A stretch of DNA of 64,000 bases. It comes from Merdimmobilis hominis (GTDB lineage Bacteria; Bacillota; Clostridia; Oscillospirales; Ruminococcaceae). The stretch lies in contig NZ_LT629939.1 in NCBI RefSeq assembly GCF_900104615.1, positions 377,238 to 441,237 on the forward strand. Direction: 5' to 3'. The position numbers were made by a program, and so were the translations under genes. Under the pieces are notes generated by a model that saw only the letters and a program-made list of their open reading frames with translations, was not told the origin of the DNA and searched no databases. The first letter of the stretch is position 1, and each line of letters begins with the position of its first letter. Below, piece by piece: positions 1 to 64,000 of this stretch.

Positions 1-1284
1 CAGAATGGTGGCCTTATGGGCGATCTCCGACTTGCCCTGGGCAACAACCTGCCAGGAGTGTCCAGGGGTACCGGAGGCCCAGGTGGCGGTGTTGACCTGT
101 GCGGTGGGGCAGACCCAGCTGACGTCGCCCACATCGGTAGAACCGGGCATGGCGGTGTCATCCGGCACATAGGGGACCACAAAGTTGTTGATGATGTCGT
201 CCTTGTGCTCCTTGGCCAGCCGTTTGCCCTCAATGCCATATTTGTCGGCCTTGCTCTCCAGAGTGTTGCTCAGGTTCTCCACACTCTCCCGGATGGATTT
301 GGCAAAGGCCATCTCTTCGTCCGTGTAGGTGGGCAAGGGGAGTTCACTCAGGTTTTTGTGCATCAGCCGCTCCAGCACATTGTTCGGCACCACATTGGAG
401 CAGGCCTTGATAAACCGGGTTTCCAGCTGGGTGCTGGTCATCAGAGCAGCGCCTTTGGCGATGTCGTTGACCCGGTCGTAAATCTCTGCCACTTGGGGGG
501 TCTTGGGGGCCCGCAGCAGGTAGAGAACCTCCGCCTCCGCCTGGACCACGTTGGGGGAGAACCCGCCGGAATTGGTGATGGCGTAGTGCATCCGAGCCTC
601 GGGGATGACGTGTTCCCGCAGGAAGTTGACCGCCACGTTCATCAACTCTACCGCGTCCAGGGCGCTTCTGCCCAGGTGGGGGCAGCCGGCGGCGTGGGCG
701 CTGATGCCCTTGAATTTATAGGAGACCTGGTAGTTGGCCAAGCTGCTTCCGGAAGCCACGCAGTTGACATCGCCGGGATGCCAGGTCAAGGCGATGTCCA
801 ATTCGTCAAAGACGCCTTCCCGGGCCATAAAGGCTTTGCCGGAGCCGCCCTCCTCACCGGGGCAGCCGTAGTAGATGACGGTGCCGGGGAGATTGTTGGC
901 AGAGAGGTACTCCTTCACCGCAATAGCAGCGCCCAGGGAGCCCACACCCAAGTTGTTATGGCCGCATCCGTGTCCGGGGGCACCGGCCTGGAACGCCTCT
1001 TTCGAAGTGCAGCAGGCCTTCTGGTTCAGGCCGGAAAGGGCGTCGAACTCACCCAAAAAGCCGATGACCGGTTTGCCGGAGCCATACCGTCCGGTGAAGG
1101 CAGTGGGGACATCCCCCACATTCTGGGCGACTTCAAACCCCGCTTCTGCCAAGGCGTCGCACAGGATTTTCATCGATCCAAATTCCTGGAACGCAGTTTC
1201 CGCACAATCCCAAACCTGGTCTCCCAGATGATCGAGCCAATCTTTTTTGCCGTCGATGACAGCAAGCGCTTGCATTTTGTCCAT
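1..1284 (-). CDS. M20D-family amidohydrolase (AbgB-like), 3' end beyond window
   Basis: Zinc/manganese amidohydrolase of the M20D group (hippurate hydrolase / p-aminobenzoyl-glutamate hydrolase subunit B type), which cleaves amide bonds of N-acyl amino acids or folate breakdown products in the cytoplasm. The reverse-strand reading is open to base 1, so the C-terminus is missing. Seen: the metal motif GHGCGHN near residues 104-110, GEFDALSGL near 78-86, GCPGEE near 140, GISAHAAG before the dimerisation domain, and STDVGDVSW near the cut end. The ATG at 1284 is preceded by AAAGAGAGGGA. Divergent from a winged-helix regulator that probably controls it. It is related to, but clearly more distant than, the three tandem M20 genes at 23.6-28.3 kb. 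The exact substrate is not readable from sequence. Confidence 0.9.
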   Translation of the reverse strand, partial: MDKMQALAVIDGKKDWLDHLGDQVWDCAETAFQEFGSMKILCDALAEAGFEVAQNVGDVPTAFTGRYGSGKPVIGFLGEFDALSGLNQKACCTSKEAFQAGAPGHGCGHNNLGVGSLGAAIAVKEYLSANNLPGTVIYYGCPGEEGGSGKAFMAREGVFDELDIALTWHPGDVNCVASGSSLANYQVSYKFKGISAHAAGCPHLGRSALDAVELMNVAVNFLREHVIPEARMHYAITNSGGFSPNVVQAEAEVLYLLRAPKTPQVAEIYDRVNDIAKGAALMTSTQLETRFIKACSNVVPNNVLERLMHKNLSELPLPTYTDEEMAFAKSIRESVENLSNTLESKADKYGIEGKRLAKEHKDDIINNFVVPYVPDDTAMPGSTDVGDVSWVCPTAQVNTATWASGTPGHSWQVVAQGKSEIAHKATIL

Positions 1285-1399
1285 AATTGGGTCCCTCTCT
1301 TTCCGCCGCAGTGCGGCTGACAATGGCATTTATCTTGGGGGGAAAACTCCGGCAAAACGGAGGGGTTTCCACCAAAATCCACACAAAAATCTGTTTTTA

Positions 1400-1428
1400 A
1401 TTGTAGCATTCCCCCTAGGGGCTGTCAA
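1400..1428 (-). promoter_or_regulatory. promoter of the M20 gene at 1-1284
   Basis: TTGACA (1423-1428), 17-bp spacer, TACAAT (1400-1405) on the minus strand. The spacer contains CCCCTAGGGG, a palindrome that could be an operator. Confidence 0.7.
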
Positions 1429-1491
1429 CGGCAGAAGGGGGGATGATGGCAATTTTGCCCCGATTTAGAGACAGGTTACGGACATTTCCCT

Positions 1492-1520
1492 TTGCATTTT
1501 CCCCTGTTATCCCGTATAAT
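1492..1520 (+). promoter_or_regulatory. promoter of the regulator gene at 1556
   Basis: TTGCAT (1492-1497), 17-bp spacer, TATAAT (1515-1520), about 36 bp before the ATG. It lies back to back with the M20 promoter, so one bound protein could affect both. Confidence 0.65.
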
Positions 1521-1555
1521 GGGGAAAAGAGATTTGAGGGAAAGGAGGGGCACAG

Positions 1556-2878
1556 ATGTTGCCGCAAATTGGATGGATCGGGCCTGTCCAGCTGGCCCCG
1601 CTTTTGGAGGAGGCTCGGCCCGGCCTTGCAAGCCGCTGCCAGCTTCTCTTCCTCCCCTGTACCGACCCCGCCAAGGCCGCCGCCCTCTACCGGGAAAACC
1701 AGGCGGGATGCCAAGGCTTTGTGTTTTCCAACCCGCTGCTTTACCACGCCGTGCTCCACCGCATCCCCAAGCTGGAGCGGTACTGCGGCTGCCTCTCCAT
1801 CGACGAGTGCGACTTGTACCGCACCCTGTTCCAGGTGGCGGTGGAGTACCCCACACTGGACTTTGCCCAGGTCCTCATCGGCCTAACCCAGCTCAACCTA
1901 AAGATGAATGGCATCTTCCCCGAAGGGCACAGCCCGGTGATCGAGCTCTCCAAGCCGGAGAAGGGCGGCCTTTTTCCGTCCCAGGAAGAGATTCTCGCCC
2001 GCTACCGCCAGCTCTGCCGCCGGGATGATCTGAAACTGATTATCACCCAGCTGTTCGCCTTGGAGGAGCCCCTCGCGCGGGCGGGTATCCCCTGCCGTGT
2101 CGTCCACCCCTCCCAAGAGAGCATTCAGCGGGCGGCCTTGGACGTCCTTTCCCATCTGAAAGCGGTGGAGATGGACGGGGCTCTGACCGTCTCCGGGGTG
2201 GTATCGGCTCTGGATGAGCTGGACGACCTGCGCAAAACCCAGCTCTCCAAAGCCCTGCGGGATTTCAACAAACTATCCTCCATGGTGCTGGTCATCCGCC
2301 GGAACCAATCGGTATTTGAGCTTACCACCTCTAACGCCCGCCTCTCGGAGCTGACCGCGGGCCGCAGGGAGTGCCGCCTAACCGCCTACCTGAAAAAGGT
2401 TCTTGAGTTTGAAGTCTGCGTGGGCTGGGGGGTGGGCCGTGAACTGGCCTCCGCCCGGAAAAATGCCTCCCAGGCCCTGCTGGAGTCCCGGGGCGACCGG
2501 CAGCACCGGGCCTTTATCCTGGATGAAAAGGGGATTCTCTCCCCTCCGTTGGAAAGCGAAACCCTGTCAGTGGAACTGGGGGGCATCAGCGCCAAGGCCC
2601 GCGCCCTGGCCAAACGGTGTTCCATCTCCTCCGGCAACATGCAAAAAATCCTCTCCATCGCCAAACGCTCCCCCCACATCTCCAGTGAAGAACTGGCCTA
2701 TTACCTAGGGGTGGAGCAACGCAGTGCCAGCCGCATCCTGAACCATTTGGTGGACGCCGGGGCAGCGGAGCTGGCCTACAAGGAACAAATCAACCTGCGG
2801 GGGCGGCCGGCGAAGATCTACCTTCTTAACCTGGACCAGCTGGAACAGGCGGAACCATCCCCCTCTCCCCGGACTTGA
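1556..2878 (+). CDS. winged-helix transcriptional regulator with degenerate GGDEF-like domain
   Basis: Predicted cytoplasmic DNA-binding regulator of 440 residues. The C-terminus (about 375-425) has a MarR-like winged helix: SSEELAYYLGVEQRSASRIL, then a basic RGRPAKIY wing. The middle (about 288-312) has VGWGVG followed by ARKNASQALLESR, the pattern of degenerate GGDEF/GTP-cyclohydrolase-III-like domains in some Firmicutes regulators; no GGDEF catalytic signature is present. The N-terminal 200 residues look like a sensor domain I cannot name. The ATG follows AAAGGAGGGGCACAG. Divergent from an M20 amidohydrolase, which suggests local control of amide hydrolysis. The fold assignments come from pattern recognition; the effector is unknown. 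Confidence 0.65.
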   Translation: MLPQIGWIGPVQLAPLLEEARPGLASRCQLLFLPCTDPAKAAALYRENQAGCQGFVFSNPLLYHAVLHRIPKLERYCGCLSIDECDLYRTLFQVAVEYPTLDFAQVLIGLTQLNLKMNGIFPEGHSPVIELSKPEKGGLFPSQEEILARYRQLCRRDDLKLIITQLFALEEPLARAGIPCRVVHPSQESIQRAALDVLSHLKAVEMDGALTVSGVVSALDELDDLRKTQLSKALRDFNKLSSMVLVIRRNQSVFELTTSNARLSELTAGRRECRLTAYLKKVLEFEVCVGWGVGRELASARKNASQALLESRGDRQHRAFILDEKGILSPPLESETLSVELGGISAKARALAKRCSISSGNMQKILSIAKRSPHISSEELAYYLGVEQRSASRILNHLVDAGAAELAYKEQINLRGRPAKIYLLNLDQLEQAEPSPSPRT

Positions 2879-2888
2879 TGGCAAAATG

Positions 2889-2920
2889 CAAAAAGCACCG
2901 GCAAACCTGCCGGTGCTTTT
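2889..2920. terminator. bidirectional terminator between convergent genes
   Basis: AAAAGCACCGGC and GCCGGTGCTTTT form a perfect stem with a 6-base loop and have T-runs on both strands. It serves the regulator gene (+) and the DUF3343 gene (-). Confidence 0.85.
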
Positions 2921-2928
2921 CTTTGTCT

Positions 2929-3219
2929 CTAAGCCAATTCCGGGTAAAGCTGCTGGGGGATCACCTTGCCATCCACGCGGGCTACCCCATAGATGGTATA
3001 GCTGCCCTCCGGCACCGGGGAACCGGGCAGGAAAGCCTTCACCGCATCATAATCCCCGGGCAGGAACCGAACCGAAATCCCACAGGACTGGGAAATTTCC
3101 CGCAAGGTGGGCATGATGGTGATTTCAAAACTCCCTTTGAGCGCTTTTTCCGCCGCCATGGCGGCATGGGTGGAATTGAACACAATCAAACAATACTCAA
3201 AATTCATAATTCCGTCCAT
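2929..3219 (-). CDS. DUF3343 (putative Se/S carrier-like) protein
   Basis: Small protein of 96 residues of the DUF3343 family, whose members usually sit beside yedF and are thought to be selenium- or sulfur-carrier-like. Seen: FEYCLIVFNSTHAAMAAE at the start, PTLREISQSCGISVRF in the middle, typical of the family, including the Cys near residue 46. It starts 2 bp after the yedF stop, so the two are co-transcribed and probably translationally coupled. An internal ATG at 3207 (MNFEYC) is an equally plausible start. Function in the family is inferred from co-occurrence with selenium genes, not shown. Confidence 0.85.
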   Translation of the reverse strand: MDGIMNFEYCLIVFNSTHAAMAAEKALKGSFEITIMPTLREISQSCGISVRFLPGDYDAVKAFLPGSPVPEGSYTIYGVARVDGKVIPQQLYPELA

Positions 3220-3221
3220 CC

Positions 3222-3815
3222 CTACAAGCTGATGACTTTTGCCGCGTCGAACATCCGCTTGGTGATGTCGTACATGTTGCTGACGGTGCCGATTTTCAGC
3301 TGATCGGCGATGCCGAAGAAATTGAGGCAGGTGCCGCAGACCAGAATCTCACATCCCTTTTGCTCCAATTCTTTGAGGTGGCCAACCACCTGCTCATCCA
3401 GGGCGGGCAGTTTGACGCCGCCGTTCATAAACAGGATGGATTTGGGCAGGTCATCCCCTTGGGACAAGGTGTAGAAGAACATCCGCATCAGGTTGCCGCC
3501 CAACTCATCGCTGCCGGCGCCGATGGTCTCCTTGCCCACAAAGAGAGCCCAGGAACCGCCCGCTTCCGCCCGATCCGGCACCGCGGCTTCCGGCACTGCG
3601 TTGGGATCGCCGGAAAAGGCCACTTCATAGCTGCCTTCCCCACCGGAGACTGCCGAAGCATAGCCCTGGCTTTCTGCCAGTTTCTGCAGGTTCTTCACTG
3701 CGGTTTCATTGTCCACTTCCACTACAAAAGCAGCACAGCCGCCGTCGATTTCTTTCTTCGCCAAGATTACCGGCATGGGGCAGGCTTTGCCTTTGGCATC
3801 AATCCGTTTGGTCAT
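3222..3815 (-). CDS. yedF: sulfurtransferase-like selenium metabolism protein YedF
   Basis: Two-domain cytoplasmic protein of 197 residues. The N-terminal TusA/SirA-like domain (about 1-72) carries the CPMP motif with Cys12; the C-terminal DsrE/DsrF-like domain (about 85-197) carries CGTCLNFFG near residues 159-167. This architecture defines the YedF family found in selenium-utilising bacteria, where it may handle reduced selenium or sulfur. ATG 3815 follows ATAGGAGGAGACAAAT. First gene of a two-gene operon with the DUF3343 protein. The window also carries selD, about 50 kb away, which supports the selenium assignment. The biochemical activity is not established. Confidence 0.92.
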   Translation of the reverse strand: MTKRIDAKGKACPMPVILAKKEIDGGCAAFVVEVDNETAVKNLQKLAESQGYASAVSGGEGSYEVAFSGDPNAVPEAAVPDRAEAGGSWALFVGKETIGAGSDELGGNLMRMFFYTLSQGDDLPKSILFMNGGVKLPALDEQVVGHLKELEQKGCEILVCGTCLNFFGIADQLKIGTVSNMYDITKRMFDAAKVISL

Positions 3816-3876
3816 ATTTGTCTCCTCCTATATGGGATCGCGCCCAAAGGGCGGATCGTCCTTTGCTCATGGCTCC

Positions 3877-3906
3877 ATTATACCCCTCGCTGCCAGCCCA
3901 TTGCAA
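3877..3906 (-). promoter_or_regulatory. probable yedF promoter
   Basis: TTGCAA (3901-3906), 18-bp spacer, TATAAT (3877-3882) on the minus strand, about 60 bp before the start codon. Confidence 0.55.
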
Positions 3907-3998
3907 GCAACTAGCCAATGGTAATTTCTATCCCACGGGGCGCTTGTATTGATTTTACCAATACCTGCCTCGGATTTTCCAGGCCGGCCGGCTCACCT

Positions 3999-4030
3999 TA
4001 AAAAGAAAGAAGGCGGCTGTTGTGCCGCCC
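3999..4030 (-). terminator. terminator after the small gene at 4041-4490
   Basis: Minus-strand stem GGCGGC/GCCGCC followed by TTCTTTCTTTTT. Confidence 0.7.
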
Positions 4031-4040
4031 TCAAACTTAG

Positions 4041-4490
4041 TTATTCTTCTTTTGTACATTCGTTGAGGGCGCTGTCCATCAACTTAATCATTTCTAGGGC
4101 GCTGCGGAACTTTTGCTCTTTTTTCTGCTCTACCCAGGAAATGGATCCCTGCCAAGTGGCGTTTTGCCGGAACTGTACCTGAACGATAAAAGTTGCTTTT
4201 TCCCCTATCAGATTCTCAAAGGTCTCATCATCCATAATTTTATTAAAGTCCCCTTTCCCCTTGGATTGGCCATCAATGGCCTTGGATTTCCCAAAACTGC
4301 GGTAATCTTGGGCGCTTTGGGGAAATCCCAGATAGTTTATTATCCTTTCCATTCGATCAATAAGGAGATAGATATTGGGAAATTCTGCCATACGGGGGAC
4401 AAAAGGGTTGTACACCCTGCCTGAAATCTCTTGTTCCAGAACATTATCCACACAGACCTTAAAGGTAGATTTCAAGTACGGAACAGCCAC
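4041..4490 (-). CDS. conserved hypothetical protein downstream of a SARP-like regulator
   Basis: Protein of 149 residues, no signal peptide or membrane segment. I recall similar short Clostridia proteins with an RVYNPF patch, a leucine/isoleucine-rich LLIDRMERIINYLGFPQS stretch, and a C-terminal QFRQNATWQGSISWVEQK block; no function is known to me. I chose GTG 4490 because GGGAGG lies six bases upstream; a TTG start at 4505 is the alternative. It lies 120 bp downstream of, and in the same direction as, the SARP-like gene, so it may be its partner or target. It could also be an independent cytosolic protein. Confidence 0.6.
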   Translation of the reverse strand: MAVPYLKSTFKVCVDNVLEQEISGRVYNPFVPRMAEFPNIYLLIDRMERIINYLGFPQSAQDYRSFGKSKAIDGQSKGKGDFNKIMDDETFENLIGEKATFIVQVQFRQNATWQGSISWVEQKKEQKFRSALEMIKLMDSALNECTKEE

Positions 4491-4610
4491 GGCTTCGCCT
4501 CCCAATCGTAATCAATATACCAACAAATGGTCATGCTGAGGTAAACAATTCAAAACAATTACAATACAGTTTCACATTTCGCTCTTTGTTTGTGACCTCC
4601 CGCTATTCTG

Positions 4611-5831
4611 TTACAGCGGAATAGGGTCCAATGGCTGCAATTTTGTGTGGATAATCACCGGGATATTGCGGTGTTCCCGGGAGAATCGCTTGACGATCCG
4701 CTCCAGAACCTTGGACCCACTTTCAAAGGTCACCGTTGGCAGGAGCACCACATACTGGGCTGCACTGAACCGGGCGGCCACATCCCCTTTGCGCAGGCTA
4801 AGGCGAATGGCCCCCTCCAGATGGTCCATGGCGTTGTTGAGCAGCTTGGAGTCCGGGATGCCGCTGTTGAAGTCGGTGACAGTCAAAAGGCCAATGTAGA
4901 CAGTCTGCCCATTGCGCGCAATGGAGCGGGCTTGTAAGCGGTACACATCTTTGAAGATTTCATACTCGCAGAAGAAAGCCCCTTCCACCGAAGTAGCTTC
5001 CCGCAGGTCATTTTTGATGATGTCCAGGTCGGTCTCCACGCTTTTTTCGGTCTTGATGATATCCCGGTAGATAGAGCGCAGCCGGTCGGATACCTTGACC
5101 CCCAGCTCCCGGTAGAACAGGTTGGTAATATAGTCGTAGTGCTCCAACGCCTTCTGCTGCCAACCCACATTGTAAAAGGCCAGGATCAGCTGCTCGTGGA
5201 GCTTCTCATCAAAGCGGTCGATTATGATCGCCTTCTCGCAGACCTCCACCACCTTTTGGTAATCCCGCCGGTCCATTAAAAGGTCCAAGAGGCGGTGGAC
5301 CGCATTCAAATAAAGGGTGTGGTAATAGGTACTGACCGGGACTACCCACTCTTCAAAGGAGGATTTGGGGAGGAAATCCCCCTTGTAAATATCTACTGCC
5401 TGGAGGTACTTTTGAATCTGGGCTTCTTCCTCCAGGCCGGCCTCCTGGGCTTCCTTACAGAGGTTCTCAAACAGACTGACGTCAATCTGACAGTCTATCT
5501 CTTTGTTCCAACAATAAGAACCTCGCCGGTAAGTGACAAACTCTTCATCCGTCTGAATCCCACTTGCCGCTAAAGTGGTGCGAATGCGATAGATTAAGTT
5601 TTTCAGTGCATTTGCCGGATTATCGCTGCTGCCATCCGGCCATAATGCGGAAATCAGATCATTTTGGGAAAGATCTTTATCCCGAAAAGTGATTAGGTAT
5701 TCCAAAAGATTCCAAATCTTATGTGTTCTGCTGATATTATCTCCAATAGCTTTGTCGCCCCGTCGAATCTCAAAGCTACCCAACATGGTAATTTGGACTT
5801 TAGAAATATCAGCATTGTTGATTCCCGCCAT
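4611..5831 (-). CDS. AfsR/SARP-like transcriptional regulator (wHTH + BTAD)
   Basis: Regulator of 406 residues. An N-terminal OmpR-type winged helix (about 8-100; ITMLGSFEIRRGDKAI, then WNLLEYLITF and SALWPDG) is followed by a bacterial transcriptional activation (BTAD, TPR-like) domain (about 110-250; CEKAIIIDRFDEKLHEQLI, REL near its end). The C-terminal 130 residues (GLLTVTD, DHLEGAIRLSLRKGDVAARFS, YVVLLP) resemble a degenerate GGDEF/nucleotide-cyclase domain. I chose ATG 5831 because GGAGGAGG precedes it; the frame runs open to 5891. SARP-type proteins bind DNA as activators. The target is unknown; the only same-strand neighbour downstream is the small hypothetical gene. Confidence 0.8.
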   Translation of the reverse strand: MAGINNADISKVQITMLGSFEIRRGDKAIGDNISRTHKIWNLLEYLITFRDKDLSQNDLISALWPDGSSDNPANALKNLIYRIRTTLAASGIQTDEEFVTYRRGSYCWNKEIDCQIDVSLFENLCKEAQEAGLEEEAQIQKYLQAVDIYKGDFLPKSSFEEWVVPVSTYYHTLYLNAVHRLLDLLMDRRDYQKVVEVCEKAIIIDRFDEKLHEQLILAFYNVGWQQKALEHYDYITNLFYRELGVKVSDRLRSIYRDIIKTEKSVETDLDIIKNDLREATSVEGAFFCEYEIFKDVYRLQARSIARNGQTVYIGLLTVTDFNSGIPDSKLLNNAMDHLEGAIRLSLRKGDVAARFSAAQYVVLLPTVTFESGSKVLERIVKRFSREHRNIPVIIHTKLQPLDPIPL

Positions 5832-5952
5832 TCTCGCGCCTCCTCCCCGTTGTTTCTGTACCATTATAGCATCTTTTAGGGGGGTTTTCATCTATATATT
5901 TGGAAATTGTAGGGCAAAACACTGGATAGCTTGTCACAGAAAACACAAATGC

Positions 5953-5985
5953 AAAAAGGCACAGCCAGCTGCATGGCTGCGCCTT
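5953..5985 (-). terminator. terminator of the M20 peptidase gene at 6004
   Basis: Minus-strand stem AAGGCGCAGCC/GGCTGTGCCTT followed by TTT, 20 bp after the stop codon. Confidence 0.75.
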
Positions 5986-6003
5986 ACTGGCCTGGCTATT
6001 CTG

Positions 6004-7350
6004 TTAGCAACTGCCGTAACGCCGGATTATTTCCACATAAAATTCCACCGCGTTTGCAAACCCATCCTTCAGCATCCGCTCATTAACTGAGTGGGTAGTT
6101 GGCAGGGTGGCGTCATCCGCCACAAAGGGGGCAAATCGGAATACATTATCACAGATAGGGTAGTAATTCCGGGAATCGGAGCCGCCTACCATCAGATAGG
6201 GGGCGAAGATGGCACCGGGGAACTTCTCCATCGTCACCTCTTTGAGCAGGGCAAACTCCGGGGAATCGCTGGGGCTTTCCGGGGAGGGGTCATTCCCTTT
6301 GACCAGGGTCACTGTGATTTCCGGCCCCACCACCGACTGGATGTGGGCCTTCACCGATTCCAGGGTATCCCCCGGCAGCAGGCGGCAGTTCACCGTCAAG
6401 GTGGCCCGCTCCGGCAGGATGTTGGACTGGGCGCTGCCCGAGGCCATAGTCAGCGCCATGGTGGTCCGGGTCATGGCCGCTGTGGTGGGCGCCTGATCCA
6501 ACACGGCCAAAATCTGCCCCGCATAGGTCTTAGGGTCGGCTGCCATTGCCGCTACTTGGGGCCCCATCGCCGGGCCGATGGCCGCAACGGTTCCAGCCAC
6601 TACGTCAATCAGCCGCTGGGGGAAGGGATTGGCCTCAATGGCCGCGCCCGCCCGGCAGATTTTGCCCAAAGCAGTCCCCTTGCCTGGGGCGCTGGAGTGG
6701 CCTCCCGCATCGGTGACCGAGAGTTCAAAATCCGCGTGGCCTTTTTCCGCCAAACCCACAGTGGCAATGTTCTGGGGAATGCCGAACATGGTCCCGTTGA
6801 CCACAGCACCGCCCTCGTCGATGACGCAGCCCAGCCGCACGCCCCTAGACTCCAGCAGTTTGACTATCTCCTTGGCTCCGGAGATGCCCGCACCCATCAC
6901 CTCTTCGTTGTGGCCATAACAGAGATAGACGTCGCAGGGCGGGGTGTAACCCTCGGCCAACAGATGTTCCACCGCCTCCATCTGGGCGGAAATTTGGCAC
7001 TTGGTGTCCAGGGTGCCCCGGCCCCAAATGTAGGTGTCGTCAATGTCGCCGGAGAACGGCCCATGTTCCCACTGGCTTTCCTCCCCCACTGGGACTACAT
7101 CCTGATGGGCGGTGAGGGCGATAGGCAGCCGGTTGCTGGAACCATCCCCTTTCCAGCGGTACAGGAGGCTGGCCCGGCTGACCACCTCTTTCTCCAGGTG
7201 CTGGTGGATGAGAGGGAAAGTCTCCTCCAGATACCGGTGGAATTTGTAGAACTCCTTATAATCCATCTTTTCCGGGTCTGGGTTGGAGACGGTGGCAAAC
7301 CGGATCATGCCGGAAAACCGATCCAAAACCGCTTGATTGTCAATTTTCAT
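6004..7350 (-). CDS. M20-family metallopeptidase (carboxypeptidase S / PM20D1-like)
   Basis: Zinc peptidase/amidohydrolase of 448 residues, a different M20 subgroup from the AbgB-like genes. Catalytic-domain motifs in order: LTAHQDVVP (first metal His with Asp), GRGTLDTKCQ (bridging Asp), YGHNEEVMG (catalytic Glu and metal Glu), VIDEGGAV, then a dimerisation domain starting near GGHSSAP, and PTTHSVNE with the last metal His near the end. This set is typical of carboxypeptidase S and N-acyl amino acid hydrolases. No signal peptide, so cytoplasmic. ATG 7350 follows GGAAAGGAG. Single-gene unit with its own promoter and terminator. Likely cleaves dipeptides or N-acyl amino acids; the substrate is not predictable. 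Confidence 0.88.
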   Translation of the reverse strand: MKIDNQAVLDRFSGMIRFATVSNPDPEKMDYKEFYKFHRYLEETFPLIHQHLEKEVVSRASLLYRWKGDGSSNRLPIALTAHQDVVPVGEESQWEHGPFSGDIDDTYIWGRGTLDTKCQISAQMEAVEHLLAEGYTPPCDVYLCYGHNEEVMGAGISGAKEIVKLLESRGVRLGCVIDEGGAVVNGTMFGIPQNIATVGLAEKGHADFELSVTDAGGHSSAPGKGTALGKICRAGAAIEANPFPQRLIDVVAGTVAAIGPAMGPQVAAMAADPKTYAGQILAVLDQAPTTAAMTRTTMALTMASGSAQSNILPERATLTVNCRLLPGDTLESVKAHIQSVVGPEITVTLVKGNDPSPESPSDSPEFALLKEVTMEKFPGAIFAPYLMVGGSDSRNYYPICDNVFRFAPFVADDATLPTTHSVNERMLKDGFANAVEFYVEIIRRYGSC

Positions 7351-7395
7351 AAAAACAACTCCTTTCCGATAATATATTTATCAAATCTGTAAAAC

Positions 7396-7424
7396 AGTTT
7401 ACCCTTTTGCGGCCAAAAAGGCAA
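7396..7424 (-). promoter_or_regulatory. promoter of the M20 gene at 6004-7350
   Basis: TTGCCT (7419-7424), 17-bp spacer, TAAACT (7396-7401) on the minus strand. Confidence 0.5.
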
Positions 7425-7533
7425 TAGAAAGGGAGAAAACTTTTTGTTAAAATTGCATTTTCCGGGGAAAAGAGGTAGGATAAAGCGGAAAGATTTTAGG
7501 GCTTTCCCTATACCTTATAAGGAGGAGTTGTCC

Positions 7534-8010
7534 ATGGCAGAGGCCAAAACCAACGCGATGCGGATGCTGGAGCGTGCGAAAATACCCTACGAGATGCACA
7601 CCTACGACCACAGCGATGGCCAGATCGACGGGATCAGCGTAGCCCGCAAGGTGGGGCTGGACCCGGATACCGTCTTCAAAACTTTAGTGACCCGGGGCGC
7701 CAGCCGGGAGATTTACGTCTTTGTGCTGCCAGTAGCTAAGGAATTGGACCTGAAAAAAGCAGCCCGTTCGGTGGGAGAAAAATCCATTGAGCTGGTGAAA
7801 ATTGAGGAGATCAACAAGCTGACCGGCTATATCCGGGGCGGCTGCAGCCCAGTGGGGATGAAAAAAGCCTATCCCACCGTCATCGATGCTTCAGCTCAGG
7901 GCTTCCCCGCTATCACAGTCAGTGGAGGCCGGATCGGCTCTCAAGTCACCCTATCCCCAGCGGATCTGGCCGCGATCAGCCGGGCTACTTTTTCCGATGT
8001 GATAATCTAA
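7534..8010 (+). CDS. ybaK: YbaK/EbsC-family Cys-tRNA(Pro) deacylase
   Basis: Trans-editing enzyme of 158 residues that hydrolyses mischarged Cys-tRNA(Pro) in the cytoplasm. The single YbaK/ProRS-INS domain shows the early YEMHTYDHS segment, the conserved VFKTLV near residue 48, VLPVAKELDLKKAARSVGEK with the family lysine, and TGYIRGGCSPVGMKK. Length matches the family. ATG 7534 was chosen over earlier in-frame starts because AAGGAGGAG sits eight bases upstream. No operon partner of related function; the next gene starts 91 bp on. Confidence 0.93.
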   Translation: MAEAKTNAMRMLERAKIPYEMHTYDHSDGQIDGISVARKVGLDPDTVFKTLVTRGASREIYVFVLPVAKELDLKKAARSVGEKSIELVKIEEINKLTGYIRGGCSPVGMKKAYPTVIDASAQGFPAITVSGGRIGSQVTLSPADLAAISRATFSDVII

Positions 8011-8101
8011 GCAAAAGGGGTTGTAATATCTTTCCAAATCTGATAAACTTATAGTAGAGAATTTTGTAATATTTGCCAGAATTTTTGGAAAGGGTGATGG
8101 T

Positions 8102-8998
8102 ATGTTTCAGAAAACAGTTGTGGTGGACTTCACTGGTATGAATGATTGGGCCAAAGACCAGCTGCGGGCGCTTTCCCGGGAAGTAGTATTTTACGACGAC
8201 TTCCCCAAGGACACCGCCGAGGTCATTCGCCGCATCCAGGATGCGGACTGCGTCATGGTCTCCTACAACACCTTGATCCCCCGGGAAGCCATTGAGGCTG
8301 CGCCCAACCTGCGGTACATCGGCATGTGCTGCACTCTCTACAATGAAAAAAGCGCCAATGTGGACATCGCCGCCGCCCGGGAATGGGGCATCGTGGTCAC
8401 CGGCATCCGGGATTACGGCGATGTAGGGGTGTATGAATTCGCCGTTGCTTCCCTGGTGGATCTGCTCCACGGGTTCCATGGCAAACAGTGGCGGGAACGC
8501 CCCTACGAATTGGGAGGCATCAAGGTAGCCATGCTGGGCATGGGAACTACCGGCCAATTGGTGGCCAAGGCCCTCCAGTTCTTTGGGTGCAGTGTCCGCT
8601 ACTACAGCCGCCACCCCAAACCGGAGGCGGAAGCGGAGGGCTTCTCCCTCTGCCCCTTGGAGGAAATCCTTCCCTGGGCGGAAGTGGTTGTCACCCAGCT
8701 GCCCAAAAAAACCGCCCTGCTGGGCCGGCGGGAATTCCAGCTGCTGGGGGATGGGAAAATCCTTCTCAACATGTCCATCGGCCCCACCTTTGACCTTGAC
8801 GCCATAAAGGAATGGCTCCGGCGGCCCGGCAACTTCTACATCTGTGAAGATGTGGGGATCCTAGGCACCGAAGGAGAATGGGACGGGTTTGACAACGTGA
8901 TTTACTCCCCTGTGTGCGCCGGCAGCTCGGTGCAGTGCACCCAGCGGCTTTCGGAAAAATCCATCCAAAATCTTTTGGATTTTATCAAGGGCAAATAA
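8102..8998 (+). CDS. 2-hydroxyacid dehydrogenase-like protein lacking catalytic Arg and His
   Basis: Protein of 298 residues with the fold of D-isomer-specific 2-hydroxyacid dehydrogenases. The NAD-binding Rossmann signature GMGTTGQLVAKAL is at about 146-158, and VVTQLPKKTALLG and GKILLNMSIG follow as in the family. The usual catalytic arginine in the NxxRG motif is replaced (LNMSIGPTFD, 222-231), and the usual TPHxAG histidine motif reads SPVCAGSS (269-276). The usual GVGxDNxD loop is also unlike (TLYNEKSANVD). It therefore may bind a dinucleotide but not catalyse the standard reaction, or use a different chemistry. Such proteins are often mislabelled as dehydrogenases. ATG 8102 follows GAAAGGGTGATGGT. 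Confidence 0.75.
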   Translation: MFQKTVVVDFTGMNDWAKDQLRALSREVVFYDDFPKDTAEVIRRIQDADCVMVSYNTLIPREAIEAAPNLRYIGMCCTLYNEKSANVDIAAAREWGIVVTGIRDYGDVGVYEFAVASLVDLLHGFHGKQWRERPYELGGIKVAMLGMGTTGQLVAKALQFFGCSVRYYSRHPKPEAEAEGFSLCPLEEILPWAEVVVTQLPKKTALLGRREFQLLGDGKILLNMSIGPTFDLDAIKEWLRRPGNFYICEDVGILGTEGEWDGFDNVIYSPVCAGSSVQCTQRLSEKSIQNLLDFIKGK

Positions 8999-9026
8999 AG
9001 AGATCGAGGGTTTGAGGGGTAAGATT

Positions 9027-9512
9027 ATGGTGCAAGACATCCAACGTGAATTTGACGGCAGCCAAGCGAGCATCTCTTGGGTGATTTTGTGTTATCTGGT
9101 GCTTCCGACCGTGCTGTGTTTCTTCATCACCCAGGCGGGGCTGATCGGTTTCACCTTCCCTCGCTGGATTGGCATCCTGGCCTGCCTTCTGCTCCTGGCG
9201 CTGATCCTGTTCACCTGGCTTCCCCTGGCTTACCCCAGCGGCAAGTACCACAGGAAGTTCTTCCTCGCATTGCTGGGGGCCAATCTTCTGCTGGGCGTCA
9301 AGACAGCCCTGGGGCTGGAGTTTTCCATTCCCGTAATCCGGTACCTGCTTCCGCCTTTGCAAATCCCACACCTGTCCCTCTGCTGGGCGCTAGATCTGCT
9401 GTTTGAGGAAAGCCTGCCTTACTACGCCGGCTATGCCGTCTCCCTTCTGTTGTTTTCCGGGCTATTGGTATTGTATGGGTTCGGGGTGCATCAGCACCCG
9501 GATCAACCTTAA
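9027..9512 (+). CDS. hypothetical multi-pass membrane protein
   Basis: Protein of 161 residues with about four hydrophobic segments (near residues 18-38, 45-66, 75-95 and 128-152 in this numbering). I see no catalytic motif and do not recognise a family; the general look is like small DUF1648-type or sporulation-era membrane proteins, but this is only an impression. ATG 9027 follows GAGGGGTAAGATT; an in-frame TTG at 9012 is less likely. It starts 28 bp after the preceding dehydrogenase-like gene and is followed by a 39-residue hydrophobic ORF, so the three may form one transcript ending at the hairpin at 9683. Confidence 0.6.
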   Translation: MVQDIQREFDGSQASISWVILCYLVLPTVLCFFITQAGLIGFTFPRWIGILACLLLLALILFTWLPLAYPSGKYHRKFFLALLGANLLLGVKTALGLEFSIPVIRYLLPPLQIPHLSLCWALDLLFEESLPYYAGYAVSLLLFSGLLVLYGFGVHQHPDQP

Positions 9513-9550
9513 CCCGCAATCCGCTTTCTCCTGATGAGCAGGGATCTTTT

Positions 9551-9670
9551 ATGAAGTGGAAACTATTTTACCTCATTTTGATCGCCCTGCCCCTGCAAGC
9601 CTTTTTCCTCCTGCCCAGTTGGTATACCTGCGAACGGGAAATGGTGGCATATCCCCAAGGCACAAAATAG
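9551..9670 (+). CDS. small hydrophobic peptide ORF (39 residues)
   Basis: MKWKLFYLIL opening, one predicted membrane span (about 4-25, ending LLPSW), then a short polar tail with CEREMVAYPQGTK. Length and layout fit a single-pass small membrane protein or a minimal lipoprotein-like peptide without a lipobox. CAGGGA lies seven bases before the ATG. It lies between the membrane-protein gene and the terminator on the same strand. No family is recognised; it could be a chance ORF. Confidence 0.4.
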   Translation: MKWKLFYLILIALPLQAFFLLPSWYTCEREMVAYPQGTK

Positions 9671-9682
9671 GCATAGAGAAAG

Positions 9683-9720
9683 AGCCCCCGGCCGCCGGAT
9701 AAATCGGCGGCCGGGGGCTT
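9683..9720. terminator. bidirectional terminator
   Basis: Stem AGCCCCCGGCCGCCG/CGGCGGCCGGGGGCT, 7-base loop, T-rich on the plus side and CTCTTTCTC on the minus side. It ends the 8.1-9.7 kb plus-strand genes and lies 4 bp from the end of the convergent permease gene. Confidence 0.8.
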
Positions 9721-9723
9721 TCC

Positions 9724-12700
9724 TTATTCTATGGATTTCAGCGATTCCACCATGCTGATAGTTTTCAGCTTAAAGTACATCAAGAAGTTGACCAGTGCGG
9801 CAAAGACCATGGTAAGAGCGAAGGACAGAAGGTAACTGGGCAGGCTGATCACCCGGCCAAACATCACCGTGTCGATCTCAGCAGTTTGGATGACAAACCC
9901 GTGGAGGAGGATGCCCAGCCCCAACCCAGCCAACGCCCCCAACACTGTGAGGATGAGATTTTCCCGGTAGACATAGGCGGAGACCTCCTGGTCGTAGAAC
10001 CCCAGCACCTTGATGGTGGCAATCTCCCGGATGCGCTCAGTGATGTTGATGTTGGTCAGGTTGTACAGAACCACAAAAGCCAGCGCCCCAGAGCAGAAGA
10101 TCAGCACCAGCACCACATAGTTGAGGCTGCTGATGACATCTGAAAAATTGTCCTTGCTGTCCTGGGAGTAGCTGACCGCCAACACCGGATCCCAAGCGGT
10201 CAGCTGGGTGGAGAGATGGTTCTTCCCCTCCTTGTCCAGTTGGGCTAACTGCAACGTGTAGGCGTTGTACACCGGCGGCCCTCCATACAATCGCTCATAG
10301 GCCCTGGGGGAGAGGTATACATAATGCATGGCGTAGTTCTCGGTGATGCCGGTGACCGGGACCTCCACCATCTGGTTATCGCTGTCCCGCAGGGAGAGGC
10401 TGTCCCCGACAGAGAGCCCCGCCAGTTTGGCGAACTTCTCGGTGATCACCGCTCCCTCATCGGTCAGAGGGACCGGCGTCTCCTCCCCGCGGGTGCGCAG
10501 GCTGACGTATTCCCCCATCTCCTCCACCGACTGGGGGACAAAAAGGTACACCTGCTGCCAACGGCCTTCTCCCCCGGCGTCCATAGTCTGCTGGCGCACC
10601 GGCATCCACCCCAGGATTTGAGGGCTCTCCCCAAGGGATTCTTCCACCGCCAGCAGTTCCTCCCGGCTGGATGTGTCGTCCACCACCACCAGGGCGTCAT
10701 AGGTGAAGATGTCGTCAAACTGCTTGAGGACGATGGTGGAGATCGACTCCTTGAGCCCAAAGCCAGTGAGCATCAGAGCCGTGCAGCCGGAGATTCCCAG
10801 CACCGTCATGACAATCCGCTTTTTATACCGGAACAGGTTTCGCACCGTCACCTTTTGCAAAAAGGAGAGGCGATCCCACAATGGGGGAATCCGCTCCAGC
10901 AGCACCCGTTTCCCCGATTTGGGGGCTTTGGGGCGCATCAGCTGGGAGGGCTGGGACCGCAACTCCTGCCGGCAGGCAAAGAAAGCGGCGCTCAAGGTGC
11001 AGGCGAGGGCGGCCAAGGTGACCCAGACCGCATAATCTGCCCGGAAAGGGGCGATAAGGGGCGGGGTCACATAGCTGATGCCATAGGCGGCATAGATGAC
11101 CCTGGGGAACAGCTGGAAGCCCACCCCCAAGCCCAAGGCGCTGCCCAGCAGGCTGGCTGCGGCCGCATACACCAGGAATTTGAGCATGATCGCCCCTTCG
11201 CTGTAGCCCAGGGCCTTCAGGGTGCCGATCTGGGTGCGCTGCTCCTCCACCATGCGGGTCATGGTGGTGAGGCAGACCAGTGCCGCCACCAACAGGAAAA
11301 ACACCGGGAACACCTTGGCGATGGCATCCACCCGCTGGGCATCGTCCTCATAACTGGAGTATCCCGGGTTGACCGAGCGGTCAAAGACATACCACTCCGG
11401 GGCTTTAAGGCCGGCGATCTCTTTTTCCGCGTCGGCGATTTTCTGCCGGGCGTCCGCCAGTTCTGCGTCAGAATCCCGTTTGGCCTGCCAATATTCCGCC
11501 ACCCCGTCATTGTATTCCCGCTCCCCGTCCAGCAGCTCCTGCTCCGCGTCTGCCAGTTCCTGGAGGCCCTTGGCTTTCTCCTCCTCCAGTTCCGCGACGG
11601 CTTCGTCCAATGCCTTGTATCCTCTGTCCAATCGCTTGCGGGCTCGGCTCAACTCCTTTTGGGCCTCCAAAAGCTCCTCTTTGCCATCTTCCCAATCCCG
11701 CTTGGCCTTTTCCAGGGCGAGAACCCCCTGGGAGAGCTGTACTTTTCCATCGGCAAGGGCTTTCTCCCCAGCGATCAGCTCCTGTTCCTGCTGGGCGAGG
11801 GTCTGTTTGGCCTGTTCCAGCGCTGCCCCGGCTTCCAAAAGGGCTTGCTGCTGCCCCAGAAGGAGGGGGACAAGCTGGGCGGAAGCTTCCTGGTTCCCGG
11901 CCATCGCCTCATCAAACAAGAGGCCCAGGTTCTCATCCAGTTCCCAAAGGCCGGCGGAGAGCTGGGCAACCAGTTCAGGGGTCAGAGCTTCCGGCGGGAT
12001 CTGCCCGGTGGCTACGCCCAAGGCGCCGGAAACCAGCGTCTGGGCGGCTTGGAGCTCCTCTTCCTTCTGGGCCAACTCCCCTTTTCCCATTTCCAACTGG
12101 GTGCGGGCGGCAATCAAGGTCTGTTCGGTTTGTTCCAATGTGTAGGTGTTGTTGCGGATGTCCACCTCGGCCTGTTTGATCTGTTCGTGGCCGTCGATCA
12201 GCTCCTGGATGGCGTCGGGGCGGTTTTCCCGATATTCCCGATACCCCGCCAAATACTCCGATTCGCCATCGGCCAGCTCCTCTTCCGCCTTGGCAATCTC
12301 CTCCTGTGCCTCGGCAATCTTTTCCTCAAATTCCCGGCGGCCATCCTCCAGCTCTGTCCGGCCATCCAGGATCTTCTGCCAGGCATCCTCCAATTCCGCC
12401 TGGGCGTCGGCAAGTTCCCGGCGCTGGGTTTCCTCCCCATCCCGGAGTTCCTCCTTGGCGTCGTTTAGCTCCCCGTAAGCCTCCTCCAGAATTTCCTGGA
12501 ACCGTTCCTCCTCCCGGCGGTCTGCCAATTCTTCCAGGGAATCCATCTGTTCCTTCACCAGGTCTTTATATTCCTGGGAGAAGGCGGAAAGGCCCTGGGC
12601 CCCTTCCAAGGTGAGGTACAGGTCGGTGTAGACCTCCAGGTTGAAATTCTCCTCTGGAATGAGGACAAAACAGTCCGCCGCGCCGTTGCCAATGCTGGCG

Positions 12701-13278
12701 GAACCCCGCTCAAAATTGAGGTACAGGGGGCTGCGGACAATGCCTACCACCGTGTAGGTATCCCGATCGAGGCGGTCGGAAACCGGTTCCTCTGGGTCGC
12801 CGGAGGCTAAGGTGACCGTCTGCCCTAGGGAGAAGGCATAATCCATGGGCATGTTGTTTTCCACCAGGCATTCGCCGGGAGCTTCCGGCATCCGGCCCTC
12901 CAGCAAGACGGGCTGGTTGAGGAAATCCTTCCCCTCCCGCTGCCTGGGGAGGGAGTAAACTTTGGCGATCACATCCGGCTGCCCAGCGGTTTTGAGGAAC
13001 AAATCAGCGGAGTACCCTGCATAAAAGCCGTGAGCCTGGCCGCTCTCCCGGACGGCGGCGACGTCCTTTTCATCAAAGCCGTAGGTGGAGAGGATCTTGA
13101 CATCCATCAGCTGCTGGACGGCAAAATACTGGTCGGCAGTGAGCAGCATATCTGGGCAGGTGGATTTGATGCCCGCAAAGAACCCGGTCCCCAGGGCCAC
13201 AATGGCGAAGATGGAGAGAAAGCGGTTTTTGGTCCGGCGGATCTCCCGCCAAATGTCTTTATACAGCGCGGATTTCAT
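9724..13278 (-). CDS. FtsX-type ABC transporter permease with long coiled-coil insert
   Basis: Integral membrane permease of 1184 residues. An N-terminal membrane span (about 18-40; RTKNRFLSIFAIVALGTGFFAG) is followed by an extracytoplasmic MacB/periplasmic-core-like region. A very long Glu/Ala/Leu-rich heptad coiled coil runs from about 255 to 630. Then come a first FtsX domain with three spans (about 650-790), a second extracytoplasmic part and a second FtsX domain (about 1060-1180; REIATIKVLGFYDQEV). ATG 13278 follows AAAGGAGGAAAGGGTT. It lies 99 bp downstream of its ATPase. Permeases of this build export peptides or lipids or transmit mechanical signals to cell-wall enzymes; the substrate here is unknown. 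Confidence 0.88.
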   Translation of the reverse strand: MKSALYKDIWREIRRTKNRFLSIFAIVALGTGFFAGIKSTCPDMLLTADQYFAVQQLMDVKILSTYGFDEKDVAAVRESGQAHGFYAGYSADLFLKTAGQPDVIAKVYSLPRQREGKDFLNQPVLLEGRMPEAPGECLVENNMPMDYAFSLGQTVTLASGDPEEPVSDRLDRDTYTVVGIVRSPLYLNFERGSASIGNGAADCFVLIPEENFNLEVYTDLYLTLEGAQGLSAFSQEYKDLVKEQMDSLEELADRREEERFQEILEEAYGELNDAKEELRDGEETQRRELADAQAELEDAWQKILDGRTELEDGRREFEEKIAEAQEEIAKAEEELADGESEYLAGYREYRENRPDAIQELIDGHEQIKQAEVDIRNNTYTLEQTEQTLIAARTQLEMGKGELAQKEEELQAAQTLVSGALGVATGQIPPEALTPELVAQLSAGLWELDENLGLLFDEAMAGNQEASAQLVPLLLGQQQALLEAGAALEQAKQTLAQQEQELIAGEKALADGKVQLSQGVLALEKAKRDWEDGKEELLEAQKELSRARKRLDRGYKALDEAVAELEEEKAKGLQELADAEQELLDGEREYNDGVAEYWQAKRDSDAELADARQKIADAEKEIAGLKAPEWYVFDRSVNPGYSSYEDDAQRVDAIAKVFPVFFLLVAALVCLTTMTRMVEEQRTQIGTLKALGYSEGAIMLKFLVYAAAASLLGSALGLGVGFQLFPRVIYAAYGISYVTPPLIAPFRADYAVWVTLAALACTLSAAFFACRQELRSQPSQLMRPKAPKSGKRVLLERIPPLWDRLSFLQKVTVRNLFRYKKRIVMTVLGISGCTALMLTGFGLKESISTIVLKQFDDIFTYDALVVVDDTSSREELLAVEESLGESPQILGWMPVRQQTMDAGGEGRWQQVYLFVPQSVEEMGEYVSLRTRGEETPVPLTDEGAVITEKFAKLAGLSVGDSLSLRDSDNQMVEVPVTGITENYAMHYVYLSPRAYERLYGGPPVYNAYTLQLAQLDKEGKNHLSTQLTAWDPVLAVSYSQDSKDNFSDVISSLNYVVLVLIFCSGALAFVVLYNLTNINITERIREIATIKVLGFYDQEVSAYVYRENLILTVLGALAGLGLGILLHGFVIQTAEIDTVMFGRVISLPSYLLSFALTMVFAALVNFLMYFKLKTISMVESLKSIE

Positions 13279-13377
13279 AACCCTTTCCTCCTTTCCTGGC
13301 CCCATGGCATATGGGGATAGGGGATTTTTCCTTAGACACCTCTTCCCCAAACCCTAGAGGGAACCCATGCCGGGGGA

Positions 13378-14082
13378 CTACCATTCAATATCTTCCACCA
13401 GGGTGGGATGGGGGTTGAGCTCCACTTTATCCACCCGGCCGTTTTTAAACTGGATCACCCGGTCGGCCATGGGGGCCAGGGCTGAGTTGTGGGTGATGAC
13501 AATCACCGTCATCCCATCCCGGCGGCAGGTGTCCTGCAGCAGTTTCAGAATATTTTTGCCGGTGTTGTAGTCCAAAGCGCCGGTGGGCTCGTCGCAGAGC
13601 AGCAATTTGGGGCTCTTGGCCAAGGCCCGGGCGATGGCAACTCGCTGCTGTTCCCCGCCGGAGAGCTGGGAGGGGAAGTTGTCCATCCTCTCCCCCAGGC
13701 CCACCTGGGTCAGCACCTCTTTGGCGTCTAGAGGGTTCTTGCAGATCTGGGAAGCCAGCTCCACATTCTCCTTGGCGGTCAAGTTGGGGATCAGGTTGTA
13801 AAACTGGAACACAAACCCAATGTCATACCGGCGGTAGCCGATCAGCTGTTTGGGCCGGTACTCGTTGATTTTGGCCCCATCCACCAGGATCTCCCCCTCG
13901 TCGCACTGGTCCATGCCCCCAAGGATGTTGAGGACGGTGGTTTTCCCTGCGCCGCTGGGCCCTACAATGACCACAAACTCCCCCTGTTGGATGGAGAAAT
14001 TCACATCAGACAGGGCGGTGATGGTCACCTCCCCCATCTGATAGCGCTTGTACACATGGTTCATCTCCACAAAGCCGGCCAT
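13378..14082 (-). CDS. ABC transporter ATP-binding protein (LolD/MacB type)
   Basis: Cytoplasmic ATPase of 234 residues. Walker [10 protein letters not shown] at 41-49, Q-loop in [19 protein letters not shown] near 91-110, signature LSGGEQQR at 140-147, Walker B LLLCDEP at 160-166, and H-loop in VIVITHN near 202. The [13 protein letters not shown] stretch is typical of ATPases paired with FtsX-type permeases. I chose ATG 14082 because GGAAAGGGGGAAAACC precedes it; the frame runs open upstream. It forms an operon with the permease at 9724-13278 and probably with the small gene just upstream. Confidence 0.93.
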
Positions 14083-14114
14083 GGTTTTCCCCCTTTCCTG
14101 TAATACTCTTGCAT

Positions 14115-14483
14115 TTATGATTGGTCCTGCCCGCCTCCCTTGGCGATTTCCCCGCGGATCAACCTCTCCACTACAACCATAGCCCGGATCATCTTTTCCA
14201 GGCGCAGGTAATTGGGATTGTCCGCGGAAAATTTCCGCTGGGCAGTGCTGCACTTGTGAAGGATGGAGGCAATTGGAGGCAGCGATTGTTCCAAATCCCC
14301 CTTGGAGTATGCCCCGGCGCCTTCCCCTGCCAGCAACGATTTTGCCAGATACAGCGCACGCAGCCGGTTTTGGAGAAGGGTGTGCTGGGGTGTCCCTTTC
14401 TCAAATTTGGGCTGTACCTTTTCGCAGTTCCGGATGGCTGATGTCACCACCCGCAGCGCGTTCTGCTCCTCGTGATCGCACAA
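14115..14483 (-). CDS. hypothetical small cytosolic protein
   Basis: About 122 residues, highly charged and helical-looking, no membrane span or signal (NALRVVTSAIRNCEKVQPKF, LLQNRLRALYLAKSLL, LRLEKMIRAMVVVERLI). No family recognised. The only start with a good ribosome site is TTG 14483, with GGGGGGAAGGG just upstream; the longer frame to 14678 overlaps the sugar-kinase gene and is not needed. It lies between the sugar kinase (37 bp away) and the ABC ATPase (32 bp), so it is probably in the same transcript as one or both. Confidence 0.6.
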   Translation of the reverse strand: MCDHEEQNALRVVTSAIRNCEKVQPKFEKGTPQHTLLQNRLRALYLAKSLLAGEGAGAYSKGDLEQSLPPIASILHKCSTAQRKFSADNPNYLRLEKMIRAMVVVERLIRGEIAKGGGQDQS

Positions 14484-14520
14484 GACCCTTCCCCCCTTCT
14501 GTTGTTTGACACAACGCCCC

Positions 14521-15963
14521 TTAAAGAACACGGGCGTAGCTTTCCCGGTAGCGGGCATACTTTTCTTGGTAAAGCACCCGGTTCTCCGGGTTGGGGCAGA
14601 TGACCTTCCCCTCCCCCACCGGGAACCGTTCCGGGGAATCCATCGCTCCCAAGGCAGTGAGCCCCAGGGCCGCTGCACCCAGCATAGAGGCCTGTTCGCT
14701 GGGGTGTACGGTGATCTCCCGGCCGAAGATGTCCGCCAGCATCTGGAGCCACAGGGGGGACTTCATCACGCCGCCGGAGGCGCGGATCTCCCTGGGGGAG
14801 TAAGCTTCCCTGGTCAGCACCTCATAGCACTGGTAGAGGTTGAACAGTGCCCCCTCTAAGATTGCCCGGTAAAGCTGCCCAGGGGAATGGCTCCCCTTCA
14901 CCCCTAAAAATCCCCCCAAGCGGCTGTCATGCCAGCCTGGGCATCGCTCCCCAAACAAAAAAGGTAGGAAAACCGGAGTATCCGGCCCGCTGGCCTCAGC
15001 CATCTGGTCCAGTTCCCGGAGGGAATACCGCCCGCCCAACACCTGACCGGCAAACCAGTCCAAGCAGTTGGTGCAGCCGCTGGTAGCGGCTCCAGCCAGA
15101 TACTTTCCCGGGGCGCAGTAGCACCAGATGGATGGGTGCACCGGCAGGTAAGGCCGGTCAAAGGCCATGCGGATTGCCCCGCTGGTACCGGCAGAAAGAG
15201 TCATGACCCCATCCCCCAAAGCGCCGCTGCCCACCTGGTTGAGGGCACCGTCCGGGTGGGCGGGGATGACCGGTATTCCCGCTTGCAAGCCGAGGATGCC
15301 GGCCATATCCCCCCGTAAAGAGGAGGTGTAGGTGTGCTCCTCCAGCCGGGGGAAATTCTCCTCCCCCAGGGAGGCCCTCTCCAGCAGCTCCCCATCCCAG
15401 GTGCGGCTGTGGAGGTTTAAAAACCCGCTGCCCGAGGCCATGGAAACCGATTCCACAGCTTGTCCGGTCAGCTGGTAATAGATGTAGGCCCCCTGGGTCA
15501 TCAACTGGTCGCCTGGTCGGAGGGAAAGCCCCTCCTCCCCCAGGTGAAGCCATTTAAAAAAAGGGTAGGTGGAGTGGGTCATACAGCCGGTTTTGTGGTA
15601 ATACCGCACTGTCTCCCCCTCGTCTTGGCGAAAACGGGCCGCCGTATCCGCCGCGCCGGTGTAGGCCCAGGTGTAGCAGTCGGTTTTGGGACGGCCCGCC
15701 CGGTCGGCCAGCAGCAGGCTGTGCCAGGTCCCACCCAGGCTGATACCGTCTATTGGGAAACCTTCTGCCGCCTCTTTCCCCACGGTGAGCAGCCCTTCCA
15801 ACACTTTTTGAGGGTTCTGCACTGCCACCGAGAATTTCCTGCCCCGGTAGGGGGCGCTGTGCTCCCGCAGGATTTCCCCTTCACTGGAATACACCATGGC
15901 CTTGGCCGAGCTGGTGCTGGCCTCCAATACCAAAATATTCACACATTCCACCGTCCCATTCAT
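14521..15963 (-). CDS. FGGY-family carbohydrate kinase (possible gluconokinase)
   Basis: Sugar kinase of 480 residues that transfers phosphate from ATP to a sugar or sugar acid. Seen: the N-terminal phosphate loop VLEASTSSAKAMVY (the family usually has DxGTxSxK; here the first Asp is Glu), SLGGTWHSLLLAD with the sugar-contact region, the ATPase loop LSAGTSGAIRMA, and ASGGVMKSPLWLQMLADIFG near the C-terminus. It diverges from 6-phosphogluconate dehydrogenase, which makes gluconate a natural substrate guess; xylulose or another sugar cannot be excluded. GTG 15942, preceded by GGTGGA, is an alternative start closer to the normal family N-terminus. Confidence 0.82.
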   Translation of the reverse strand: MNGTVECVNILVLEASTSSAKAMVYSSEGEILREHSAPYRGRKFSVAVQNPQKVLEGLLTVGKEAAEGFPIDGISLGGTWHSLLLADRAGRPKTDCYTWAYTGAADTAARFRQDEGETVRYYHKTGCMTHSTYPFFKWLHLGEEGLSLRPGDQLMTQGAYIYYQLTGQAVESVSMASGSGFLNLHSRTWDGELLERASLGEENFPRLEEHTYTSSLRGDMAGILGLQAGIPVIPAHPDGALNQVGSGALGDGVMTLSAGTSGAIRMAFDRPYLPVHPSIWCYCAPGKYLAGAATSGCTNCLDWFAGQVLGGRYSLRELDQMAEASGPDTPVFLPFLFGERCPGWHDSRLGGFLGVKGSHSPGQLYRAILEGALFNLYQCYEVLTREAYSPREIRASGGVMKSPLWLQMLADIFGREITVHPSEQASMLGAAALGLTALGAMDSPERFPVGEGKVICPNPENRVLYQEKYARYRESYARVL

Positions 15964-15982
15964 CTATTCTGTCTATACTACA

Positions 15983-16011
15983 GTTATACACGAAAATCCC
16001 ATCCTTGGCAA
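15983..16011 (-). promoter_or_regulatory. promoter of the FGGY kinase gene
   Basis: TTGCCA (16006-16011), 17-bp spacer, TATAAC (15983-15988) on the minus strand. The divergent gnd gene has a TATAAT at 16059-16064 with only a weak -35. Confidence 0.5.
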
Positions 16012-16121
16012 TTGTGCAAAAAGAGGCAAAAATCCTTCCATTTCCCCGGCTGTTCCCCTATAATACAAATAGAGTGTTTTCCCCGCTGCGGGAAGAATCC
16101 AACCAAAAGGGAGTTGTTTCA

Positions 16122-17525
16122 ATGCAGGAGTATGAAATCGGCCTCTACGGCCTTGGGGTCATGGGCAGCAGCCTGGCCAAAAATATGATTCAGCACGGGT
16201 TCGATGTAGCCCTCTACAGCAAACCAGAGGCCGAACGGGCCGCCTTTAGGGTAGAAGCCCCCTTGGGCCGTTATGAGGTTTTCCCCACCGAAGAAGCCTT
16301 TGTCCACAGCCTTTCTCAGCCCCGGGTCATCTTTTTAATGGTGACCGCCGGCAAAGCGGTAGATGCGGTCATCGGACAGCTCCTCCCCTATCTGGAGCCG
16401 GAGGATGTGATCATCGACGGGGGCAATTCCCATTTTGAGGACACCGCCCGACGGGGCGCCGCTTTGGCGGAACAGGGGATCCAATACCTGGGGGTGGGGG
16501 TCTCCGGCGGGGAGCTGGGGGCGCTGTACGGCCCCAGCATGATGGTCGGAGGGAACTACGAAGGCTGGATCCGCTGCCGGGAGATTTTGCAGTCCATCGC
16601 CGCCCAGGTGGATGGAGAGCCCTGCTGCGAATATGTGGGGCAGGCTGGCGCCGGCCATTATGTAAAAATGGTCCACAACGGCATCGAATACGCTATTTTG
16701 CAGCTGCTGGCCGACACCTACCACATCCTCTCCCAAGGGATGGGCCTCCCCCAAGAGGAGATCGCCGCCATCTTTGCCGGGTGGAAAGACGGGCCTCTTC
16801 GCTCCTACCTCATCGACATCTCCATCGATGTGCTCCGCAAGCGGGATGAGGATGGGCAGTTCCTCCTGCCCAAAATCCTGGACAGCGCCCAGCAGAAGGG
16901 CACCGGAAGCTGGACCATGATGGAATCCATCACCCGGGGGGTGTATGCCCCCACCATCGCGGAGGCGGTGTACGCCCGGTTCTTCTCCCAAGAGAAAGCC
17001 ACCCGATCCCTGGGCAGAAAGATCGGGGAGCTCTCCCCGGTGCGCAAGGTATTTTCGGTGGAAAACATAGGCGGAAAGCTGGAAAATGCCCTATACTGCG
17101 CCATGGTCTGCTGCTATGCCCAGGGGATGGAGATCATCCGCAAGGCTTCCGCGGACTTTGGCTGGAACATCAACCTGGAGAACGCCGCCAACCTGTGGCG
17201 AGGCGGCTGCATCATCCGGTCGGATCTCTTAGAGCCCATCGCCAAGGCGTTCCACCGCCCTCAAGATTGCCCCAATCTGGTTCTATCCAAAGAATTCGCC
17301 CCCGCCCTCGCCCAAAAAGAAGCTGATTGGCGGGAGATTGTGGGCCGCTGCATCATCCACGGTCTGGCGGTCCCCGCTCTTTCCTCCACCCTCACCTATT
17401 ATGACAGCTGCCACACCGACCCCATGCCGGTGGGCCTGATCCAGGGACTGCGGGACTGCTTCGGCGCCCACACCTACCGCCGGACAGACCGGGAGGGGGA
17501 TTTCCATACCAATTGGCAGGAATAA
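16122..17525 (+). CDS. gnd: 6-phosphogluconate dehydrogenase, decarboxylating
   Basis: Oxidative pentose-phosphate enzyme of 467 residues converting 6-phosphogluconate to ribulose 5-phosphate, CO2 and NAD(P)H. Rossmann motif GLYGLGVMGSSLAKNM at 7-22; substrate-loop GGNSHFEDTARR near 99-110; the catalytic region GAGHYVKMVHNGIEYA near 182-197 with the active-site Lys; and helical C-terminal domain with WRGGCIIRS. Length equals the canonical long form. ATG 16122 was chosen because AAAGGGAG precedes it and the protein then starts right at the Rossmann strand. Divergent from the sugar kinase; together they suit gluconate entry into the pentose-phosphate route. Confidence 0.95.
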   Translation: MQEYEIGLYGLGVMGSSLAKNMIQHGFDVALYSKPEAERAAFRVEAPLGRYEVFPTEEAFVHSLSQPRVIFLMVTAGKAVDAVIGQLLPYLEPEDVIIDGGNSHFEDTARRGAALAEQGIQYLGVGVSGGELGALYGPSMMVGGNYEGWIRCREILQSIAAQVDGEPCCEYVGQAGAGHYVKMVHNGIEYAILQLLADTYHILSQGMGLPQEEIAAIFAGWKDGPLRSYLIDISIDVLRKRDEDGQFLLPKILDSAQQKGTGSWTMMESITRGVYAPTIAEAVYARFFSQEKATRSLGRKIGELSPVRKVFSVENIGGKLENALYCAMVCCYAQGMEIIRKASADFGWNINLENAANLWRGGCIIRSDLLEPIAKAFHRPQDCPNLVLSKEFAPALAQKEADWREIVGRCIIHGLAVPALSSTLTYYDSCHTDPMPVGLIQGLRDCFGAHTYRRTDREGDFHTNWQE

Positions 17526-17621
17526 CTAGCCAAATAGCAGACAGACAAAAAAAACAACAGAAAAATCCCTGAAAAAGATCCTTCGATGCAGAAATCGGTC
17601 AGGGGGAGGAGGAGGAGAGAA

Positions 17622-18710
17622 ATGAATGCAAGCACCCGCACAGAAGCAGCGCGAAATTTTCCTTTTATAAAGGCATTAGCTGTATTGGCAGCCATATTTG
17701 CAGTGTCGCGCTGGACCCTGCTATGCACGGCAGCCGTGCTTTTATCCTGCTATTCCTGCCGCTATCTTGCAGGAGGGATGTTCCGCCGCGGCGTTGTCCA
17801 AAAATCAGAAAAAGACTCGCTAAACAGAGCTTTTCACATCGACGCCCTCAAAATATATCAACTCTTTCCGATGTTCTGCATCGGCGTCTCGACATTCCTT
17901 TTTGGGCTGCTGTTTGGGCCGTATCTACAGACGGCCTGGCGAGAAAAAGGGTTGCTGGCGGTTTTGGATGTTGTGTTTTACATCCTGCTCCTTGCGTTTA
18001 TGGCCCTGGCCCCCCTTCTGTATTTATATGACAGAAAAAAGCTGTGGAAGGTCCTTCATTATAAGGACACAGAATACTACAGGCAGACCCACATCCCGTT
18101 CCACGAGATGGTCGCAGATAAAGGACTTTGTGGGGAGTTCCTCGCCTACCTGTATTTTTCAGACCTTCCCGTTTACAATCGGGTTTTGATGAACGCCATC
18201 ATCCCCCGTGAAAACGGCGATTTCTCCGAAATCGATTTGATCTGTCTCACCCCTGGGCGCATCATGGTGGTGGAAAGCAAGAATCGAGGAGGCCGGCTGC
18301 GCGGCAACCTCTCTGATCCGAAATGGGTCCAGATCCTGCCGGGATGTGAGAATCCTATGGGAAATCCCATTATGCAGAATGAAACTCATATTTTTGTGCT
18401 GCAAAATTATATAAACAGCCATATTGGCTCTTCAATAAGCAGTTTAGCAGACAGCACAACCTACACAAACGCTATTTTTATGGCCAACTATGAAAGTGGG
18501 ATTGACTGCTTCTACGACTGCCCCACCCTGACCTTCCCCCACGCCATCCTCTACCCGTGCCAGGTGGAGGATCTGCGGGCAGCGGCGTCGGAAAACCTGT
18601 ACTCAAAGGAACAGATCGACCAGATGGCAGACCTCCTTTACCCCGCAACGCAGTACACCAAAGAGGAGCGCCGGGCCTTTGTGGTCTCCAGGGGCTATAA
18701 AAGACGATAG
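17622..18710 (+). CDS. NERD-domain membrane protein
   Basis: Protein of 362 residues. Three or four hydrophobic segments occupy the first 130 residues; a cytoplasmic NERD (nuclease-related) domain follows at about 160-290. The domain shows LCGEFLAYLYFSDL, PRENGDFSEIDLICL, GRIMVVESKN and GRLRGN, including the E-ID-ExK pattern of the PD-(D/E)XK-like core. NERD proteins are suspected nucleases, but their role is not established. ATG 17622 follows GGAGGAGAGAA. The gene stands alone, 96 bp after gnd, and ends at a terminator. The membrane anchor plus nuclease-like domain would fit DNA handling at the membrane or defence, which is speculation. Confidence 0.85.
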   Translation: MNASTRTEAARNFPFIKALAVLAAIFAVSRWTLLCTAAVLLSCYSCRYLAGGMFRRGVVQKSEKDSLNRAFHIDALKIYQLFPMFCIGVSTFLFGLLFGPYLQTAWREKGLLAVLDVVFYILLLAFMALAPLLYLYDRKKLWKVLHYKDTEYYRQTHIPFHEMVADKGLCGEFLAYLYFSDLPVYNRVLMNAIIPRENGDFSEIDLICLTPGRIMVVESKNRGGRLRGNLSDPKWVQILPGCENPMGNPIMQNETHIFVLQNYINSHIGSSISSLADSTTYTNAIFMANYESGIDCFYDCPTLTFPHAILYPCQVEDLRAAASENLYSKEQIDQMADLLYPATQYTKEERRAFVVSRGYKRR

Positions 18711-18717
18711 GCAAACA

Positions 18718-18752
18718 AAATCCCCCCAGCTAACATCGCTGGGGGGATTTTT
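18718..18752. terminator. bidirectional terminator
   Basis: Stem AATCCCCCCAGC/GCTGGGGGGATT with 7-base loop and T/A runs on both sides. It separates the NERD gene from the convergent amidohydrolase gene. Confidence 0.85.
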
Positions 18753-18768
18753 AACAGGGATTCAATTG

Positions 18769-19992
18769 TTACGCTTTGTAAACCTCTCCGCCCTTCATGA
18801 CAAAGGTGCAGTTGGTCATAACTTTGATGTCTTCTGTGGGATCGCCGTCAAAAGCGACTACGTCAGCGTATTTGTCGGCCTCGATGGAACCGACCTCATC
18901 CTGCTTGCGGAGCAGCTCTGAAGCGGTCTTGGTGGCGGCGGTCAGCGCCTGAAGGGGAGTCATCCCCCAACCCACCATCAGCTCAAACTCATAGGCCTGT
19001 TTGCCGTGGAAGTTGTAGGGCGTGCCGGAGTCGGTGCCGAAGGCGATCGGGATGCCCTCTTCCATGCAGCGGGTGAAACCCCAATGGGCACGGTCATATA
19101 CCTGTTTGGCCTTTGCGATGGCCCAATCGGGGGTGCCTGCCTCTTTGCCCTTGACAATGATCCGCTCGGCGGCGATGATGGTGGGAACCAAAGTGGTTCC
19201 GTGTTCCTTCATCAGCTGGATGCCCTCTTCGTCCATCAGCATGCCGTGCTCCACCGAGGTGACGCCAGCCCGGATGGCATCTTTGATGCCGCTGGTGCCG
19301 TGAGCGTGGGTAGCGGTGATCATGCCGTACATTTTAGCGGTGTCACAGATGGCTTTCATCTCTTCATAGCTCATCTGCTGTGCGCCCACGGTGGTGCCCA
19401 GGCTCATGACGCCGCCGGTGGCCATAAACTTGATGAAGTCCACACCGTGTTTGATGTTGGTCCGCACCAGTTTAACCATCTCGGTGGGACCATCGCCGGC
19501 GACGCCGGAGTGGACTTCCACCTCATGGAGGTATGGGTTGTAATGGGTGTCGGAATGGCCGCCAGTGGAAGACAGGTTGGAACCTGCCACCATCATGCGG
19601 GGACCGGCGAAATCGCCCCGGTTGATGGCGTTGCGGATAGCCACATCGCTGTAGCCCATGTCGCCGCAGGTGCGGACCGAGGTGAATCCGGCCATCAGGT
19701 CGCTGTACACATTGGTGAGCCCCTCCATGGTCGCATCCCCCAGTGAGGTGTAGGGCTTGGTGCCCAGGCTGCTGCCTGCGCCGTTCATGCCGATGTGCAT
19801 GTGGCAGTCGATGAGGCCAGGGGTGACAAACTTGCCGGTCAGGTCGATGACCTCACACCCATCCAGTTTGGCGGTGGCGGCGGGCTCAACCGAGGTGATT
19901 CGGTCGCCCTCTATAAAAATCACAACGTCGCGGACAACGGTGCCGTTGACGGAATCAAACATCTTGGAACACTGTAACGCTTTTTTGGACAT
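18769..19992 (-). CDS. COG1228 amidohydrolase (imidazolonepropionase/Xaa-dipeptidase-like), copy 1
   Basis: Metal-dependent TIM-barrel amidohydrolase of 407 residues. Metal motif LIDCHMHIG (HxH) near residues 63-71; the carboxylated-lysine region KHGVDFIKFMATGG near 170-183; ATHAHGT near 224 and SVEHG near 246 with metal histidines; AFGTDSG near 310 with the catalytic Asp. COG1228 members include imidazolonepropionase and dipeptidases for Xaa-Pro or Xaa-hydrophobic substrates. ATG 19992 follows AGAGAGGAG. No signal peptide. It sits 38 bp downstream of a closely similar paralog (copy 2), so this pair arose by tandem duplication. Same direction as the transporter at 21339. Confidence 0.85.
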   Translation of the reverse strand: MSKKALQCSKMFDSVNGTVVRDVVIFIEGDRITSVEPAATAKLDGCEVIDLTGKFVTPGLIDCHMHIGMNGAGSSLGTKPYTSLGDATMEGLTNVYSDLMAGFTSVRTCGDMGYSDVAIRNAINRGDFAGPRMMVAGSNLSSTGGHSDTHYNPYLHEVEVHSGVAGDGPTEMVKLVRTNIKHGVDFIKFMATGGVMSLGTTVGAQQMSYEEMKAICDTAKMYGMITATHAHGTSGIKDAIRAGVTSVEHGMLMDEEGIQLMKEHGTTLVPTIIAAERIIVKGKEAGTPDWAIAKAKQVYDRAHWGFTRCMEEGIPIAFGTDSGTPYNFHGKQAYEFELMVGWGMTPLQALTAATKTASELLRKQDEVGSIEADKYADVVAFDGDPTEDIKVMTNCTFVMKGGEVYKA

Positions 19993-20030
19993 GATGACAC
20001 TCCTCTCTTTGATACACCTTTCGGTACAAA

Positions 20031-21254
20031 CTAGCCCTTGTAAACCACGCCGTCTTTCATGACGAAGCAGCAACGGGTCATGGCTTTGATATCCTCGGTG
20101 GGATCCCCGTCAAAGGCAGCGATGTCCGCAAATTTGCCTTTCTCCAGGGAGCCGATGGTATCGTTCTTGCGAATCAGCTCGGATGCAGTTTTGGTGGCGG
20201 CAGTCAGCGCCTGCAGCGCTGTCATACCCCAGCCCATCATCAGTTCGAACTCATACGCCTGTTTGCCATGGAAGTTGTACGGTGTCGCAGAGTCGGTGCC
20301 GAAGGCGATCGGAATCCCCTCCTCCATGCAGCGCTGGAAACCCCATTTCGCCCGGGCATACACCTGTTTCGCCTTGGCGATGGCCCAATCGGGGGTGCCA
20401 ATTTCCGCGCCTTTGACGATGATGCGCTCCGCAGCGATGATGGTGGGAACCAAAGTGGTCCCATGTTCCTTCATCAGCTGGATGCACTCTTCATCCATCA
20501 TCATGCCATGCTCCACCGAGGTGACCCCCGCACGGATGGCGTCCTTGATGCCGCTGGTCCCATGGGCATGGGTGGCGGTGATCAGGCCGTACATCTTAGC
20601 GGTGTCGCAGATGGCCTTCATCTCTTCATAGGTCATCTGCTGGGCACCCACAGTGGTGCCGCGGCTCATGACGCCGCCGGTGGCCATGAATTTAATGCAG
20701 TCCGCGCCGTGTTTGATGTTCATGCGGACGCATTTTTTCAGTTCATCGGGGCCGTCGCCTACAGCGCCGGGCTGAATGGATTCGGAGATATAGGGGTTAT
20801 AGTGGCTGTCCGCATGGCCGCCGGTGGTGCTGATGGGGGAACCGGGAGCCATGATACGGGGACCCCACTGCTTCCCTTTGTTGATGGCATCCCGGACAGC
20901 GATGGCGGCATATCCCATGTCGCCGCAGCTGCGCAAGGTGGTGAATCCGGCCATCAGATCCAGACGGGCGTGTTTGAGGCAGTTAAGCGTCACATCGCCA
21001 ACCGTTTGGTAGGGCCGCTGGGCGGAGGAGTTGCCCTCACCGTTGCTCCCGAGATGCACATGGCAGTCAATCAGTCCAGGGGTAACGAATTTACCGGTCA
21101 GGTCGATGACTTCGCACCCTTCCAGCGAACCCGCCTGGGACGCCGGGACGACGTCGGCAATCTTGTTGTCTTCAACAAAAATCACCTGGTCATGGAGCAC
21201 TGTGCCGGTGGTGGAATCGAACATTTTGGAACATTTTACAGCTGTTTTAGCCAT
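20031..21254 (-). CDS. COG1228 amidohydrolase, copy 2
   Basis: Paralog of the preceding enzyme, same length (407 residues), and very similar along the whole length by eye. All metal ligands are kept: LIDCHVHLG, KHGADCIKFMATGG, ATHAHGT, SVEHG and AFGTDSA. Differences cluster in residues 75-160, next to the first metal loop, where substrate pockets of this family vary, so the two copies may have different specificities. ATG 21254 follows AGAAAGGGTGTACATGA. It lies 84 bp downstream of the transporter gene, and probably the three are one transcript: transporter, copy 2, copy 1. Confidence 0.85.
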   Translation of the reverse strand: MAKTAVKCSKMFDSTTGTVLHDQVIFVEDNKIADVVPASQAGSLEGCEVIDLTGKFVTPGLIDCHVHLGSNGEGNSSAQRPYQTVGDVTLNCLKHARLDLMAGFTTLRSCGDMGYAAIAVRDAINKGKQWGPRIMAPGSPISTTGGHADSHYNPYISESIQPGAVGDGPDELKKCVRMNIKHGADCIKFMATGGVMSRGTTVGAQQMTYEEMKAICDTAKMYGLITATHAHGTSGIKDAIRAGVTSVEHGMMMDEECIQLMKEHGTTLVPTIIAAERIIVKGAEIGTPDWAIAKAKQVYARAKWGFQRCMEEGIPIAFGTDSATPYNFHGKQAYEFELMMGWGMTALQALTAATKTASELIRKNDTIGSLEKGKFADIAAFDGDPTEDIKAMTRCCFVMKDGVVYKG

Positions 21255-21338
21255 TCATGTACACCCTTTCTGTTTCAAAGTACATCTATGTATCTCTGTA
21301 CCTTTTTTCGGTCAATCTCAATATACAGTATGGATGAA

Positions 21339-22574
21339 TTATGCGAAAATCATGGGGCAGATGATGCCGGCGAAGATAACGGAAGCCACGGTAACGGTGG
21401 CAAAACCGCCGACGATGATCTTGGGCATCAGGTAAGCGCTCATTCTCTCCCGCTGTTCGGGGGTGATGTCGGTGTAGGAGTTGACCACCTCATTGGTCAG
21501 GATCTCAGTGCCAGGGTAGCCGATCATACAGGTACAGGCGATGGCGGCAGAGATGTAGGGGGAGTAACCGACCACTTTACCAACGATAACAGCGATGAAG
21601 ACGATGCCAACAGTAGACATGGCCAGCATGCCGAACAGGGGGAAGATCATTTCCATCAAACCAGAGGGGGTGACAGAAGCCAAGGAACCGGGCAGCATAA
21701 TCATCAAAGCCAGGTTGCCCAAGCCGCCGGAATGGGATTTGGCCAGGGAGTCTTTCTCCAGGAAGCCGATCCGGGCGAAGATCAGGCCGAACAGCAGATA
21801 TGCGATGTTGGGGTTCAGCCAGTAGTTTGCGGGGCCATCGCCGGGAATGCGGGTTGCAAGGCCAACCAAGTTAGCCAAAGTGGCTACAAAAGCTAATTTG
21901 AAGAGGTAGGAGTTATCGGATTTGAAGTAGGCAGGAGTCTCGCCGAAGATGCGCATAGAGGGGAGTTTCAAACCACTGGACACGCTGATGTCTCGGTCGA
22001 AATCGCCCGCTGCCAGTTTGCGGCTGGCCTCTTTTTTCATACCCAAGGTTGCGATGGGCATACCGAAGAATTTCTGGAAAGAAAGCACCAGTACGGCGAA
22101 GGCCCCCAGTTCCGGCCGGCCAGCGTCCGCAGCAGCAGCCTGAACCATGACGCCGGCGATGGTACCGCCGGAGATGGGCGGAGCAGCGGTCAGCGCGTAT
22201 TCCTGACCAAACATCCAAGTGCCTACGGTGAAGGCCACTAAGGCAATACCGCCCAGGCCGAGAACAGCGATGGCAACGGTCTTCCACTCAGCGAGCAGCT
22301 CTTCCAAGCTGATCTTGGCACCCAGGTTGGTGATGAGCAACGCCACTACAAAGTTGCTTGCTAAGGCGGGCAGTCCGGTTTTGGTGGTGACGTCTGGCGG
22401 AAGAACGGTCCAGAAACCAATCAGGAAAAAGAAGCTTGCAAACATCAAAGAGGAGATGTTGCCCTTGCTCAAGCGGGAAAGCTGTTCACCGGCTACATAG
22501 ATCAGGACACAGACCATGAAGCAGGTAACTGGGTTCCAGAAATTTGCTGTTAACTGTTGTAACAATTGAATCAC
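21339..22574 (-). CDS. multi-pass membrane transporter (GltS-like), probable amide/amino-acid importer
   Basis: Very hydrophobic protein of 411 residues with about 10-12 membrane spans. Two halves each contain a glycine/serine/proline-rich reentrant-like segment: AAPPISGGTIAGVMVQAAAADAG near 135-157 and CMIGYPGTEILTNEVVN near 355-371. This is the inverted-repeat look of GltS/2-HCT-type secondary carriers. LITNLGAKISLEELL near 80-95 also recalls GltS. I cannot name the family. The start may be GTG 22574 or TTG 22565; AGGGTGATT fits the TTG better. It is upstream of the two COG1228 enzymes and so probably brings in their substrate or exports a product. Confidence 0.65.
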   Translation of the reverse strand: MIQLLQQLTANFWNPVTCFMVCVLIYVAGEQLSRLSKGNISSLMFASFFFLIGFWTVLPPDVTTKTGLPALASNFVVALLITNLGAKISLEELLAEWKTVAIAVLGLGGIALVAFTVGTWMFGQEYALTAAPPISGGTIAGVMVQAAAADAGRPELGAFAVLVLSFQKFFGMPIATLGMKKEASRKLAAGDFDRDISVSSGLKLPSMRIFGETPAYFKSDNSYLFKLAFVATLANLVGLATRIPGDGPANYWLNPNIAYLLFGLIFARIGFLEKDSLAKSHSGGLGNLALMIMLPGSLASVTPSGLMEMIFPLFGMLAMSTVGIVFIAVIVGKVVGYSPYISAAIACTCMIGYPGTEILTNEVVNSYTDITPEQRERMSAYLMPKIIVGGFATVTVASVIFAGIICPMIFA

Positions 22575-22594
22575 CCTAACTTAAAAATTTCGGT

Positions 22595-22816
22595 TTAATA
22601 TCCAAACACCACGGGATGGCTGGGCACCCAAAACCAACGGGTTGCTGCAAGAAAATGCGTAACGTTCGACGGTTTATAAGCGTGCTCTTTGGCTCTTAGG
22701 AGATGATCTAGGGTCTTTCGAAAGTGGGTATAGTCGCCTACATCCGATAGATCAGCCTCTCCGCCACGAATGTCTCCGGTAATGAATGCCCTCACCCCCT
22801 TCTCCTTAGACTGCAT
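22595..22816 (-). CDS. small ORF of unknown meaning in a leader region
   Basis: 73 codons. A GTG at 22795, with AAGGAGAAGG just upstream, is a better start than ATG 22816. The product is mixed hydrophilic (ITGDIRGGEADLSDVGDY, then HLLRAKEHAYK) with no recognisable domain. It ends 20 bp before the transporter start, so it could be a leader peptide coupled to the transporter, or the relic of a gene once governed by the T-box. Low confidence that it is translated. Confidence 0.3.
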   Translation of the reverse strand: MQSKEKGVRAFITGDIRGGEADLSDVGDYTHFRKTLDHLLRAKEHAYKPSNVTHFLAATRWFWVPSHPVVFGY

Positions 22817-22934
22817 CTGTTTGCAGCAGCCATTTGGAAAGATTCAAAACCAGTGCCCATTCCCAGGTGTGATTGGTGCCAATAAGAATTTAACGTTTTA
22901 AACTGTAGCGCTTTTATGTGATAAATTATCATCT

Positions 22935-22963
22935 ATTATGTTGCAAAAAACAGGATTTGTCAA
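22935..22963 (-). promoter_or_regulatory. promoter proximal to the transporter operon
   Basis: TTGACA (22958-22963), 17-bp spacer, CATAAT (22935-22940) on the minus strand, about 360 bp before the transporter start and downstream of the T-box terminator. Transcription from here would bypass the T-box. Confidence 0.6.
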
Positions 22964-23154
22964 TGCTTATACACACTTTTGTCATATTGTCCATAATCTT
23001 TTCACACTGCATAGGGCTTTGCCCTAATCTGCACAACATCACCAAGAAGATTGCAAATACTTTAACATGTTATCACTTAGACGCTGTAACAACCAAAAGC
23101 AATCCGGTAGCAGTTTAGCCACAGCCCGCAAGCCCACCCCAAGTGAGAGAGATA

Positions 23155-23435
23155 TAAAAAAGGCTTTCGTCTTTCTTGTAATCCAAGAAGACGAAAGCCT
23201 AATATACTTCCGCGGTACCACTTCTATTGCATGAACCATGCCGCTTTGCCGTGTCAAAAAACACGTTCCCCTGTAACGATGGGAATTCGTCCCTACCTAC
23301 TACTAGTTCAGCGGGCCACTCGAAGGTGAGTTCACACAATGCCTGCCAACCGCATTCCAGCTACCTGCGGCTCTCTGTATGGACATTGACACTGGCTACT
23401 TATCCTTGTCACTGCGTTTTGCTTTTGTTATGTTG
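23155..23435 (-). promoter_or_regulatory. T-box riboswitch leader, probable leucine specifier (CUC)
   Basis: Minus-strand tRNA-sensing leader. In order: Stem I start GACAAGGATAAGTAG, the AGAGAG bulge, the specifier region GTGTGAACTCACC with CUC at 23330-23328, the linker AGTAGGTAGGGACG, the T-box GAAGTGGTACCGCGG (TGGT at 23220-23217) and a strong terminator stem AGGCTTTCGTCTT/AAGACGAAAGCCT plus TTTTTT. UGGU pairs with a tRNA ending ACCA, which suits tRNA-Leu. Thr (ACU) or Ser (UCA) by a one-base shift are less likely. The next good gene downstream is the transporter, about 580 bp away. Confidence 0.9.
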
Positions 23436-23441
23436 TTTTTC

Positions 23442-23470
23442 ATAATACCAATCTCAAATTGGTTTGTCAA
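23442..23470 (-). promoter_or_regulatory. T-box promoter with overlapping inverted repeat
   Basis: TTGACA (23465-23470), 17-bp spacer, TATTAT (23442-23447) on the minus strand. The spacer holds ACCAAT/ATTGGT separated by five bases (23448-23464), a possible second control site. Confidence 0.75.
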
Positions 23471-23570
23471 TAGTTTTTTCATAATTTCTTCAAAAATTTT
23501 GAATTTCCCTGTCCCCATCCCCTCCAGCTCTCTTATCTTTCCGTCTGCCCTGCTGCCAAATCCCATCGAA

Positions 23571-23602
23571 AAAACAGGCCGCCGACGGCAATCGGCAGCC
23601 TG
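23571..23602 (-). terminator. terminator of the M20 gene at 23649
   Basis: Minus-strand stem AGGCTGCCGA/TCGGCGGCCT followed by GTTTTTT, about 47 bp after the stop. Confidence 0.75.
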
Positions 23603-23648
23603 CATCTTCAGTTCATTTGTTACAAGAAAATGCCCTTTTCCCGGGAAA

Positions 23649-25031
23649 TTAAGGCAGCGGGACTTCATCTGGGATGGGGCAGACATATTCTTTGCCGCCC
23701 ATGGAAGCTTTGAACTCCGCCATGGCCTCCTCAGCGATTTTCGGGTTCTCCAGAATCCGAGCGCCGGCCACTGCCATCACCTTGGCCGCGTAGATCATGC
23801 CCTTCTCACCGATGGAGCTGCCGGAGCAGGAGGTAAACTGCCAGCTGTGGCCGGGGGAACCGATGGCAAAGCAGGCCGTAGTAAAGCTGACAGTAGGCAC
23901 AATGTGCCCCACATCACCCACGTCGCTGGAGGCAAAGGTATTCTCATACTGGATGGGCAGCACCCCAGTGTGGAGCTGGGTATCCTCCGGAAGGTTGTGC
24001 TTCTGGAGGAACTTTTTCCACTGGGAAGCGCTGCTTTCATTGAGCTTTTTGGCAAAATCCAGTTCTTCCTGGGTCCAGGGCTCCTGGGGGAGCTCCCGCA
24101 TAATGCCGTCCACCATCTCGGTGAGGACCTTGTTGTTGAGCCGGTTGTAACAGCCTCCCAAAAACTCGATCTCCACCTCAGTCTCGGTCATCATGGCCGC
24201 GCCTTTGGCGATCTTCACCAACCGGTCGTAGCAATCCACCACCGCATCCCGGGAGAGGGCGCGGACATAATACCACACGCTGGCTTTATCCGGGACGATG
24301 TTGGGGGCAGTGCCGCCCTCCAAGATGGTGTAATGGATCCGGACGTCACTGGTCACATGCTCCCGCAGGTAGTTGGCGCCCACGTCCATCAATTCAACGG
24401 CATCCAAAGCGGAACGGCCGTTGTGAGGATCGCCGCCGGCGTGGGCAGTTCTTCCCTTAAAATGGAATTTCGCCGAATTGAGAGCAGTGGAAACCCCCAT
24501 AGTCGCCGAGTTGTTGGTGTTGGGGTGGAAGGCCATGGCCAAGTCCAGGTCGCGGAACGCACCGCCCCGGGCCATAAAGGGCTTGCCAGTCAGGAGTTCC
24601 TCACCGGGGCATCCATAATAGACCACAGTGCCGGGCAGGTGGTTCTTCTCTATCTCCTCTTTGATGCCGATGGCAGCGCCCACATGGGCGACCCCCAACA
24701 GGTTATGGCCGCAGCCATGGCCGTAACCCTGGCCCTCCACTGGCTTTTTTTCAGTTCCGCAGCACTCCTGGCTCAAACCCGGTAGAGCGTCATACTCGCC
24801 CAGAAGGCCAATCACCGGATGGCCGGAACCAAAAGATGCGCGGATGGCAGTGGGCACCCCGCCCGCGCCGATCTCCACCTCAAAGCCGGCGTCCCGCAGG
24901 ACTTTAGCCGTTGCGTCACAGGCATAGGTCTCCCGGTACCCGGCCTCGGGATGGGCCCAAATCCCCTTGGAAAGTTGGTCCAGGGTGGAGCGGTATTGGT
25001 CGATTGCTTGCATGGCGGTATTTCCTAACAC
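23649..25031 (-). CDS. AbgB-like M20D amidohydrolase, tandem copy 1
   Basis: Cytoplasmic amidohydrolase of 460 residues, p-aminobenzoyl-glutamate hydrolase B type. Metal motif GHGCGHNLLG near 104-113, GCPGEELLTGKPFMARGG near 145-162, GRTAHAGGDPHNGRSALDA at the start of the dimerisation domain, a GTAPNIVPDKA loop and SSDVGDVGHIVP with a late metal ligand region. GTG 25031 was chosen by analogy to copy 2, which begins MLGQTAY, and AGGAAG precedes it. Own promoter and terminator. In Escherichia coli AbgB works with AbgA, but no AbgA or AbgT gene is seen here, so the three copies probably act alone on other amides. Confidence 0.9.
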   Translation of the reverse strand: MLGNTAMQAIDQYRSTLDQLSKGIWAHPEAGYRETYACDATAKVLRDAGFEVEIGAGGVPTAIRASFGSGHPVIGLLGEYDALPGLSQECCGTEKKPVEGQGYGHGCGHNLLGVAHVGAAIGIKEEIEKNHLPGTVVYYGCPGEELLTGKPFMARGGAFRDLDLAMAFHPNTNNSATMGVSTALNSAKFHFKGRTAHAGGDPHNGRSALDAVELMDVGANYLREHVTSDVRIHYTILEGGTAPNIVPDKASVWYYVRALSRDAVVDCYDRLVKIAKGAAMMTETEVEIEFLGGCYNRLNNKVLTEMVDGIMRELPQEPWTQEELDFAKKLNESSASQWKKFLQKHNLPEDTQLHTGVLPIQYENTFASSDVGDVGHIVPTVSFTTACFAIGSPGHSWQFTSCSGSSIGEKGMIYAAKVMAVAGARILENPKIAEEAMAEFKASMGGKEYVCPIPDEVPLP

Positions 25032-25163
25032 AACATCAACTTCCTTTCCATAATCTGTAAAATAGCGGGGATTTCTCCCGCTCTTTGCTGCTCTTCTCCC
25101 GGGAGAAAGAAGGGATGCATCACAGTTTTTCCCTCCCCTTCCCCTCCTGGGAAATCTAGGTTC

Positions 25164-25192
25164 AGTATAGCATTTTCCCCATCATTTTGCAA
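25164..25192 (-). promoter_or_regulatory. promoter of M20 tandem copy 1
   Basis: TTGCAA (25187-25192), 17-bp spacer, TATACT (25164-25169), minus strand. Confidence 0.65.
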
Positions 25193-25234
25193 TAAAGAAA
25201 CGGGATCTCCCCGACTCAATTTTGTGCAACATAG

Positions 25235-25266
25235 AAGAAGGGATGGCCAAATGGCCATCCCTTCTG
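25235..25266 (-). terminator. terminator of M20 tandem copy 2
   Basis: Stem AGAAGGGATGGCC/GGCCATCCCTTCT with a 4-6 base loop, about 15 bp after the stop codon. The T-run is weak (TTC TTC TATG). Confidence 0.65.
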
Positions 25267-25280
25267 TAAACCTGTTTGGA

Positions 25281-26660
25281 TTACGGAACCAACAGTTCGG
25301 GAGTGATGGGGCATTTGTATTTTTTGCCTGCCATCGCCTTGTCAAATTCAGCTTTGGCTTTCTCATAAATCTTAGGATCGGTGAGGACTTTCAAGCCGAA
25401 CAGAGCCATGACGCGGGAAGCGAGCAGCATACCCTTGATACCGATGCTGGAACCGGCGCTGGCTGTGATCTGCCAGCAGTGGCCAGGGGCGCCAATGTTA
25501 TAAGTAGCGGTGTTGAACATGATGGCGGGGCAGATGTGCTGGACATCGCCGACGTCGGTGGAACCAAAGCTGTTGACCGCCTTAGGCTCCTCAACACCCT
25601 CAAAGAGGATGGTGCCCTCGGGGGCGCCGGATGCTGCCACGTTTTTGGCATAAACTTCCGGCATTGTCTTGTTCAGGGCATCCGCAAACTTCAGCTCTTC
25701 CTCGGTCCAGGGCTCAACAGGGACTTCCTTCAGGCAGTCATAAACCACTTTACCCAGAACCTTGTTGGGCAGGGTGTTGTAGCAGCCACCCAGATACTCG
25801 ATCTCCAGCTCGGTCTCGGTCATCATGGCAGCGCCTTGGGCGATCTTGCAAAGTCTCTCATAGGTGTCTTCCACCACTTCACGGGACTGGGCGCGGATGA
25901 AGTAGAAGTTGGAAGCTTTATCGGGGACGATGTTGGGGGCAGTGCCGCCTTCAGTGATGATGTAATGGATGCGGACGTCGCTGGTGACATGTTCCCGCAG
26001 GTAGTTGGCACCCACATTCATCAGCTCAACAGCATCCAGAGCGGAACGGCCGTTGTGAGGATCGCCGCCGGCATGGGCAGTTCTGCCCTTAAAGTGGAAT
26101 TTTGCCGAGTTCAGGGCATTGGAGGTGCCCAGGGACACGGTGTTGGTCTTGCCGGGATGGAAATGGATAGCCAAATCCAGGCAGTCAAAAGCACCGCCGC
26201 GGGCCATAAAGGATTTACCAGTCAACTGCTCCTCAGCGGGGCAACCGTAATAAACGATGGTGCCGGGCAGGTTCTTCTCAATCATTTCCTCTTTCAGGCC
26301 GATGACAGCGCCCAGATGAGCGACACCCAACAGGTTGTGGCCGCAGCCCTGGCCATAGGTCTGGCCTTCGATGGGTTTCTTTTCGGTGCAAAGTTCCTGG
26401 GAAAGGCCGGGCAGAGCATCCAACTCACCCAGGAAGCCGATGACGGGATGACCGGAACCATATGTAGCTTTGATGGCAGTGGGGACGCCGCCTGCGCCGA
26501 TTTCCACATCAAAGCCAGCTTTTTTCAGGGCTTCTGAAATCCACTCACAGGCTTTAAACTCCCGATATGGGCCCTCGGGATTTGCCCACATGTCTAAGGC
26601 GATTTTCTTGAGCATGTCATGGTTGGCTTCGATGGTTTTGTAAGCGGTTTGACCAAGCAT
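25281..26660 (-). CDS. AbgB-like M20D amidohydrolase, tandem copy 2
   Basis: 459 residues, closely similar to copies 1 and 3 throughout. Metal motif GQGCGHNLLG near 102-111; CPAEEQLTGKSFMARGGAFDCLDLAIHFHPG; GRTAHAGGDPHNGRSALDAVELMNVGANYLREH is nearly unchanged between copies, and GSTDVGDVQHICP is near 355. ATG 26660 follows TAGGAGGAAATTAAC. The stretch after the metal motif and the loop after SLGTSNALNS differ between copies and may shape specificity. Single-gene transcription unit. Cytoplasmic; substrate unknown, most likely N-acyl or N-aroyl amino acids. Confidence 0.9.
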   Translation of the reverse strand: MLGQTAYKTIEANHDMLKKIALDMWANPEGPYREFKACEWISEALKKAGFDVEIGAGGVPTAIKATYGSGHPVIGFLGELDALPGLSQELCTEKKPIEGQTYGQGCGHNLLGVAHLGAVIGLKEEMIEKNLPGTIVYYGCPAEEQLTGKSFMARGGAFDCLDLAIHFHPGKTNTVSLGTSNALNSAKFHFKGRTAHAGGDPHNGRSALDAVELMNVGANYLREHVTSDVRIHYIITEGGTAPNIVPDKASNFYFIRAQSREVVEDTYERLCKIAQGAAMMTETELEIEYLGGCYNTLPNKVLGKVVYDCLKEVPVEPWTEEELKFADALNKTMPEVYAKNVAASGAPEGTILFEGVEEPKAVNSFGSTDVGDVQHICPAIMFNTATYNIGAPGHCWQITASAGSSIGIKGMLLASRVMALFGLKVLTDPKIYEKAKAEFDKAMAGKKYKCPITPELLVP

Positions 26661-26737
26661 GTTAATTTCCTCCTAACAGATGGTTTTTTATCGTTCACCT
26701 ACATCCACTGCAGGCAAGGCACTTTTCTTACACCCCC

Positions 26738-26766
26738 ATTATATCGCAGTTTTTAAAAATATACAA
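26738..26766 (-). promoter_or_regulatory. promoter of M20 tandem copy 2
   Basis: TTGTAT (26761-26766), 17-bp spacer, TATAAT (26738-26743), minus strand, in a very AT-rich segment; the UTR is about 70 bases. Confidence 0.7.
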
Positions 26767-26830
26767 CAAAAATTATCAACTATTTATAATTTTTTTATTG
26801 TATATAACAATTGCTCTCAATAGTACAAAA

Positions 26831-26862
26831 AAGAGGCCGGAATGAATATTCCGGCCTCTTTT
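26831..26862. terminator. terminator of M20 tandem copy 3
   Basis: Stem AAGAGGCCGGAAT/ATTCCGGCCTCTT with loop GAAT, followed by T-run on the minus strand. Confidence 0.8.
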
Positions 26863-26879
26863 GGCAATTTTATTCTCGA

Positions 26880-28259
26880 TTACGGAACGGGAACTTCTGC
26901 GGGGATGGGGCAAACGTATTTCTTGTCGCCCATCACCTGTTTGAACTCCTCCTGGGCAGCCGCCAGGATAGAGGGGTCCTCGATGACTTTCAGGCAGAAA
27001 TGCGCCATGACTTTAGAGGCGTAGATCATGCCCTTCTCGCCGATGGAGGAGCCCACGCAAGCAGTGGTCTGCCAGCTGTGGTTGACAGAACCCAAAGCAT
27101 TGCAGGTGGTATTGAACATGATGCCGGGCACGATGTACTGGACATCGCCGACGTCATAGGAGCCATAGCTGTTGAAGGGGACGTTAGGCAGCAGGCCCTC
27201 ATGCAGCTCGGTGCCTTCGGGCAGGTTCCAAGCTTTGCGCTGGGTCTCATACTGCTTGGGGGTAGCGGAGTTGATCTCGTGGGCAAAAGCCTTCTCCTCT
27301 TCGGTGAACGCCTCTTTGGGGGTGTTGCCCATGACATCGTACAGAACTTTTGCAAACACCTGGTTGTTCAGGGTGGGGTAGCAGCCGCCCAGGTACTCGA
27401 TCTCCAGTTCGGTCTCAGTCATCATAGCAGCGCCTTTGGCGACCTTGAGCAGTCTCTCATACACATCGACGACAGCCTCTCTGGTCAGGGCGCGAACCAT
27501 GTACCAGGTGGAAGCCTTATCGGGGACGATATTGGGGGCGGTGCCGCCTTCCAGGATAATGTAATGGATGCGGACGTCGCTGGTGACATGCTCACGCAGG
27601 TACTGAGCACCTACGTTGCACAGCTCAACAGCATCCAGGGCGGAACGGCCGTTGTGGGGATCGCCGCCAGCATGGGCAGTTCTGCCCTTAAAGTGGAATT
27701 TCACCGAGTTGATACCCACTGCGCTGCCGCAGAGGACTTGGTTGGCTTTGCCGGGGTGGAAAGCGATGCACATATCAAGGCAATCGAAAGCGCCGCCGCG
27801 GGCCATAAAGGGCTTGCCGGTCAGAACTTCCTCTGCGGGGCAGCCGTAGAACACCACAGTGCCGGGCAGATTCTTGGCTTCCATCTCCGCTTTCAGGCCG
27901 ATGGCTCCGCCCAGGTGGGCAACACCCAGCAGGTTGTGGCCACAGCCCTGGCCATAAGCCTGGCCCTCGATGGGCTCTTTGTGGGTGCTGTGGGTCTGGC
28001 TCATGCCGGGCAGAGCGTCGTATTCGCCCAGAAGGCCGATCACCGGGTGGCCAGAGCCCCAGGTGGCTTTGATAGCGGTGGGAATGCCGGCAACACCGAT
28101 TTCCACATCGAATCCAGCGTCTTTCAGGACGTCGGCAGTCCACTGGCAAGCTTTAAACTCGCGATAGGGGCCCTCGGGATTTTCCCAAATATTTTTTTCA
28201 ACCTCAACCAATTTGGCACGGTTGTCTTCGATTGCTTTATAAGCAATTTCACCGATCAT
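26880..28259 (-). CDS. AbgB-like M20D amidohydrolase, tandem copy 3
   Basis: 459 residues. Metal motif GQGCGHNLLG near 103-112, CPAEEVLTGKPFMARGG near 147-163, GRTAHAGGDPHNGRSALDAVELCNVG in the lid, GTAPNIVPDKAS, and SYDVGDVQYIVPG (the usual Ser-Thr-Asp turn reads Ser-Tyr-Asp here). The frame is open to 28322, but ATG 28259 has GGAGGGAAAAAAT just upstream and aligns with the starts of the other copies. It has a strong promoter and a long leader that could fold. Most likely ancestor or sibling of copies 1 and 2, generated by repeated tandem duplication. Confidence 0.9.
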   Translation of the reverse strand: MIGEIAYKAIEDNRAKLVEVEKNIWENPEGPYREFKACQWTADVLKDAGFDVEIGVAGIPTAIKATWGSGHPVIGLLGEYDALPGMSQTHSTHKEPIEGQAYGQGCGHNLLGVAHLGGAIGLKAEMEAKNLPGTVVFYGCPAEEVLTGKPFMARGGAFDCLDMCIAFHPGKANQVLCGSAVGINSVKFHFKGRTAHAGGDPHNGRSALDAVELCNVGAQYLREHVTSDVRIHYIILEGGTAPNIVPDKASTWYMVRALTREAVVDVYERLLKVAKGAAMMTETELEIEYLGGCYPTLNNQVFAKVLYDVMGNTPKEAFTEEEKAFAHEINSATPKQYETQRKAWNLPEGTELHEGLLPNVPFNSYGSYDVGDVQYIVPGIMFNTTCNALGSVNHSWQTTACVGSSIGEKGMIYASKVMAHFCLKVIEDPSILAAAQEEFKQVMGDKKYVCPIPAEVPVP

Positions 28260-28418
28260 ATTTTTTCCCTCCATATGGTATTTGTTTGTAGGAGCAAGGC
28301 CCGGATGCCAAGGCGTGGCCATACTGTGATTCAGAGATGAATCGTTGGGCGTTATTCCCCTACAGGGACAGCCCCGTATTTATGGCGCATCCGCCCTTCG
28401 GCAGGGGGACTTGAATAC
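28260..28418 (-). promoter_or_regulatory. long, foldable 5' leader of M20 tandem copy 3
   Basis: About 160 nt between the promoter and the start codon. Hairpins seen on the minus strand: GGCG/CGCC around GATG, GATTCA/TGAATC around TCTC, and a possible longer pairing GGGCG with CGCCC. No known riboswitch consensus was matched. Copies 1 and 2 have shorter leaders without these hairpins. Confidence 0.35.
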
Positions 28419-28424
28419 CCGTCC

Positions 28425-28453
28425 ATTATAGCCGATCCTATACAAGATTACAA
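28425..28453 (-). promoter_or_regulatory. promoter of M20 tandem copy 3
   Basis: TTGTAA (28448-28453), 17-bp spacer, TATAAT (28425-28430), minus strand. Confidence 0.7.
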
Positions 28454-28575
28454 GGAACAAGGGGTGAAAATTTGTGCCCTTTTTCTATTTTTGTGAAAAG
28501 CAGACATTTTCAAACAATATTTTTCGGCTGCCAAAATGGGGAAAATTTTACTGTTTTCTCTTGAAATACACATTT

Positions 28576-28600
28576 AAAATGCCCCTGCCAAAGCAGGGGC
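28576..28600 (-). terminator. terminator-like hairpin downstream of the sirtuin remnant
   Basis: Minus-strand stem GCCCCTGC/GCAGGGGC with loop TTTG, followed by ATTTT. It fits the 3' end of the former gene at 28.7-29.2 kb. Confidence 0.6.
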
Positions 28601-28710
28601 AAAATATTTTTACATTTTGCCTATACAACTATACCCTCAGCTAACATTGAGATTTATTCCTATTTGCTTTATTCTCCCTACATCTGTACTTCCTCAGGAG
28701 ACTTGGTGGC

Positions 28711-29185
28711 TCATCCCCGCCGGGCAAAGTCCAAAGGGTATGGCATCCGGTCCCACGCCTGGGGGCAGATATGTACAGCTTCGTCATTTCGGCGAACAGC
28801 TCCCCCATGTATAAAAAACCAAATGGATTTTCCTTCTATCGGCGCCGGGACTTTGGGGTAATCCAGGTTGCAATAGGTCAGCATAGCCTGGGGACACCGG
28901 TAGGTCAACCACTGGAAGAGGTGGCGTATTGTCCTCGGGGAATTGATCCCCGCCCCCAGCTCCAAAACACTGCGCGGCAAGTTCTTGTCCTCTTCCACAA
29001 ATGCTTCGAAGGGCTTTTGCAACCACACAGCTGGCATCCGGACAAATAGGAGGATGTGCCGCGTATGGATCATCCTCCAGGGGGAGGCGAAGCAGTGTCC
29101 GGGCATTCCTATAGAGGATAGCGCGTTCAGTTTTGTCCGTTTTCTTGCCATACTGCCACCGTTTGCTTATACTATAAATTGACAC
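28711..29185 (-). pseudogene. remnant of a SIR2-family (sirtuin-like) protein gene
   Basis: Two overlapping minus-strand frames hold parts of one decayed protein. The first (from 29185) gives ILYRNARTLLRLPLEDDPY and PPICPDASCVVAK, which resembles the lead-in to the zinc-binding CPxCG region of bacterial sirtuin-like proteins. The second (to 28711) gives FVEEDKNLPRSVLELGAGINSP and HLFQWLTYRCPQAML, matching the FLELGVGxNTPxIIxxPFWxMTxxNPxA segment I associate with Clostridia SIR2 proteins. The N-terminal NAD-binding half and most zinc cysteines are missing and a frameshift lies between. Assignment is from memory of the family pattern. Confidence 0.5.
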
Positions 29186-29201
29186 TTACCAATATGTAGG
29201 G

Positions 29202-29238
29202 AAAGCCCCGACCAGGTGATAAAGCCGGCCGGGGTTTT
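29202..29238. terminator. terminator-like hairpin A
   Basis: AAAGCCCCGACC pairs with GGCCGGGGTTTT (one A-C mismatch), followed by CC and TTT on the plus strand. No plus-strand gene lies upstream. Confidence 0.45.
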
Positions 29239-29284
29239 CCTTTCCCCTTGGTGGGGGCTTCTTTTCCACATCTAAATACAGCTT

Positions 29285-29320
29285 GTCCCCGACCTGACTA
29301 TCCAGGCCGGGGACGTTTTT
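29285..29320 (+). terminator. terminator-like hairpin B
   Basis: GTCCCCGACCTG pairs with CAGGCCGGGGAC (an A-C mismatch at the same place as hairpin A), followed by GTTTTTT. It looks like a diverged copy of hairpin A. The rest of 29.19-29.48 kb shows nothing I can call. Confidence 0.45.
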
Positions 29321-29482
29321 TCTTCTGCTCACAAAGGACTCCATCCGCGCAGTATGCCCCTAGAGAGCTATGCCCTTTGGATGTAGCGTTCCTCCTATCC
29401 CTCAGGATTTGTTCGTGCCCGCCCCTGTCCTCCCCTGATTTTTGCTGATTTTATGGCTTCCCGTCCCGGCCTTCCGCACAAC

Positions 29483-29526
29483 AAAAAAATCCCGCAAGCC
29501 CTGTATAAATCAGGATTTGCGGGATC
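29483..29526 (-). terminator. terminator of tRNA-Val
   Basis: Minus-strand stem ATCCCGCAA/TTGCGGGAT followed by TTTTTTTG, directly after the tRNA. Confidence 0.8.
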
Positions 29527-29532
29527 ATTCCT

Positions 29533-29609
29533 TGGTGGAGACGCACGGGCTCGAACCGTGGACCTCCTGCGTGTGAAGCAGGCACTCTGACCAGCTGAGC
29601 TACGCCTCC
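29533..29609 (-). tRNA. tRNA-Val (anticodon CAC)
   Basis: 77 nt including an encoded CCA. Acceptor stem GGAGGCG/CGTCTCC with one G-U pair, anticodon arm CCTGC-TTCACAC-GCAGG giving CAC, T-arm with GGTTCGAGCC, discriminator A. Reads the GUG codon. Confidence 0.95.
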
Positions 29610-29626
29610 TTAGTGGAACGTTTAAA

Positions 29627-29655
29627 AGTATATCACTTTTTGAATGGATTGTCCA
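29627..29655 (-). promoter_or_regulatory. tRNA-Val promoter
   Basis: TGGACA (29650-29655), 17-bp spacer, TATACT (29627-29632), minus strand. Confidence 0.6.
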
Positions 29656-29748
29656 TCCCTTTTTTGAAAAATTTTCAAACAAAATTTGCTCGTCAATCCA
29701 TTCCCCATCCGTTATAATAGAGGGAAAGAACTCCGTTTGAAAGGCGGC

Positions 29749-30426
29749 ATGTGTATGAACGATTCGGATCAGCGGCCCTTTGATAGCTCCCCTTCCACCT
29801 GGCGGCAATGGCTATTTTTGCAGTGGAGAGGGGCCGGTGCCTTTTTTTGTGCCCGAGTCAAAAAGGTCTTCCTCTTTACCATTTTGGGCATGGTCCTGAT
29901 CACCGCCCTGACCATGGTGCTGTTGAACAACAACCAGCAGGTTTTAGCCGAGTTATGGCAGCAGGTCTCGGCCATGTTTGCGGAAAAAGAGATTGTCGAG
30001 GGCGGGGATATCTCCCTCTTGGCCCTTTTCCTCAACAATGTAAATGCGGGCGCTTTTTCCATTGGGCTGGGCATTATCCCCTTTTTGTTTCTCCCTATCT
30101 ATTCCCTGTTTGTCAATGGGGTTGTGGTCGGGGTGATGGGGGCGGTGATGTTGGTTTCCGGGTTGGGGCTCCTCCCCTTTTTGGCGGGCATCCTCCCCCA
30201 TGGGATCTTTGAAATCCCCGCGCTGGCACTTGGCATCTCTTTGGGAATCCGGCTGTGCCTCACCGTCATCCGGCTGATTTTTCGCAAAACCTATCCGGGG
30301 GAGTTTTTCGTCACCCTCAAAAGTATCGTCCGCCTCTTCTTTTTCTGGATGGTCCCCTTGTTTGCCGTCGCCGCCGTGATCGAAACCTACATCACTCCGG
30401 TGATTCTGCTTGCCTCGATGCCATAA
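29749..30426 (+). CDS. SpoIIM-family (DUF95) membrane protein
   Basis: Membrane protein of 225 residues with five or six spans (near residues 38-60, 88-110, 112-135, 140-165 and 190-215). The NNVNAGAFSIGLGIIPFLFLPIYSLFVNG block and the PHGIFEIPALALGISLGIRL block are hallmarks of the SpoIIM/DUF95 family. In Bacillus SpoIIM acts with SpoIID and SpoIIP in septal wall remodelling during engulfment; many relatives have no known role. ATG 29749 (MCMND) has AAAGGCGG four bases upstream; ATG 29755 is also possible. Monocistronic, with a terminator at 30455. Confidence 0.85.
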   Translation: MCMNDSDQRPFDSSPSTWRQWLFLQWRGAGAFFCARVKKVFLFTILGMVLITALTMVLLNNNQQVLAELWQQVSAMFAEKEIVEGGDISLLALFLNNVNAGAFSIGLGIIPFLFLPIYSLFVNGVVVGVMGAVMLVSGLGLLPFLAGILPHGIFEIPALALGISLGIRLCLTVIRLIFRKTYPGEFFVTLKSIVRLFFFWMVPLFAVAAVIETYITPVILLASMP

Positions 30427-30454
30427 TCCTGGGACTTCTTCCCGCAAAATATCT

Positions 30455-30504
30455 GCTCCCTGCCGCCCAGGCATTGGCCAAAGGGCGCAGGGAGCGTCTT
30501 TCCT
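30455..30504 (+). terminator. terminator after the SpoIIM-like gene
   Basis: GCTCCCTGC pairs with GCAGGGAGC across a 23-base loop, followed by GTCTTTCCTT. Confidence 0.5.
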
Positions 30505-30525
30505 TAAGGATATAAAATTCCACCC

Positions 30526-30554
30526 TTGCCAAGTTGCCTTTGGCATGGTAAAAT
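30526..30554 (+). promoter_or_regulatory. promoter of the TetR gene at 30610
   Basis: TTGCCA (30526-30531), 17-bp spacer, TAAAAT (30549-30554). AT-rich repeats follow (AATTATTTTGTATTTATTTG), a possible autoregulatory operator. Confidence 0.55.
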
Positions 30555-30609
30555 AAATACATAAAAATTATTTTGTATTTATTTGTACAAGAAAAGGAGG
30601 TGATCCAAC

Positions 30610-31242
30610 ATGCCGAAAGTCGCTTACTCTGAGCAGGAGCGGGAAAAAATCAAAGAGGAACTGATCACTACAGCGCACAACTTATTTGTAGAGCAGGGGA
30701 TCCAGCATACCACTGTCGAACAGATCTACCGCCAAGTGGGAATCTCCCGAACCTTTTTCTATTCCTTTTTCCCGGCAAAGGAGGATTTGATGATCCAGGT
30801 ATTCAACCGGCAGCAACCTCTAATCCTCCAACATGCAAAAAGTTTGATGGAAGATCCTCATTTGAGCTGGAGGGATGGGGTCAAGCAGTTCCTGTACGAC
30901 TGCTGTTATACCAATAAGGGCCGCTTTACCATTATGACGGTGGAGGAACAGCAGACCACATTTAAACGTCTTTCCCCGGAAAAGCATCGGGCGCTGCAAG
31001 AAAAACTGCCTAGGTTCTTTTCTGACATTTTGAGGACCTTCGGCATCCATTCAGATGAAGCAACCACAAAGCTTTTGGCAAACTTGGTACTGTCGATGGT
31101 GATAGTCCACAAGGCGATCCCGGACAGCCTGCCATTCCTCTTCCCGGAGGCCGCTGACCCGATGGCCGAGTTCCAAATCGACGGGTTGGTCAATTTTATG
31201 GAATCGCTGCGGGAGCAGCAAAACGGCGCCCTTGACACATAG
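30610..31242 (+). CDS. TetR/AcrR-family transcriptional regulator
   Basis: DNA-binding regulator of 210 residues. The N-terminal helix-turn-helix (about 12-60) reads ITTAHNLFVEQGIQHTTVEQIYRQVGISRTFFYSFFPAKEDL, the standard TetR pattern. The C-terminal ligand domain is not assignable. ATG 30610 follows GAAAAGGAGGTGATCCAAC, a near-perfect ribosome site. No divergent partner; genes downstream on the same strand are the DUF1266 group from 31323. Target and ligand are unknown; self-control is likely. Confidence 0.9.
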   Translation: MPKVAYSEQEREKIKEELITTAHNLFVEQGIQHTTVEQIYRQVGISRTFFYSFFPAKEDLMIQVFNRQQPLILQHAKSLMEDPHLSWRDGVKQFLYDCCYTNKGRFTIMTVEEQQTTFKRLSPEKHRALQEKLPRFFSDILRTFGIHSDEATTKLLANLVLSMVIVHKAIPDSLPFLFPEAADPMAEFQIDGLVNFMESLREQQNGALDT

Positions 31243-31322
31243 TCTTGATTTTCTTTGGATATTTCGCAATCTATTCTTATTACTCTCAAAAACAAATGAA
31301 TCGACATAGGGGGAAATCTATT

Positions 31323-31808
31323 ATGGGACTGTTCAGCAAACTGTTCAAAGAACCGGAAGTAGATCTGGAAAAAAGTGAGGCCAACCGCCAAAAAATGCGG
31401 GCTTTGTTCAACCACGTGGTGGAGAATGGGGATGACTACAATTTGGTGTATGGCTATACCGAGGATGTAAGCCGGTTCAATTACGGTTTTGTCCATGGAA
31501 GCAAAACCAAAATCGGCAACCTGATTGTGGGCTGGAACGAGCAGAGTGAAACCATTGTGGTGGTGCCCACCGTCCCCGATCTTTCCGGCTGCGGCGACCC
31601 CGCCTATTACCGCCGGTCGGAAATCCACAAAGCCTACCGCAACAAATACCCCACCGACGCCTTTATCATCTACCCGGACCGGAAAGGCTACATCGGCATC
31701 AATATCTACGACTGGCTGGATGACGAAAAACTGTATGTCTATGTCTCCCAAGAGGAGGCGGTAAAGGCATTTACCGACTTCTTCCTCAACCGCTTCCAAA
31801 CAAAGTAA
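31323..31808 (+). CDS. hypothetical protein, first gene of a DUF1266 group
   Basis: Soluble protein of 161 residues, no signal or spans. The N-terminus is an amphipathic MGLFSKLFKEPEVDLEK. The main body has alternating beta-like strands, for example IGNLIVGWNEQSETIVVVPTV and DAFIIYPDRKGYIGINIYDWL, followed by a helix VSQEEAVKAFTDFF. It recalls single-domain proteins found next to DUF1266 genes, but I cannot name a family. ATG 31323 follows GGGGGAAATCTATT; the upstream extension to 31245 has no ribosome site. It is followed after 6 bp by a small membrane protein and then a DUF1266 gene, so it is probably an operon. Confidence 0.7.
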   Translation: MGLFSKLFKEPEVDLEKSEANRQKMRALFNHVVENGDDYNLVYGYTEDVSRFNYGFVHGSKTKIGNLIVGWNEQSETIVVVPTVPDLSGCGDPAYYRRSEIHKAYRNKYPTDAFIIYPDRKGYIGINIYDWLDDEKLYVYVSQEEAVKAFTDFFLNRFQTK

Positions 31809-31814
31809 GGCGTC

Positions 31815-32000
31815 ATGCCGTGGGGAGAAATCGGCGCTGTGCTGGCTGTTCTGGTGCTGCTGTCCACCCTCGGCCACATGTGGTTTTCCATTGTAGAGGG
31901 GGTGCTGGGCAGCCTAAAACGGCTTCTTGGCAGGCAAAGGCCAATTGTATGGCACACCCTTCCGCCGGAGCAGGAAAAGAAGGAGAATAAGGATGTTTGA
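31815..32000 (+). CDS. small single-span membrane protein
   Basis: 61 residues: one hydrophobic segment at about 5-24 (IGAVLAVLVLLSTLGHMWF), an amphipathic helix, then a charged tail EQEKKENK. AAGGCG lies just before ATG 31815. It overlaps the start of the DUF1266 gene by 8 bp, as expected for translational coupling. No family is recognised. It is a plausible membrane tether for the two soluble neighbours, but that is speculation. Confidence 0.6.
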   Translation: MPWGEIGAVLAVLVLLSTLGHMWFSIVEGVLGSLKRLLGRQRPIVWHTLPPEQEKKENKDV

Positions 32001-33165
32001 TATAAACGAGATCAGGAAGCGGGCCCAAGCGGCCAGCGATGCGGCATCCCGGCAGCTCAACGAATCCATGGAAAAGAGCCGGAAGATCACCGAACAGATG
32101 CAAGAAGACATGGAAGCGGCCCAAGCGGCTCGGGAGGCCGGCCAACAGCAGGACGCGGAACAGGCAGCTGCCCAGCAGCGCCAGGTGGAAATTCTCGGGC
32201 AGATGTTCAGCCCAGACGTCATGGCGCAGATGGCTGCCACCGAGGAGATGATCCAAAAGGCGGTGGATGAAAAGGTCGCGGAAGCGGCAGCCCTGGGAGT
32301 GGAAGGCATGATGAACCAGTTCTTCGGCGATGACACAGCCCTGGTGGCAGCCGCCCTGGAGACATTGGCAATGGAAGAGGAGGATCCGGAGCTGGACCAA
32401 GCCTTAGAGGAGGAACTCTACCGCATCCTAGAGGAAAAACTGGCCCAAATCGACAGGCTGCCGGAACCGGAGCCCATTGTGTATCCAAAGGGCGACCCCC
32501 GTTGGGAGCAGTTTGGCATCCTGCTCTCCGGCATCATCTCCCACCTCAACGACCACCGGTTGGACGGTATGGATGTGGAAGAACACATCCCGGTGATGGA
32601 ACAGCAGATCGCCTCCTTGGTGCGCCGCTCTTGGGGCATCAGCGGAAGAGGAGAACTATTGGACACCATCCGGTATTTGGCGGAGGAGGGGTATGTCCTG
32701 CGCTGCCGCCTGTATGGCGAGGCGTCCTCCCCAGAAGCGCTGATGGAGGAGTCCGACGATGAAGAAGAGTGTGCCTCCGTCTGCCGGGGGTGGCGGTTCG
32801 CCCAGTGGTACAAACTGCGGTTTGGCCCGGAATTCCTGGTGGGCTGGGATGTGGGCCGGGCGGCCATGCTGGCACGCTGGGGCTGCTTCCTGGGCTGGAT
32901 CACCGAAGGCGAGGCCCTGGGAATCTTGTGGGAACTCTCCCAAAAAGCGGCAGAAGAACTGCACAGCTGGCGCGAATTCGCAGAATCCTATCTCTTGGGG
33001 GGAATGATGTGGAAACTGCTCTGCGGCGACAGTTCCGCAGAGAGCTACCTTGGCTTTTTGGCCGACGCTGCAACCGACCTCCTGACTGGCAAAGGGGATG
33101 GCGGCCAGTGGCGGGGCTGTCCGTGGCCCGCCCCGCGGAAGATCGGCTTCCAGCCCCGCGGGTGA
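31993..33165 (+). CDS. DUF1266-domain protein with N-terminal coiled coil
   Basis: Protein of 390 residues. Residues 1-160 are a Gln/Glu/Ala-rich helical region (KSRKITEQMQEDMEAAQAA, then acidic repeats). The C-terminal part (about 215-365) is a DUF1266 domain, recognised by FLVGWDVGRAAMLARWGCFLGWITEGEAL and SWREFAESYLLGGMMWK. DUF1266 proteins are cytoplasmic and of unknown function; several lie in polymorphic-toxin or membrane-stress neighbourhoods, but nothing here proves either. ATG 31993 follows AGGAGAATAAGG. Probably co-translated with the small membrane protein. Confidence 0.75.
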   Translation: MFDINEIRKRAQAASDAASRQLNESMEKSRKITEQMQEDMEAAQAAREAGQQQDAEQAAAQQRQVEILGQMFSPDVMAQMAATEEMIQKAVDEKVAEAAALGVEGMMNQFFGDDTALVAAALETLAMEEEDPELDQALEEELYRILEEKLAQIDRLPEPEPIVYPKGDPRWEQFGILLSGIISHLNDHRLDGMDVEEHIPVMEQQIASLVRRSWGISGRGELLDTIRYLAEEGYVLRCRLYGEASSPEALMEESDDEEECASVCRGWRFAQWYKLRFGPEFLVGWDVGRAAMLARWGCFLGWITEGEALGILWELSQKAAEELHSWREFAESYLLGGMMWKLLCGDSSAESYLGFLADAATDLLTGKGDGGQWRGCPWPAPRKIGFQPRG

Positions 33166-33317
33166 AATTGGTCCCGGCAACAAACCGCAGGGTACTGGGG
33201 CTTCATTCCAGTATTTGTCAAAGGGTCTCTTTTCCCTTGGATGGGCTTGGAAATTTAAAAAACAAACAGCAACATGTACATTTTCTCAAAAACTCCTTGC
33301 CTTTAAAACAGAATAAT

Positions 33318-33347
33318 CTCGTCCTGCTGATCCATACTAAGGACGAG
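33318..33347 (+). promoter_or_regulatory. hairpin enclosing the ribosome site of the 50-residue gene
   Basis: CTCGTCCT pairs with AGGACGAG across a 14-base loop. The downstream arm overlaps the GGACGAGG ribosome site of the gene at 33358, so the stem would hide it. The preceding 150 bases show only AT-rich sequence. Confidence 0.4.
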
Positions 33348-33357
33348 GTGATGGAAC

Positions 33358-33510
33358 ATGCAGAACATGAATAACCAAAACTCCCAGATGGAGCAATATT
33401 TTTGTTCACTGCCGAAATTTGTCCAGGAGTCGATGAAGCAAAGCGGCGTGGAGTTCTGCGACGTGGCGCAGATGAAAGCCTTTGTTGACAATCTCAGCAA
33501 AAAGAACTAA
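33358..33510 (+). CDS. small conserved-looking cytosolic protein (50 residues)
   Basis: Opens MQNMNNQNSQMEQYF; the core SLPKFVQESMKQSGVEFCDVAQMKAFVDNL has an amphipathic helical look, and the protein ends KKN. I recall similar tiny proteins in Clostridia with SLPxxVQEsixQSG followed by LxxFxxNL, with no known role. ATG 33358; GAGGTGATGG upstream serves as the ribosome site, which may be sequestered by the hairpin at 33318. A strong terminator follows directly. Codon usage and the terminator favour a real gene. Confidence 0.6.
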   Translation: MQNMNNQNSQMEQYFCSLPKFVQESMKQSGVEFCDVAQMKAFVDNLSKKN

Positions 33511-33514
33511 CCGC

Positions 33515-33546
33515 AAAAGCGGGGCCAGTTTGGCCCCGCTTTTATC
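33515..33546 (+). terminator. terminator of the 50-residue gene
   Basis: AAAGCGGGGCCA pairs with TGGCCCCGCTTTT across a GTT loop; T-run on plus. Confidence 0.85.
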
Positions 33547-33658
33547 ATTTGGTTTTATCTTGTTTTGGAGGGATTCCTTCCCCCGCACGCTGCCAAATCC
33601 ACCGGGTTGACCTGGCAGCAGCGCCGCACCCTTGGGAAAGGGAAAATCCGTTTTGGGT

Positions 33659-35653
33659 TTAATGGAAGCTGATGTTCCCCTGGTCGTCTGCGGTGAGGGT
33701 CGTGGGGAGCCGTTCCTCCCTCTGGAAGGGCTGGCCCTCCATGCCTTTGATCTTCTCTTTTACCTCCGGCAGGTCGCTGTAAACCACATACCAGCCGGTC
33801 TCTTCCCCATTTTTCAGCAGCTGCTCCCCCAGTTCATAGACAGTCCCGTCCTGGAGGGTGATGCAATAAGAGAGGAAAAAACGCCGCGGCCAGTAGTGGT
33901 CGCTTTCCGACCACTCCCGCGCCAAAATGATGTGGTCCATCCAGGATAGATCCTCTTTTAACCCAGAAGTCAGGTCAAAAACAGTGAATTCCCGGGGTTT
34001 TTCCTCGGTGACCTCCACCGATTCCAGTTCCCCCTTCTCGATGGGGAACGCACCGGAAAAAGAGGACACTTCTTTGGTGAGAAACCCCCGCAGGCCATAG
34101 TCCAAAAGGCCGTCTCCGACTTGGTATGCGTTTTCCGCCGTCAAGGGGAGGTAGAGCTGGGCGATGTTTTCCGGGTGGCGGACCGTGCAAGGCTCCCCGT
34201 CCATGGATACCCCTTGGGAAGAGAACTCAAACGCCACCTTTTCCCCCTGGTGGGAGAATTCCATGGAGAACGGTTGGGATACTTCCAGCGGCTGAGGCTC
34301 CCCCTTCTCCAGCCCCAGGGAGAGGATGAAGTTGACATACTGGCGGTTTTGGCCGCCGGGGATTTGTAACCCGGTATCCTTCCGGGTGAAGAGGACGTCC
34401 CCCTCGCCGTTGCCGTACTCAATATCCCAGAAAAAGGCGGGGAAGCCGGTGACCCGGTAAGAAAAATAGTATTCCGCCGAGCCTTTGGGGAACTGAGCCT
34501 GCACCCGGACATAGTATTTCCCTTCAGCGTTGGGCAGGGCCAGCCTGCCGTCTGAATACTCCGCTTCCGGAAGGGCTGTCAACGTGCCAAAGTCATCCTC
34601 CGTCCGCCACAGGGCGACTGCGACGGTATCCGGGATGAGAGGCTCCCCCTCCGTGCTGGCAAAGGCCAGCGTGCAGACGGCGTCCCCTCCCGGCGGGACT
34701 ACCGGCTCCCCACCGCCGTAAAAAAGCCACTGGAAACTGTCGGGGAAGGTGGTGGCGCGAAAACTGCCCTCATAGTCCAAGGCGGTTTGGTGGACGGGCA
34801 GTTGGATTCCTGCCTGGGAAACGGTCAGTACCGGGCCGCCCTGCACATCGCCGAACAAGGTGCTAAGCTCCCCGTAGCCGGAGGCTTCCCCATAGAGGGT
34901 CACATTTCCCTGGGTGTCCACCGACTGGGGAATCGTCGTCTGATAATGCCAGTAGGCGCCATCCTTGAGGCGGAATGTACAGGTGACAGAACCGCCGGTC
35001 TTGGGATTGGGCGGCACATCCGGGGAAAGGCGCCAGACCACCATTCCCCCCAAGCTGTCCAGGGCCGTTTGAATGGACGCCTGGTCGGAGAGACTCGTTT
35101 TTTCCTCCTTGAGCATGTTGCCATGTAGAAATTCCACCGACTCCACATCTTCGGCAGAAAAGCCCATGTCCTGCCGGAGATAATAGAGCTCCTCGGTCAG
35201 AATGCCCTCATACTCTGCGTCCTCATAAAGCTCCGCCAGCGCCGCTGGGTTCTCTGGATAACAGTCGGCCCCGTTGGCGACGATCTTCTCCTGGGAGAAG
35301 GAATAGCGGTACTCCTTCCCCTCAAAGGTGAACGACAAGGTAAAGGGATGGGAGATGTCCAGCGCATCCTCCCCTTCTTGGCAAGGGCGCAGTTCTGCAC
35401 CGATCAGCACCCGCAGAATCTCCCGGAATTTATGGGGGGCAATGTCCACTGTCACCCCCAAGTCATCCCGGGTGACCTGGGGGTCCAGCGACACCAGAAG
35501 GTCGGCGTCCGCCTTCCGGTCGGCGAGGGCCTCCACCTCTTGCGGAACGGGGACCGCTTTTGTTTCAGCGCCGCCAGTGCCGCAGGCCCCCAGCACCCCG
35601 ACTACAATCAGGGCGAACAGGAGTGCCGCTCCCCGAAGAAACCTTTTTTTCAT
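33659..35653 (-). CDS. large surface lipoprotein of unknown function
   Basis: 664 residues with a lipoprotein signal: MKKRF, hydrophobic stretch, lipobox VLGAC with Cys24. The rest is extracytoplasmic and beta-rich with no catalytic motif I recognise. Two segments resemble each other: HPFTLSFTFEGKEYRYSFSQEKIVANGADCYPENPAALAELY near 105-148, and QPFSMEFSHQGEKVAFEFSSQGVSMDGEPCTVRHPENIAQLY near 465-506. This points to an internal duplication of a domain. ATG 35653 follows GAGAGGAGGATAACATCT. It is transcribed alone. The role may be in wall or spore-surface binding, but this is a guess. Confidence 0.75.
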   Translation of the reverse strand: MKKRFLRGAALLFALIVVGVLGACGTGGAETKAVPVPQEVEALADRKADADLLVSLDPQVTRDDLGVTVDIAPHKFREILRVLIGAELRPCQEGEDALDISHPFTLSFTFEGKEYRYSFSQEKIVANGADCYPENPAALAELYEDAEYEGILTEELYYLRQDMGFSAEDVESVEFLHGNMLKEEKTSLSDQASIQTALDSLGGMVVWRLSPDVPPNPKTGGSVTCTFRLKDGAYWHYQTTIPQSVDTQGNVTLYGEASGYGELSTLFGDVQGGPVLTVSQAGIQLPVHQTALDYEGSFRATTFPDSFQWLFYGGGEPVVPPGGDAVCTLAFASTEGEPLIPDTVAVALWRTEDDFGTLTALPEAEYSDGRLALPNAEGKYYVRVQAQFPKGSAEYYFSYRVTGFPAFFWDIEYGNGEGDVLFTRKDTGLQIPGGQNRQYVNFILSLGLEKGEPQPLEVSQPFSMEFSHQGEKVAFEFSSQGVSMDGEPCTVRHPENIAQLYLPLTAENAYQVGDGLLDYGLRGFLTKEVSSFSGAFPIEKGELESVEVTEEKPREFTVFDLTSGLKEDLSWMDHIILAREWSESDHYWPRRFFLSYCITLQDGTVYELGEQLLKNGEETGWYVVYSDLPEVKEKIKGMEGQPFQREERLPTTLTADDQGNISFH

Positions 35654-35948
35654 AGATGTTATCCTCCTCTCCTACTCACAGCAAACCAATTACAGCACTG
35701 AGCGGTCCCGGCATCTTATCCGCTAGCGGGTACAGCCCCTGTGGAGGGCAGCCCCGCTGAACCGGCGCCAATCCCCTCTGTTATCCCAATTGTATCATCA
35801 ACTGCACAGAACAGGAAGGGTTTTAAAAACATTTCTGCGCAACACCAGGGCGGCCCAGCGCGTGCCTCCTATTCTCATTGTGCAAAAAATCTCCCCTATT
35901 GTGGCACAGAAATCTGGTCCGGCTGTAATTTTTCTGCGGCGAGCTGCA

Positions 35949-35985
35949 AAAATCCCCCCGGCCAACCGTTGGCCAGGGGGATTTT
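35949..35985 (-). terminator. terminator of the OpuC-type operon
   Basis: Minus-strand stem AAAATCCCCCTGGCC/GGCCGGGGGGATTTTT. The rest of 35654-35948 holds only a weak TACAAT for the lipoprotein gene. Confidence 0.8.
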
Positions 35986-36016
35986 CTCAATGGAGTGCTG
36001 TATTTTTCGGGAGGAG

Positions 36017-37609
36017 TTACGCCACCAATCCTTTTTCCACCAGGAACTGATGGGCCACATCTTTGGCATCCATGCCCTCAATATCCACCTTGGCGTTGAG
36101 GGCGCGCATGGTCTCCTCATCCAAGAGGCCGTCCATCTTGGCGAGGACCGGCTCCAGTTCCGGGTATTTGTCCAAAGTCTCCTGCCGCACCAGGTTGACC
36201 GCATCATAGGGCGGGAAGAATCCCACATCGTCCTCAATCAGGGTCAAACCCTGTTTTTCCAACAGGGCGTCGGTGGCAAAGGCATCGATCACATCGATCT
36301 CCCCCGCCGCAATGGCTTGGTAGCGGATGCTGCTGTCCAATCCCTTTTCCGATTGGAAGGAGGTGCCGAACCGCTCCTCTAACAAGGGTAGGCAGTCACC
36401 GCGCTGGATAAACTCCACCGTGCAGCCCAGCCGAAGCTGGGGCGCCGCCTGCATCAGCTGAGACAATGTCCGAATCTGGTATCTCTGCGCTGTGTCGGGC
36501 CGGACGCTCATCACATAGGTGTTGTTGAATCCCAAAGGCTCCGACAAGAGGATGTTGTAGTCCCGTTTGAGGAGCTCCGCCGCTTTCTCATACACCGCCT
36601 GGGGGTCGTTGGTGTCGATGGTCTCGTGGAGGTAGTTGGGCAGGATGCTACCGGTGTACTCCACAAACATGTCGATGTCCCCATTTTGGATGGCATTGAA
36701 GCAGACTACGCCGCCATTGAGGTTGAACCGCTCCTCCACCTCGATGTCGGTGTTGGATTCGATGAGGTCACTGTACATATAACCGAGGATCATCACCTCA
36801 GTGAAGTTGCTGGACCCAACCACAATTTTGTCTTTGCCCTGGCTGTCCACCGCCTCGGCCACCGAGAAACCCACTGGCAGCAGCACCAGAAGGGCGCAGA
36901 GGCCAAAGGCCACCACCTGCTCCCGGCGGCGCTTTTCCTTAGAGATGTTCTGGATCAATTCCGGCGGACGCAGACCTTCGGGGGTGATGGCGTGTTCCAG
37001 ACGGCCCAACAGGAAATCAAGGCCCAAAGCCATCAGCGAGGCGGGGATAGCCCCCAGCAACACCAGGTCGATGTTTTGGGAGTTGAGCCCCAGGTTGATA
37101 AACCAACCCAGGCCCCCCGCACCGGCAAAGGCCGCAATGGTCATGGTGCCCACTGCCGCCACAGCGGAGATGCGGATGCCCGACATGATAAAAGGCAGCG
37201 CGATGGGGATTTCAATGCGCAGCAGCCGCTTCCACTTGGTCATGCCAATCCCCTTTGCCACCTCGATGGTTTTGGGGTCGATGCTCATGATGCCGGTGTA
37301 TGTATTTTTGATGATAGGCAAAAGGGCATACACAATGACCATTAGGATCGCGGGTTTGGTGCCGATGCCCACAAAGGGCACCGAAAAAGCCAGCAGCGCA
37401 ATACAGGGGATGGATTGCATGACGTTGGCAGCGCCGATGACCACCTGGGCCACTGGCTTGCTGCGGGTGATGAGGATGCCCACCGGGACACCGATAGCCA
37501 GGGAGATAAAAACCGCCAGCGTGGTCATATTCATGTGCTCGATGAACAGTTCCAACAGCTCAATTTTACGATCTAGGAACAGCTGTACAAACTCAGCCAA
37601 TGATACCAC
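36017..37609 (-). CDS. fused permease and substrate-binding protein of a choline/betaine-type ABC importer
   Basis: 530 residues. Residues 1-210 are a binding-protein-dependent permease with about six spans; the EAA-type loop reads VAKGIGMTKWKRLLRIEIPIALPFIMSG. Then one more span (about 233-253) leads to an extracytoplasmic OpuAC-like substrate-binding domain from about 260 (KIVVGSSNFTEVMILGYMYSDLIE, then VCFNAIQNGDIDMFVEYTGS). This fusion is known for OpuCB/OpuCC- and OpuBB-like importers of glycine betaine, choline or carnitine. ATG 37609 follows AGAGGAGTGGTATC. It overlaps the ATPase gene by 17 bp. Its role is probably osmoprotection. Confidence 0.9.
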   Translation of the reverse strand: MVSLAEFVQLFLDRKIELLELFIEHMNMTTLAVFISLAIGVPVGILITRSKPVAQVVIGAANVMQSIPCIALLAFSVPFVGIGTKPAILMVIVYALLPIIKNTYTGIMSIDPKTIEVAKGIGMTKWKRLLRIEIPIALPFIMSGIRISAVAAVGTMTIAAFAGAGGLGWFINLGLNSQNIDLVLLGAIPASLMALGLDFLLGRLEHAITPEGLRPPELIQNISKEKRRREQVVAFGLCALLVLLPVGFSVAEAVDSQGKDKIVVGSSNFTEVMILGYMYSDLIESNTDIEVEERFNLNGGVVCFNAIQNGDIDMFVEYTGSILPNYLHETIDTNDPQAVYEKAAELLKRDYNILLSEPLGFNNTYVMSVRPDTAQRYQIRTLSQLMQAAPQLRLGCTVEFIQRGDCLPLLEERFGTSFQSEKGLDSSIRYQAIAAGEIDVIDAFATDALLEKQGLTLIEDDVGFFPPYDAVNLVRQETLDKYPELEPVLAKMDGLLDEETMRALNAKVDIEGMDAKDVAHQFLVEKGLVA

Positions 37610-38744
37610 TCCTCTCTTCTGCCGATCCCTCTGGTGTGAACTGCCTGCTCAGGATGGAGAGCATCCGCCCTTTGGTCAAGAACCCTTTCAAGTTGTTTTC
37701 CCGGTCGATAACCGGGATGATTCCGGAGCTGTTGTAGTCAATGGTGGATAAAATCTTCTTGAGGGAGGTGTCGGTAAACACCGAGATGTAGTCGTCGGAA
37801 ACATAGCCGCTGATCCGGTCGTTCCCATTTTGTATTTTTTTCAGGTCGGTGATCCAGACAATGCCCTTCAGCTTCCCATCCTCTGTCACCAGTAGGCTGT
37901 CCACATTGTAATGGCCCATAATGTGAATCGCCTGCACCACCGTCCGGTCAGCAGATGCCTGCACTGGCCGTTTCAGCATGATGTCTTCTGCCTTGACAAA
38001 TTCCGGGTTGCTCCACAACTTATCTTTGCCGATAAACTCCTCCACATAGTTGTTGACAGGGTGCTTCAAAATCTCCTCCGGCCGGTCGCACTGGACGATA
38101 TGCCCGCTTTGGATGATGCAGATGCGGTCCGCCAGTTTGATGGCTTCATCCATGTCGTGGGTGACAAACACCACCGTTTTGTTCATCCGCTTCTGCAGTT
38201 TAAACACTTCGTCCTGCAATTCTCCCCGGGTGACCGGGTCCAAGGCGGAAAAGGGTTCATCCATCAGGATAATGGGCGGATCGGGGGCAAAAGCCCGGGC
38301 CACACCGACCCTCTGCCGCTGTCCGCCAGAGAGCTGGGATGGGTACAAATCCCGGTAGGTGCCTGGGTCCAGGGAGACCATCTCCAGCATTTCATTGACC
38401 CGGGGCAAAATCCGCTCCTTGGGAATCCCCGCCAGCTGCATGGTGAGGGCGATGTTGTCCCCAATGGTCATATGGGGGAAAAGCCCTCCTTCCTGGACCA
38501 CATATCCGATCCGCCGGGGCAGGTCCACCTCTGGTATTCTTTCCACAGAGATGCCGTCGATGAGGACTTCCCCCTGGTCAATGCTATTGAGTTTGTTGAT
38601 CATCTTCAACAGGGTGGTTTTGCCGCACCCGCTGGACCCAATTAAAACAAAGAATTCATCGTCCTGGATCGTGAGGCTGATGTTGGACAGCACCGGTTTG
38701 TTTTTGTATGCTTTATAGACATTTTTGAACTCGATCATTCCCAT
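37593..38744 (-). CDS. choline/betaine-type ABC importer ATPase with tandem CBS domains (OpuCA-like)
   Basis: 383 residues. Walker A GSSGCGKTT near 35-43, signature LSGGQRQRVGVARAFA near 133-148, Walker B IILMDEP near 154-160, H-loop VFVTHDMDEA near 191-200. Two CBS motifs follow (about 255-310 and 315-370), which in OpuA-type systems sense ionic strength or nucleotides. ATG 38744 (MGMIEF) or 38738 (MIEF) may start the protein; GCGAGGAGGCGC precedes both. First gene of a two-gene operon with the fused permease. Only one permease gene follows, so it must form a homodimer. Confidence 0.92.
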   Translation of the reverse strand: MGMIEFKNVYKAYKNKPVLSNISLTIQDDEFFVLIGSSGCGKTTLLKMINKLNSIDQGEVLIDGISVERIPEVDLPRRIGYVVQEGGLFPHMTIGDNIALTMQLAGIPKERILPRVNEMLEMVSLDPGTYRDLYPSQLSGGQRQRVGVARAFAPDPPIILMDEPFSALDPVTRGELQDEVFKLQKRMNKTVVFVTHDMDEAIKLADRICIIQSGHIVQCDRPEEILKHPVNNYVEEFIGKDKLWSNPEFVKAEDIMLKRPVQASADRTVVQAIHIMGHYNVDSLLVTEDGKLKGIVWITDLKKIQNGNDRISGYVSDDYISVFTDTSLKKILSTIDYNSSGIIPVIDRENNLKGFLTKGRMLSILSRQFTPEGSAEERSGIIG

Positions 38745-38936
38745 GCGCCTCCTCGCTTCGTTTTCAAAAGTATATCACACCTGATATTAAAACGATGTAA
38801 AAATATTAAAAGATTGAATTAAGTTGCTGCAATAATGTGAAAGACTCCATCAAATAAAGCAGGCCTCACTTCTCAATTGTGATCAAAGCGTCAACAAAGT
38901 CTAAATACAATTTTTTAGTATTGGCTGTTGGCAAAA

Positions 38937-38968
38937 CAAAAAACCGCCCCAATTCTTGGAGCGGTTTT
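38937..38968 (-). terminator. terminator of the EFR1 transcript
   Basis: Minus-strand stem AAAACCGC(TCC)/(GGG)GCGGTTTT followed by TTG TTTTG. It lies 230 bp beyond the EFR1 stop; the gap 38969-39200 has a weak ORF (39170 down to 38901) that I do not trust. Confidence 0.65.
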
Positions 38969-39200
38969 CCCTATGCCTTCTTCTTTTGCGGTTATCATAC
39001 CCTGGCATCGCCATCGGGATACGTGGAATATCCTCCAGGTCTCTGCCATCCAATTTGGGGTGGAAAGTCTTCAACTGAACCCTCCCCCCGAACTTTGGAG
39101 CAACGCTTTTGGGGGAGGCCGAACCCGGTGCAGCTGGTCCACTTGTAATGATGTGTTCCTCCATAGATTCTCCCTCGCCCTTCACTGCGGTCTCCCGGCA

Positions 39201-39950
39201 TTAGTCCTCCATAATGTAGTGGCGGTGCTGCCCCTTGGATTTGGATTTGTACTCAATCGCCTGGGTGGGGCATCCTGCAATGCAGGCCATACAGTGGGTA
39301 CAATTCCCTTTCCAAACTGGTTTTCCGCTTGCTATGCCAATGTTGCCAAGGGGGCATCGCTGTGCGCATTTCCCGCAGGAGATACAGCTGTCTGACACAG
39401 TAAACCCCTTATCCGTCACCGCAAATTGATAGAACAAGGTGTTGACTGGCCCGCTTAATAGCTTATCCTTTGCCGAACCTGGAACAGCGGGGAAATTTTC
39501 CCCCCGCTGGATTCTCTGGGCGAGAATCTGAATCTCCGGCACGGCCTTTTCCAGAATGGCCTGGCACTCCCCCTCGCTGGGGGTTGCAAACATGGCGAGA
39601 TAATTCTCCGGCATGACCACCGGGGCGAGCCCGCAAAAACGCAGCCCTTTTTCGGTACAGAGCTTTTGGGCATAGGCCGCTGCATTGCCGCAGCCCACGC
39701 CGCAGGTCAGTACGAAATACGCATTGGGATTGCCCTCAAAGTGGGCCTCGCGAATCCATTGCTCCACCACCCTTGGCATGCGCCAGGCATAGGTCGGGGT
39801 GACAAACACCAGCGGCCCATCCGATTGAAAAGAGCCCTTTGCCCCCTCTTTTAGCAGTTGGTTGATGGAAACTACCGGTTCCCCTGTGACTGCGCCAATC
39901 TCCTTGGCCGCCAATTGGCTATTGCCGGTGCCGCTGAAATAAAAAATCAT
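39201..39950 (-). CDS. EFR1-family flavodoxin-ferredoxin protein
   Basis: Electron-transfer protein of 249 residues. The N-terminal flavodoxin-like half begins IFYFSGTGNSQLAAKEI with the FMN phosphate loop at about 5-11 (SGTGNS). The C-terminal half has two 4Fe-4S motifs: CISCGKCAQRCPLG near 188-201 and CTHCMACIAGCPTQ near 216-229. This arrangement is the EFR1 family, which is common in gut anaerobes. ATG 39950 follows AGGAGGAATACT. Divergent from a TetR regulator across a palindromic operator, so its expression is probably repressed until a ligand or stress is sensed. The electron partner is unknown. Confidence 0.92.
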   Translation of the reverse strand: MIFYFSGTGNSQLAAKEIGAVTGEPVVSINQLLKEGAKGSFQSDGPLVFVTPTYAWRMPRVVEQWIREAHFEGNPNAYFVLTCGVGCGNAAAYAQKLCTEKGLRFCGLAPVVMPENYLAMFATPSEGECQAILEKAVPEIQILAQRIQRGENFPAVPGSAKDKLLSGPVNTLFYQFAVTDKGFTVSDSCISCGKCAQRCPLGNIGIASGKPVWKGNCTHCMACIAGCPTQAIEYKSKSKGQHRHYIMED

Positions 39951-39963
39951 AGTATTCCTCCTG

Positions 39964-40024
39964 TTGACATTTGCAGCCCTTTTTAATATGATACATATTG
40001 TATCATATCATTTTCCGCTGTCAA
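39964..40024. promoter_or_regulatory. divergent promoters with a perfect TetR-type operator
   Basis: Plus: TTGACA (39964-39969), 17 bp, TATGAT (39987-39992), toward the TetR gene. Minus: TTGACA (40019-40024), 16 bp, TACAAT (39997-40002), toward EFR1. ATATGATACA-TAT-TGTATCATAT (39986-40008) is a perfect inverted repeat with 10-bp arms and 3-bp centre, covering both -10 boxes. Confidence 0.85.
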
Positions 40025-40060
40025 CCACCTAACCTGATACAAAAAGGGGCGATTTGTTTC

Positions 40061-40588
40061 ATGGACAAACGAAAACTGGCCAATCAACAGGTAAAAGACC
40101 GGCTGTTTACCGCACTAATGGAATTTGCTGGGCAAAAGGATCTCTCCAAGGTGACAATCACTGAGCTGATTGAAAAATCCGGGGTAGCCCGAGCCTCCTT
40201 CTATCGGAACTTTAAGTCGGCGGAGGAGATCGTCCACTATGGGATCCAGCAGCTTTCCCAGCAATACCATGATGGGAAGCCGCCTATCCCGGAAGACTTC
40301 CACAGCCGGGAGTTGATGCTTTACAAATTCCGGTTTTATCAGCAACATGCCGGCCTAATTTTAGCATTCCACCACGCAAAGGTGACCGCCTCTCTCCTGG
40401 AAATCATCACCGACTGTGAAATCGATGCCTGCGGGGATATGCCGGCCAATTCCATCAGCCGGTATGAGCTGTACTACTACGCCGGGGCGTTTTACAATAT
40501 GATGCTTCATTGGCTGGAGGGTGGAACCAAGGAGAGTCCCGAAGCCATGGCCGATGAATTTTTACGCATTGCGGACGGCCTTCGTTGA
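40061..40588 (+). CDS. TetR/AcrR-family regulator, probable repressor of the EFR1 gene
   Basis: 175 residues. Helix-turn-helix at about 5-50: VKDRLFTALMEFAG followed by VTITELIEKSGVARASFYRNFKSAEEI, typical of TetR proteins. The C-terminal domain (about 60-170) shows LYYYAGAFYNMMLHWLEGG, common in the TetR group with a Clostridia-type C-terminal domain. ATG 40061 has AAAAAGGGG upstream; the frame runs open to 39998 but through the operator. Autoregulation and control of EFR1 follow from the operator position. The ligand is unknown. Confidence 0.9.
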   Translation: MDKRKLANQQVKDRLFTALMEFAGQKDLSKVTITELIEKSGVARASFYRNFKSAEEIVHYGIQQLSQQYHDGKPPIPEDFHSRELMLYKFRFYQQHAGLILAFHHAKVTASLLEIITDCEIDACGDMPANSISRYELYYYAGAFYNMMLHWLEGGTKESPEAMADEFLRIADGLR

Positions 40589-40675
40589 CTAGAAGTTCCC
40601 GCCTTTTCGGGCCTAGGGGGAAAATCCCCGGCGTCCGGCCCGCTAACCCTGGCTGCAATTTACTCCAGGACAGCA

Positions 40676-40717
40676 AAAAACCTCTGAACCCGCATACATA
40701 CACGGTTTTCAGAGGTT
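40676..40717 (-). terminator. terminator of tRNA-Lys
   Basis: Minus-strand stem AACCTCTGAA/TTCAGAGGTT across a 16-base loop, followed by TTTT. It begins six bases after the tRNA end. Confidence 0.8.
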
Positions 40718-40722
40718 TTTGT

Positions 40723-40798
40723 TGGTGAACCATCGGAGGCTCGAACTCCGGACCCTTTGATTAAAAGTCAAATGCTCTGCCAACTGAGCTAATGGTTC
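40723..40798 (-). tRNA. tRNA-Lys (anticodon TTT)
   Basis: 76 nt with encoded CCA. Acceptor GAACCAT/ATGGTTC, D-arm GCTC...GAGC, anticodon arm TTTGA-CTTTTAA-TCAAA, T-arm GGAG TTCGAGC CTCC, discriminator A. Confidence 0.96.
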
Positions 40799-40916
40799 AT
40801 TTATTAGCGCTTGATTATTCTATCACAATTTCACAAGCTTGTCAACAACTTTTTTTCATATTAAAAAACTTGTAAACTGCTGTCAAATTGTGTGGTTGCT
40901 TGCTGCAACGTTGATT

Positions 40917-40945
40917 ATTATAGCAGTTCTTGCCTTGTCTGTCAA
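40917..40945 (-). promoter_or_regulatory. consensus promoter of tRNA-Lys
   Basis: Perfect TTGACA (40940-40945), 17-bp spacer, TATAAT (40917-40922), minus strand. A second TTGACA with TAATAT lies nearer the tRNA (about 40856-40884). The rest of 40800-41100 is AT-rich with no gene. Confidence 0.75.
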
Positions 40946-41100
40946 CAGGTTTTGCAAATTATTTTTTCATAATTTTCCGTGACAAACTCTCGCAACCAGG
41001 GTACAATAAGGAGAGGCTTGCCTTCGCATCCCAACAGATGGGCTTCTGCTGGGCGGGCCTAGGCAATTGGCGGACGTTCATCGCCCAAGGAGGGAGTCCC

Positions 41101-43146
41101 ATGGCCTTAACCCCCGATACCAGCGTCCAATACCTCAAGGGCGTTGGGGAGCGCCGGGCCGCGCTCTATCAAAAACTGAATATCCGCACGGTGGAAGATC
41201 TTTTGTATCACTTCCCCCGGAGCTATCTGGATTTAACCACCCCCTATCCCATCGATCAAGCGCCCCTCAACCAGGCGGCTGCTGTCCGCGGGATGGTGGT
41301 GAAGAAATCCCGGGAGCAGCATATCCGCAAAGGGCTCTCGGTGTTTAAAGTGCTGATTTCCGACGACACCGGTCTGATGAATCTTACCTTTTTCAACGCA
41401 AAATTCACAGTGGAAGCCCTCCAACTGGAGGAGGAATATCTGTTTTACGGCAAGGTGGGGGGGAATTTTCTCAAGAAGGAGATGTCCGCCCCCATGGTCA
41501 TCCGCCTGGAGGAAGGAGGCAGGCTTATACCTGTTTACCCGCTGACCGCCGGCCTTTCCTCACGGATGATCGGGGCCAACGTGGCCCAAGCCCTTGCGCA
41601 GTTAGGGGAGCATTTCCCCGACCCTATCCCCGGGGAGATCCGCCGGCGCCACGGCCTTTCTGCCATCGGGTACGCCATGGAAAACATCCATCGGCCGCCT
41701 GATCCCTTCTGTGCGGAAGTTGCCAAGAGGCGGCTAATCTTTGAAGAATTGTTTTTCCTCTCCCTCGCCCTTGGCTCCTCCCGGGAGGACAAGATCCGCT
41801 ATGCCGTCCCAAAGATGAAACCAATTTCCCTGGAACCCTTTTACGAATCCCTGCCCTTCACCCCCACCGAAGCCCAAAAACGGGCCATCGGGGACGCCAT
41901 CCAGGATATGTGCTCCGGCACCCCGATGAACCGCCTCGTCCAAGGGGATGTGGGTTCCGGCAAGACACTGGTGGGTGCAGCAGCCGCTTATTTCGCCGTG
42001 CTGAACGGCGGGCAAGCTGCTATGATGGCCCCCACTGAAATTCTGGCAGAACAGCATTTCCGAACCCTCAACGCTATTCTCTCCCCCTTGGGGCTGAATA
42101 TACAGCTGCTCACCGGCTCGATGACCGCCAAGGCCAAGCGCCTGGTCAAGGCGGGCTTACAGGACGGCTCCATCCACCTCTGCGTGGGGACCCATGCCCT
42201 CCTTTCCGACGGGGTGGAGTTTTGCAACCTGGCTCTGGTCATCACCGACGAGCAGCACCGGTTCGGGGTGGCCCAGCGGATCGCCCTATCGGAAAAAGGG
42301 CAACATGCCCACACCCTGGTCATGTCGGCCACCCCCATTCCCCGCACCCTGGCGCTGATGATCTACGGCGACCTGGATCTATCGGTCATCGACCAGCTGC
42401 CCGCAGGGCGCAAACCCATCAAGACCTATAAAATCGACAGTGAAAAACGCCAGCGGGCCTTCGGCTTTATCCGCTCCCATCTGGACCAGGGATACCAGGC
42501 GTATATCGTCTGCCCCCTCATCGAGACCGGGGAGGTGGACCTGGGCCTGAAGCCTGCTGCCGAATACGCAAAGGAACTGGCTGACGGGCCCTTTTCCGGA
42601 TACCGGGTAGGGCTTCTCCACGGGAAGATGAAGGCCGCTGACAAAGAAAAGACCATGCGGGCCTTCCAATCTGGGGAGATCCAGCTCCTGGTGTCCACCA
42701 CCGTCGTCGAGGTGGGGGTGGATGTGCCAAATGCGGTGATCATGATGATCGAAAACGCCGAGCGGTTCGGCCTGAGCCAGCTCCACCAGCTGCGGGGACG
42801 GGTGGGCCGGGGGCCGGTGCAGTCCCACTGTATCCTCCTTTCCGATGCGAAAAATCCAGAGACCGTAGAGCGGCTGCGGGTGCTCTGTTCCACCGGGGAT
42901 GGGTTCCGCATCGCCGAGGAGGATCTGCGGCTGCGGGGCCCCGGCGATTTCTTTGGGTACCGCCAGCACGGCCTACCAGAATTAAAAATTGCCGACATGG
43001 CCTCGGATGTGTCCCTTCTCAAAACGGCCCAGGAAGAAGCCAAAGCAATTCTCGCCGCCGACCCCAAGCTGACCCTGCCCCAGCACCAGGCCATGAAGGA
43101 GCGGGTCACCCGGATTCTGCTCTCCGCTGGGGAGCGGCCCAACTAA
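41101..43146 (+). CDS. recG: ATP-dependent DNA helicase RecG
   Basis: Branch-migration helicase of 681 residues that reverses stalled forks and processes Holliday junctions. N-terminal wedge/OB domain (about 50-200, starting YLKGVGERRAALYQKLNI). Helicase motif I GDVGSGKT near 283-290; motif II as DEQH near 383-386, the variant normal for RecG; motif III MSATPIPRT near 408; motifs V-VI VVEVGVDVPNA and LHQLRGRVGRGPVQS near 530-575; C-terminal LRLRGPGDFFGYRQHG. ATG 41101 follows AAGGAGGGAGTCCC; the frame is open upstream but the family starts here. Monocistronic, ended by a strong terminator. Confidence 0.97.
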   Translation: MALTPDTSVQYLKGVGERRAALYQKLNIRTVEDLLYHFPRSYLDLTTPYPIDQAPLNQAAAVRGMVVKKSREQHIRKGLSVFKVLISDDTGLMNLTFFNAKFTVEALQLEEEYLFYGKVGGNFLKKEMSAPMVIRLEEGGRLIPVYPLTAGLSSRMIGANVAQALAQLGEHFPDPIPGEIRRRHGLSAIGYAMENIHRPPDPFCAEVAKRRLIFEELFFLSLALGSSREDKIRYAVPKMKPISLEPFYESLPFTPTEAQKRAIGDAIQDMCSGTPMNRLVQGDVGSGKTLVGAAAAYFAVLNGGQAAMMAPTEILAEQHFRTLNAILSPLGLNIQLLTGSMTAKAKRLVKAGLQDGSIHLCVGTHALLSDGVEFCNLALVITDEQHRFGVAQRIALSEKGQHAHTLVMSATPIPRTLALMIYGDLDLSVIDQLPAGRKPIKTYKIDSEKRQRAFGFIRSHLDQGYQAYIVCPLIETGEVDLGLKPAAEYAKELADGPFSGYRVGLLHGKMKAADKEKTMRAFQSGEIQLLVSTTVVEVGVDVPNAVIMMIENAERFGLSQLHQLRGRVGRGPVQSHCILLSDAKNPETVERLRVLCSTGDGFRIAEEDLRLRGPGDFFGYRQHGLPELKIADMASDVSLLKTAQEEAKAILAADPKLTLPQHQAMKERVTRILLSAGERPN

Positions 43147-43182
43147 GCGGGCCCGGAAATGCCTTTTCTTAGGAGAGACAAA

Positions 43183-43216
43183 AAAGCCCCCCCAGAGGAT
43201 GGCTCTGGGGGGGCTA
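43183..43216. terminator. bidirectional terminator recG/pyrE
   Basis: AGCCCCCCCAGAG pairs with CTCTGGGGGGGCT, loop GATGG; T/A-rich on both sides. Confidence 0.85.
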
Positions 43217-43224
43217 AATTTCTA

Positions 43225-43893
43225 TTATTTATCCAGCACGCAATACTCTGCCATGTAGGCTTCCATGGCCTTTACAACGTCCTTGTACTCCTCTTTGGTC
43301 ATCAGGTACTCGTGGATGTCCTCCACCGAGATGATGGAGTGGACGGTGATGCCGAACTCCTCCTTCACCTGCTGCACCGCGGTTTTGGTGGTGTCCTTGC
43401 CGATCTCGCAGCGGTTGACCGAGATAAACATATCGCTGACCGAGACATCGGCGCAGGCTTTGAGCAGAGGCATGGTCTCCCGAACCGCAGTTCCGGCGGT
43501 GATGACATCCTCCACGATGATGATGTTGTCCCCATCCTTGGGCTTGTAGCCGATCAGGCCGCCGCCCTCACCGTGGTCTTTGATCTCTTTGCGGTTGAAG
43601 AAATAGGGCTTGTCCACACCGTAGTTGCGGTACAGAGCGCCGGCTGCAGCAGTGGCCAGCGGGATTCCTTTGTATGCGGGGCCGAACATGGCGTCGAAGT
43701 TCCCACCGCAGGTCTCATGGATGCAGGTGGCATAAAAGTCGCCCAGCTTGGAGATCTGCTCGCCGGTCTTGTAGTTGCCGGTGTTGACAAAATAAGGGGT
43801 TTTTCTGCCGCTCTTGGTGATGAACTCGCCAAACCGCAGCACATCCGCACTCATCATAAACTCAATAAATTCCTTTTTTGCCGGTGTCAACAT
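43225..43893 (-). CDS. pyrE: orotate phosphoribosyltransferase
   Basis: Pyrimidine-synthesis enzyme of 222 residues joining orotate and PRPP to give OMP. Seen: FGEFITKSGRKTPYFVN at the N-terminus, FGPAYKGIPLA near 66-76, YFFNRKEIKDHGEGG with the catalytic-loop Lys and His near 93-107, and the PRPP signature IIIVEDVITAGTA near 118-130. I chose ATG 43893 since the product then begins MLTPAKKEFIEFM as in the family; the longer frame has no support. The ribosome site AAGGGATGG lies rather far upstream. No other pyr genes are in the window. Confidence 0.95.
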   Translation of the reverse strand: MLTPAKKEFIEFMMSADVLRFGEFITKSGRKTPYFVNTGNYKTGEQISKLGDFYATCIHETCGGNFDAMFGPAYKGIPLATAAAGALYRNYGVDKPYFFNRKEIKDHGEGGGLIGYKPKDGDNIIIVEDVITAGTAVRETMPLLKACADVSVSDMFISVNRCEIGKDTTKTAVQQVKEEFGITVHSIISVEDIHEYLMTKEEYKDVVKAMEAYMAEYCVLDK

Positions 43894-44107
43894 AAAAGAA
43901 TCCCATCCCTTTTTCCTAGATTGGTTTGAAGCCGGAAGGAGGGCTTTTCTGCCCCTCTGTTCCAACCTGGCCGCAAATTTCCGATAGTATACCACATTTT
44001 TCTTCAAAAAGCAACTGCTCTTCCCTATTTTCCGCAGGTTTTTGAGGATTTCCGGTAGGTTGGGCAGGATACCCTTGCCTTTTTCCCTATAAATTTTGCC
44101 ATCCTGA

Positions 44108-44149
44108 CGCAAAAAGCCCCAAGGGGAAAGCTCCCCCCAGGGCTTTTTA
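44108..44149 (-). terminator. terminator of fakA
   Basis: Minus-strand AAAAAGCCC(TGGGGGGAG)...(CCCCTTG)GGGCTTTTT, with T-run. Confidence 0.8.
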
Positions 44150-44155
44150 TTTTCA

Positions 44156-45844
44156 TTATTCCACCGAGATAATGTAGTAATAAACCGGCTGGCCGCCGTT
44201 GACCAAAGCGATCTCAATCTCCTCCGGGAGCTTCGCCCGCAGGGCTTCCTCCACCTGGGCAGCCTGCTCCTCGGTGACTTCTTCGCCGTAAATCAGGGTG
44301 ACAAAGCAGTTTTCCTTGTCCCCATCCTTGCGGACCAAGTTCCGAGTCAGACGGACCACCGCTTTGGAAATGTCCTTCTCCACAAAGGAGACCTTTCCAT
44401 TCTCCAAGGCGAGGATTTCCCCTTCCTTGATCTTGTGGCCATCGTATTCGCTGTCCCGGGCGGCGAAGGTCACCTGGCCGGTGCCAACCTTCTCAAAGGC
44501 CTTGGTCATGCCCAGGAGGTTTTCGTTGACCCCGGTGCCAGCGTCAAACACCAGCATAGCGGATAATCCCTGCGGGATGGTCCGGGTGGGGAGCACCGCC
44601 ACGTTGCGGTCGGCCAATTTGGCCGCCTGTTCCGCTGCCATAATGATGTTTTTGTTGTTGGGCAGCACAAAGACGTTCTTGGCTGGGGTCGCCTGGATGG
44701 CCGAAAGGATGTCGTCGGTGGAGGGGTTCATGGTCTGGCCCCCGCTGACAACGTTCTCGGCGCCCAAATCCAGGAAGAGCTGCCGGAGGCCCTCTCCTGC
44801 GGCCACAGCCACAAAGCCGTACTCCTGGCTGGGGTCCACCGGCTGGTAGGCAAAGGTGTTCTCCTGTGAAGCTTGGGGGGTGACCGCCGCCCGCTGGTTG
44901 GCGTGCTGCTCCCGCATGTTCTCAATCTTCATATTGGTGAGCATGCCGTATTCCAGTGCCTTCTGCAAGGCGTTGCCCGGATTGTCGGTGTGGACATGGC
45001 ACTTGATGATGTCCTCGTCGTCCACCACCACCACGCTGTCGCCGATGGATTCCAAATAACTGCGCAGGGGCTGGGGGTCGGCCTCTTTGTCCGCCCGCAG
45101 CACGATGAACTCGGTACAGTAAGTGAAGGTGATCTCCCCTTCATATTCCCCGGCGGCGTTGCGCTCGTTGGGCATCTCAAACTCCGCCACCGATTTTTTC
45201 ACAGTCTCCTCACCCAAGGGGATGATCTCCCCGCCGTGGAACACCTGGCCCATCCCTTCAAAAATGACGATGAGGCCCCGGCCGCCGGCATCTACCACCC
45301 CGGCTTTTTTCAGCACCGGGAGCTGCTCGGGGGTGTTCTCCAGGGCGATGCGACCCGCAGAGAGGATTTCATCCCAAATTTCCGGGACGGTGGTCTCGTC
45401 GGTGACCACTTCTGCGGCGTGTTCTGCCGCCAGCCGGGCCACGGTGAGGATGGTGCCTTCGGTGGGTTTCATCACCGCTTTGTAGGCGGCCTCCACCCCC
45501 AGGGAAAGGGCCTCTACCAAATCCTTGGCGCCGGCGGTCTCTTTGCCGGCCAGGCCCTTAGAAAAGCCCCGGAACAACAGCGACAGGATGACGCCGGAGT
45601 TCCCCCGGGCACCCCGCAGCAAAGCGGAAGCAGCGGTCTGGGCCACCTCCCCCACCGGGGTGTTGTCGGCCAGGCGGGCGACCTCCCGCTTGGCGGCGCC
45701 GATGGTCATGGACATGTTGGTGCCGGTGTCTCCATCCGGCACTGGGAAGACGTTCAGCGCGTCTACCGACTGTTTCAAATTGGCGATATTATTGGCCCCG
45801 GAGACAAAGGCATCCCGAAGCATCAAACCATGTATCACGTTCAA
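44156..45844 (-). CDS. fakA: DAK2-domain fatty acid kinase FakA (YloV family)
   Basis: 562 residues. The N-terminal DhaL-like kinase domain (about 1-200) shows NVFPVPDGDTGTNMSMT with the Mg-binding Asp residues near 33-40, and GARGNSGVILSLLFRG near 96-111. The C-terminal FakA/DegV-like region (about 290-562) has IIKCHVHTDNPGNAL and VLPNNKNIIMAAEQAA. In Staphylococcus FakA phosphorylates fatty acids bound to a FakB (DegV) partner for phospholipid synthesis; no FakB gene is seen in this window. ATG 45844 is preceded by AAGGGAGAGTTG. It lies 57 bp downstream of the Asp23-like gene, the arrangement of yloU-yloV in Bacillus. Confidence 0.93.
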   Translation of the reverse strand: MNVIHGLMLRDAFVSGANNIANLKQSVDALNVFPVPDGDTGTNMSMTIGAAKREVARLADNTPVGEVAQTAASALLRGARGNSGVILSLLFRGFSKGLAGKETAGAKDLVEALSLGVEAAYKAVMKPTEGTILTVARLAAEHAAEVVTDETTVPEIWDEILSAGRIALENTPEQLPVLKKAGVVDAGGRGLIVIFEGMGQVFHGGEIIPLGEETVKKSVAEFEMPNERNAAGEYEGEITFTYCTEFIVLRADKEADPQPLRSYLESIGDSVVVVDDEDIIKCHVHTDNPGNALQKALEYGMLTNMKIENMREQHANQRAAVTPQASQENTFAYQPVDPSQEYGFVAVAAGEGLRQLFLDLGAENVVSGGQTMNPSTDDILSAIQATPAKNVFVLPNNKNIIMAAEQAAKLADRNVAVLPTRTIPQGLSAMLVFDAGTGVNENLLGMTKAFEKVGTGQVTFAARDSEYDGHKIKEGEILALENGKVSFVEKDISKAVVRLTRNLVRKDGDKENCFVTLIYGEEVTEEQAAQVEEALRAKLPEEIEIALVNGGQPVYYYIISVE

Positions 45845-45901
45845 TCAACTCTCCCTTATCTGGCTGCCCCCAACAAAATCTGGGCGCATTCCACTAGAAT
45901 A

Positions 45902-46255
45902 CTACTCAGATTTCATTCCGTCAACAAATACATCCACTTTTTCCACCTCAAGGCCGGTGGCCTCCTCTACGGTGTAGCGGACTTTGTTCACGATGCTTTT
46001 GACAATGGCGGCAATGTTGACGCCATAGGTCACTACAATGTGAAGCTCAATGGACAGGCGGCCTCCGATGGTTTTCACCTTGACCCCTTTATCGGCCACA
46101 TCCTGGCGGTTGAGGGCGGAACGGATCCCCTGGGTGGGGTCGCTGAACACCATGCCGGAAACACCGAAGCACTCGGATGCGGCATGGCCCACCAGATTGG
46201 CAAAATACTCCTGGGAGATTTCAATGGTTCCCAGGTGGTTTTCCAGTTTTATCAT
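45902..46255 (-). CDS. Asp23/Gls24-family envelope stress protein (YloU-like)
   Basis: Small cytoplasmic protein of 117 residues of the Asp23 family, which coats or scaffolds near the membrane and is linked to envelope stress. Seen: GTIEISQEYFANLVGHAASECFGVSGM, GVKVKTIGGRLSIELHIVVTYGVNI, and VDGMKSE at the end. ATG 46255 follows AAGGAGGGGCTATTT; the frame extends upstream without a better site. First gene of the two-gene yloU-fakA unit. In many Firmicutes rpmB is adjacent, but it is absent here. Confidence 0.93.
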   Translation of the reverse strand: MIKLENHLGTIEISQEYFANLVGHAASECFGVSGMVFSDPTQGIRSALNRQDVADKGVKVKTIGGRLSIELHIVVTYGVNIAAIVKSIVNKVRYTVEEATGLEVEKVDVFVDGMKSE

Positions 46256-46333
46256 AAATAGCCCCTCCTTATTTGAAATAGAGCAACAAATTTGCGCAGA
46301 AGCAAGGGCGCCAAAGCTACCCATACAGTATAG

Positions 46334-46362
46334 ATTTTACCAGGTTTCCATGAAATTAACAA
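46334..46362 (-). promoter_or_regulatory. promoter of asp23-fakA
   Basis: TTGTTA (46357-46362), 17-bp spacer, TAAAAT (46334-46339), minus strand. The remaining 46363-46557 contains no gene or known RNA that I can recognise. Confidence 0.65.
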
Positions 46363-46557
46363 TATATTTTCGCGATTGCATCGGAAAATCACAAATTTCC
46401 CAGCACTTTTTCCCATCAGCAAGGCGGCCTTGTCAATCCCGCGGGGCTGAGCGCTGCACCTTCGCCTGGTTTCCAAAGGGCATCCCCCGCCTCTCTGCCC
46501 GAAGCCGACCTTGGGGAAGCTGTGCCGGTGGGAGCCAAAGGCGCTCACAAGGGCCTT

Positions 46558-48111
46558 CTACCTTTGCTCCTGGCTGGCGGAAACCTCTTCTCCCCTGGGC
46601 TGGATGCGGTAAAAAACATCCTGCTCGGTGGCGGTGACCTCTGCGGGGAAATCCCGGGAGAAGGCAACCATGCCGCTGCGGTAAGCCAAGGGCACAAAGG
46701 GGAGCTCCTCTTCAAAAGCCTCCACCAGCCCCTGGGTGGAACCGGTCCCGGTGCGGAACCCCTGGTAAGCGGCCAGCAGCTCCGGGCTGATATCCATGCT
46801 GGCGGAGAAACCGCTGCCACTGAAAAAAGGAGTGAGGTCAAAATTGTCCTCCAGCTTCACTTCCCCCACATAGAGGTCGTATTCCCCCCGTAGAATCCGC
46901 AGGCGGTAACTCTCATAATCCAGCGTTTCCACCTTCACGTCGATACCTGCCGAGCTCAGGTATTCCTTCATCCGCTGGGCGATGGTAATCCGGGCAGCAT
47001 TCTCCTCGTTTACCACCAAATTCAAGGTGATGCGGCGGCCGTTACTCATCCGGTAGCCTTCCCCATCCCGGTCCAGATACCCCAGTTCGTCCAGGAGGGC
47101 GGCCGCAGCGGCGGTGTCCCGGCGGTTCTCCAACGAGAGATCGGAAAGCTCATGGAACGCGGGGTTGAGCACCGTCTTAGCCTCCTGGGCGTGGCCAGAA
47201 TAAGCCCGCTGGAGCAGGTCGGAGTAGTCGATGGCCGCCCCGATGGCCCGGCGGAACCGGGCGTCCTGGAAAAAGGTGCGGTTGGCGTTCATCCCCAGGT
47301 AGACCAGGTTGTTCATCGCCACTGGCACATTGGCAGAGCCGATGCTGTATTCCTCGGTAGAAGAGAGGTGCAAAAACAGGTAGTCAATCAGCCCAACGTC
47401 TACACTATAGGCCAGGGCGGAGTCGTCAGTGATGGAGACCAGGTGGATTTCGTTTACCAACGGGCTGCCGGAAAAGTGGCTTTCGTTGGCGGTGAGGGTA
47501 TACTCCCCCTCCTCCTGCCGGAGCCGGTACCGGCCAGTTCCCTCCACCCCTTTGGCCACCCCGGAGCCGGTGAGCAGCGAGCCGCTTTTTACAATGGGGA
47601 AGGTCAAAAGGTTCTCCGCCAGGCGGTCAGCAGAAGCCAGCTGAAACACCACGGTGCCGTCTTCTGCGGCGGCACAGGAGGTGAATGGGGAAAGCTGGCT
47701 TTGGTACAGGCTGCTGGCCCGCGCCTGCTCAAAGGAGTAGACCACATCGGCGGCAGTGAGGCTGGAGCCGTCGCTGAACCGGGCATCGCCCCGCAGGGAC
47801 ACCGTCAAAGCGGAGCCGTTGTTCTGCACCGATTGGGCCAGGTAGGGCTGGGCTTCATATTCCGGGGTCAGCTTGATTAGAGGGTCAAACAGCAGGCTGG
47901 AGGCCAGCCGGTTGGCCTGGGAAAAGGCCAAGTAAGGGTTTAAACTGTCGTTTTTGTTGAAGGCGATGCGGATGGAGAATGCCTCCCCCGCCTCCTGCCG
48001 GGAGTCTGCCTCCCCTTGGGGATTCTGTCCTCTGTCTTCCCCTGGGGCGGCGGAGGCGCATCCCGCTAGGAGAAGCAGGGCCAGCAAGGCGGCAATACAA
48101 CGCTTTTTCAT
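46558..48111 (-). CDS. peptide/nickel-type ABC substrate-binding lipoprotein (SBP family 5)
   Basis: 517 residues with a lipoprotein signal (MKKRCIAALLALLLLAGC, Cys18). The SBP_bac_5 domain is shown by SLNPYLAFSQANRLASSLLFDPLIKLTPEYE, LRGDARFSDGSSLTAADVVYSFEQA near 105-130, ARFRRAIGAAIDYSDLLQ near 295-312, and a C-terminal DVKVETLDYESYRLRILRGEYDLYVGE. These proteins capture oligopeptides, dipeptides or nickel outside the membrane. ATG 48111 follows GGAGGGAAATCGCCCC. No permease or ATPase genes are adjacent, so it is an orphan binding protein, or its transporter lies elsewhere. Confidence 0.88.
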   Translation of the reverse strand: MKKRCIAALLALLLLAGCASAAPGEDRGQNPQGEADSRQEAGEAFSIRIAFNKNDSLNPYLAFSQANRLASSLLFDPLIKLTPEYEAQPYLAQSVQNNGSALTVSLRGDARFSDGSSLTAADVVYSFEQARASSLYQSQLSPFTSCAAAEDGTVVFQLASADRLAENLLTFPIVKSGSLLTGSGVAKGVEGTGRYRLRQEEGEYTLTANESHFSGSPLVNEIHLVSITDDSALAYSVDVGLIDYLFLHLSSTEEYSIGSANVPVAMNNLVYLGMNANRTFFQDARFRRAIGAAIDYSDLLQRAYSGHAQEAKTVLNPAFHELSDLSLENRRDTAAAAALLDELGYLDRDGEGYRMSNGRRITLNLVVNEENAARITIAQRMKEYLSSAGIDVKVETLDYESYRLRILRGEYDLYVGEVKLEDNFDLTPFFSGSGFSASMDISPELLAAYQGFRTGTGSTQGLVEAFEEELPFVPLAYRSGMVAFSRDFPAEVTATEQDVFYRIQPRGEEVSASQEQR

Positions 48112-48137
48112 GGGGCGATTTCCCTCCTTCCATCGAT

Positions 48138-48169
48138 GAAAACAGGCGGAGCCAGCCAAAGCTCCGCCT
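48138..48169 (-). terminator. terminator of spoVS
   Basis: Minus-strand stem AGGCGGAG/CTCCGCCT across a 10-base loop followed by GTTTTC. Confidence 0.65.
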
Positions 48170-48194
48170 GCGTGTTTTTCTTACCGGGCGCCCT

Positions 48195-48455
48195 TTACCG
48201 GGGCTCGACAATCAATTTGATCGCAGTCCTTTCCTCCGAATCAATCAGCACATTGGCGAAGGCAGGGACGCACACCAAGTCAATCCCCGACGGCGCCAAA
48301 TAGCCCCGGGCAATGGCGACCGCCTTGACCGCCTGGTTGGATGCCCCTGCACCCACGGCCTGTACCTCCACCGAACCTTTTTCCCGGATCACTCCGGCAA
48401 TGGCGCCTGCTACGGAATTTGGAATGGATTTAGCTGAGACTTTTAGTATTTCCAT
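48195..48455 (-). CDS. spoVS: stage V sporulation protein S
   Basis: Small Alba-like protein of 86 residues, the standard SpoVS length. MEILKVSAKSIPNSVAGAIAG at the start, then VQAVGAGASNQAVKAVAIARGYLAPSGIDLVCVPAF, nearly invariant in Firmicutes. It affects spore development and coat assembly, and probably binds nucleic acid. ATG 48455 follows GCAGGAGGGGTATC. It is 101 bp downstream of a YmdB phosphoesterase gene on the same strand, the order seen in Bacillus. This is strong evidence for a spore-forming lineage. Confidence 0.97.
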   Translation of the reverse strand: MEILKVSAKSIPNSVAGAIAGVIREKGSVEVQAVGAGASNQAVKAVAIARGYLAPSGIDLVCVPAFANVLIDSEERTAIKLIVEPR

Positions 48456-48556
48456 GATACCCCTCCTGCCCAATTGTAGCGATACGATTTAGATGTTACC
48501 TTCATCATATAGCATTCCGTGGCAAATTACAAGGGGGAATTGATTGTTTTTGACAG

Positions 48557-49327
48557 TTATTTTATTTCATGTCGAATGATTTTGTTTGTTTTGCCCGTTT
48601 TTTCGTTGATCTCTAACACAACTCCATGAAGGATGCAATTCTCCCTCTCGTTTTCAAACCGCACCGGCAGATGGGTCCGCAGCCGCTTGATGGCCAGGTC
48701 GGGACGCACCCCCAGCACCGAGTGCTCGGCCCCGCACATCCCCAAATCGGTGATGTAGCCGGTGCCCTGGGGCAGGACCTTTTCGTCGGCAGTCTGCACA
48801 TGGGTGTGGGTGCCCACCACCGCGGTGACCCGGCCATCCAGGTAATAGGCCAGGGCCAGCTTTTCCGAGGTGGCCTCGGCGTGGAAATCCACCAGAATGT
48901 TGGGGGTTTTTACCTCCTTCAGGATGCGGTCGATGCAGTCGAAGGGGTTTTCCAGCGGCTCCATATACACCACCCCCTGCAGGTTGACCACGCAGAGCTG
49001 GTACCGCAGAAAGTCCAGGGTCAAATACCCTACCCCCGGCGCCTCCCGGTGGAAATTGGCCGGGCGGACCAGGTTTTTGCCCTCGTCAAAATACTCGTAG
49101 ATCTCCCGGCGGCGCAGGGCGTGGTTGCCGGTGGTGATCACGTCCACCCCGCTGTCAAAGAGGTGTTCAGCGCTGTGTGGCAGAATGCCGTTGCCCTCGG
49201 CAGAATTCTCCCCGTTGGCGACGACCAGGTCGATCTTCTGGGCCCGCTTAAAGGCTGGGAGCTTGGCCCGGACGGCATCGCATCCCCCCTGGCCCACCAC
49301 GTCGCCGATCATCAATACCCGTATCAT
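48557..49327 (-). CDS. ymdB: TIGR00282-family metallophosphoesterase (YmdB)
   Basis: 256 residues. Metal motif LMIGDVVGQGG near 5-15, VVANGENSAEGNGI near 34-47 with the NGEN metal ligands, TTGNHALRRREIYEYF near 66-81, VDFHAEATSEK near 146-156, and VVGTHTHVQTADE near 171-183. The family is a cyclic-nucleotide phosphodiesterase (2',3'-cAMP in Bacillus YmdB) that affects biofilm and motility gene expression and binds RNase Y. ATG 49327 follows AAGGAGCGGGTGTA. It lies upstream of spoVS on the same strand. Cytoplasmic. Confidence 0.95.
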   Translation of the reverse strand: MIRVLMIGDVVGQGGCDAVRAKLPAFKRAQKIDLVVANGENSAEGNGILPHSAEHLFDSGVDVITTGNHALRRREIYEYFDEGKNLVRPANFHREAPGVGYLTLDFLRYQLCVVNLQGVVYMEPLENPFDCIDRILKEVKTPNILVDFHAEATSEKLALAYYLDGRVTAVVGTHTHVQTADEKVLPQGTGYITDLGMCGAEHSVLGVRPDLAIKRLRTHLPVRFENERENCILHGVVLEINEKTGKTNKIIRHEIK

Positions 49328-49428
49328 TACACCCGCTCCTTTGCCTGTAAAATCCCTGGCCGCAGCCAGGGGCTACAGGGTTTATTATACTGTTCCCGCC
49401 CGGGGTTTGCAAAGATCCAGGCGGTTTT

Positions 49429-50331
49429 TTACAAAACGTTCATCATTGTTTGGGGATCCGCCCCCGCATGGGGTAAAATAGCCTGCATATCCTCCGGCAG
49501 AGGGGCAGAAAACTCCAGCCAGCCCCCGGTCACGGGATGAGGAAACCTCACCCATCCGCAGTGGAGGGCCTGCCGGGGGATGATCGCCAAATCGCCGCCA
49601 TACAGGTCATCCCCGGCCAGGGGGTGGCCGATGTGAGCCATGTGCACCCGGATCTGATGGGTGCGGCCGGTGGAGAGCCTCAGCCGGAGCAGGGAATACC
49701 CCTCCCCGCGGGAGAGGACTTCCCAGTCGGTTTTGGCATACTGCCCATCTGGGGAGACCATCCGCTTGGTGTAGACCTCGTTGATCCGCCGGATAGGGGC
49801 CTCCACCGTGCCCTGGTCCTCCTCCATCCGGCCGCAGACCACGGCGAAATACGCCTTCTCCGCCGCGCCGTTCAGTTGGGAGGCAGCATGCTGGTTCTTG
49901 GCCACCAACACAATGCCAGAGGTGTCCTTGTCCAGCCGGTTCACCGGCCGGAAGCTGATGGCGAGGCCCATCTGCTGGCAGTGCCAGGCAAAGGCGTTGC
50001 CCAAGCTGTCGGTCTGGTTGCGCCGGGATTGGTGGGAGGCCATCCCCGCCGGCTTATTGTAGACCAAAAGGTCCTCGTCCTCAAAGAGGATTGGCACCTC
50101 GATGGGGGTGGCCAGGTATTCCTTAGGGTGGTCGTCGATGGTGATGCACAGTTCATCCCCGGCGTGTACCCGGTCGATGACCCGCACATGGACCCCATTG
50201 CAGCGGATGCCGTAATCGGTTTTTTTCAAGTCCACCAGCAGGCGGTTGGAGATGCCCGCCACCCCCCGCAGGTAGGAACCCACCCGGCGGCCATCCTCCT
50301 GGGGCTCCACAATATATCGAATGGTTCTCAT
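49429..50331 (-). CDS. RluA-family pseudouridine synthase
   Basis: RNA-modifying enzyme of 300 residues that isomerises uridines in rRNA or tRNA. An N-terminal S4-like region (about 10-60) has RRVGSYLRGVAGISNRLLVDLKK; the catalytic domain begins IPILFEDEDLLVYNKPAGMASHQ and has the RluA signature PVNRLDKDTSGIVLVAKN near 130-147 with catalytic Asp135 or its neighbour. LSTGRTHQIRVHMAHIGHPLAGDDLYG follows near 218-244. ATG 50331 follows AAGAGGAGCAATCTGCC. Which uridine it modifies cannot be told. Monocistronic. Confidence 0.93.
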   Translation of the reverse strand: MRTIRYIVEPQEDGRRVGSYLRGVAGISNRLLVDLKKTDYGIRCNGVHVRVIDRVHAGDELCITIDDHPKEYLATPIEVPILFEDEDLLVYNKPAGMASHQSRRNQTDSLGNAFAWHCQQMGLAISFRPVNRLDKDTSGIVLVAKNQHAASQLNGAAEKAYFAVVCGRMEEDQGTVEAPIRRINEVYTKRMVSPDGQYAKTDWEVLSRGEGYSLLRLRLSTGRTHQIRVHMAHIGHPLAGDDLYGGDLAIIPRQALHCGWVRFPHPVTGGWLEFSAPLPEDMQAILPHAGADPQTMMNVL

Positions 50332-50519
50332 GGCAGATTGCTCCTCTTGCCCGGCGCGGCGGGCCTATTCTTCCATTGGATGGGTTTGAATCTAAGCTTT
50401 CCCTATTGTACCAAAAGCCGCATCAAAAGGAAAGAGGGAGGCTTTTACAACTCCCGCCGGGGAATTCTTCCCCTCTCCAGCAAATCTCCAGCTTCTGCAC
50501 CGCTGCAAGCTATAAACAG

Positions 50520-50552
50520 AAAAAGGGCCCCGGATCTGCTCCGGAGCCCTTG
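50520..50552 (-). terminator. terminator of gdhA
   Basis: Minus-strand AAGGGCTCCGGA/TCCGGGGCCCTT around GCAGA, followed by TTTC. Confidence 0.8.
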
Positions 50553-50566
50553 TGTATCCTGCAAAA

Positions 50567-51922
<1,356 letters not shown>

Positions 51923-52028
51923 TTATTCCACCTTTCTATCCGCGGCCCGGTTTCCCATTAGCCGCGCTGCCTTCGCCATGTTTTCAATTTTTCCATGCAA
52001 AGGGTTAAAGCGACGATCGCTGTTTTTT

Positions 52029-52057
52029 ATTATAGTGGGTTCTTCCCATTTTTGCAA
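52029..52057 (-). promoter_or_regulatory. gdhA promoter
   Basis: TTGCAA (52052-52057), 17-bp spacer, TATAAT (52029-52034), minus strand. Confidence 0.7.
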
Positions 52058-52158
52058 GATTTATCTTTTCAGGATTCAAAAAAATTGTATTGACGCGTTG
52101 GACAAAACTTTCTCCCCTTTCTTCCCTCCTGGCCATGAAACCTTAAGAATTCCTTTTG

Positions 52159-52187
52159 TTGAGTTTTGAATCAGCCCATGGTACAAT
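52159..52187 (+). promoter_or_regulatory. promoter of the tandem RNA
   Basis: TTGAGT (52159-52164), 17-bp spacer, TACAAT (52182-52187), plus strand, directly before the first hairpin of the repeat RNA. Confidence 0.65.
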
Positions 52188-52440
52188 GATCGCAGGGCGA
52201 TCATTGGGGAAGAAATCCTTGTCGGGCTGAGAGCCCTCCTGCGGCAAGGCCGCATTAGGATTTTTCCAGCCTGTGGAGATTTTTGGTATACAGACCACAG
52301 CGGGGCTGTGGCATTCGAAGAATTGCTTGCAGGGCAAAGCCCTTTGCGGCAGGGGCCGTACCGCAATTCTTATCGTTTGTGCAGACTTTATGGTAGAATA
52401 ACCGCAGGGCATCCTTGGGGGATATACCCCCGCACGCTGA
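52188..52440 (+). ncRNA. candidate structured RNA: two full and one partial copy of a ~106-nt repeat
   Basis: Each full copy has hairpin H0, then a closing stem P1 that encloses two hairpins P2 and P3. Copy 1: H0 TGATCG/CGATCA, P1 52213-52219 with 52257-52263 (AAATCCT/AGGATTT), P2 GGGCT/AGCCC, P3 GCGGC/GCCGC. Copy 2: H0 CCACAGC/GCTGTGG (52295-52311), P1 52318-52326 with 52363-52371 (AAGAATTGC/GCAATTCTT), P2 GGGC/GCCC, P3 GCGGC/GCCGT. P1 and H0 differ in sequence but keep pairing. A third start (TGGTAGAATAACCGCAGGGC) follows at 52391, then GGGGG/CCCCC. Function unknown: tandem riboswitch for the TM2 gene or small RNA. Confidence 0.6.
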
Positions 52441-52515
52441 AAATTCCGGTCCGGCCTGTTAGCCTTCCAGTTCCCCCTTTACACCCATTTTGACTGCTGA
52501 AAGAGTGTGTGAATT

Positions 52516-52944
52516 ATGTTCTGTCGAAATTGTGGCGGCCACCTGGATGAAGGCGACCGTTTTTGTAAGAAATGCGGCGCCCCCTCCACTGCAGCGGGCC
52601 GCTGTTGCCCCAACTGCGGCCTTCCCCTCCCTCCGGGATGCACCATCTGTCCCCGGTGCAATTCCCAGGTGGGGGACGGCCAAGGCATGCCCTTCTTCCC
52701 CCCGCAGAAATCCCGGCTCATCGCCGGTTTGCTGGCCATCTTTGTAGGGAGCTTGGGCATCCACAACTTTTACCTGGGATATAACGACCGCGGCCTTCTG
52801 CAAATCCTGCTGACCACCGTGGGTTCTATCTTCACCTGCGGCTTATCCGCCGGCGCAGTGGCCATCTGGGCCCTGGTAGAAGGGATTATGCTCCTCACCG
52901 GAAACATCGCCGTGGATGCAAATGGCATCCCCTTAAAAGACTAG
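52516..52944 (+). CDS. zinc-ribbon and TM2-domain membrane protein
   Basis: 142 residues. Two zinc ribbons in the first 55 residues: CRNC (3-6) with CKKC (17-20), and CPNC (32-35) with CPRC (46-49). A TM2 domain follows at about 68-135 with two spans and the signature GSLGIHNFYLGYNDRGLLQILL. TM2 proteins are small membrane proteins of mostly unknown role; zinc-ribbon versions are common in Firmicutes. ATG 52516 has only a weak ribosome site (GAAAGAG), which would suit control by the upstream RNA. It precedes rnpB on the same strand. The topology suggests the ribbons face the cytoplasm. Confidence 0.88.
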   Translation: MFCRNCGGHLDEGDRFCKKCGAPSTAAGRCCPNCGLPLPPGCTICPRCNSQVGDGQGMPFFPPQKSRLIAGLLAIFVGSLGIHNFYLGYNDRGLLQILLTTVGSIFTCGLSAGAVAIWALVEGIMLLTGNIAVDANGIPLKD

Positions 52945-52946
52945 CA

Positions 52947-52975
52947 TTGACATTTACCCCAGTACAAGGTACAAT
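52947..52975 (+). promoter_or_regulatory. rnpB promoter
   Basis: TTGACA (52947-52952), 17-bp spacer, TACAAT (52970-52975), six bases before the RNA. Confidence 0.8.
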
Positions 52976-52980
52976 GTGGT

Positions 52981-53330
52981 ATGCGAGTAAGCGATACAAC
53001 AGCGGGCACAAAGCCGAAAGGCTGTGCGTGAGGAAAGTCCGGGCTTCACAGGGCAGGATAGCTGTTAACGGCAGCCGAAGGCGACTTTAGGGACAGTGCA
53101 ACAGAAAGATACCGCCACGCAAGTGGTAAGGATGGAAAGGCGAGGTAAGAGCTCACCAGCGGGCAGGCGACTGCCCGGCTATGTAAACCCTATCCGAAGC
53201 AACACCGCATAGGAGGGCATGAAGCGGCGGCCCGTCGCGTCCTCGGGAAGGTGGCTGGAGCCGTGCGGCGACGCACGGCCTAGATAGATTGTTGTTTGAT
53301 ACAGAACTCGGCTTATCAGCTTAGTCGCAT
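52981..53330 (+). ncRNA. rnpB: RNase P RNA (type A)
   Basis: Catalytic RNA that matures tRNA 5' ends. Conserved parts in order: GAGGAAAGTCCGGGCT, CAGGGCAGGATAGCTG, GGGACAGTGCAACAGAAA, GTAAGGATGGAAAGGCGAGG, TAAACCCTATCCGAAGCAAC, and near the 3' end GATACAGAACTCGGCTTATC. P1 is formed by ATGCGAGTAAGC at the 5' end and GCTTAGTCGCAT at the 3' end, which sets the limits. About 350 nt, normal for type A. Followed directly by a terminator. Confidence 0.98.
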
Positions 53331-53336
53331 TTATAT

Positions 53337-53373
53337 GGCCGGGGAGTGTCTAAAAGCGCTCCCCGGCCCTTTT
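53337..53373 (+). terminator. rnpB terminator
   Basis: GGCCGGGGAG pairs with CTCCCCGGCC, then CTTTT. Confidence 0.9.
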
Positions 53374-53380
53374 CCATGCA

Positions 53381-53418
53381 AAAAAGGAGAGGACCCGTAA
53401 GTCCCCTCCCTTTTTCTA
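53381..53418 (-). terminator. selD terminator
   Basis: Minus-strand GGGAGGGGAC/GTCCTCTCC followed by TTTTTTG. Confidence 0.8.
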
Positions 53419-53441
53419 TGCGGTTTTCCCTCAAGGGGCAG

Positions 53442-54485
53442 CTAGCGCACCTCGATGGATTTTCCGCTGTAGGCTTTTACTTCACCTACCACCTTAGCAC
53501 AGGGGGTTACCCCATCCAGCTGCTTGACCAGCTCCACTGCCTTATCCTCCGGTAGGGCGATGAGCAATCCACCGGCCGTCTGGGGGTCGCACAACAGATC
53601 GATCACCACTTCCGGGACATCTGCCCCAAAGGAGACCTTCTCCTCCAGATAATTGCGGTTTTCATAAGCCCCAGCGGGGATAATGCCCATTTTGGCATAC
53701 TCCACCGCGCTGGGGATCAGCGGCAGGTCTTTGGCGTAAAGTTCCACTGTCATACCGCAGCCGCTGGCCATCTCATAGGTGTGGCCCAGCATGCCAAACC
53801 CGGTGACATCGGTGCAGGCGTGGGCTCCGCCTACCCGCAGCATCGCCTCTTGGCCGCCTTTGTTGAGGGTGGTCATCAGCCGGACCATCTCCTGATACTC
53901 CTCCGGGCTGGCCAGGTCGGCCTTGTTGGCGGTGGTCATCACTCCAAGGCCCAAGGGCTTAGTGAGCACCAACAGGTCCCCTTCCTTGGCCGTGCTGTTG
54001 GCTAAGACGTCTTTGGGATGGAGAAACCCGGTGACGCACAAGCCATATTTGGGCTCCGGGTCCTCGATGGTGTGGCCTCCTACGATGATAGCTCCAGCCT
54101 CCCGGACCTTGTCATAGCCGCCCTGCAATATCCCCTCCAGCACATCTAAGGGGAGGCAGTTGGGGAAGCAGATCAAATTCATGGCCAGGTTGGGCGAACC
54201 TCCCATGGCGTAGACGTCGCTGAGGGCATTGGTGGCCGCAATCTGGCCGTAAGTGTAGGGGTCGTCCACCACCGGGGGGAAGAAGTCCACCGTCTGGATG
54301 ATGGCCAAATCCTCCCGCAATTGGTAAACGCAGGCGTCGTCGCTGGTGTCAAACCCCACCAATAGATTGGGGTCAGAAAACTTGGGCAGCCGCTCTAAAA
54401 TGCTTGAAAGGACACCCGGTCCTATTTTGGATGCTCAGCCTGCGCTTTTTGTCATTTGTGTCAACCGCTGTACTTTTGCCAACAC
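53442..54485 (-). CDS. selD: selenide, water dikinase SelD, itself a selenoprotein (UGA at codon 17)
   Basis: Makes selenophosphate from selenide and ATP, the selenium donor for selenocysteine and other uses. Read through one UGA, the gene gives 347 residues, the normal length. GTG 54485 has AGGAGGT five bases upstream. The product begins MLAKVQRLTQMTKSAG, then UGA (54437-54435) as residue 17, then ASKIGPGVLSSILERL and LLVGFDTSDDACVY. Residue 17 is the catalytic Cys/Sec position, and Lys20 is kept. Reading UGA as stop gives a false start at TTG 54362 that loses the active site. A SECIS-like hairpin follows. ATP-binding motifs include DFFPPVVDDPYTYGQIAATNALSDVYAMGG and GGHTIEDPEP. Divergent from a LysR gene. 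Confidence 0.95.
54409..54437 (-). promoter_or_regulatory. UGA codon and SECIS element of selD
   Basis: UGA at 54437-54435; 11 bases later a stem AGGAC/GUCCU (54423-54419 with 54413-54409) holds the loop CGGGU with the GGU expected by SelB. An outer AAAAU/AUUUU pairing extends it. Distance and loop match bacterial SECIS elements. Confidence 0.8.
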
Positions 54486-54516
54486 AATGCACCTCCTGTC
54501 CCGTTACTTCGGTTTT

Positions 54517-54545
54517 ATTGTACACTCTTTTGGGAGGAAGTTCAA
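54517..54545 (-). promoter_or_regulatory. selD promoter
   Basis: TTGAAC (54540-54545), 17-bp spacer, TACAAT (54517-54522), minus strand. Confidence 0.7.
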
Positions 54546-54564
54546 CCTTCCCTTCTCGGGGGAG

Positions 54565-54581
54565 GTTTGGCAAAGCCAAAC
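54565..54581. promoter_or_regulatory. candidate LysR operator in the selD-lysR interval
   Basis: GTTTGGCAAAGCCAAAC, a perfect inverted repeat with 7-bp arms. It contains T-N11-A, the LysR binding pattern, and lies 20 bp upstream of the selD -35 box. Confidence 0.5.
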
Positions 54582-54650
54582 ATTCTGCTTGCTTCATTGG
54601 CAATTCGGCCAGATGCTGCGGCATAAAACCATGTACTTCGACAAAAAAGG

Positions 54651-54679
54651 GTGACCAAACGGGAAACTTCTGGTATAAT
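54651..54679 (+). promoter_or_regulatory. promoter of the LysR gene
   Basis: GTGACC (54651-54656), 17-bp spacer, TATAAT (54674-54679), plus strand. Confidence 0.5.
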
Positions 54680-54771
54680 ACTAATATCTGCGGAAGAATG
54701 GGAAAAACGCCCTATTTTTCCGCCAGATAAATCGCGGCATCCCAGCAACATCCATTTTGAGGAGGAATCCC

Positions 54772-55683
54772 ATGGATTTTAAACAGCTAGAAGCCTTTGT
54801 ATACGTCGTAAAACTCAAAAGCTTTTCCAAAACGGCGGAGAAGCTCTACCTGACCCAGCCCACCATCAGCGCCCACATCAGCTCTTTGGAGAAAGAACTG
54901 GGGGTTCAGCTCATTGTCCGTTCGGCCAAGGAAGCCCTCCCCTCTGAGGAGGGCAAAGTCCTCTATGAATACGCCCAGGACATGCTCACCTTGCGGGACA
55001 ACGCCTTGTCCGCCTTCCAAAACATCAGCCGCAATGTCAGCGGCACCCTGTGCATCGCGGCATCTTCTATGCCCAGCCAATACGTGCTACCTCAGATGAT
55101 GAGCGCTTTTCGCAGCAAGTACCCGGATGTCTCCTTCAATGTCATCAAATGCGACAGCGGCGAGGTGGTTCGCAGCATTGTCAACCGCAAGGCGGAAATC
55201 GGGATGACCGGTGCGGTGATCGAATCGGCCAAATGCGTCTTTGAGGAGTTTTTAGACGACCGGCTGGTGGTCATCACCCCCAACACCGAACGATACCGCA
55301 AAATTGGGGAGCACGGGTTCACTCTCCAGGATCTGGCCCGGGAGCCCTTCATTATTCGGGAACCCGATTCGGGCACCCGCCGGGAGACCGAGCGCTTTCT
55401 GCGAAGCATGCACCTGGACCCTGCCTCCCTCCATGTGGTAGCCCAAATGGATGACCCCGACGCCATCAAAAACTCGGTGAGCCAGGGCCTTGGCATCTCC
55501 ATCATGTCTAAGACCGCTGCGGCGGACTTTCAGCGCTTCGGACTGATTCAAACCTTTGACTTTGACCATGTGGTCCTCAGCCGCAAGCTCTACTTGGTGC
55601 GCAACCAAAACCACACCCTCTCCCCAGCGGCAGCGGCGTTTCTGCGCTTTGCCAAAGAAGAGGCTGCCGGCTCCGCCCAATGA
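54772..55683 (+). CDS. LysR-family regulator of the selenium-metabolism-associated type
   Basis: 303 residues. N-terminal helix-turn-helix (about 1-60): MDFKQLEAFVYVVKLKSFSKTAEKLYLTQPTISAHISSLEKELG. Inducer-binding domain from about 90 (GTLCIAASSMPSQYVLPQMM; EIGMTGAVIESAKCVFEEFLDDRLVVI; REPDSGTRRETERFL). This sequence style and the divergent pairing with selD match the LysR group known from selenium-using bacteria, so it probably controls selD and perhaps other selenium genes; its effector is not known. ATG 54772 follows TTGAGGAGGAATCCC. Monocistronic. Confidence 0.88.
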   Translation: MDFKQLEAFVYVVKLKSFSKTAEKLYLTQPTISAHISSLEKELGVQLIVRSAKEALPSEEGKVLYEYAQDMLTLRDNALSAFQNISRNVSGTLCIAASSMPSQYVLPQMMSAFRSKYPDVSFNVIKCDSGEVVRSIVNRKAEIGMTGAVIESAKCVFEEFLDDRLVVITPNTERYRKIGEHGFTLQDLAREPFIIREPDSGTRRETERFLRSMHLDPASLHVVAQMDDPDAIKNSVSQGLGISIMSKTAAADFQRFGLIQTFDFDHVVLSRKLYLVRNQNHTLSPAAAAFLRFAKEEAAGSAQ

Positions 55684-55849
55684 CCCCTCTCCTGCAGGGG
55701 GGCCCTGTACCGTATCGACCACAAACCCCATCGGATGTCCGCTTAATGCCGCCCCGGGAAACCGAGGCGGCGTTTTTTTGCCCTTTTCACAAACAAATCC
55801 ACAGTATTCTATCCCAACAGCCATGGGATGCTTTCCCCCAAAAACGCCA

Positions 55850-55875
55850 AAAAGCCCCGGGAATATCCCGGGGCC
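55850..55875 (-). terminator. terminator at the end of the polysaccharide-coaX operon
   Basis: GGCCCCGGGAT/ATTCCCGGGGC with TTTTT on the minus strand, 14 bp after the coaX stop. Confidence 0.8.
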
Positions 55876-55888
55876 AATTCCACGAATT

Positions 55889-56668
55889 CTATTCTGCCTT
55901 CTCTTTACAATGGGCGGCATAAATCATCTGTAGGCCGGTGAGGGTCAAGGTTTTGTCCACCGCGAAGATCTCGCCGGTCTGGGCGGCGATCATCGTGGCC
56001 AGCCCACCGGTGGCGATGACCTTGGCGTCCTCCCCCAATTCCTGCTTCATCCGGCGGCAGATGTTCTCCACCGCACCCACATACCCGTATACCGCGCCCA
56101 CCTGCATGCTTTGGACAGTGTTTTTCCCAATGAGCACCCCTGGGTCGTCGATAGCCACCTGGGGCAGCTTGGATGCCTTTTGCGCCAGGGCGTCCATCGA
56201 GAGCTTCACCCCCGGGTAGATGGCCCCGCCCTCATAGGCGCCTTCCCGGCTGACCGCATCAAATGTGGTGGCGGTGCCAAAGTCCACAACGATGAGGGGC
56301 GCGCCGTACTTTTTGACCGCCGGCAGCACGTTGACCAGCCGGTCTGCGCCCACCTGGGCCGGGTTGTCATAGTGATTGGTCACGTAATAGGGGACGCTCT
56401 CCCCGGCGACCAGGGGGACTTTATTGAGGTATTTGCGGATGGCGTTGTTCATGGAATACATGATCTGGGGCACCACCGAGGCGATGATGACATCCTCAAC
56501 CTTCTGGTGGTCGATGCCGTGGAGCAGCAGAAACTGCCGGATAAAGATGCCGATTTCATCGCTTGTGGCGTCCCGGTTGGTGCCAAGGCGTGCCGAGCGC
56601 AGCAGGGTTTCCCCTTCAAACACACCGAATTCGATATTGGTGTTGCCGATGTCAATTGCTAGCAGCAT
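55889..56668 (-). CDS. coaX: type III pantothenate kinase
   Basis: First enzyme of coenzyme A synthesis, 259 residues. Phosphate-binding DIGNTNIEFGVF at 5-16 and LGTNRDATSDEIG; GADRLVNVLPAVKKYGAPLIVVDFGTATTFDAVS near 100-133 with the substrate and ATP motifs; GAIYPGVKLSMDAL near 140-153; VIATGGLA near 226. ATG 56668 is preceded by AGGAGAAGACCCCC. It overlaps the end of the DegT aminotransferase gene by 17 bp and so is translated as the last gene of the polysaccharide operon. An unusual location for coaX; in many Clostridia it is near birA or hslO. Confidence 0.95.
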   Translation of the reverse strand: MLLAIDIGNTNIEFGVFEGETLLRSARLGTNRDATSDEIGIFIRQFLLLHGIDHQKVEDVIIASVVPQIMYSMNNAIRKYLNKVPLVAGESVPYYVTNHYDNPAQVGADRLVNVLPAVKKYGAPLIVVDFGTATTFDAVSREGAYEGGAIYPGVKLSMDALAQKASKLPQVAIDDPGVLIGKNTVQSMQVGAVYGYVGAVENICRRMKQELGEDAKVIATGGLATMIAAQTGEIFAVDKTLTLTGLQMIYAAHCKEKAE

Positions 56669-57806
56669 GGGGGTCTTCTCCTTCGTCTTCCCGCGCCAGC
56701 GCGAAGCGGACCGCATCCACCACCTGCCGGGCCTCCCCTTGGGTTAGGTAGGGGTGCATGGGCAGGGAGAGGACCGTTTGGGCAGCCAGCTGGGCGTTGG
56801 GCAGATTTTGATCCAAGCCGCCGCAGTAAACGGGGAGTTTGTGCAGCGGCGTAGGGTAGTACACATGGGCGGGAATCCCCTGGGCGGCCAGCCTGGCCTG
56901 AAGGGCGTCCCGCTTGTCTGCGTCCACTGCTATTGTATACTGGGCATAGCTGCTCGTCAACCCCTCCTTGACCCGGGGGGTTTTTACAATCCCTGCAAGC
57001 CCCTGGTCGTACCAGCCGGCCAGCTGCCGGCGGGCGGCAAGCTCCTCCTCCAAAATGGGGAGCTTTGTCCGCAGCACTGCGGCCTGGAGGGCATCCAAAC
57101 GGGCGTTGAGGCCAAAACGATGGTTGTCGTATTTGTCCCCGCCCTGTCCGTGAACCCGCAGGGACCGCAGCATATCCCAATCTTCTTTCGTATGGCAAAA
57201 GACCGCGCCCCCGTCCCCGTAGCATCCCAGCGGCTTGGAGGGGAAAAAGGAGGTGCAGCCGAACCGCCCAAAGATTCCTGCCTTTTTACCCCGCAGCTCC
57301 GCCCCCATGGATTGGGCTGCGTCCTCAATGAGCAATAGGTCGTTCTCTCCACAGATTTCTTCTATTTTGTCATATTCGGCGCACTGGCCGAACAAATCCA
57401 CTGCGATGACTGCCTTGGGCACCCGGTTGGTAGTCTTGCGGATCCGTTTGATCAGGTGTTCCAAGCAGTAGGGATCCAGGTTGTAGGTGTCGGGGTTGAT
57501 GTCGCAGAAGAGGACTTCCCCCCCCAGAAGCCCTACCACTTCGCTGGTGGCAAAAAAGCTGAAGGCGGTGGTCAGCACCAAATCGCCGGGGCCGATTCCC
57601 GCGGCCATCAGAGAGAGGAGCAGGGCATCGGTCCCGCTGGCCACCGCCACACAGTAGGGCGCTCCCACATAGGCGGCCAGCTCCTGCTCCAGCTGTTCCA
57701 CCTCTGGGCCTAAAATGTAATTTCCCCCGCGCAGCACTGCGAGCACCGCCTCCTCCATCTGGGGCTGCAAGCGCTGGTACTGGGCTTTTAAATCCACAAA
57801 CTCCAT
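56652..57806 (-). CDS. DegT/DnrJ/EryC1-family PLP aminotransferase A
   Basis: 384 residues; PLP-dependent sugar aminotransferase that makes amino sugars from nucleotide-linked keto sugars. MEFVDLKAQYQRLQPQMEEAVLAVLRGGNYILGPEVEQLEQELAAY at the N-terminus is typical of the WbpE/FdtB/DesV group. SGTDALLLSLMA near 60-71; LLIEDAAQSMGAE near 151-163 with the PLP Asp and Gln; FFPSKPLGCYGDGGA near 179-193 with the Schiff-base Lys. ATG 57806 overlaps the stop of the sugar transferase gene as TGATG. Probably builds a diacetamido- or acylamino-sugar of a surface glycan. Confidence 0.92.
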   Translation of the reverse strand: MEFVDLKAQYQRLQPQMEEAVLAVLRGGNYILGPEVEQLEQELAAYVGAPYCVAVASGTDALLLSLMAAGIGPGDLVLTTAFSFFATSEVVGLLGGEVLFCDINPDTYNLDPYCLEHLIKRIRKTTNRVPKAVIAVDLFGQCAEYDKIEEICGENDLLLIEDAAQSMGAELRGKKAGIFGRFGCTSFFPSKPLGCYGDGGAVFCHTKEDWDMLRSLRVHGQGGDKYDNHRFGLNARLDALQAAVLRTKLPILEEELAARRQLAGWYDQGLAGIVKTPRVKEGLTSSYAQYTIAVDADKRDALQARLAAQGIPAHVYYPTPLHKLPVYCGGLDQNLPNAQLAAQTVLSLPMHPYLTQGEARQVVDAVRFALAREDEGEDPHAASN

Positions 57807-58456
57807 CAAAAAACCTCCTTGATTGCCATACGGGCGGTTTGCAGCAGGATTTTGCCGTCCTCCCACAGGGAGTAATCTTGCAGATAGCGGATGTTCTCCT
57901 CCATCTTGGCGGGGAGCACCCGTTGGCGGTAGACCTGTTCCCCATCTTCCCCCGCTAAAAGGGCGGCTTCGTCCTTAAACCGCAAGCTGGCCCGGCAGGT
58001 GATGCCCACCGGCAGAAGCAAGGTCGCCCGCATCCGGTCGGTGTACAACTGGGCGTAGCGAGGGACCTCCGGCCGGGGCCCCACCAGGGACATCTCCCCT
58101 TTCAACACGTTGAACAGTTGGGGCAGCTCATCCAGACGGGTGCGCCGGAGGATGCGCCCGGCCTTGGTGATGCGGGGGTCCTCCCCCCGGGTCAGCTCCC
58201 CGCCCAAGTAGGCCCGTTCGGTCATGGTGCGGAACTTATAGATCACAAAGGGCCTGCTGTACCGGCCGATGCGCACCTGCCGGTACAGGATGCTCCCCCC
58301 ATCGGCTTTCACCAAAGCGGCGCAGAAGGCCATCACCGGGGAGAGAGCCAGGATGAGGATGAGGGACAAGGCGATGTCAATCCCCCGCTTCAGCGCCAGC
58401 TGGAACCGTTTGCGGGAGAGCTTGTCGTAGTACAGCCGTGTGGTGTCATTTTGCAT
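57806..58456 (-). CDS. bacterial sugar transferase (polyisoprenyl-phosphate sugar-1-phosphate transferase)
   Basis: 216 residues. A membrane segment at about 25-47 (GIDIALSLILILALSPVMAFCAALV) precedes the PglC/WcaJ-type catalytic domain: PFVIYKFRTMTERA, GRILRRTRLDELPQLFNVLKGEMSLVGPRPEVP near 105-135, with Asp-Glu in LDELPQ, and LPVGITCRASLRF. It loads the first sugar phosphate on the lipid carrier at the membrane. ATG 58456 was chosen because it keeps the family start LSRKRFQLALKRGID; it overlaps the previous gene by 11 bp. It is unusual in the typical order because it lies between two aminotransferases. Confidence 0.93.
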   Translation of the reverse strand: MQNDTTRLYYDKLSRKRFQLALKRGIDIALSLILILALSPVMAFCAALVKADGGSILYRQVRIGRYSRPFVIYKFRTMTERAYLGGELTRGEDPRITKAGRILRRTRLDELPQLFNVLKGEMSLVGPRPEVPRYAQLYTDRMRATLLLPVGITCRASLRFKDEAALLAGEDGEQVYRQRVLPAKMEENIRYLQDYSLWEDGKILLQTARMAIKEVF

Positions 58457-59612
58457 CGAGCTGGGAAGCTTCCCGAACGCTCTCAATGACATATTGAACA
58501 TCCTCCTCGCCCATGGATGGATACAGGGGCAGCGAGATAATGGTTTGGTAAAACGCCTCGGCATGGGGAAGCGGCACTGGATTCTGAGGCAGATGCTCCT
58601 CATAATAGGTCATGGTGTGTACCGGCTTAAAGTGGACACTGGTGCCGATCTTCTTCCCGGTGAGGAACCGGATCAGCCCCTCCCGATCCATGCCGAATTC
58701 CCGGGGGTCCACCTGGATCACAAACAGGTGCCAGGCATTTTCCCTCTCCGGCAGTTGGCGCAGGGTCTTGATCCCCGGGATGGAGGCAAACCCTTCCTCA
58801 TACAGGGCGGCATACCTCCTGCGGGTAGCCTGCATCTGGTCCAGCCGTTCCAATTGGGCCAAGCCCAAGGCCGCGGCCAATTCCCCCATGTTGAATTTGT
58901 AGCCGGGGTAGACCACGTCGTACAGGTGGCTCCCCCCTTCCTGGTACCGGTTGTAGGCGTTTTTGTCCATTCCATGAAGGGAGAGCACCCGCGCTTTTTC
59001 CGCCACTTCTGGGTCGTTGGTGGTCAGCATGCCCCCCTCGCCGGTGGCCAGGTTTTTGGTGGCGTAAAAACTGAAGGCGGCTGCATCCCGGCAGTTTCCG
59101 ATGGGTTCCCCATGATAGAAGGCCCCCGCCGCATGGGCTGCATCCTCGATGACCACAAGGCCATTTTTATCCGCTATGGCGTAGATTTCCTTTAAATCAC
59201 AGGGCTGGCCACCGTAGTGAACTGGCAGGATGGCCCTGGTTTTATCGGTGATCAATGGCTCGATGCCCGCCGGGTCTATGAGGCCTGTCTGTGGGTCGAT
59301 ATCGCAGAAGATGGGCCTCGCCCCCAGGTGGAGTGCCACATTAGCAGTGGAGCAAAAGGTCATAGGGGTGGTGATGACCTCATCCCCTGGGCTGACTCCA
59401 TAGGCACAAAGGGCAACCTCCAAGGCGGCGGTGCAGGAGTTCATTGAGACAGCGTACCTGGCCCCCACCTTTTGGGCGAACTCCTCTTCAAACCGCTGGC
59501 ACTTCTCCCCCCTGCTCCACCAGAGGGAGCGCACCGCTTCCAGCACTTCTTCCAGTTCCCGGTGGGTCAAGCTTGGCTGGGCATAGGGCAAAAATTCTTC
59601 CCGAACGTTCAT
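58446..59612 (-). CDS. DegT/DnrJ/EryC1-family PLP aminotransferase B
   Basis: 388 residues. FLPYAQPSLTHRELEEVLEAVRSLWWSRGEKCQRFEEEFAQ at the start; SCTAALEVALCAYGVSPGDEVITTPMTFCSTANVALHLGA near 60-100; LVVIEDAAHAAGAFYHG near 153-169; FSFYATKNLATGEGG near 180-194 with the PLP-binding Lys. This set is of the PseC/PglE/ArnB type, making UDP-4-amino-4,6-dideoxy sugars for lipid-linked glycans. ATG 59612 is preceded by AAGGAGGCCAAACC. Its pairing with a second aminotransferase and an initiating transferase suggests a di-N-acetylated amino sugar at the reducing end. Confidence 0.92.
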   Translation of the reverse strand: MNVREEFLPYAQPSLTHRELEEVLEAVRSLWWSRGEKCQRFEEEFAQKVGARYAVSMNSCTAALEVALCAYGVSPGDEVITTPMTFCSTANVALHLGARPIFCDIDPQTGLIDPAGIEPLITDKTRAILPVHYGGQPCDLKEIYAIADKNGLVVIEDAAHAAGAFYHGEPIGNCRDAAAFSFYATKNLATGEGGMLTTNDPEVAEKARVLSLHGMDKNAYNRYQEGGSHLYDVVYPGYKFNMGELAAALGLAQLERLDQMQATRRRYAALYEEGFASIPGIKTLRQLPERENAWHLFVIQVDPREFGMDREGLIRFLTGKKIGTSVHFKPVHTMTYYEEHLPQNPVPLPHAEAFYQTIISLPLYPSMGEEDVQYVIESVREASQLDAK

Positions 59613-59655
59613 GGTTTGGCCTCCTTATTCTGTCGCAGGCTGTGGCGAAGACCGC

Positions 59656-60879
59656 CTACAGCCCTGTGAGATAGTCGATGTATTCCTTCGCCAGCCGGTC
59701 ATATCGGTGGTGATCTCGTACATAGTCTTTCCCCCTCTTCCCCAACTCTGCCCGTTCCTCAGGGGAGAGTGCCAAAAGGGCCTTTGCTCCCTCTACAATG
59801 GCCCGTGGATCCTCCGGCGGGAGGGTGAGGCCGCAGCCCGACCGCTCCACTAAATTTCCCGCCCCCGCCACGCCGTAAAGGATGGGACGGCCAGAGAGCA
59901 GGTAATCAAACAGCTTGTTCATCCCCACCCCGTATTGGTAGAGGGGGGAGCGCTTTGCCCCCAAATAGAGGGCGTCCGCCATGGGCAGAAGGGCGGTTGC
60001 CTCCCCTTTGGGCGCCGGGTCCAGGAAATAAAGGTTGTCTAGCCGCAGTTTTTTTGCCCGGCTTCGCAGCTCATTCTTGTAGGGGCCGTCCCCCATCAAT
60101 ACAAAGGCGATGCCGGGCGGGGCGAGGGCGGCAGCGAATACCAAATCCTCCAAGGCGTTGGCAGCGGAGAACCCCCCCAGGTACAAGAGGACAAAATGCC
60201 CACGGCTGTGGAGCAGTTCCAGCAGCTCCTGGTGCTTTTTTGGGGGCAGGTTCTCCGGCTCTTCCCGGAAGTCCACTCCGTTGGGGATGTGCTGGTAGTT
60301 TTTGGGCGACGCCCCGATGGAAGCCAGGTAGAGGTCGGCTTTCTCCAGGATGGAGACCACCCCATCGCTTTTGCGGGAGAGGCGGCGCACCTCCCGCCGG
60401 ATCAGGTGGATGAGCGGGTGGCCCGCCTTGTAACCGTAGAGTTCCATGGGGCTTAAGGGCCACAGGTCGTGGACTTCATAGATCAGCTTGGCCTTGGCAA
60501 TCCGGGCGATCCGAGCTGCCCCCCGCCCGTCAAAAGGGTGGGTGGAAGAGGCGATGACCACATCCGGCCGGTAGGTTTTGGCGAGGCGAGCCGCTCCGCT
60601 GTACAGTTTGCGGCAAAATGCGAAGACGTTTTTCACCCGCCCCAGGCCGTTGCCTGCGTAGGCGGGGGTTTTGAGGAAACAATAGCGGACCCCCTCCACC
60701 GTTTTTTCCTCAAAATCCCGAATGGCACGGGGGTTCTTCTGCCGCAGGTGGGAGAAATCCCCGGTGACGACCACCGGGTGATTCCCCATCTTCCCCCATT
60801 CCTGGGCCAGATAATAGGGGCGGAATTCCATCCCCAATTCTGGGGAGCCGGCGTACTGGTTGACGATGAGAATATTCAT
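59656..60879 (-). CDS. family 4 glycosyltransferase (WbuB-like)
   Basis: 407 residues, GT-B fold. MNILIVNQYAGSPELGMEFRPYYLAQEWGKMGNHPVVVTGD at the start; KLIYEVHDLWPLSPMELYGY near 124-143; IPNGVDF near 212; then a donor-binding C-half with LLYLGGFSAANALEDLVFAAAL, VLMGDGPYKNELRSRA and MNKLFDYLLSGRPILYGVAGAGNLVE. It adds a sugar to the growing lipid-linked glycan. I chose ATG 60879 since it overlaps the previous stop as ATGA and gives the family start; the long upstream extension is not real. Confidence 0.9.
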   Translation of the reverse strand: MNILIVNQYAGSPELGMEFRPYYLAQEWGKMGNHPVVVTGDFSHLRQKNPRAIRDFEEKTVEGVRYCFLKTPAYAGNGLGRVKNVFAFCRKLYSGAARLAKTYRPDVVIASSTHPFDGRGAARIARIAKAKLIYEVHDLWPLSPMELYGYKAGHPLIHLIRREVRRLSRKSDGVVSILEKADLYLASIGASPKNYQHIPNGVDFREEPENLPPKKHQELLELLHSRGHFVLLYLGGFSAANALEDLVFAAALAPPGIAFVLMGDGPYKNELRSRAKKLRLDNLYFLDPAPKGEATALLPMADALYLGAKRSPLYQYGVGMNKLFDYLLSGRPILYGVAGAGNLVERSGCGLTLPPEDPRAIVEGAKALLALSPEERAELGKRGKDYVRDHHRYDRLAKEYIDYLTGL

Positions 60880-61976
60880 GCTTTCTCCCCTTCCAGCAGT
60901 TTGCGGTATAGGGTTAAAAGCCGCTTTTCCTCGCTTTGCCAGCAGTATTTTTTCAGGGCCAGCTTCCGGCCCGCCTCCCCCATGGCCTTGGCCCGGTCTG
61001 GGTTTTCCAGCAGGAAGGTCATCGCCCCGGCGATCTCCTCCACCTTTTGCGGGTCGACGAAGAGGGCGCAGGACTTCCCGGTCAGCTCCCGCCACAGGGG
61101 GAAGTCGGAGGCGATCACCGGCAGGCCGCAGAGCATGTATTCAAACAGCTTGATTGGCAGGGATTCTTGGTAGCTCTGGGTGGGGAACAGCACCACCAGC
61201 CCCATCCGGGCTTCCCCCATGGCCTTCGCCACCCCATCCCGGGAGAGCTTCCCCCGCTCTTCCACCTGGTCAAACCCCGGCAGCAAAGTGATGTCATGGC
61301 GCAGGGCCGGGTTTTCAAACTCCCCGGCCAGAATCAGGGGCACCCCTGCCTGGCCGGCAGCTTTCACCATCTGATGTATGCCCCGCAACTGTGTGATAGA
61401 ACCGGCATACACAGCCGCCCGCCGCCTTTTTTCATAGGGGGGCAGCCCCTGGGGGAAAAACTCCTGGGGATCGGGGAAATTCCGCACCGCCACACCTCCT
61501 GGAAACCGCCCCGCAATGATTTCGGTGGCGCCGATCACCCCATCCAGCCGGCGGGCGACTTTCTGTTCATACCGCTCAAACCGGCGGGCGAGGGGTTTTC
61601 GGCTCCATTCCGGGAGCCAGTCCTTCCCCAAAATCTGCCGGGGCACATCCTCATGGGCGTCGTAAATCACCCGTTTGCCCCGCTTTTTCAGCTTGAGGGC
61701 GGCAGGCAGAAGCTCCGGGTCATGGACGTGATAGAGGTCGTATTCCTCTGTGAGCGCGGCCTTCAAGGCGGTGGGGGACGCTTTCCACATCCGGCCGAAC
61801 CGGCCTCCCGGCAGCTCCAGCTTGCAAAAACGGACCCCATATTCGTCTTTGCCCTCATAATCCGGGCAGCAGAGGGTCACCCGGTACCCGGCTTTGGCCA
61901 AAGAGAGGGCCTGCCGGTAGTAGATCCGCACGTCGTCGTGGCGGTGGACAGTGGTCAGGATGCAGATGGATTTCAC
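60876..61976 (-). CDS. family 4 glycosyltransferase
   Basis: 366 residues. It begins VKSICILTTVHRHDDVRIYYRQALSLAKAGY at GTG 61976, preceded by AAAGGGGGCGAAGCCT. YDLYHVHDPELLPAALKLKKRGKRVIYDAHEDVPRQI near 82-118 is typical of GT4 enzymes of surface-polysaccharide clusters. The C-half has AVYAGSITQLRGIHQMVKAA and a donor-binding FPTQSYQESLPIKLFEYMLCGLPVIASDFPLW near 270-301. It overlaps both neighbours by 4 bp, showing tight translational coupling. Acceptor and donor sugars are unknown. Confidence 0.9.
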   Translation of the reverse strand: MKSICILTTVHRHDDVRIYYRQALSLAKAGYRVTLCCPDYEGKDEYGVRFCKLELPGGRFGRMWKASPTALKAALTEEYDLYHVHDPELLPAALKLKKRGKRVIYDAHEDVPRQILGKDWLPEWSRKPLARRFERYEQKVARRLDGVIGATEIIAGRFPGGVAVRNFPDPQEFFPQGLPPYEKRRRAAVYAGSITQLRGIHQMVKAAGQAGVPLILAGEFENPALRHDITLLPGFDQVEERGKLSRDGVAKAMGEARMGLVVLFPTQSYQESLPIKLFEYMLCGLPVIASDFPLWRELTGKSCALFVDPQKVEEIAGAMTFLLENPDRAKAMGEAGRKLALKKYCWQSEEKRLLTLYRKLLEGEKA

Positions 61977-63280
61977 AGGCTTCGCCCCCTTTCTCGGATG
62001 AGTGATAGTTCCCGCAGCAGCAGGAAGGAAAAGAAAAAGAACCACTTGTCATACAAAAAGCCGTACCGGCCGCTGACCGCGTTTTGCAGCACTGCCGTCC
62101 CCAGAATTACCCCGTAAGGCAGGGCCCGCGCCGGGTCCTTTTGCAGGAGGGTCAAGCCGTCCACCAGCAGCGCAAGAAGCAGGGCCAGCCCGGCGGCGGC
62201 CTTCAGGTACCCGCCACTGAGCAGGTCGGAGAGGAGGAAATTGTGGGCGCTCAGCGCCTCCCGCTGCTCTGCCTGGGGATAGGTGGCGCAAAGCTCCTGG
62301 TCCCCCGACTCCCGGTAGAGGACCACATCCCGCCCCAAGCCCTGGCCGGTCAGTTTCTCAAAGGGAGGGTAACCGGAATACTCCTCCCAGGCTATCCGCC
62401 ACAAAATCCGCCTTTTGGAGAGGAAGGAGCCTTCCGCTATGGTTTCATACCGGTCTTGGAGCTCGGTCTCCCCACCTCCCCCCGGCAAGCCCGGGGCCTG
62501 TTCCGGCAGGTTTTGGAGCAGGGAGGAACCGGCGATGGTCAGCGCCGCAACCAAGCTAAAAGCCAAAACAGCCCCCCCGATGGCGCTCAGCAGCTTTCCC
62601 GCCTTCCAGCCCCGCACCAAAGCGGTTCCAGTGACCAAAAGGCCGATGGGCAGGAATAGGAGCACCGCCCGCCGGGACCCGGAAAGGAGGACCGGAGGGA
62701 GGCACACCCCAGCAATCAGCAATAGTATGCCCCGGTTTTTGGCGGAAACTCCCTGGCGGAGCAGCAAAAAAGCCCCGCCGCTCCACCCCAACAGGATGGT
62801 GACGGCAAACATGTTGTAATCCCTGCGCAGGGAAAGGCGCAGGTCGTACTCCGAGGGGAAGGGGCCGGCACCCATCCGGCCCAGCACGCTGAGGAGGGCT
62901 GCCGCCACCGCCGCCAAGGCCAAAGTGGCAAATACCCGGTCGATGGCTTCCCGGCTGTCCAGCAGCAGGGCGCCCAGCAGGGTCAGCACCGCCATCAATC
63001 CCACCACCCGGTATTTTTCATAAGAGAGGGCCCAGTCCGCTGGCGCCAACGCCCCCAAGGCATCCAAAAATAGGTAGAGGGAGAATCCCCAGAACAGCCA
63101 ATAATCGGTCAGCGGCCGCAGGAGGCATTTTCGTTCCCACAGGTACTTGGCAGAAAGGGCCGCTGCCCCCAGAAGCAGGAGCAGGGAGAGTTCCATCAAG
63201 TGGAAAGACCTCCCCGCTGCCAGTTCAAAAAATGTGAAAAACAGCGCCAGGTGGAAGAGGACAGGCAGGCGTTTTTCCAT
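61973..63280 (-). CDS. O-antigen ligase/polymerase-like membrane protein (Wzy/WaaL type)
   Basis: 435 residues with about ten to twelve spans. The loop between spans contains RRDYNMFAVTILLGWSGGAFLLLR near 150-172 and, later, a long outside loop (about 265-345) with GQGLGRDVVLYRE and EALSAHNFLLSDLLSGGYL near 345-363. The H-N pair in SAHN is typical of the Wzy_C/O-antigen ligase family. It polymerises or transfers repeat units on the outer face. ATG 63280 is three bases after the preceding flippase stop; GGAAAAACG... no strong ribosome site, so translation coupling is likely. Confidence 0.82.
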   Translation of the reverse strand: MEKRLPVLFHLALFFTFFELAAGRSFHLMELSLLLLLGAAALSAKYLWERKCLLRPLTDYWLFWGFSLYLFLDALGALAPADWALSYEKYRVVGLMAVLTLLGALLLDSREAIDRVFATLALAAVAAALLSVLGRMGAGPFPSEYDLRLSLRRDYNMFAVTILLGWSGGAFLLLRQGVSAKNRGILLLIAGVCLPPVLLSGSRRAVLLFLPIGLLVTGTALVRGWKAGKLLSAIGGAVLAFSLVAALTIAGSSLLQNLPEQAPGLPGGGGETELQDRYETIAEGSFLSKRRILWRIAWEEYSGYPPFEKLTGQGLGRDVVLYRESGDQELCATYPQAEQREALSAHNFLLSDLLSGGYLKAAAGLALLLALLVDGLTLLQKDPARALPYGVILGTAVLQNAVSGRYGFLYDKWFFFFSFLLLRELSLIRERGRSL

Positions 63281-63283
63281 CGG

Positions 63284-64000
63284 TCACATCCCCTTTGCAG
63301 ATCGTTGGTCCAGTCCGCGGCAGTAGCGGTAGAACCCCAGATATCCCACGCTAAGCAGCCCTGCGTGGTAAAACAAAAACATGGCCGGCCCAATCCCCGG
63401 TACCCCTAAGGGCACCGCCGCCAAGAGGAGCATCCCCCCCTGCCACAGGGCGGTGGCCTTCTGCCGGCCCCGGGCGATGGCTGCGGTGGAAGTGGGCACG
63501 GTGACAAACCGCACCAAATAAAGAGGCAGCAGAAGGCGCAGGTAGAGGATGGCTGGTTCCCACCCCGGCCCAAACAACAGACGGACCGCCGGGCCAGCCA
63601 GCAGGAACAGCGCCCCATATCCCAGCGTACCCAAGGGAAGGAGCCCGCGGGTCACCTTGGCAAGGAGCCCCTTTTCCCCCGCCCGGGAGAGGTACGCCTG
63701 CCCCACTGGGGAGGACACCAAAGAAATAGGGGCCGAGAGGAGCCGCACCGCCAAGGAATAGCTCCCCAGGGCCCCGGCGGAAAAGAGGCGGGCAAAGCCA
63801 TACCCCGCCAAACTGTAGGCGAGGTTTCCCAACAGGGAGCCGGGCAGCGTGTATAGGGGGAAGCTCCGGTTGTCCCGCAAAAGGGGGAGAAGGCACTGCC
63901 CCTCCACCTTTTTTCCAAATAAGGAACACGCCCCTTGGCACAAAGGGAAACAGGCGGCCCCATAGGCGAGGATATGCCCTAGGCAGAGGCCCTCTGCCCC
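63284..64000 (-). CDS. polysaccharide flippase family protein (Wzx-like), N-terminus beyond window
   Basis: Last 238 residues of a membrane flippase that moves lipid-linked repeats across the membrane. The frame is open to the right edge. Seen: a string of hydrophobic segments, LPGSLLGNLAYSLAGYGFARLFSAGALGSYSLAVRLLSAPISLVSSPVGQAYL near residues 53-105 of the visible part, typical of the Wzx/MurJ-like fold, then pairs of helices up to the end. ATG/TTG at 63943 is not a true start because the reading continues upstream (EGLCLGHILAYGAA). First gene of the visible operon. Confidence 0.85.
   Translation of the reverse strand, partial: GAEGLCLGHILAYGAACFPLCQGACSLFGKKVEGQCLLPLLRDNRSFPLYTLPGSLLGNLAYSLAGYGFARLFSAGALGSYSLAVRLLSAPISLVSSPVGQAYLSRAGEKGLLAKVTRGLLPLGTLGYGALFLLAGPAVRLLFGPGWEPAILYLRLLLPLYLVRFVTVPTSTAAIARGRQKATALWQGGMLLLAAVPLGVPGIGPAMFLFYHAGLLSVGYLGFYRYCRGLDQRSAKGM

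Follow-up and report, generated by a model that had tools for sequence, protein, structure and literature searches.

Palindromic repeats derived from IS200/IS605 elements, like REP elements, combine a folded-strand architecture with a target-like sequence at the right end. Among other small repeats, BOX of Streptococcus pneumoniae is described, in the accessible part of the source (PMC3049150), as short, modular, tandem-growing and strongly folded, and it has been proposed to be mobile without an enzyme of its own. The same part of that report states that BOX is transcribed together with neighbouring genes, that it has terminal inverted repeats and target duplications, and that pneumococcal repeats are over-represented between convergent genes. 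A MITE of Candidatus Thiomargarita nelsonii, a large hairpin repeat with TATAG direct repeats, was compared with Correia elements in the available section of its description (PMC4853749). As far as the accessible portions of these sources go, the nearest known kinds to the element reported here are the BOX, RUP, SPRITE and Correia repeats (PMC3049150, PMC10969869), and we found no description of the present repeat family in the open-access literature.

The element was found in a 64,000-nucleotide stretch of the Merdimmobilis hominis genome, hereafter the window, whose positions 52179-52431, by direct reading of the sequence, hold two complete units, each about 105 nt long, followed by a truncated third (Table 1). 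The original prediction had placed GGTA marks at 52180, 52285 and 52392, a promoter ahead of the first copy and, in each full copy, a hairpin H0 followed by a closing stem P1 enclosing hairpins P2 and P3. Direct reading reproduced the marks and the promoter, and the fold was recovered in both full units by sequence reading and inverted-repeat listing. The P1 proposed for the first copy exists, but the AAATCCT/AGGATTT given for it was too short, the longer stem being GGAAgAAATCCT / AGGATTTTTCC with one bulged G. The statement that no known riboswitch or small RNA could be recognized also held, as no Rfam model matched the units, whether gathering thresholds or a cut-off of E ≤ 10 were applied; two matches at E ≤ 10 in the region fall outside the units, and the element likewise went unmatched in 20 further loci. 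The folding energy of the whole stretch was only moderately better than that of shuffled sequences (z -2.18, 3 of 100 shuffles as good). Two other RNAs lie in the window: a class A bacterial RNase P RNA (52984-53331, +; Rfam, 288 bits), directly 3' of the TM2 gene and preceded by a promoter-like TTGACA-17-TACAAT, and a T-box leader (23184-23421, -; Rfam, 113 bits).

Table 1 Features of the tandem units and their surroundings, in window coordinates (H0, P1, P2 and P3 are the stems of a unit)
Feature	Position	Strand	Sequence, basis or remarks
Host promoter	52159..52187	+	-35 TTGAGT 52159-52164, 17-nt spacer, TACAAT 52182-52187; extended -10 (C)ATGGTACAAT ends at 52187; pattern common to other loci
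Unit 1, subfamily A	52184..52290	+	Right end reaches next -10; family alignment A3; model match C3:429416-429520
Unit 1 H0	52184-52206	+	CAATGATCGC 52184-52193 / GCGATCATTG 52197-52206
Unit 1 P1	52208-52219 / 52257-52267	+	Inverted-repeat listing, direct reading
Unit 1 P2	52224-52227 / 52233-52236	+	Direct reading
Unit 1 P3	52240-52245 / 52249-52254	+	Direct reading
Internal -10-like sequence, unit 1/unit 2 junction	52284..52292	+	TGGTATACA; equivalent position in other arrays
Unit 2, subfamily B	52293..52390	+	Right end TTTGTGCAGACTTTAT; 91% identical copy at another locus; model match C3:429521-429626
Unit 2 H0	52295-52301 / 52305-52311	+	Inverted-repeat listing, direct reading
Unit 2 P1	52318-52326 / 52363-52371	+	Inverted-repeat listing, direct reading
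Unit 2 P2	52331-52335 / 52339-52343	+	Direct reading
Unit 2 P3	52346-52350 / 52355-52359	+	Direct reading
Extended -10-like sequence, unit 2 right end	52391..52399	+	TGGTAGAAT; likewise at right ends of other copies
Truncated, decayed third unit	52400..52431	+	H0 remnant behind TGGTAGAAT; 76% identical to unit 1 start; truncated right-hand copies elsewhere
Downstream gene, zinc-ribbon TM2-domain protein	52516..52944	+	142 aa; TM2 PF05154, E 2.2e-13

The same units are dispersed through the 2.58-Mb genome. BLAST with the region returned 53 matching pieces, the self match included, the covariance model gave 71 matches at E ≤ 0.1, and a two-unit profile run over the window and 35 fetched loci delimited 34 near-full units, 30 of them distinct. 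There are two main subfamilies, A (the type of unit 1) and B (the type of unit 2), and the closest dispersed copies reach 91% identity to unit 2 by BLAST. Single units occur, as do arrays of two or three and truncated right-hand copies; some A units contain a nested module (L050, L055, L065, L068, L069), and P2 is absent from some relatives (L243, L246). Thirty-two H0 sites, some lacking the other parts of a unit, fit one pattern with at most three mismatches, and a reversed-pattern control gave 0. In being short, dispersed, multi-copy and without coding capacity, these units of about 105 nt resemble a MITE. Since copies are dispersed, nested and truncated on the right, mobility is suggested, and we consider that the tandem pair with its remnant is probably a non-autonomous dispersed mobile repeat of about 105 nt, with selection on its folded strand and insertion at the -10/start junction. 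One copy counts against this reading: in L053, the left arm is of type B and the right arm of type A, which breaks P1. The odd B-like/A-like units L064 and L071 were omitted from one unit alignment, and L053 also from another.

Two observations concern the surroundings of individual copies. A solo H0 behind TGCTACAAT lies directly 5' of a cobalamin riboswitch (L075 2337-2560, -), so that a remnant of the repeat forms the start of the riboswitch transcript. On the contig G000:C3 of the same genome, copies with equal scores form four pairs, the members of each being about 2.8-3.0 kb apart (near 2389800/2392770, 2436600/2439450, 2520300/2523250 and 2529400/2532450); in three of the pairs the two copies are identical, and the arrangement resembles a duplication of gene blocks that each have an element of their own.

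The left boundary was compared at 35 distinct loci, that is, the 41 located minus four mislocated or rearranged ones and two duplicates. The first unit follows TGnTAnAAT, an extended -10, with all fixed positions in 33 of the 35 (the exceptions being CGGTATAAT and TGGGAAAAT), a figure favoured by the procedure, which located the boundary via the best match to this pattern near the unit. H0 lies directly 3' of the located match in the 35 rows; a purine precedes the match in 35/35, and a T precedes the purine in 29/35. The n of TGn is G in 22 loci, C in 8, A in 3 and T in 2, and varies as if host-supplied. A -35-like hexamer (at least 4 of 6 positions of TTGACA) stands 16-18 nt upstream in 17 of the 35 loci, compared with a mean of 4.0 and a maximum of 11 in 2000 shuffled sets of flanks. 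About ten cases of the same motif without a unit were seen by eye in the fetched DNA. These element-free copies, together with the promoter-like flanks, favour insertion into existing promoters. Counting against it are L044 and L052, which lie at stop codons of upstream frames with no evident promoter; judging from the translations, these frames are presumably mnmE-like and leuS-like, respectively. The next long frame behind L052 is convergent, and this copy therefore leads no gene. The usual distance from -10 to +1 would put the transcription start inside H0, so that in the first unit H0 may matter as DNA.

Across copies of differing sequence, H0, P1, P2 and P3 keep their pairing. Nine A units contained 27 compensatory cells (shuffled mean 9.1, 0/500 shuffles; slid controls at most 5), with a covariation of 0.287 versus 0.132, and 15 more varied units contained 40 (shuffled mean 14.7, 0/500; slid controls at most 12). 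For 14 units of the genome G195, aligned without the model, there were 74 (mean 26.8, 0/500), with a covariation of 0.474 and slid controls at most 0.148; all these shuffles ignore the relatedness of the units. No excess of covariation appeared in the 18 B units alone, which are too alike, and the number of pair types was not above that of shuffles in the A units, the 15-unit set or the G195 units. Counts from the A6 alignment are not independent evidence, as this alignment was fitted to the model. The compensatory changes support selection on structure at the level of the family, as the original prediction had proposed. The contrast between units 1 and 2 that it had cited did not arise at this site, because these units represent subfamilies A and B, each of which is dispersed.

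A conserved fold 5' of genes might instead mean that the units are functional leaders used across the genome, or many small RNAs, which bind a common protein, RNA or metabolite and tune many genes; transcription would begin at the upstream -10, and the P1(P2,P3) RNA would be the binding part. In line with this, the units as a rule have a promoter on one side and a same-strand gene on the other, their stems show compensatory change, and the mismatches in P1-P3 lean toward G-T over A-C (14 versus 5), as for sense RNA. In H0, inside which the start sites would fall, G-T and A-C mismatches are about equally frequent (6:8 in B; 15:11 across 29 A-type sites, namely the 32 minus two duplicates and one shifted match), which speaks against such leaders. 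So do the downstream genes. We compared 20 same-strand downstream proteins with clear frames, a non-random choice in which the 35 loci contributed 18 and L051+ and L070 the other two. Eighteen of the 20 scored above the Pfam cut-off and shared no common theme, their families being TM2, UvrC, Tex, phosphorylase, EF-G-like with YacP, two metallophosphatases (one SbcD), CAAX protease, ThrE, YaaA, SpoU methylase, AddB, methyltransferase, MntP, peptidase C26, FAD-binding, zinc ribbon and EAL-GGDEF. Genes as unrelated as uvrC, tex, addB and mntP thus stand behind the units, which are not confined to genes of one pathway as would be expected of a riboswitch of the TM2 gene. Copies also occur at stop codons (L044 and L052, and in G195), and unit number and truncation vary greatly. 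We regard functional leaders as an unlikely explanation. A free small RNA made at this locus, the other option of the original prediction, is a possibility.

In well-kept copies the right end reads GCAGACTTTrTGGTAnAAT and is followed by unique sequence or a truncated unit. Because this end carries TRTGGTAnAAT, the gene leader is once more preceded by a -10. Left and right TAnAAT shared their variable base in 16 of the 23 single-unit loci inspected by eye, a set without tandem or truncated loci (expected 9.2, p 0.0017); among the 12 loci whose right ends were clearest, 8 agreed (expected 5.0, p 0.07). In the genome G032, 11 of whose 12 matches were fetched, the duplication comparison was borderline (p 0.047 and 0.068; 9 of the 11 loci used). 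This agreement is suggestive of a target duplication of about five bases (AnAAT). By eye, the terminal inverted repeats of a MITE were not seen: the ends, H0 on the left and GCAGACTTT on the right, are not inverted copies, and the P1 arms are internal. Their absence weighs against an ordinary double-stranded-DNA MITE that would bring its own left promoter, with TGGTACAAT as part of the element, be kept 5' of genes by selection and fold only incidentally. Known repeats such as Correia do carry promoters and sit before genes, according to the accessible part of the source (PMC10969869), and TACAAT is over-common at the left boundary (TAC in 26/35). However, in 17 of the 35 loci the -35 hexamer lies in unique flank at the right distance, TGn varies, and stems covary in place of a conserved terminal sequence, all of which makes a promoter-bearing MITE of this ordinary type improbable. 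The tandem riboswitch or other RNA element for the TM2 gene that the original prediction had proposed agrees with the presence of two structured units directly 5' of that gene, but it is very unlikely in view of copy number and context, as identical unit types precede many unrelated genes, single units are common and Rfam offers no match.

The mobile repeat that we prefer would insert where the -10 meets the start site and might duplicate some five bases (AnAAT). The gene would regain a -10 at the old distance, so that the insertion would be tolerated, and further insertion at the rebuilt target would produce tandem arrays. As the stems covary while their sequence drifts, the folded strand may be the recognized form, and the moving machinery would then recognize a folded single strand, either DNA or RNA. 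Doubling of the promoter, together with the structured leader, would be the source of any effects on expression. The mobility enzyme may have been lost from this genome. Y1 transposase (PF01797) gave 0 matches in this genome (G000), G195, G240 and G098, and RVT_1 reverse transcriptase was not found in G000, G032, G195 or G240; the lack of both in G000 counts against the mobile repeat. Y1 transposase matches were present in G032, G099, G120 and G139; the Y1 loci of other genomes were without a unit, with one match at E 1.3. The matches in G032 number 34, many of them fragments at contig ends, which suggests a high-copy IS breaking the assembly.

A search of other genomes with a covariance model, as the original prediction had suggested, yielded relatives in other genera with the pairing kept. 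The fold was detected at E ≤ 0.001 in at least 10 of 297 family genomes, its own included (at least 9 of 296 others), a lower bound given the strict filters and the 13 candidates scored per genome. Model matches numbered 12 in G032, 11 in G195, 10 in G139 and 4 in G240, and in five further genomes there were between one and three, all weak; the least certain of these (G009, G106, G120, G098 and G099) have best E values of 9e-5 to 8e-4 and are doubtful when taken singly. TRTGnTAnAAT precedes the units at 3/3 loci in G240, two in G098, one in G099 and one in G120, an agreement that is partly circular because the model includes those columns. In G195, 6 of 7 loci begin -1 to +4 nt from a stop codon, that of a frame on the same strand with 96 or more codons; at four of these six, the (T/A)ATAG with which the unit starts contains the TAG that serves as the stop, so that the unit may supply it. 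The G032 units lie just upstream of start codons, with a GAAAGG- or AAAAGG-type stretch and ATG after the unit in 8/10 loci, and by eye a purine-rich stretch stands before most of them.

Searches by sequence found little outside the genome. BLAST in 60 relatives returned RNase P only, plus two short weak matches, one of which (59 bases, G032:C23) is a true relative according to the covariance model. BLAST with one B unit in 395 other family genomes matched four genomes, and these matches were rejected as coding DNA or other hairpins. Exact patterns gave no match in the species genome collection and viral contigs, nor did blastn in phage and plasmid records, all collections that may omit records near this genome. 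The 14-mer GTTTGTGCAGACTT, whose matches in viral contigs are uninformative, occurs in 13 of 396 family genomes, twelve of them others, eleven having it once and G378 twice. No other genome of the genus appeared among the 60 relatives (BLAST) or the 396 family genomes (14-mer), and hence no empty site was seen, which counts against the mobile repeat. Several other repeats came to light in these genomes. A different hairpin repeat in G378 (L077, L087, L088, L093, L098) contains TTGTGCAGACTTAT, close to the right-end motif of the element, and its hairpin arms differ among copies yet pair. In G098, at least five tandem repeats of about 112 nt, each starting TGGTATAATAGCCGC, may be a minimal form of the element (L301 862-1527). 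In G139, tandem repeats of about 156 nt have a core matching the P1(P2,P3) part of the model (L296 1107-2250).

We can only tentatively suggest that these relatives form a superfamily of structure-defined mobile hairpin elements in Ruminococcaceae that insert at boundary signals of gene expression and rebuild them. The core fold would be kept while end modules and target differ by lineage, the targets being the -10 (its own genome, G240, G098, G099, G120), the Shine-Dalgarno/start region (G032) and the stop codon (G195). If the mobile repeat is real, one genome has had many of its promoters invaded by an element whose insertion within the promoter leaves it standing. Many genes would thereby have acquired natural tandem promoters and structured leaders, and a mobility system that reads a folded strand would be indicated. 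A covarying structure 5' of a gene need not mean a riboswitch.

The element resembles the IS200/IS605-derived repeats and REP elements in its folded strand and target-like right end. Unlike the repeats mobilized by IS200/IS605, it comes without a Y1 transposase in its own genome, G195 and G240, and a short target duplication, should it be real, would be out of keeping with such repeats. Its likeness to BOX is architectural only (short, modular, tandem-growing, folded), as the present copies lie behind -10 boxes, in gene sense and without clear terminal inverted repeats, in contrast to what the accessible part of the BOX report describes (PMC3049150). The (T/A)ATAG start of the G195 copies recalls the TATAG-type ends of the Thiomargarita MITE, from which, as the available section presents it (PMC4853749), the present element differs in host, sequence and context. 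Correia and other promoter-bearing MITEs are likewise small, lie just 5' of genes and bring promoter sequence, as far as the accessible text reports (PMC10969869); unlike Correia as portrayed there, the present element has a left -10 that appears to be the host's, a right end that supplies a replacement -10, and a fold that covaries.
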